A stretch of 17,530 nt of DNA from Pseudomonadota bacterium (GTDB taxonomy: Bacteria > Myxococcota > Polyangia > Polyangiales > Polyangiaceae): contig JAEZYO010000086.1 in NCBI GenBank assembly GCA_023419055.1, forward strand, positions 1 to 17,530. Reading direction: 5' to 3'. Positions 1 to 17,530 of the stretch are shown here, piece after piece. Below the pieces are notes generated by a model. The model was not told where the DNA came from, ran no database searches, and was given only the letters and a program-made list of their open reading frames with translations. The translations under genes and the position numbers were made by a program. How positions within the stretch are numbered: position 1 is the first letter of the stretch; the number at the start of each line of letters is the position of its first letter.

Positions 1-1250
1 ACCCGGCAGCGTTCGCTCCCGAGCTCGAGCGTCAACGTGCCCGCGACGTCGTCTACTTGGGTGACCTTGGCGGTGTACGCCTTGTAGGGCTTGGGCGTGC
101 CGCTCATCGGCGGCGGCCATGATTTCCGGCTCGGCGCCGTGAACGGCGGCAAGAGATCGTGACGCTTCGCGAACGCGTCGAGGTTCTCGCGTACCGCCTT
201 GCGAGCGGCGGCTTGAAGCGCGGGGTCGATGGTGAGCTCGACGGTGTAACCGCCCTTCTTCGCTCGCTCTCCCGCGACCTCCTCGAGCAGGCGCTTCACG
301 TGGCCGACCACCTCGGGGATAAGGTCCGACTCGCCGTCGCTCGCGGGCTCGAGGTAGAGCGGCGCGTCGAGCGAGCGATCGAAGAGCTCCTTCGTGACGA
401 AGCCCTTCTCGAGCATCTGGCCCAAGACGTAGCGGCGGCGAGTGAGCGCGCGCTCCTTCGACGCCCGAGGTGAGAAGCGCTCGGGCGCCGCCACGATGCC
501 GGCGAGGAGCGCCGACTCGGGGAGATCGAGGTCGCGCGCCTTCTTCCCGAAGTAGTAGCGCGACGCCTCTTCCACGCCGTAGCGGCCGTGCCCGAGGTAG
601 AGGTGGTTCAAATAGAGGGAGAGGATCTCGTCCTTGCTGAGCGACTGCTCGAGCCTGCGTGCGAGGATGGTCTCCTTGATCTTGCGCTCGTAGGTGCGCT
701 CCGGATCGAGCAGCACGTTCTTCACCACTTGCTGCGTGATGGTGCTCGCACCCTGGCGCGTGCGGCCCGCTCGCAGGTTCGCGAACAGCGCCCGCAGCAT
801 GCCGAAGTAATCGAGCCCCTCGTGCTCGTAGAAGTTCGCGTCTTCGGCCGCGAGGAAGGCAAGCTTCGTGTGGCGCGGGATGTCCGAGAACGGGATCACC
901 GTGCGACGCTCGGTGTAGAGGCTCGCGAGCAGCGTGCCGTCGCGCGCGAGCACGCGCGTCACCTGCGGGGGATCGTAGCCGTGCTTCAGCTGCTCGACGT
1001 CGGGCAGCTTCTTCTCGTAGTGCCGGATGACGAAGAAGATCGTCAGCATGCCGGCCACGACCAGGCCGAGCGCGGCGAAGCTCGCGTATTTCAGGTAACG
1101 CAACACCCGTTGACGTCGCGGCTCGCTCGGGGGCGGTTCGGGGGCAGGCGCCGTGGTGGGCGGATCGGTCGAAGGGAGGTCTTCTTCCTTCGAGGCTAAC
1201 GAAGCGCTTTGCGAGTCGAGGACGGTGGGGGAAGACTCGCGCGAGCTCAT
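1..1250 (-). CDS. mrcA: Class A penicillin-binding protein (PBP1A type), N-terminal part; runs off left edge
   Basis: Bifunctional peptidoglycan synthase of the inner membrane. Only the first 416 codons lie in the window and no stop is reached. Residues 1-50 are a cytosolic tail rich in Ser, Thr and Pro. One membrane helix follows at about 55-76, then a GT51 glycosyltransferase domain with all classical motifs: EDANFYEHEG at about 136 (catalytic Glu), GASTITQQ at about 168, RKIKE at about 187 and LNxxYxGxxxxG at about 212-223. After about 300 comes the linker toward the transpeptidase (YTVELTIDPALQ), so the transpeptidase itself lies outside the window. The ATG at 1250 is two bases after the kinase stop (TAG), so the two genes are almost certainly co-transcribed and translationally coupled. 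The family call is very safe; which PBP1 paralogue it is cannot be told. Confidence 0.96.
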   Translation of the reverse strand, partial: MSSRESSPTVLDSQSASLASKEEDLPSTDPPTTAPAPEPPPSEPRRQRVLRYLKYASFAALGLVVAGMLTIFFVIRHYEKKLPDVEQLKHGYDPPQVTRVLARDGTLLASLYTERRTVIPFSDIPRHTKLAFLAAEDANFYEHEGLDYFGMLRALFANLRAGRTRQGASTITQQVVKNVLLDPERTYERKIKETILARRLEQSLSKDEILSLYLNHLYLGHGRYGVEEASRYYFGKKARDLDLPESALLAGIVAAPERFSPRASKERALTRRRYVLGQMLEKGFVTKELFDRSLDAPLYLEPASDGESDLIPEVVGHVKRLLEEVAGERAKKGGYTVELTIDPALQAAARKAVRENLDAFAKRHDLLPPFTAPSRKSWPPPMSGTPKPYKAYTAKVTQVDDVAGTLTLELGSERCR

Positions 1251-1252
1251 TT

Positions 1253-2326
1253 CTAAGGATTCAAGAACTTCATCAGGGCGACGGCCAGGAGGATTCCTAC
1301 CATCAAACACCCGACCGCGACACCCACGAGCAGGCCCGTCCCAGGGCCCTTCGTCTGAAGCGTGGGGCGAGTCCCTGGTTGGAGCGAGTTCGGGCGCTCC
1401 ACGACGACCGAGGAGGAAACCCTTATCGAGGGGATGGCCGCCGCCGCGGCGCCGCCGAAGGGCCGAAGCGCCTCCGCGAACTCGGCCGCGGTTTGATAAC
1501 GCTCGTCGGGCTTCTTGGAGAGCGCCTTGTTCAGCACCTGCTCGAGGCCGCGGTCGAACTTGCGCTCTGGCACCCGCTCACCGAGCCCGATGGGCGGCTC
1601 GATCACGTGCTTCTGGATGTACTCCATCGGCGTGCGCGCCGTAAAAGGCAGCTTACCGGTGAGCGTCTCGTAGAGGATGACGGCGAGCGAGTAGATGTCG
1701 CTCCGCGCGTCGAGCGTCCGCCCCTGAGCCTGCTCCGGAGACATGAACTCGGGCGTCCCGAAGACCATGCCTTCTTGAGTGAGGATCACGCTTCCGGGCT
1801 GCATCTGGCGCTCGGTCACCTTGGCGAGACCGAAATCGAGCACCTTCGGAAAATCGGAGATGCCGCCCTGCTTGCCGAGGAAGATGTTCTCCGGCTTGAG
1901 GTCGCGGTGCACGATGCCGAGATCGTGCGCTTCTTGAAGCGCGCCGCACACCTGTATCAAGACGGGAATGGCGCGCTCCGGTGGGAGCGGCCCCTCCTTG
2001 CGCACCGTCTGGTTCAGGTTCCGCCCCTCGAGGAGCTCCATCACGATGTAGAGCGAGCCGTCTTCCTCGAGCTCACCGAACATGAACACTTTCACGGTGT
2101 TCGGGTGGGTGAGCTGGCTCATGGCGCGCGCCTCGCGACGGAAGCGCGACGTGAGGTCCTTTCGACCAGCGAGCTTCGGGTGGAGGATCTTGATCGCCAC
2201 CATCCGGTTCATCGCCGGTTGAGCCGCCTTGTAGACGGACCCCATCCCGCCCGTGCCGATCTTCTCGAGGATCCTGAATTGGCCGTTCAGAATTTCGCGG
2301 CCGATGAAAGGATCCTTGGGGCGCAT
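1253..2326 (-). CDS. Hanks-type Ser/Thr protein kinase with C-terminal membrane anchor
   Basis: A 357-residue kinase with a complete active site: Gly-rich loop GTGGMGSV (24-31), catalytic Lys46 in VAIK, HRDLKPEN (140-147, Asp142 and Asn147), DFG (164-166) and the activation-segment end GTPEFMSPE (190-198). The kinase domain ends near 290. A Ser/Pro-rich linker and one hydrophobic helix (about 331-352) follow, then only a few residues, so it is tail-anchored with the kinase in the cytosol and no extracellular sensor such as PASTA repeats. The gene lies directly upstream of the PBP1A-type gene (two-base gap), which makes that enzyme or a cell-wall partner the natural substrate; this is inference. 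The divergent neighbour is pgeF. No convincing Shine-Dalgarno is seen; a TATTGT hexamer lies 10 nt before the ATG. Confidence 0.95.
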   Translation of the reverse strand: MRPKDPFIGREILNGQFRILEKIGTGGMGSVYKAAQPAMNRMVAIKILHPKLAGRKDLTSRFRREARAMSQLTHPNTVKVFMFGELEEDGSLYIVMELLEGRNLNQTVRKEGPLPPERAIPVLIQVCGALQEAHDLGIVHRDLKPENIFLGKQGGISDFPKVLDFGLAKVTERQMQPGSVILTQEGMVFGTPEFMSPEQAQGRTLDARSDIYSLAVILYETLTGKLPFTARTPMEYIQKHVIEPPIGLGERVPERKFDRGLEQVLNKALSKKPDERYQTAAEFAEALRPFGGAAAAAIPSIRVSSSVVVERPNSLQPGTRPTLQTKGPGTGLLVGVAVGCLMVGILLAVALMKFLNP

Positions 2327-2336
2327 GCTCGGGCTG

Positions 2337-2367
2337 ACAATACCAAATACTGGGCCTCTCCGCGGAG
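2337..2367 (-). promoter_or_regulatory. Putative kinase promoter with palindrome CTCCGCGGAG
   Basis: Reading the minus strand, TATTGT (2342-2337) sits 10 nt before the kinase ATG and could be a -10 element. The region 17 bp further upstream is covered by a perfect 10-bp palindrome, CTCCGCGGAG (2358-2367), in the only 69 bp shared with the divergent pgeF gene. The palindrome could be an operator. No recognisable -35 is present, so this is tentative. Confidence 0.3.
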
Positions 2368-2395
2368 TCCGCGCAGAATGCGACCCTGATTTCGA

Positions 2396-3193
2396 ATGGT
2401 AGACTCTGCGGAGCTTCTAGAGAGCAGCCTACTCCGGGCGGCCGGTTTTCGGCACGCGTTCTTTACGCGCCGCGGCGGAGTCTCGAAAGGGCCGTACGAG
2501 TCGCTGAACTTCTCGACCTCCGTGGGTGACGATCCGGAGAGCGTCGCTGCCAACTTCGCGCGGGCCGCGAGCGCGCTCGGAGTGGACGAGGAGCGGCTGT
2601 TCTTCCTGTCGCAGGTCCACGGGGCGGCCGTCACGGTCTTGTCTGAACCCGACGTTCATCGAGCCGGGGCGCGCCGGAGCATCGCCGAGCGAGAAGGCGA
2701 CGCCCTGGCGAGCAGCGTCCCTGGTGTCGTCTGTGGTGTCCGGACCGCCGACTGCGTTCCGATCCTCGTCGGCGATCGGCGTTCCGGTGCGGTGGTCGCG
2801 ATTCACGCCGGGTGGCGCGGGGTCGTGCGTGGCGCGGTCGCTGCCGGAGTCCGCCGGCTCGCCGAGCTTTCGGGCTCGAGCGCGGGCGAGTTCGTCGCAG
2901 CCATCGGACCTCACATCGGATCGACGGCGTTCGAAGTCGGAGAGGACGTGGCCCTCGAGCTCGAGCGGGTCGCTGCCGGGGTCTCGTGCGTCAGTCGAAG
3001 TGGGCCGAAGCCGGTCGTCGCTCTTGCCCCCATCGTCCGGCAGCAGCTCCTGATGGAAGGGCTGCCCCCGGGCGCGGTCGACCACGTGCCCGGGTGCACC
3101 TTTTCGGACCCTGAGCGCTTCTTCTCGTTCCGGCGGGACGGGAAGGTGGGGGGGCGCCACTACTCGGCCATCGTGGCCCGCGGGCGCGCATGA
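2396..3193 (+). CDS. pgeF: PgeF/YfiH-type laccase-domain protein (peptidoglycan editing factor / polyphenol oxidase family)
   Basis: A 265-residue cytosolic protein of the YfiH/YlmD/FAMIN family. The three conserved metal and active-site residues are visible: His75 in SQVHGA, Cys120 in RTADC and His137 in IHAGWRG. The family C-terminal signature CTFSDPERFFSFRRDG is at 234-249 and the length is normal. One departure is IGPHIG at 170-175, where many relatives have Cys in place of this His. Family members have purine nucleoside activities, and E. coli YfiH corrects peptidoglycan precursors carrying a wrong amino acid. Its position opposite the kinase/PBP1A pair fits the cell-wall role, though neighbours alone do not prove it. 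Start ATG at 2396 has no clear ribosome-binding site. Confidence 0.92.
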   Translation: MVDSAELLESSLLRAAGFRHAFFTRRGGVSKGPYESLNFSTSVGDDPESVAANFARAASALGVDEERLFFLSQVHGAAVTVLSEPDVHRAGARRSIAEREGDALASSVPGVVCGVRTADCVPILVGDRRSGAVVAIHAGWRGVVRGAVAAGVRRLAELSGSSAGEFVAAIGPHIGSTAFEVGEDVALELERVAAGVSCVSRSGPKPVVALAPIVRQQLLMEGLPPGAVDHVPGCTFSDPERFFSFRRDGKVGGRHYSAIVARGRA

Positions 3194-3286
3194 GCGCCTG
3201 AATCAGCTTAGTAAAATCGTTTGTATCTGCCGGAAATGATAGAGGTAATTCGCTCGTCGTGACCCTGCTTGCGTGAGTGGTCGCGT

Positions 3287-3320
3287 CTCCCACTTGCCCG
3301 TACATCGGGTCTCATGGGAG
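3287..3320. repeat. Nested inverted repeat between pgeF and the zinc-ribbon gene
   Basis: CTCCCA (3287-3292) pairs with TGGGAG (3315-3320). Inside it CCCG (3297-3300) pairs with CGGG (3306-3309) around the loop TACAT. An interior loop of 4 and 5 nt separates the two stems. It lies in the 175-bp gap 3194-3368, about 50 nt before the next start codon, so it may be a 5' leader hairpin. No T tract follows, so it is not a standard terminator. Confidence 0.35.
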
Positions 3321-3368
3321 TCTAAACGGTCGTTTTCAGCTCGAGAGAGGGCACCCCGAAGGGTATCG

Positions 3369-5168
3369 ATGCTTTCCGTCACCTGCACGCAGTGCAACGC
3401 CCACTACACGATGTCCGAGGAGCTTTACCGTCGGAAGGGCGGCGGTCAGGCAGTCATCGTCACTTGCAAGCGGTGCAAGGCAGAGATCCGCTTCGACGCG
3501 ACCCACCTCGCAGACGACAAGCCGACCCATCGTTCTCTACCGAAGCCCAAGGTTCCGGTCTCGAAGGCGCTCGAGTCGGGCGACGAGTCGGGTCCGTTCG
3601 TCGCGCTCTCGTCCGGCTTCTTCGGGCCGGAGATGATGGCGGCTCCTTCCGACCAATCGGGCAAGCCGTTTCCGAAGCTACCCGAGATCGAGAGCTCGCT
3701 CGACAGCGCCGTCGACAGCGCTGCGGTGCAGCCCATTCACGTGTCGTCTCCCGCGGCGGCCAAACACGCTATTTCGAGCGCCGCTCTTGCCAAGCCCTCC
3801 GTCGCGACCGCGCCGGAGTTCCTCGATGACGACGAGGCCATGAGCGTCCGCAGCAGCGACATGCTCGACGAGAGCGTGACGGTGCCGCTCGCCATGCCCA
3901 AGCCGCACGGCACCGGCACCATCCGGCGCTTTCCAGCGCCTCCGCCGCGCCGCAACAAGGAGGGCGAGCACGAGCCGTTGCCGCCGCCTCGCCGCACGGT
4001 GGACGCGGACTCCGAGCCGGCGCCCCCGAGCTCTTCGGGCACGCCGACGCTGACCACTCTCATGGGTGAGTCGACGGCGAGCAACGCGCCGAGACGGCCT
4101 TCCAAGAAGCCCGACGACTTCTTGCTCAACTTGAGCGCTGCTCCTGCGACGATGCTCGGGCCGCCGACCATCGACCTCACGAGCGTCGGAGCGCCGGCGG
4201 TCGAGAACCTGGAGAGCGAGCCGCCGCCCTCGAGCGTGGGCGAGAGCGAGAGTGATGCACCGCCCAGCACCGTCGGCTCCGTCGCGCCCGTGGCGAAGAA
4301 AGACGCGTCGCGGCGCGCGTCCCCGGCGGGGGACCGGCCGAAGAAGAAGCGTCGCGCGGCGAGCACGAGCGGCGCACCGTCTGCTCGCCCGTCCGCGAGG
4401 CCCTCCGTCGAGCCCAAGCGAAACCAGACGAGCGCCGCCTCGGCCCCCGTTGCCAAGCCCGCGGCGCAGCGCGAGTCGGCGCAACGCCCGCTCGGGCTGT
4501 GGATCGGTGTTCTGGTCCTCGTCGGTCTCGGCATCGGAGCGGTGCTCTTCAAGTCTCCGAAGAAGGAAGAGGTGGTCGCTCAGAACGCGCCCGCCGCGAC
4601 CGAGCCTGTCGCTCCGATCGTTCCGGCTCCGACCGCGGAGCCCGCCGCGACCGTCGCCGACCCCGTCGTCACGGCTTCCGCCGCACCGGCGGCGTCCGCC
4701 CCGGCGCTCGAGAAGAAGCCGGAGAAGACGCCCGAGGCGAAGCCGAGTGAAGCGTCAGCGAGCGCGCCTGCCGACGCGAAGCCGCCTGCCGACGCGAAGC
4801 CGTCAACTGAAGCCAAGCCCGCCGACAAACCCGCCGACAAGCCTGCGGAGGCTGCGGAAGCCCCTGCTCCCACGGCAGAGCCCGCGGTCGCGCAACACGG
4901 GCCGTTCCAGGCGGAGGCCGCGAAGGCCGCGCTCACCGAGGCGGCCGCGCAGGCTGCGGCTTGCCGCAAAGGTGACGATCCTGCCGGCACCGCGGCGGTC
5001 ATCATCACCTTCGCTCCGAGCGGCCGAGTGACGAGCGCGACGTTGAACGGGCCGCCCTTCGCCGGGACCGCCACGGGCGGCTGCATCGCGTCGACGATGC
5101 GACGCGCCAAGGTGCCGCCGTTCGACGGCGACAAGATCACCGTCAGCAAGACGATCTACGTGCAGTAA
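3369..5168 (+). CDS. Zinc-ribbon, single-TM envelope protein with AgmX/PglI (TonB-like) C-terminal domain
   Basis: A 599-residue protein. Residues 1-45 form a zinc ribbon with Cys6-x2-Cys9 and Cys33-x2-Cys36. A long low-complexity Pro/Ser/Ala/Glu region follows, then one membrane helix at about 376-396, an Ala/Pro/Lys spacer with short repeats (PADAKP, PADK), and a folded domain from about 510 to the end that contains two Cys and ends in a KTIYVQ strand. The layout (cytosolic zinc ribbon, one helix, periplasm-spanning Pro/Ala arm, TonB-like tip) matches AgmX/GltJ-type myxobacterial proteins that link cytosol to outer membrane in motility or transport machines. Specific function is unknown. 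I chose ATG 3369 over an in-frame GTG at 3273: GAAGGG (3358-3363) lies 5 nt upstream, and the extra 32 residues would precede a natural zinc-ribbon N-terminus. Confidence 0.85.
   Translation: MLSVTCTQCNAHYTMSEELYRRKGGGQAVIVTCKRCKAEIRFDATHLADDKPTHRSLPKPKVPVSKALESGDESGPFVALSSGFFGPEMMAAPSDQSGKPFPKLPEIESSLDSAVDSAAVQPIHVSSPAAAKHAISSAALAKPSVATAPEFLDDDEAMSVRSSDMLDESVTVPLAMPKPHGTGTIRRFPAPPPRRNKEGEHEPLPPPRRTVDADSEPAPPSSSGTPTLTTLMGESTASNAPRRPSKKPDDFLLNLSAAPATMLGPPTIDLTSVGAPAVENLESEPPPSSVGESESDAPPSTVGSVAPVAKKDASRRASPAGDRPKKKRRAASTSGAPSARPSARPSVEPKRNQTSAASAPVAKPAAQRESAQRPLGLWIGVLVLVGLGIGAVLFKSPKKEEVVAQNAPAATEPVAPIVPAPTAEPAATVADPVVTASAAPAASAPALEKKPEKTPEAKPSEASASAPADAKPPADAKPSTEAKPADKPADKPAEAAEAPAPTAEPAVAQHGPFQAEAAKAALTEAAAQAAACRKGDDPAGTAAVIITFAPSGRVTSATLNGPPFAGTATGGCIASTMRRAKVPPFDGDKITVSKTIYVQ
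4767..4841 (+). repeat. Short tandem repeats encoding the Pro/Ala/Lys arm
   Basis: Two perfect 18-bp copies, CCTGCCGACGCGAAGCCG, lie at 4767-4784 and 4785-4802. Two near-identical 12-bp copies, CCCGCCGACAA followed by A or G, lie at 4818-4829 and 4830-4841. They are in frame and lengthen the periplasmic arm of the AgmX-like protein in 6- and 4-residue steps. Arm length may therefore vary between strains. Confidence 0.85.
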
Positions 5169-5191
5169 CGGCGGCGCCGGCGAGGCCACGG

Positions 5192-5212
5192 GCGCGGCTC
5201 GCTACGCCGCGC
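5192..5212. terminator. Possible bidirectional hairpin between convergent genes
   Basis: GCGCGGC (5192-5198) and GCCGCGC (5206-5212) form a perfect 7-bp stem with a 7-nt loop. It sits in the 52-bp gap between the stops of the AgmX-like gene (plus) and the ferredoxin gene (minus). Neither strand has a T tract after it, so it may be only a Rho-linked or weak terminator. Confidence 0.35.
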
Positions 5213-5220
5213 GTGTCGGG

Positions 5221-5526
5221 TCAAAAACCGAGCTTTTCTTTCTTCTCGTCCGCGCCGGGGAGCGCGTCCTGCTTCTGGTTCACGACCGGCAGGTTGGCGG
5301 CGCGCTCCGCGTTGATCTGGAGCCACTCGCGCTTGTCGTCGGGGACCTGAGTCTCGTCGTAGATGGCCTCGACCGGGCACTCGGGAACGCAGGCGCCGCA
5401 ATCGATGCACTCGTTCGGATCGATGTAGAGCATCTGATCGTCCCCGTGGAAGCAGTCCACCGGGCAGACGGCGACGCAGTCCGTGAATCTGCAGCCGTTG
5501 CAGTTGTCCGTGACGACGAAAGTCAT
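5221..5526 (-). CDS. fdxA: 7Fe-8S ferredoxin, Azotobacter FdI (FdxA) type
   Basis: A 101-residue soluble electron carrier. Cysteines fall at 9, 12, 17, 21, 25, 40, 43, 46 and 50, matching the Azotobacter vinelandii FdI pattern with a one-residue shift. By that pattern Cys9, 17 and 50 bind the [3Fe-4S] cluster and Cys21, 40, 43 and 46 bind the [4Fe-4S] cluster, while Cys12 and 25 correspond to the two extra FdI cysteines. A C-terminal extension of about 50 residues after the clusters is also as in FdxA. The start at 5526 (MTFVVTDNC) is the family start; the same frame is open for a long way upstream, but that part is a shadow of the neighbouring gene. It is downstream of the YciO-like gene with a 74-nt gap, so it may have its own promoter. 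No partner oxidoreductase is in the window. Confidence 0.94.
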   Translation of the reverse strand: MTFVVTDNCNGCRFTDCVAVCPVDCFHGDDQMLYIDPNECIDCGACVPECPVEAIYDETQVPDDKREWLQINAERAANLPVVNQKQDALPGADEKKEKLGF

Positions 5527-5600
5527 GAGGACGAGGCTTTTACTCCCGGTGACTCCTCGAATCAACCGCTCGCAGGTCCGGAGGCGACGAGCCTTGGGCC

Positions 5601-6209
5601 CTAATCTTCGAACGGCGCGGTGTCCCCGGCGCCGGCTCGCAGGATCTTGGGCTTCGGCGTCGTCAGGTCGACGACCGTCGTGGGCGAAGTCCCGCACGGG
5701 CCGGCGTCCAGCACGATCGAGAGCCCGGAAAATTGGTCGTCGAGCTCCTGCGCGTCGGGCGTCGGCGTCTCGCCGTGCCGAGCCGCGGTGCTCGAGATGA
5801 TGGGGCGGCCGAGCTCGGTCACGAGCGCGAGCGCGACGGGGTGGTTCGGAATGCGCACGCCGACCGTCTTCCGCGGCGTCTGGACGATCTTCGGCACCTC
5901 GCGCGTCGCCTCGAGGATGAAGCAATAGGGCCCTGGCAGAAACTCCTTCAGGATGCGGTAGACGCGATCGTGCATCACCGCGTAGCGCGCGACGTCCCCG
6001 AGGTTCGGGCACACGAACGCGAGCATCTGCGAGCGGTCGATGTTCTTGATCTGGTAGAGGCGATCGATCGCCTTCTTGTTGAACAGATCGCAGCCGAGCC
6101 CGTAGACGGTGTCGGTGGGGTAGGCGATGACCTCGCCTGCTTCGATCGCGTCGACCGCGCGGCGGATCTTGCGAGGCTCGGGGGTAACCGGATTGATTTC
6201 GAGGATCAT
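5601..6209 (-). CDS. yciO: YciO-type Sua5/YrdC/YwlC family protein (threonylcarbamoyl-AMP synthase-like)
   Basis: A 202-residue cytosolic protein with the YrdC fold signatures: YPTDTVYGLG at 30-39, then PGPYCFIL (92-99), KTVGVRIPNHP (114-124) and the SST segment at 139-141. The spacing and the KTVGxRxP motif are closer to E. coli YciO than to TsaC. The family makes threonylcarbamoyl-AMP for tRNA t6A modification; YciO-type members are less well understood, so whether this is the cell's essential t6A enzyme cannot be decided without knowing the rest of the genome. ATG 6209 is 6 nt after the GH35 stop, so it is co-transcribed with and probably coupled to that gene. Confidence 0.88.
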   Translation of the reverse strand: MILEINPVTPEPRKIRRAVDAIEAGEVIAYPTDTVYGLGCDLFNKKAIDRLYQIKNIDRSQMLAFVCPNLGDVARYAVMHDRVYRILKEFLPGPYCFILEATREVPKIVQTPRKTVGVRIPNHPVALALVTELGRPIISSTAARHGETPTPDAQELDDQFSGLSIVLDAGPCGTSPTTVVDLTTPKPKILRAGAGDTAPFED

Positions 6210-6215
6210 GATTCG

Positions 6216-8273
6216 TCAAGCCGGCGGCGCGACGTCGAGAGCCAACATGCGGACGCTCTCGGGGGGCACGGCGACTTCGATGCCGTTTCTAGTAGCATGA
6301 AAGGTGTTCCCGTCGAGCAGATCCTCGGCGCCGCGCAGGCCCTCTAGCTCGATGCGCGCGGTGGCAGGAATAGCCTCCGGGTTGATGACGAAACCGACAC
6401 GGGGCGTGCCGGTGTCATCGGCGTGATACGCCACACGGAGCGTCTTCGGTTCGAGCGACAGCGCCTTCAAGTCGCGCAGCGCGCGTACCCGGGTCAGCGC
6501 GCGCGTGAGCCCGTCTTCGTCGGCGGGCAAGATCAGCGGGACCCGGTCGTCGGGGAGAGCCTCGGGCTTCTTGAGCAGCGGACGGAAGGTCGAGTCGGCC
6601 TCGGGCGCGTAAGGCGCGAAGCTGACGGCGGCGCCTTCGCGCCGAGCGCGCTCGATGCGCTCCACGAGCTCCGGCTCGAGCGCCCCTGCGCAGCCGACCA
6701 CGACCCAGCGCGCCCGAGTGAGCGCGTGCTCGAGCGAGTCGCTCCCGGAGAGCGCGTAGGGGATGCTCAGTCGGTCGAGCGTCTGCTCGAGCAGGCGCAG
6801 GAAGGCCGCGGTCTGGACGGCGCGCGGGGCGCCGAGGCCGAACTCGTCCTCGACCACGGCGTCGGTCGCGCCGCCTCCTATGATCTCGAACCAGGCGGAA
6901 GACAGCGGGCCGAAAGCGTGCAGGCTGCGCCACAGCCGGCGTAGCCCGCGCGGGATCACGATCGCGACCTCGATCTTGCGCTCGAGCTCCCAGAACTTCG
7001 TGCGCTCGAGCGCCGAGCACAGGCTGCGCCAGAACTCGAAGCTCTTCCTGCGGTTGCCGTGCTGGTCGATCGGCGCTCCGATCCAGCGATCGCGCTCGAC
7101 GGCCATGTAGATGTTGAAGCCGCGCAAGCCGTAGGCGCACGCGGTGAGCGCGGTGAAGGCGTTGTCGTGATCGAAGAGCGGCGCGAAGAAGGGAGGGAAG
7201 CCCGCGCCGAGCTCGCAAGAGAACGCCGGGTAGCCGCGCGCCGCGGCGCGGAGCGAGAGCTCGCTCGTCCGGCGCGCGATGCTGGCGGCGCTGCCGGGGC
7301 CGGCCTTGTGGTAGTAGTCGAGCCCGAGCAGATCGAGCTCTTCTCCGAGGGCTGCCGGGTCGAGCGGCGTCGCGTTCTCGCCGAGCGGGAGGTTGTGGGA
7401 GTAGGGGAGCTCGGAGAGCCCTCCTGCCTCGAGCTCGCGCCGGAAGGTTCGCATGGCGCGCGTGACGACGAGCTCCTGCGCCTCGGCCCAGTCGAGGTGA
7501 TGCACGAGCTCGAGCGTGGTGTCGGCGGCCAGGCGGCGCGGCGCGGGCACGCTCTCGAAGCTCTCGAAGCGCTGCCCGTAGCGCTCCGACAGGGCCTCGA
7601 CGGTCCCGTACTTCGCGCGCAGGAACTCGGCGTAGATGGACAGCGCGTCCGGGTGCCAGTCCTGATCGTAGACGCCGTCGCGGAAGTAGAGGGCGCCCTC
7701 GTTGTCGGCCTGGACGAGCACGATGGGCCCCTCGGGGAATCGCAGCGAAGACAGCTCGGCCGCGCACGCGCGGAGCCAGCGCCCCGAATCGGCGAGGAAC
7801 GCGCGGCTCGCGTAGCTCGGCACCGGGAATGCGAGCGGCGGAACGGGCAGGACCACGCGCCGCCCGTTGGGCGAGCGAGCCTGACACGCCTCGTCCCACA
7901 CGACTCGTTCTGGGATGCCGAAGCGCGTGAGCTCCGCGTTGATGTGCGGCCCGGGTCGCACGATCGCGTACAGCCCGAGCTCGCGCGAAAGCTCGAGGAA
8001 GCGGCGGATGTCGAGCCTCGGATCGTACTGCCCGAAATCGAAGCTGCCGTCCGGGCGCTCGTGCACCGCCCACGGCACGTAAACGTCGACCAGCTTGAGC
8101 CCCATCTCGACCAACCCGACGAGGCCCGCGCGCCAGTCGTCGGGCGAGAGACGCCAGTAGTGCACGCTGCCCGCGAGCAGCGGAACGAACTTGCCGTCGA
8201 GGTCGAGCCCAGCGTTCGTCAGGCGCACTCGGGCGGGCGCTGTGGGTTTCGGATCGGGGGCTACCTCGGGCAT
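6216..8273 (-). CDS. GH35-like beta-galactosidase family glycoside hydrolase
   Basis: A 685-residue protein. The N-terminal half is a clan GH-A barrel with GH35 hallmarks: SVHYWRL near 36-42, the VYVPWAVHERPDGSFDF segment at 64-80, and VRPGPHINAEL at 105-115. Asn191-Glu192 in QADNEG is the expected acid/base pair, and Glu354 in FSCELGAGF is the probable nucleophile. Residues after about 430 form a glutamine-amidotransferase-like or beta-sandwich tail that I cannot name surely. No signal peptide is visible, so it should be cytosolic and act on imported galactosides or other oligosaccharides. Substrate is unknown, and no transporter or sugar regulator is nearby. It heads the run GH35, yciO-like, fdxA. 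A TAGGCT hexamer lies 11 nt before the ATG and no clear ribosome-binding site is seen. Confidence 0.85.
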   Translation of the reverse strand: MPEVAPDPKPTAPARVRLTNAGLDLDGKFVPLLAGSVHYWRLSPDDWRAGLVGLVEMGLKLVDVYVPWAVHERPDGSFDFGQYDPRLDIRRFLELSRELGLYAIVRPGPHINAELTRFGIPERVVWDEACQARSPNGRRVVLPVPPLAFPVPSYASRAFLADSGRWLRACAAELSSLRFPEGPIVLVQADNEGALYFRDGVYDQDWHPDALSIYAEFLRAKYGTVEALSERYGQRFESFESVPAPRRLAADTTLELVHHLDWAEAQELVVTRAMRTFRRELEAGGLSELPYSHNLPLGENATPLDPAALGEELDLLGLDYYHKAGPGSAASIARRTSELSLRAAARGYPAFSCELGAGFPPFFAPLFDHDNAFTALTACAYGLRGFNIYMAVERDRWIGAPIDQHGNRRKSFEFWRSLCSALERTKFWELERKIEVAIVIPRGLRRLWRSLHAFGPLSSAWFEIIGGGATDAVVEDEFGLGAPRAVQTAAFLRLLEQTLDRLSIPYALSGSDSLEHALTRARWVVVGCAGALEPELVERIERARREGAAVSFAPYAPEADSTFRPLLKKPEALPDDRVPLILPADEDGLTRALTRVRALRDLKALSLEPKTLRVAYHADDTGTPRVGFVINPEAIPATARIELEGLRGAEDLLDGNTFHATRNGIEVAVPPESVRMLALDVAPPA

Positions 8274-8284
8274 CGGGCGCGCGG

Positions 8285-8313
8285 AGCCTACGACGAAGGA
8301 AGGACGTTCGGAA
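8285..8313 (-). promoter_or_regulatory. Putative short-leader promoter of the GH35 gene
   Basis: On the minus strand TTCCGA (8313-8308) is followed by 17 bp and TAGGCT (8290-8285), which ends 11 nt before the ATG. The spacing suits -35 and -10 elements, and the leader would be only a few bases. The same TANGCT-N11-ATG layout occurs before the GST and right-end barrel genes. Confidence 0.4.
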
Positions 8314-8387
8314 GGGGCGGTGAATGCCTCGAAACCGCTGCGTTTTCTCGCTCGAGGTCGGCAAACCGGTCGGCCCAGTCGGGGACT

Positions 8388-8421
8388 TTCCGGTCTCCCT
8401 GCCGTCGAAGCCGACTATGCT
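8388..8421 (+). promoter_or_regulatory. Putative short-leader promoter of the GST gene
   Basis: TATGCT (8416-8421) ends 11 nt before the ATG at 8433. TTCCGG (8388-8393) lies 22 bp upstream of it, too far for a normal -35, so only the hexamer is supported. The 159-bp gap 8274-8432 must hold the divergent promoters for the GH35 and GST genes. Confidence 0.35.
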
Positions 8422-8432
8422 GGGCCGCGCCG

Positions 8433-9074
8433 ATGGCGCTCCGCTTCTACTATGGCTCGGGTTCTCCCTATTCCTGGAGGGTGTTCTTCGCGCTCGAACA
8501 CAAGGGCGTCCCGCACGAGCCCACGCTGCTGAGCTTTTCCGCGCGCGAGCACCTCACGCCGGAGTTTCTCGCGATCAACCCGCGCCACCAGGTCCCGGCG
8601 ATCGTCGACGAGGGGTTTGCGCTCTACGAATCGAACGCAATCCTCGAGTACCTGGACGAGCGCTTCTCCGGACCGAAGCTCTTTCCGGGCGACGCGCGCT
8701 CCCGCGCGACCACGAGGCGGCTCATCGCCGAGATCGACAACCACCTGCTCGGCTACGGCGACGTCTTCCGAGACGAGCTCTTCTTCAAGTCGGATCCGGC
8801 GACCGCCGACACGAACGCGCTTTCGGCTGCGCGACGCGGCGTGCTCGAGGAGTGGGCTCGCTTCGACGCCGAGCTCCAGGGCGACTTCTTGCGAGGCGAG
8901 CTCTCCGCGGCGGACTTCGCGCTCTACCCGGCGCTCGCCATGGCGCCGCGCTACGACAAGAAGCGACCGGAGCTCGGGCTTGCGGCCGCGATCCCGGCGC
9001 GCCTTCAGGCGTGGATGAAGCGCATCGAGGCGCTTCCTTACTTCGAGAAGACCTACCCACCGCACTGGCGATGA
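8433..9074 (+). CDS. Glutathione S-transferase family protein
   Basis: A 213-residue two-domain GST. The thioredoxin-like N-terminal domain shows the start YYGSGSPYSWRV (6-17, Ser or Tyr as possible thiol-activating residues), cis-Pro in QVPAI (53-57), and the glutathione-binding Glu66-Ser67 in LYESNAI. The helical C-terminal domain has the N-capping box SAADFALYPAL (158-168). Substrate is unknown; detoxification or thiol conjugation is the family role. The start is the ATG whose product begins with the first beta strand; the open frame upstream is the antisense shadow of the GH35 gene. The TGA stop overlaps the ATG of the RlpA gene (ATGA), so the two are translationally coupled. Confidence 0.92.
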   Translation: MALRFYYGSGSPYSWRVFFALEHKGVPHEPTLLSFSAREHLTPEFLAINPRHQVPAIVDEGFALYESNAILEYLDERFSGPKLFPGDARSRATTRRLIAEIDNHLLGYGDVFRDELFFKSDPATADTNALSAARRGVLEEWARFDAELQGDFLRGELSAADFALYPALAMAPRYDKKRPELGLAAAIPARLQAWMKRIEALPYFEKTYPPHWR

Positions 9075-9586
9075 GAACGGCGCGCGTCCTCTCAGGGTTC
9101 TCGTTGATCGCCGCCTGCACGGCGTGCCGGCCCGCGCCGCCGCTCTATCCGGCTGGCTCCTCCCCCCCGCCCGCGTCTTCGCCGCCGAGCTCGAACGCTC
9201 CCGCGCCCGCCGGCGAGCCGAGCGAGCAGGTCGCCTTCCGCGAGCGCTTCGGCAGCGCTGGGGCGCTCGCTACTCAGATGGGTGAAGCGTCCTATTACAG
9301 CGACTCCTTGGCGGGCCGCAGCACCGCGAGCGGCGAGCCGTACGATCCGACCAGGTTCACGGCCGCGCATCGCAAGCTCCCGTTCGGCTCGGTGCTGCGC
9401 GTCGTGCGCGTGGACGACGGGCGGAGCGTGTACGTGAAGGTCAACGATCGGGGACCGTTCGGCAAGCGCTCCCGCATCATCGATTTGTCGCGCAGCGCAG
9501 CCGAGGCGCTCGGCATGATGCGGGCCGGGGTCACGCAGATCCGCCTCGAGGTCGTGGAGAGCTCCGATGCGAGTCGTCTACGCTGA
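9071..9586 (+). CDS. rlpA: RlpA-like lipoprotein (septal-ring lytic transglycosylase family)
   Basis: A 171-residue lipoprotein. The signal peptide ends at lipobox LIAAC with Cys16 as the lipidation site, followed by a Pro/Ser/Ala linker to about 65. A double-psi beta-barrel RlpA domain then runs from GEASYYSDSLAGRSTASGE (71-89) through TAAHRKLPFGS (97-107) and VNDRGPF (124-130) to RIIDLS (135-140). The residues that correspond to the Pseudomonas catalytic set are present: Glu89, His100 and Asp126. No SPOR domain follows, so it is the short form and its septal targeting is uncertain. RlpA of Pseudomonas cleaves naked glycan strands at the septum. The ATG overlaps the GST stop by 4 nt, and the 3' end overlaps the next gene by 20 nt. 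Confidence 0.93.
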   Translation: MRTARVLSGFSLIAACTACRPAPPLYPAGSSPPPASSPPSSNAPAPAGEPSEQVAFRERFGSAGALATQMGEASYYSDSLAGRSTASGEPYDPTRFTAAHRKLPFGSVLRVVRVDDGRSVYVKVNDRGPFGKRSRIIDLSRSAAEALGMMRAGVTQIRLEVVESSDASRLR

Positions 9587-10700
9587 TCCGGCGGAGCTCG
9601 CGAACCTCGACGGCTCGGTCGACGAGTTCTGGCGCAAGCTCGGCGACAAGATCGCGCGCGGTGACGTCGAGCGCGCGAGTCGGCTCTGCCGGGAGCTCGA
9701 CGGTCGACTGGCCTTCGAGGCCTACCCGGACGACTCCGGCGCGCTCGGGTTCGCGGTGCGGGCGACTTCGCACGAGGCGCGCCCCGTCGCCGACCGTGTG
9801 ACGGCGGCAGCGCCACGCTCGCTGTCGGGCAGCGTCTCGAGCGGGCGGCCACGCCTGCCGTTCGAGCGCGCGGCCGCGGAGGTGAAGGCTCGCACCGGCG
9901 TCGATCTGTCGCGGGCCCGAGCTCGCGCCGGCTTCGCGCGCGGCCATCTCGTGGACATCGCCGTCTTCGTACCCGGCGGGAAGGGCAAGCCCGAAGAGGC
10001 CGAGGCGGCGCGTCAAATCGTCGACTTCTTGCTCGGTGAAGAGCAGCGCCGCGACTTCGTCGGTGAGATCAGGACGGCGCCCGCGCCGAAAGGCGGCGCG
10101 CTCAAGGTCCTCGATCAGCGCTCCGAGTCGCGCTCCTTCCCGCTCGCAGAGCTCCCCGCCACGGTGTTCGCGGCGGTGCGCGGTCTCTATTCGGGCCTCC
10201 CCGAGGCGCCCTGGTGGGCCGTCACGAGCGAGCCCGAGTACGTGATGTTCGAGCTCGAGACGGAGCCGGCCGACGACTACACCGCTCAAGACGACGTGGC
10301 GTTCGCCTCGACCTGCTTGCCGGAGATGCTGCACTGCTTCCTCCGAGGAGCGAGCTTCTCTTCGGCGCGCTTCTCGAGGCACGGCGAGACGTTCGCGTAC
10401 CTGAAGTACCACGCGGGAGGCGGCGCCCTGCCGCGCGCGGTCGAGGCTCGCGACGAGCTCGAGCAAGCGCTGGACCGCGCGTTGGTGAACGCCGAGTGCG
10501 GGCGCGTGATCGGGCGCGGCATCGGCCTCGCTTACGCCTACCTCGAGCTCGCGCTCGCGGACGTGAAACAATCCGCCGAGGTCGTCCGAGAGGTCGGCGC
10601 TCGGCGCAAGCTCGGGCCGAAGAGCTGGCTACTCTTCTGTGATTCGCACCTCGCCGACGAGTGGATCGGCGTGCACCCCGACTCGCCCGAGCCGCCTTAG
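9567..10700 (+). CDS. Unrecognised 377-residue cytosolic protein
   Basis: I do not recognise this protein. It has no signal peptide or membrane helix. Three parts can be seen: an N-terminal segment (1-95), a middle segment (about 96-190) with a strand like HLVDIAVFVPGGKGK and an acidic helix, and a C-terminal part with an Ala/Leu/Glu helix (AYAYLELALADV) and PKSWLLFCDSHLADEWIGV near the end. Cys and Trp residues are scattered and no CxxC is seen. It starts inside the last 20 nt of rlpA in another frame, so it is translated from the same mRNA as the GST and rlpA genes. Its TAG stop (10698-10700) interleaves with the TAA of the convergent AmgK-like gene. A function linked to RlpA is possible, but only because of position. 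Confidence 0.8.
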   Translation: MRVVYADPAELANLDGSVDEFWRKLGDKIARGDVERASRLCRELDGRLAFEAYPDDSGALGFAVRATSHEARPVADRVTAAAPRSLSGSVSSGRPRLPFERAAAEVKARTGVDLSRARARAGFARGHLVDIAVFVPGGKGKPEEAEAARQIVDFLLGEEQRRDFVGEIRTAPAPKGGALKVLDQRSESRSFPLAELPATVFAAVRGLYSGLPEAPWWAVTSEPEYVMFELETEPADDYTAQDDVAFASTCLPEMLHCFLRGASFSSARFSRHGETFAYLKYHAGGGALPRAVEARDELEQALDRALVNAECGRVIGRGIGLAYAYLELALADVKQSAEVVREVGARRKLGPKSWLLFCDSHLADEWIGVHPDSPEPP

Positions 10701-11770
10701 ACCGGCCCTTGGAAGCTCGGCGCGGAGGCTCGCCGCGGCGCGATGCGATCGAGCCACTGCTCGAGATCGGCCAGCACGGGATCGTCTCGCAAGCGGCCGA
10801 GCGCTTGACGCACGATGTCGAGCGTCGGCTCGATGAAAGGCAAGAAGCTAGGGTCGCCCTTGTTGCGCTCGATGAAGACGAAGCGGCCCGCGTCCTTGAG
10901 CTTGCGCTGGACGGTGACGAGATCGAACTCGCGCCCGAGCGCGAGTCGGTCCTCGCCGCCGAGGCTCGCCGCGCGCGCATACTCGTCGAGGCAGCGCTCG
11001 ACGAAACTCCTGACGAAGGGCTGGTAGCTGTCGCAGAGGAGCGCCACGAGATCGTAGGCGCGGGGACCCAATAGCGCGTCCTGAAAGTCGATCCAGGCGA
11101 GTTTTTTCTCGCCGTGAGTGACCATGAGGTTTCTGCTTTGGTAGTCGCGGTGGACGAACCCGCGCGGCAGCGCCTCAATCGCGTGAGCCAGGTGGCTCGC
11201 AGCTCGATCGAAGCGAGCGCGCTCGTCGCGCGTGAGCGAGGCGCCGCGCGCCTCGACTCCCCACTCGCGGAAATGCTGAATCTCCCAGTGCAGGAGCTCG
11301 TAGTCGAAGGCGCGCATGCGCACGATGCATTCGGCGTCGAGCTCGGCGAGCGCGCCTTGCGCCGCGCACAGATCTCTGACTGCCTGGAGATAGAGAGGCT
11401 CGCGTTCGGCGGGTGCTTCCACGAGGCGCTCGGCGAGCGTGCTCCCGAGATCTTCGACCAGCAAGAGCCCGCGGTCGACGTCCGCGAAGAGCAGCTTCGG
11501 CACGCGCACGCCGCGCTGCTCGAGCAAGTCTCGGATCTCGAGGAAGGGCCAGCGCCGGCCGAGCTCGCGCGCCTTCACCACGTCCGGCGTCGTTTCGGGG
11601 ACGATCATCGCCACTGCGCTGCCTCCCGCGCCGAAGCCCACGCGGTAGAAGCGCCGCGGCGAGGCACCTCCCGCGAGCAGCGAGACCGTGAACGGCCCCT
11701 GGCCGGGCAGCGCCTTGGCCAGGAAATCCGCTACGAATTCGGGGTCGCCGACGAGGGTTGCGGGTGTCAC
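10697..11770 (-). CDS. amgK: AmgK-like aminosugar kinase (APH fold)
   Basis: A 357-residue phosphotransferase of the aminoglycoside-kinase fold. The pattern resembles AmgK, the N-acetylmuramate/N-acetylglucosamine anomeric kinase: GGASPRRFYRV (34-44) as nucleotide loop, VPKLLFADVDRGLLLVEDLG (90-109), catalytic VHRDYQSRNLM (206-216, Asp209 and Asn214) and IDFQDALLGPRAYDLVALL (227-245, Asp228). AmgK acts with MurU in cell-wall recycling that bypasses de novo UDP-MurNAc synthesis. No murU is adjacent, so the activity should be treated as probable. The start is GTG: an AGGGAGGA ribosome-binding sequence lies just upstream and an in-frame TAA (11782-11780) blocks any earlier start. It is divergent from rsmG. 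Confidence 0.85.
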   Translation of the reverse strand: MTPATLVGDPEFVADFLAKALPGQGPFTVSLLAGGASPRRFYRVGFGAGGSAVAMIVPETTPDVVKARELGRRWPFLEIRDLLEQRGVRVPKLLFADVDRGLLLVEDLGSTLAERLVEAPAEREPLYLQAVRDLCAAQGALAELDAECIVRMRAFDYELLHWEIQHFREWGVEARGASLTRDERARFDRAASHLAHAIEALPRGFVHRDYQSRNLMVTHGEKKLAWIDFQDALLGPRAYDLVALLCDSYQPFVRSFVERCLDEYARAASLGGEDRLALGREFDLVTVQRKLKDAGRFVFIERNKGDPSFLPFIEPTLDIVRQALGRLRDDPVLADLEQWLDRIAPRRASAPSFQGPV

Positions 11771-11772
11771 GC

Positions 11773-11780
11773 TCCTCCCT
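11773..11780 (-). promoter_or_regulatory. Strong Shine-Dalgarno before the GTG start of the AmgK-like gene
   Basis: The minus strand reads AGGGAGGA, then two bases, then GTG (11770-11768). An in-frame stop lies immediately upstream, which fixes the start despite the rare codon. Confidence 0.8.
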
Positions 11781-11802
11781 TAACACGAAGCTCGCGACCC
11801 GC

Positions 11803-12459
11803 ATGGCTCTCTCCACTCTCGGCAACGGCTGGCTCCCTCTCATCGAGCGCGTGCTCTCGGCGTTTCCCGGCGCGGTCCGCGCTGACGCGGCCGCGGCGCG
11901 CGAAAGCCTGACCCGATTTCTCGATCTCGTCGTCAGCTGGAATCAGCGCATGGACCTCACCGCGGCGAGAAGCCACGACGAGCTCGTGGACTTGATGCTG
12001 GCCGACGCTGCGGCCATCGCCGCGCAAAGCTCGGCAGCGGTGAGCGAGGGCGAGCGCGAGCGCTGGCTCGACATCGGCAGCGGCGCGGGAGCGCCAGGCG
12101 TCGCGCTCGCCGTGCTCGCGCCGGAGATCGAGATGACGCTGGTCGAACCACGACAGAAGCGGGTCGCGTTCTTGCGTACCGCGCTCGCGGAGCTCGGTCT
12201 CGGTCGCGTGGGTGTCGAACGTCGCCGCTCGAGCGAGCTCGACGATCAGCGCTGCGACGTCGCCGTGTCACGCGCCACCCTGGCGCCCGCCGAGTGGCTC
12301 CCCGAAGGTGCCCGTCTCGCAAAGAGGCACGTCTGGGTCCTCCTCGCTCGCGAGGCCCCGCCTGCCTGGGACGGTTGGCAGCCGGAGCTGGACCTCGATT
12401 ACGCCTGGCCGCTCACGGGGGCGGGCCGGCGCGCCGTTCGCTACGTTCAACAACCCTGA
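11803..12459 (+). CDS. rsmG: RsmG-like 16S rRNA (guanine-527-N7) methyltransferase
   Basis: A 218-residue GidB/RsmG family protein. It has the N-terminal FLDLVVSWNQRMDLTAARS signature (39-57), the SAM-binding loop LDIGSGAGAPG (89-99), TLVEPRQKRVAFLR (112-125) for the acidic and basic loops, and VAVSRA (153-158). The final part lacks the Lys-Gly segment that typical RsmG has (here LLAREAPP) and is GC-rich and divergent, so activity should be tested. In most bacteria rsmG lies beside mnmG; here it stands alone next to the divergent AmgK-like gene. I chose ATG 11803 rather than TTG 11758, which would overlap the start of the divergent gene; only 32 nt separate the two starts. Confidence 0.85.
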   Translation: MALSTLGNGWLPLIERVLSAFPGAVRADAAAARESLTRFLDLVVSWNQRMDLTAARSHDELVDLMLADAAAIAAQSSAAVSEGERERWLDIGSGAGAPGVALAVLAPEIEMTLVEPRQKRVAFLRTALAELGLGRVGVERRRSSELDDQRCDVAVSRATLAPAEWLPEGARLAKRHVWVLLAREAPPAWDGWQPELDLDYAWPLTGAGRRAVRYVQQP

Positions 12460-12593
12460 AAAATTGCGATGCGCAAGAGCCAAGCTGGCGAATTCTTAGG
12501 GAAATCTCGATCAATTTCTCGAATTGGGGAGATAGATAGCCGTCCCACCGTAGACCAGGCTGTCTCGGTGCTCGGCATCCTCGCCCCCCGCGT

Positions 12594-12607
12594 TCACGAT
12601 TTCGTGA
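12594..12607. repeat. Perfect inverted repeat TCACGA-TT-TCGTGA
   Basis: Two 6-bp arms with a 2-bp spacer, about 145 bp upstream of the YceI start. The short spacer is typical of a dimeric repressor or activator site rather than an RNA hairpin. It occurs in the only sizeable non-coding gap before the redox-like cluster. Confidence 0.45.
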
Positions 12608-12738
12608 CTCATCCGCCCACTGTTTGGACACCTATGAGTCTTAGAAGGCCGAACGTGGTCACTCATCCCAGAACGTTTTGAATGCTCGAGACGAGATCAT
12701 CGTCCAAGCTTTCGTCCAGCCAGTTTCTCGCTCATCAG

Positions 12739-12744
12739 AAGGAG
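12739..12744 (+). promoter_or_regulatory. Ribosome-binding site of the YceI gene
   Basis: AAGGAG lies 8 nt before ATG 12753. It decides the start against an upstream in-frame ATG at 12678, which would add 25 residues ahead of a standard signal peptide. Confidence 0.85.
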
Positions 12745-12752
12745 CCTCCAAG

Positions 12753-13307
12753 ATGTCCCGTCGCCTGATTGCCACCGCCGTTGCCGTTCTCGCCTGTGCC
12801 ATGCCGCTGGTCGCTTCCGCCGCCCTCTCGAAGGTGGGCGGGACGGTCGAGATCGACGCGAAGGTCCCCCTCTTCAACTTCACCGCTACCTCGGATGAGC
12901 TGAAGGTGTCCGACGACGGCAAGGAGCTCAAGTTCAGCTTGCCGGTGAAGTCGATCAAGACGGGTATCGGGCCGCGCGACAAGGACATGATCAAGCGCTT
13001 CTCGAACGGGGACGTCGTGCTGACGGTGGCGCGCGACAAGGTCAACTTCCCGACCGACAAGCCTACGAAGGGTACCGTTCCCGGCAAGGTCAGCTTGAAC
13101 GGAGTCACCTCCGACGTTGCCGTCCACTACACCGCGAAGAAGGAAGGCGGCGTGATCAAGGTCGACGCGAACTTCAGCTTCAACTACAAGCCGCACCATC
13201 AAGAGCCGGACGGCCCGAAGGGCGGCGACAAAGGGGCGTGCAACCTCGGGGTTTGTGTCAAGTCGCCGCTCGAGGTCAGACTGAAGGACGGCCAGTTCAA
13301 GGAGTGA
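12753..13307 (+). CDS. Secreted YceI-family protein
   Basis: A 184-residue protein with a signal peptide (MSRRLIATAVAVLACAMPLV, cut after ASA at about 23). The mature part is a YceI-like lipocalin-type barrel: a first strand TVEIDAKVPLFNFTATS (31-47), LKFSLPVKSIKTGIGPRDKDMIKRF (59-83) and GKVSLNGVTSDVAVHYTA (111-128). YceI proteins bind isoprenoid quinones or other long lipids in the periplasm, which would fit a redox context. Unusual for the family are HHQ at 148-150 and two cysteines, Cys163 and Cys168, near the end, which could form a disulfide or bind metal. It precedes the heme-barrel gene by 190 bp, with a terminator between them, so the two are probably separate transcripts. The family call is good but not certain. 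Confidence 0.78.
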   Translation: MSRRLIATAVAVLACAMPLVASAALSKVGGTVEIDAKVPLFNFTATSDELKVSDDGKELKFSLPVKSIKTGIGPRDKDMIKRFSNGDVVLTVARDKVNFPTDKPTKGTVPGKVSLNGVTSDVAVHYTAKKEGGVIKVDANFSFNYKPHHQEPDGPKGGDKGACNLGVCVKSPLEVRLKDGQFKE

Positions 13308-13324
13308 TCTCCTCGAGTGACCTC

Positions 13325-13334
13325 CTCCGCGGAG
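13325..13334. repeat. Second copy of palindrome CTCCGCGGAG
   Basis: The same perfect 10-bp palindrome as at 2358-2367, here 18 bp after the YceI stop. Both copies are intergenic. It could be a regulator site or chance. Confidence 0.35.
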
Positions 13335-13376
13335 TGCGCTCGGTGAACGCGTCTGCGTAGCGGGTCGAGCTTTGCT

Positions 13377-13415
13377 ACAGCCGCTCTCTCTTCGGGGAGC
13401 GGCTGTCGCCATTTT
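13377..13415 (+). terminator. Rho-independent-like terminator after the YceI gene
   Basis: ACAGCCGCTC (13377-13386) pairs perfectly with GAGCGGCTGT (13397-13406), with further wobble pairs around a CTTC loop. CGCCA and TTTT (13412-13415) follow. It lies 70 bp after the YceI stop, so it should separate YceI from the heme-barrel gene. Confidence 0.75.
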
Positions 13416-13497
13416 GTGCCGAATGAAGCGGTAAAATGCGGGGTTTCTCGCACGAGTCCGATTGACGAGGAGCCGTCGATAAGGCTTAAGTGGCGCC

Positions 13498-14742
13498 ATG
13501 CACAAGGCTGATCCGTCGCGCGGTCGTGGCCGTTCGATCGGGATGGTTTTCAAGCTCCTCCCCGCGCTGTTGTTCGCAGGGCTCGTCTTGACCGTGAGCT
13601 CTCCCGCGCACGCTTACACTTGGATGATCAAGCACGGCTACCGCTCGTGCCTGACCTGCCACGCGGACCCTGCCGGCGGCGAGACGCTCACCGGCTATGG
13701 TCGCCTGATCAGCCAGGGGGTGCTCTCGACGCAGTGGGGTAGCGGCGAGAACGACGGAGAGCTCAGCAGCTTCTCCAAGTTCATGTTCGGTGCCATCCCG
13801 CTGCCGGACGACCTGCTGCTCGGCGGCAGCCTGCGCGGCGCCTACACGCTGAAGGACGGCGACTTCCGCGTGTTCCCGATGCAGATCGACGTGTACGGCC
13901 AGCTCAAGATCGATCCGCTGATCGTCGGCGGCAGCGTCGGCCTGGCGAAGGTCCCCGCTGGCTCGCCGCACGCACGCGCCGCGCAAGTGACCTCGGATCA
14001 GGGTGACGGCTACAACCTGATCTCGCGCAACTTCTACGTCGGGGCGGAGCTGATGGAGCAGGCGCTCATCGTGCGCGCCGGCCGTCTGAATCTTCCCTTC
14101 GGTGTGCGCATCCCGGAGCACACGAATTGGATCCGAGAACAGACTCGCACCGATCGCGAGTCGGATCAGCAGTGGGGGCTCTCGCTCGCGTACACCGGGG
14201 AGAACATCCGCGGCGAGCTCATGGGGATCGCCGGCAACTATCAGATCAATCCGGATGAGTTTCGCGAGCGCGGCTACTCACTCTACCTCGAGTACTTCAC
14301 GAGCGATCGGGCCGCGATCGGCATCAGCAGCTTGATCACGACGGCGAAGCGGGACCGGCTCACCCTCGAGCCCGACGTCTTGCGCCAGGCGCACGGACCG
14401 TACCTGCGCGCGACCCTGGCCGAGCCGCTCGTGCTGCTCGCGGAGGCGGACCTGCTCTCCTACTCGGATACCGAGCTCGGCTACGCCGGGTTCGCTCAGC
14501 TCGACTACGAGCCGGTTCAAGGTCTGCATCTGATCGGCACGGGCGAGATCTACGACCAGGGATATCCGGAGGACGGCGGCGCGTCGGGGGCGGTGCGGAG
14601 CCCCGGCATCGGTAAGCCGAAGTACGGCGGCTGGGCGTCGGTCAACTGGTTCTTCGTTACCCATTTCGACGCGCGGATCGACGCGATCTTCCGCAAAGAC
14701 GACCCGTTCACGCTGCTCGGTCAGCTGCATCTCTACCTGTGA
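13498..14742 (+). CDS. Outer-membrane beta-barrel protein with one N-terminal c-type heme motif
   Basis: A 414-residue protein. The signal peptide ends in SSPAHA at 39; the mature protein begins with YTWMIKHGYRSCLTCHADPAGGETLTGYGR. CLTCH (51-55) is a single CxxCH heme-attachment motif followed by the GG...YGR pattern. From about 90 to the end there are alternating amphipathic strands rich in aromatic residues and Gly (for example RVFPMQIDVYGQLKI and GWASVNWFFV), finishing QLHLYL as an outer-membrane barrel would. It has no other CxxCH. This suggests an outer-membrane barrel with a heme domain at the periplasmic end, possibly an electron conduit or a receptor; function is unknown. The start is ATG 13498 or ATG 13543, which gives a shorter standard signal peptide. 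It is co-transcribed with the next gene (8-nt gap). Confidence 0.85.
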   Translation: MHKADPSRGRGRSIGMVFKLLPALLFAGLVLTVSSPAHAYTWMIKHGYRSCLTCHADPAGGETLTGYGRLISQGVLSTQWGSGENDGELSSFSKFMFGAIPLPDDLLLGGSLRGAYTLKDGDFRVFPMQIDVYGQLKIDPLIVGGSVGLAKVPAGSPHARAAQVTSDQGDGYNLISRNFYVGAELMEQALIVRAGRLNLPFGVRIPEHTNWIREQTRTDRESDQQWGLSLAYTGENIRGELMGIAGNYQINPDEFRERGYSLYLEYFTSDRAAIGISSLITTAKRDRLTLEPDVLRQAHGPYLRATLAEPLVLLAEADLLSYSDTELGYAGFAQLDYEPVQGLHLIGTGEIYDQGYPEDGGASGAVRSPGIGKPKYGGWASVNWFFVTHFDARIDAIFRKDDPFTLLGQLHLYL

Positions 14743-14750
14743 GGCGAGCC

Positions 14751-15263
14751 ATGAGAACTCTCGAAAAGAAGCTCCGTCTGCTCGCGCGCTGGTCTCGCTA
14801 CCTCCCCGCGGCGTTGCTCTTCGTGGCCACGCCGGCGTTCGGCTCGCCAGAATTCCCGCAAGAGATCCAGGAGCATCTGGATCTCGCTTGTCCGCCGCCT
14901 TGTTGGCTGTGCCACACCACCGCGCAGGGTGGCGGTCCGGCGCCGAAACCGTTCGCAGCCGCCATGATCGGCGAGGGTCTCGGGCCCGAGGAGACCGAGA
15001 CGGTCGCGCCGGCCCTCGACGCCATCGAGGCGATGTCGTCCATCGACAGTGACGGCGACGGCACGAACGACGTGACGGAGCTCCGGGAGGGCCGGAACCC
15101 GAACGTGAACGCCGATACTGCCGACGACGTGCTCTCCTGCGGACCGGACTACGGCTGCGGCGCGCGCGTCGCTCCGACCGCACCGATGGACGGCACGGCC
15201 ATGGCGTGCGCCGTCGCGTCAGCCGCGGTGCTCTTCGCCTTCGGTCGCCGCCGTCGCCGGTGA
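14751..15263 (+). CDS. Secreted monoheme protein with Ca-binding loop and MYXO-CTERM-like anchor
   Basis: A 170-residue protein. The signal peptide (hydrophobic stretch 17-30) is cut near AFG at 31. CWLCH at 51-55 is a CxxCH heme motif followed by a Gly-Gly-Gly and KPFAAAMIGEGL pattern, similar in layout to the heme segment of the upstream barrel. An EF-hand or thrombospondin-type-3 calcium loop, DSDGDGTNDVTE, is at 99-110. The C-terminus (about 130-170) has two Cys near GPDYGCG, a hydrophobic segment and RRRRR, which is the MYXO-CTERM layout cleaved by myxosortase and giving a surface-anchored protein. ATG 14751 has GAGG (14741-14744) upstream; an alternative GTG at 14739 overlaps the previous stop. 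It probably works with the barrel gene. Heme attachment is not shown. Confidence 0.86.
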   Translation: MRTLEKKLRLLARWSRYLPAALLFVATPAFGSPEFPQEIQEHLDLACPPPCWLCHTTAQGGGPAPKPFAAAMIGEGLGPEETETVAPALDAIEAMSSIDSDGDGTNDVTELREGRNPNVNADTADDVLSCGPDYGCGARVAPTAPMDGTAMACAVASAAVLFAFGRRRRR

Positions 15264-15297
15264 CGCCCGGCTGATCCGAGCGTCACCACTTCGCGAA

Positions 15298-15325
15298 CGG
15301 CGGTGCTCCTTACGGAGTGCCGCCG
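15298..15325. repeat. Hairpin over the stop codon of the Gly-rich lipoprotein gene
   Basis: CGGCGGTGCTCC (15298-15309) and GGAGTGCCGCCG (15314-15325) pair over 12 positions, two of them G-T wobbles, around the loop TTAC that holds the TAA stop of the minus gene. It lies between convergent genes and could be a bidirectional terminator, but there is no T tract and Gly codon repeats make such pairs likely by chance. Confidence 0.4.
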
Positions 15326-15669
15326 ACTCCGCCGCCACCGACTGCCAGGTCGCCGCCGCCTTGACCGCCGGCGCCACCAGCGCTGGGGGTCCCGCCATTG
15401 CCGACCTCTCCCGCCTGACCTCCAGTGGCCGGGGTGCCGCCTGCCGCGGGCTCTCCGCCTCCGCCCCCGGTGCCCGGAACGCCGCCCGCGCCGTCACCGC
15501 CAGAGCCGGTCGCGCCAGAGCCGTTGCCGGCGGTGCCGGGCGTGCCGGCCTCACCAGAGGTTTCGTCAGGGATCTTGCTGCGATCGACATCCGTGATGAG
15601 CGTGCAGCTCGCTGCGAGCGTCAGGCCCACGAGCGTCGTAATCAGCAATGAGTAAGGTCGAGAGCGCAT
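15310..15669 (-). CDS. Gly-rich lipoprotein, small, unknown function
   Basis: A 119-residue protein. The signal peptide ends in the lipobox LAASC with Cys22 as the lipidated residue, followed by TLITDVDRSKIPDETS, a segment I recall from lipoproteins of this bacterial group (from memory, not searched). The rest (41-119) is low-complexity Gly/Ala/Thr/Pro with recurring GTPGT, GGAGG and GGGG. No folded domain is visible, so it is probably a surface or periplasmic filler, a linker left from a larger repeat protein, or a young gene. The start ATG is followed at once by a basic n-region, which supports it; the frame open upstream belongs to no gene. Confidence 0.8.
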   Translation of the reverse strand: MRSRPYSLLITTLVGLTLAASCTLITDVDRSKIPDETSGEAGTPGTAGNGSGATGSGGDGAGGVPGTGGGGGEPAAGGTPATGGQAGEVGNGGTPSAGGAGGQGGGDLAVGGGGVGGTP

Positions 15670-15783
15670 CTTGCACCGATGAATTCGAGACAACCCCAAG
15701 GGGCGGCGGGTATTTTTCCAGACCCGGGCTCCTTGACGCAAGTGAACAATATCAACTGACCCGAGAGTCTGGGACGGAACCTG
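15670..15783. other. Divergent promoter gap, lipoprotein and exonuclease
   Basis: The 114-bp gap must serve both genes. TTGACG at 15733-15738 resembles a -35 element but no -10 at proper spacing is clear. GGGACGGA (15771-15778) before ATG 15784 is a fair ribosome-binding site. Confidence 0.4.
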
Positions 15784-16650
15784 ATGCGACTCTACCTGAT
15801 TGACGGCACCTATGAGCTTTTCCGAGCATTTTTCGCTGTTCCGAGCAGCCAGAACGAGCGCGGGGCCGAGGTCGGAGCCGTGCGGGGCCTCGCCAGGTCC
15901 ATGTTTGCCCTGCTCCGAAGCGAGCCGGCCACGCACGTGGCGGTCGCCTTCGATCACGTCATCGAATCGTTTCGGAACCGCCTCTTCGCCGGCTACAAGA
16001 CAGGGGAGGGGTTGCCTGTGGAGCTCACCTCCCAGTTCGAGCTCGCGGAGCGTGCCACGCGCGCCCTCGGGATCGTCACCTGGCCCATGATCGAGTTCGA
16101 AGCGGACGACGCCATCGCGACCGCCGCCGCTCGTTTTCACGACGACGCGTCGCTCGAGCGCATCGTGATTTGCTCACCGGACAAGGACCTCACGCAATGC
16201 GTGCGCGGCGAGCGCATCGTCACGAACGATCGGCAGCGAGGGGTGACGCTCGACGAGGCGGGCGTCACGGCGAAGTTCGGTGTCCCTCCGCGATCCATTC
16301 CGGACTACCTGGCGCTCGTGGGCGACACGGCCGACGGCATCCCCGGCGTCCCTCGTTGGGGGGCGCGCTCGGCCGCGGCGGTGCTCGCGCGCTACGGGCA
16401 CCTCGAGTCGATTCCCGCGCTGGCTCGCGACTGGGACGTGAAAGTACGCGGCGCGGACGCGCTCGCGAGCGGTCTCGCCGCGATGAGCGAAGAGGCCAAG
16501 CTCTACCGGACGCTCGCGACGTTGCGCGAAGACGTGCCGCTCGCCGAGTCGCTCTCCGACCTCGAATGGCGCGGCGTGAAGCAGCCCGAGTTCGACGATC
16601 TCTGCCGCGAGCTCGCCGACCCGACGCTGGCGGAGCGGATCCCGCGCTGA
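15784..16650 (+). CDS. Stand-alone 5'-3' exonuclease (PolA N-terminal / flap-nuclease family)
   Basis: A 288-residue protein with the 53EXO fold. LIDGTYELFRAFFA (5-18) gives the first metal-binding Asp; VAFDHVIESFRN, FEADDAIATAAA, ICSPDKDLTQCV and GDTADGIPGV follow in the family order and supply the acidic two-metal site. The helix-hairpin-helix region follows at about 175-205 (GIPGVPRWGARSAAAVL). The usual GDxxDN has Gly for Asn (GDTADGIPG). It lacks the polymerase part, and no polA is in the window, so it could support Okazaki-fragment RNA removal or repair beside a full PolA elsewhere. The gene is divergent from the lipoprotein gene and 41 bp from the next gene. Confidence 0.93.
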   Translation: MRLYLIDGTYELFRAFFAVPSSQNERGAEVGAVRGLARSMFALLRSEPATHVAVAFDHVIESFRNRLFAGYKTGEGLPVELTSQFELAERATRALGIVTWPMIEFEADDAIATAAARFHDDASLERIVICSPDKDLTQCVRGERIVTNDRQRGVTLDEAGVTAKFGVPPRSIPDYLALVGDTADGIPGVPRWGARSAAAVLARYGHLESIPALARDWDVKVRGADALASGLAAMSEEAKLYRTLATLREDVPLAESLSDLEWRGVKQPEFDDLCRELADPTLAERIPR

Positions 16651-16680
16651 TTCCGGGCACGCTGGCGGCCGTGCTACGCT
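16651..16680 (+). promoter_or_regulatory. Putative short-leader promoter of the right-end barrel gene
   Basis: TTCCGG (16651-16656), an 18-bp spacer, then TACGCT (16675-16680), which ends 11 nt before ATG 16692. It matches the GH35 layout closely and no Shine-Dalgarno is present. Confidence 0.4.
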
Positions 16681-16691
16681 CCCGGGCGCTC

Positions 16692-17447
16692 ATGAAGGCT
16701 TCGATCCGCTTAGGTCTCGGCATCTTCCTCTTGTCGCTCCAGGCCGCCGCTCAAGACAACACGAACCTCCAATCCGGCGGCCTCGCGCCTCCGCCGGCCA
16801 TCGAGAGCGAGAGCGATCAAGAGGCGAAGCGGCAAGCCACCGAGCAGGAGCTCGAGCGCGCCGAGAAGGAAGACTCGGGCCGCGGGCTAGAGTTCTTCTG
16901 GCTGAACGGTGAGATCGGCGTGCAGCACCTCGGGCTCCAGACCTTCAGCTCGGACGAGCTCGTCGACGCGGACATCGTGGACACGACTCAGACCGGTCTC
17001 GCGTACGGCGGCGGCCTCGGCGTGCGCCTCATCATTCTCACGCTCGGCGCTCGCTTCAGGATGGCAAGCTTCCCCGACTACCAGCTCTGGACGCTGAACG
17101 GCGAGGCGGGTCTTCGGATCCCGCTCGGGTCGGTGGAGCCTTACGTTACGCTGGGCGGCGGCTACGCTTCACTCGGTTCCTTCGACTCGGAGAGCCTGAA
17201 CGACGCCGGCCTCTCCATGAGCGGGTTCGACGTGCGCGGCGGGTTCGGCGTGGACGTGTACCTGAGCGAGGTCTTCTCGCTCGGCGGCAACCTCACGGGC
17301 GAGATGCTTTTCCTCTCTCGCTCGGCGCTCGACGCGAGCGACATCGCGGCCGGAGGAGACGTCGTCGACGCCGCGGTCTACGCTTCCGACGGCACCAGCA
17401 TCGGCGGCGCCGCCACGTTGACACTCGTCGCCGGCCTGCATTTCTAG
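16692..17447 (+). CDS. Small outer-membrane beta-barrel protein
   Basis: A 251-residue protein with a signal peptide (hydrophobic 5-19, cut near AAAQ), then a charged Glu/Gln-rich stretch (about 36-63, perhaps coiled coil or periplasmic tether). A beta-barrel of about eight alternating strands follows from about 68, for example LEFFWLNGEIGVQHLGL, GGGLGVRLIILTLGARFRM and VEPYVTLGGGYASLG. It ends in Phe (VAGLHF), the outer-membrane assembly signal. Function is unknown; the shape is like OmpA-type or OmpW-type barrels. ATG 16692 follows the exonuclease stop by 41 nt and may have its own promoter. Confidence 0.87.
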   Translation: MKASIRLGLGIFLLSLQAAAQDNTNLQSGGLAPPPAIESESDQEAKRQATEQELERAEKEDSGRGLEFFWLNGEIGVQHLGLQTFSSDELVDADIVDTTQTGLAYGGGLGVRLIILTLGARFRMASFPDYQLWTLNGEAGLRIPLGSVEPYVTLGGGYASLGSFDSESLNDAGLSMSGFDVRGGFGVDVYLSEVFSLGGNLTGEMLFLSRSALDASDIAAGGDVVDAAVYASDGTSIGGAATLTLVAGLHF

Positions 17448-17477
17448 CACCGCGCTCGTCCCTCTCAGGTTCACACC

Positions 17478-17530
17478 TTGCTCGCGCCGCTCCTCGTCGT
17501 TCTGCTGCTCGGGCTGCCGCTGCTCCTTTC
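17478..17530 (+). CDS. Possible start of a further gene (hydrophobic N-terminus), cut by the window edge
   Basis: From TTG 17478 the frame reads LAPLLVVLLLGLPLL after the start and stays open to the edge. It is a typical hydrophobic export or membrane start. No ATG or GTG is available in that frame and only a weak AGG lies upstream, so this is weak. Confidence 0.3.
   Translation, partial: MLAPLLVVLLLGLPLLL

Follow-up and report, generated by a model that had tools for sequence, protein, structure and literature searches.

Two adjacent genes in the window (the whole stretch of DNA that was analysed, 17,530 nucleotides) each encode a protein with a single CxxCH heme-attachment motif, and they form a conserved pair: a predicted outer-membrane barrel followed by a partner with a sorting tail. 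With a YceI lipocalin gene upstream, the two make up the core of a three-gene unit that is widespread in Myxococcota, and we take their products, at even odds, to be a one-heme porin and a one-heme surface protein. The initial annotation of the window had proposed the pair as a redox module of undescribed design; the conserved one-CxxCH pair stands, the claim of an undescribed design has to be given up, and the YceI gene as a third member had been overlooked. Thus, the observation is real and broader than first noted. What is new is a family of one-CxxCH barrels that is almost always accompanied by a surface-tagged CxxCH partner and is joined by a carrier protein for lipids; a search of open papers by title and start of abstract found no description of such a three-gene unit among the matches listed.

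The positions of the features are given in Table 1. The two open reading frames lie where the initial annotation had put them, 8 nt apart: the stop codon of the barrel gene ends at 14742 and the ATG of the partner gene begins at 14751 (the GTG at 14739 would give a 4-nt overlap). The single CxxCH that had been noted near the N-terminus of each protein is likewise present, as CLTCH in the barrel protein and as CWLCH in the partner, at residues 51–55 in both.

Table 1. Features of the three-gene region, in positions of the window
Feature	Position	Strand	Remark or basis
YceI-family lipocalin, signal-type start, 184 aa	12753..13307	+	ATG 12753; possible TTG 12678
13-bp hairpin, 4-nt loop, between YceI and barrel genes	13377..13406	+	RNA fold
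One-CxxCH outer-membrane barrel gene	13498..14742	+	414 aa; alternative ATG 13543
CLTCH heme-attachment motif, barrel protein (residues 51–55)	13648..13662	+	sequence
Predicted 16-strand barrel, residues 106–414	13813..14739	+	AF2 strands, Foldseek to general porins
One-CxxCH MYXO-CTERM-like partner gene	14751..15263	+	170 aa; alternative GTG start 14739
CWLCH heme-attachment motif, partner (residues 51–55)	14901..14915	+	sequence
D-S-D-G-D-G-T-N-D loop, EF-hand/TSP3-like calcium loop, residues 99–107	15045..15071	+	sequence pattern
Gly-Cys, transmembrane helix, Arg cluster: MYXO-CTERM-type tail, residues 134–170	15150..15260	+	alignment

The barrel protein begins with a signal-type start ending in SPAHA, which is followed by YTWMIKHGYRSCLTCHADPAGGETLTGYGR, a linker and the barrel. 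Of 7999 candidate homologues scored in a protein search, 1417 were within E 1e-3; the analysis used the best 120 of these, with the window protein among them. CxxCH is present, once each, in 118 of these 120; the remaining two (P0014 and P0112) are N-terminally truncated and start inside the protein. Invariant residues are numerous across the heme segment and the barrel in an alignment of 23 of the best 120 homologues, and 22 relatives chosen from the top matches have 53–89% identity to the window barrel protein over the whole length. Such identity is higher than a mere scaffold would require and suggests that the barrel has a specific substrate or partner.

The AF2 model of the barrel, from 23 sequences, has 16 strands (E106–119 to E402–413) with a mean pLDDT of 72 and a pTM of 0.73. 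Its best Foldseek matches are general porins (V. cholerae OmpT, E 5.7e-12), with a TM-score of about 0.5 on the length of the barrel model; general porins have 16 strands. The model and the porin matches thus agree with the initial annotation, in which the first protein was taken to be an outer-membrane barrel. The heme segment and the linker are poorly defined, as is expected of a model without heme. In 117 homologues the distance from CxxCH to FPM, which is conserved in the second strand, ranges from 66 to 257 residues (70 in the window), so that the tether of the heme segment differs greatly in length among them. Pfam and NCBIfam gave no family match for the barrel protein at the limits used, and in a profile search of the PDB neither the barrel profile nor the profile of Cyc2, a one-heme porin discussed below, had a significant match. 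The two named barrel homologues are from Polyangiaceae, and the three loci in named genomes are from Polyangiaceae (two) and Myxococcales (one), in line with an origin of the window in Myxococcota.

The partner comprises a signal-type start, CPPPCWLCH, GG, PF, a D.D.DG..D loop, Y-G-C-G, a hydrophobic helix and RRRRR. A protein search gave nine such proteins, and profile A3, built from eight of them with the fragment P0127 omitted, finds many further partners in genomes. CxxCH is present in all 49 distinct partner ORFs of the fetched loci, and the members of the profile that found them all have CxxCH. The initial annotation had named conservation of CxxCH in advance as a point on which its proposal could fall; the motif is kept, both in these ORFs and in the barrels from the best 120 of 1417. 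The proposed calcium loop is kept as a pattern, D.D.DG..D being present in 40/49 partner ORFs; matches to calcium-binding proteins are weak, with a best E of 0.022 for the partner profile against the PDB and a match of Pfam TSP3_bac to one of eight members (E 0.01).

The C-terminal tail of the partner, which had been described as of the myxosortase type, is well conserved. Gly-Cys is present in 67/67 aligned partners, with a helix and an Arg cluster, and Arg is present in 55–64 of the 67 at four tail columns; this alignment allows run-on or truncated ends and excludes rows without CxxCH, such as the fragment P0127. With the pattern fixed to the C-terminus, Gly/Ser-Cys plus the Arg tail is found in 42/49 partner ORFs. 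When eight partner members were scanned with the curated MYXO-CTERM model, TIGR03901, at a limit of E 10, two were matched (best E 0.014), and the window partner protein was not one of them. As judged from its sequence, the partner has the layout of a MYXO-CTERM tail, yet no match to the curated model. In three partner homologues, a two-CxxCH domain continues in frame past the tail. The model of the partner (12 sequences) has a small helical domain and a tail helix (residues 148–169), with a mean pLDDT of 71; pLDDT is 77–90 over residues 31–130, but 67–72 around CxxCH, and Foldseek of this model against the PDB, with E 10 as the limit, found nothing similar. NF041762 (diheme_GEGP) was tried as the family of the partner and rejected, the partner scoring 18.8 bits against a cut-off of 300. 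A search with NF041762 gave matches in 17/183 genomes, one of which is over the cut-off (genome G084, locus L092); this is a different protein, which has in common with the partner only the CxxCH and calcium-loop stretch.

From these motifs we infer that the barrel protein and the partner each carry a covalent heme. The similar pattern that had been pointed out after CxxCH in the two proteins proved to be real but short: beyond CxxCH, the score of the two heme segments is reached by 0/400 and 1/1000 column-shuffled decoys, and the comparison of whole alignments by hhalign is weak (probability 17). Candidate sixth heme ligands of the barrel are Met43, present in 118/118 CxxCH-bearing barrel homologues from the best 120, and His46, present in 105/118; among 12 phylum-level barrels (see below), Met is present in 11 and His in 12. 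In locus L122, Leu stands at the Met position. The 67 aligned partners share no Met or His apart from the His of CxxCH (the best column has M in 38 and L in 23), which leaves room for a role other than that of a conduit.

The pair was surveyed in 183 genomes from the order of genome G001. The barrel family was found in at least 58 of these (E 1e-8) and the partner profile matched, in some cases weakly, in at least 62 (E 1e-4); the counts are lower bounds, at most 8 barrel and 19 partner candidates having been scored per genome. After N-terminal pieces had been joined by hand to their barrels, there were 77 barrel places, of which 66 are followed by a co-oriented partner. As locus G074:C90 had been entered as two pieces, the count of distinct loci with the partner directly downstream on the same strand is 65/76, in 53 genomes, and the gap between the barrel and partner profile matches at these 65 loci is −11 to 128 nt. 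Eleven genomes have two or three pairs, i.e., barrel and partner genes seem to duplicate together. Among the 11 partnerless barrel loci, four are short partial matches and one leaves 384 nt between its end and the edge of the contig; the remaining six, re-read with flanking sequence, have no partner match at E up to 10. Conversely, 19 of 84 partner places do not adjoin a listed barrel.

A draw across the phylum gave a match in 63/377 genomes, distant barrels included. From these, 12 loci with strong matches from outside the order were chosen by hand, and in all 12 the partner comes immediately after the barrel; in many cases the two stop-to-stop frames touch or overlap. Thus, the pair recurs elsewhere, as the initial annotation had required of it. 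Cytochrome c assembly (PF01578) was matched in 12/12 barrel genomes tested and also in 8/14 control genomes. Separately, a membrane protein family (FAM 6) near eight loci was considered as a candidate dedicated sortase.

The third member is the gene directly upstream. When genes were called and clustered at 23 distinct wide loci, one of them that of the window, 14 had a YceI-family gene in this position, co-oriented with the barrel gene, and YceI, barrel and partner stand in a row at all 12 hand-picked phylum-level loci (YceI E 2.7e-45 to 2.8e-34). No gene family beyond the three recurs in more than 3 of these 12 loci; the count relies on a simple gene caller, which overlooked some of the YceI, barrel and partner genes that the six-frame search had detected. 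The window protein scores 28.8 bits against Pfam YceI (PF04264; cut-off 23.7), computed with the ORF one codon longer, from 12750, and the YceI profile A4 matches YceI proteins in the PDB (best 7bwl, E 8.6e-9; E. coli YceI 1y0g, E 9.2e-7).

The YceI subfamily defined by A4 was found in 48/58 barrel genomes vs 0/125 other genomes, a split that overstates independence, since A4 derives from barrel-linked sequences and related genomes were sampled. It is absent, at the threshold used, from 10/58 barrel genomes. The cut was placed at the gap from 1.7e-28 to 9.1e-21 and was chosen after seeing the list; the Fisher value for the co-occurrence, 1.4e-34, is not independent evidence, since the cut was post hoc, A4 favours its own subfamily and the genomes are related. 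Of 54 YceI places, 31 are within 1.5 kb upstream of a barrel, and 21 of the other 23 are on a different contig from any listed barrel.

The hairpin between the YceI and barrel genes is stable: the fold of 13365–13425 has −28.8 kcal/mol and z −4.07, and 0/200 shuffles are equally stable. It is possibly a terminator or an attenuator, and in the window the two genes may therefore not share one transcript. A strict terminator scan omits this hairpin and gives one site elsewhere, vs 1.8 expected by chance. A scan for sigma-70-type promoters found none, which is uninformative here as the DNA is GC-rich.

The initial annotation held that a one-heme barrel is undescribed and that known conduits are multiheme. 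This is contradicted by Cyc2, which the available part of PMC8406198 (Keffer et al.) describes as a one-heme, iron-oxidising cytochrome-porin, in which a single CxxCH segment is joined to a porin of 16 strands; the motifs that define it include A-x-P-x-F-A-R-[QK]-[TY] upstream of CxxCH. One-heme porins are thus known, as Cyc2, in other bacteria, and the window barrel belongs to a separate Myxococcota family. For comparison, a Cyc2 set was made up of five genes from named plasmids and the best 120 of 5437 homologues. Cyc2 and the window barrel are alike in having a signal peptide, a single N-terminal CxxCH and a predicted 16-strand porin, and in exceeding 365 aa. By the Cyc2 criteria, the window barrel has at least 365 aa with a single N-terminal CxxCH (414 aa, CxxCH at residue 51) and, by AF2 prediction and Foldseek, a 16-strand porin. 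The sequence L-x-x-[YFW]-G-R is present in 118/120 barrel homologues vs 108/120 Cyc2 (best 120 of each). The next annotated gene after Cyc2 encodes a c-type cytochrome in 5/5 fetched loci, and the window barrel too has a CxxCH neighbour; however, the Cyc2 neighbours are soluble-type cytochromes, whereas the partner has a sorting tail and a calcium loop, and a YceI gene lies upstream of the window barrel.

The motifs and the barrels separate the two families. A-x-P-x-F is present in 0/120 barrel homologues vs 108/120 Cyc2 (the full motif in 95/120), the 120 Cyc2 homologues descending from a motif-based bait, and P-x-L after CxxCH is present in 0/120 vs 109/120 at the same spacing. With hhalign, 49 N-terminal columns only were aligned, signal peptide included (probability 92), and the HMMs of the two families cross-match at E 0.6 or worse, in the heme region for all but one of the matches listed. 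Membership of the window family in Cyc2 was rejected on the missing motifs and the unalignable barrel domains: the window barrel is Cyc2-like in layout, but by the published motif test it is no Cyc2. Beyond CxxCH, the score of the barrel-family and Cyc2 heme segments is reached by 8/400 decoys. Because the Ala at the start of the Cyc2 motif is likely to be a signal-peptidase site in both families, the test was repeated without this shared Ala; 9/1000 decoys reach the score, a modest resemblance. A common origin of the two heme segments is possible, although unproven. The heme segment of the partner was also considered as kin to Cyc2 and rejected, 164/400 and 428/1000 decoys being as good, with an hhalign probability of 23. 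In the part of PMC12442345 that was available, Myxococcota are mentioned only for the Cyc2 sequences of its own tree.

The reading that we favour, with a probability of about 0.5, is a minimal trans-outer-membrane electron-transfer unit, composed of a YceI-bound carrier, a tethered porin heme and a surface heme. The isoprenoid or quinone bound by YceI would be the periplasmic electron carrier, the linker would hold the heme of the barrel at the periplasmic entrance to the pore, and the partner would be lipidated, cut by a myxosortase and displayed on the outer face. Electrons would pass across the outer membrane between the YceI carrier, the tethered porin heme and the surface heme, in either direction: reducing power could be exported to the surface or taken up from an outside donor. 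Two hemes could hardly span the membrane rigidly, so the gap would have to be bridged either by swinging of the tethered heme segment or by a small redox-active substrate passing through the pore. The observations that support electron transfer are the conserved order and co-occurrence, the CxxCH motifs, the 16-strand model, the MYXO-CTERM-like layout of the tail, the ubiquinone-8 and other isoprenoids reported in YceI lipocalins, the cytochrome c assembly family in the barrel genomes tested, the CxxCH gene beside five of eight distant heme barrels (see below) and the electron-transfer function of Cyc2, which is closest to the barrel in architecture. Counted against it are the six partnerless loci with flanking sequence, the 10/58 genomes without the YceI subfamily, the 31/54 share of YceI places that lie close upstream of a barrel, the lack of a universal Met or His ligand in the partner, the high identity of the barrel among relatives, the hairpin between the YceI and barrel genes in the window and the undetected kinship with the Cyc2 barrel (best E 0.6, in the heme region only); the stretch of up to 257 residues between CxxCH and the second strand also misfits a fixed wire and speaks against a conduit.

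The main rival to the electron-transfer reading is an antioxidant role at the outer membrane, for which LcoA-BcnA of Burkholderia offers the analogy. To protect the envelope, the heme barrel and the surface heme protein would recharge a quinol-type antioxidant bound by YceI, or would remove peroxides. This would account for YceI belonging to the unit, and the available part of PMC9113575 is in line with it, reporting that BcnA is a YceI lipocalin tied to a heme protein, that mutants have raised lipid peroxidation, and that ubiquinone-8 and other isoprenoids occur in YceI-type lipocalins. A partner without a universal Met or His outside CxxCH would also be expected if its heme binds peroxide or another small ligand. 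However, quenching in the periplasm needs no one-heme protein on the surface, and we consider such a role unlikely. Electron transfer could also take a Cyc2-like form, in which a dissolved donor, e.g. Fe(II), would enter the pore and be oxidised by the N-terminal heme, while the partner would assist by binding this donor or bringing it to the barrel. The shared layout of an N-terminal single CxxCH and a 16-strand porin, the c-type cytochrome next to the five fetched Cyc2 genes, the slight resemblance of the heme segments beyond CxxCH and the L-x-x-[YFW]-G-R common to both families all point this way. What makes this form rather improbable is that A-x-P-x-F and P-x-L are each found in 0/120, that the barrels do not align, and that the partner carries a sorting tail, which the soluble-type cytochromes beside Cyc2 do not; the literature, which was the only source consulted on this point, did not connect these genomes with iron oxidation.

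The position of the partner is the point at issue in the last alternative. Its C-terminal helix could anchor it in the inner membrane, so that it would face the periplasm and link the barrel heme to the respiratory chain, with nothing on the surface. The weak response to TIGR03901 (2/8 matched, best E 0.014, with the tail in the window and those of most scanned homologues below the model) is consistent with this, as is the two-CxxCH domain that follows the tail in the same frame in three homologues. Yet a plain membrane anchor needs no cysteine, and the Gly-Cys that is invariant in 67/67, together with the helix and the Arg cluster, counts against this arrangement, which seems to us quite unlikely.

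If electrons do move through the unit, Myxococcota would have a redox link to the outside that is invisible to standard family models, and YceI lipocalins would be tied to a defined outer-membrane partner. A bolder and doubtful proposal takes in both uses: a few-heme outer-membrane redox machine of Myxococcota, made of a lipocalin carrier, a tethered porin heme and a surface heme, that would serve either external exchange or membrane defence. Such a machine would correspond to Cyc2 by convergence or through a very distant relationship, with a YceI-heme partnership in addition, and would allow electron exchange with the outside, or defence of the outer membrane, without multiheme wires.

Among other heme barrels of Myxococcota, 8/8 distant ones are homologous by sequence to the window family (E 5.6e-32 to 1.5e-12). 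They have one CxxCH in L117, L118, L120 and L121 and two in L114–L116 and L119; their heme-segment motif differs from that of the window, and their N-termini, with A-x-P-x-[FYW], are more Cyc2-like. A CxxCH gene was called beside the barrel in five of the eight loci, and no YceI or partner match was found within the fetched 4.5–5 kb. Among known conduits, MtrCAB and Pcc are analogous to the proposed unit, as they combine a barrel with heme proteins that move electrons across the outer membrane. Where MtrCAB has 20 hemes and, from the part of the source available, Geobacter Pcc has 8-heme and 12-heme cytochromes, the window unit has one CxxCH per protein; unlike in MtrCAB and Pcc, one CxxCH protein is fused to the barrel. 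With MYXO-CTERM proteins such as TraA, the partner shares Gly-Cys, a transmembrane helix and an Arg-rich end. According to the available part of PMC11980579 (Guo, Haft and Wall), the MYXO-CTERM tail of TraA is cleaved by MrtX, which TraA needs in order to be anchored at the surface. The partner differs from the curated proteins in being beyond the reach of TIGR03901 and in its cargo, a CxxCH domain. For the YceI member, the available part of PMC9113575 (Naguib et al.) states that most solved YceI lipocalins have an isoprenoid or ubiquinone-8 bound, that in Burkholderia LcoA-BcnA a cytochrome b561 and a YceI lipocalin jointly limit lipid peroxidation, and that mutants of this system have raised peroxidation of membrane lipids. 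LcoA-BcnA and the window unit are alike in that a YceI lipocalin is genomically linked to a heme redox protein, which is a membrane b561 in the former, whereas the latter has a c-type heme porin and a surface-tagged c-type protein.

Judged by sequence, the eight distant Myxococcota barrels that are homologous to the window barrel (L114-L121) are members of what would be a broader heme porin family; four of them carry one CxxCH and four carry two, and an additional CxxCH gene was called adjacent to the barrel in five of the eight.

The partner gene, which encodes a one-CxxCH protein with a MYXO-CTERM-type tail, varies among genomes. In three loci (L030 in genome G112, L035 in G053 and L057 in G072), its reading frame has no stop after the tail and reads on into a further, lipoprotein-like domain with two additional CxxCH motifs. 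A similar sequence is found in the partner-less locus L123 (genome G162), in both of the divergent ORFs that adjoin the barrel, each with two CxxCH. The partner gene is doubled in tandem in L002, and tandem partner genes are also present on contig C335 of genome G103, the barrel of which is on a different contig.

Features at the window and related loci
Feature	Location	Strand	Context
YceI gene	window 12753-13307		
Gly-rich low-complexity coding stretch after lipoprotein-type signal	window 15310-15669	minus	downstream of barrel-partner pair
Tandem partner genes	L002:11373-12469		
Divergent two-CxxCH ORFs	L123:3555-5003		adjoining barrel
FAM 6 gene (example)	L074:14044-15171		

The window YceI protein has a C-x4-C cysteine pair close to its C-terminus, which is shared by several near relatives and is absent from the listed YceI members of other lineages.

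In eight loci, a gene of FAM 6, a family obtained by gene clustering, lies four to six genes from the barrel unit, on either side. Its product is a membrane protein, possibly a PrsW-type intramembrane protease, and carries a motif resembling EE-x-x-K.
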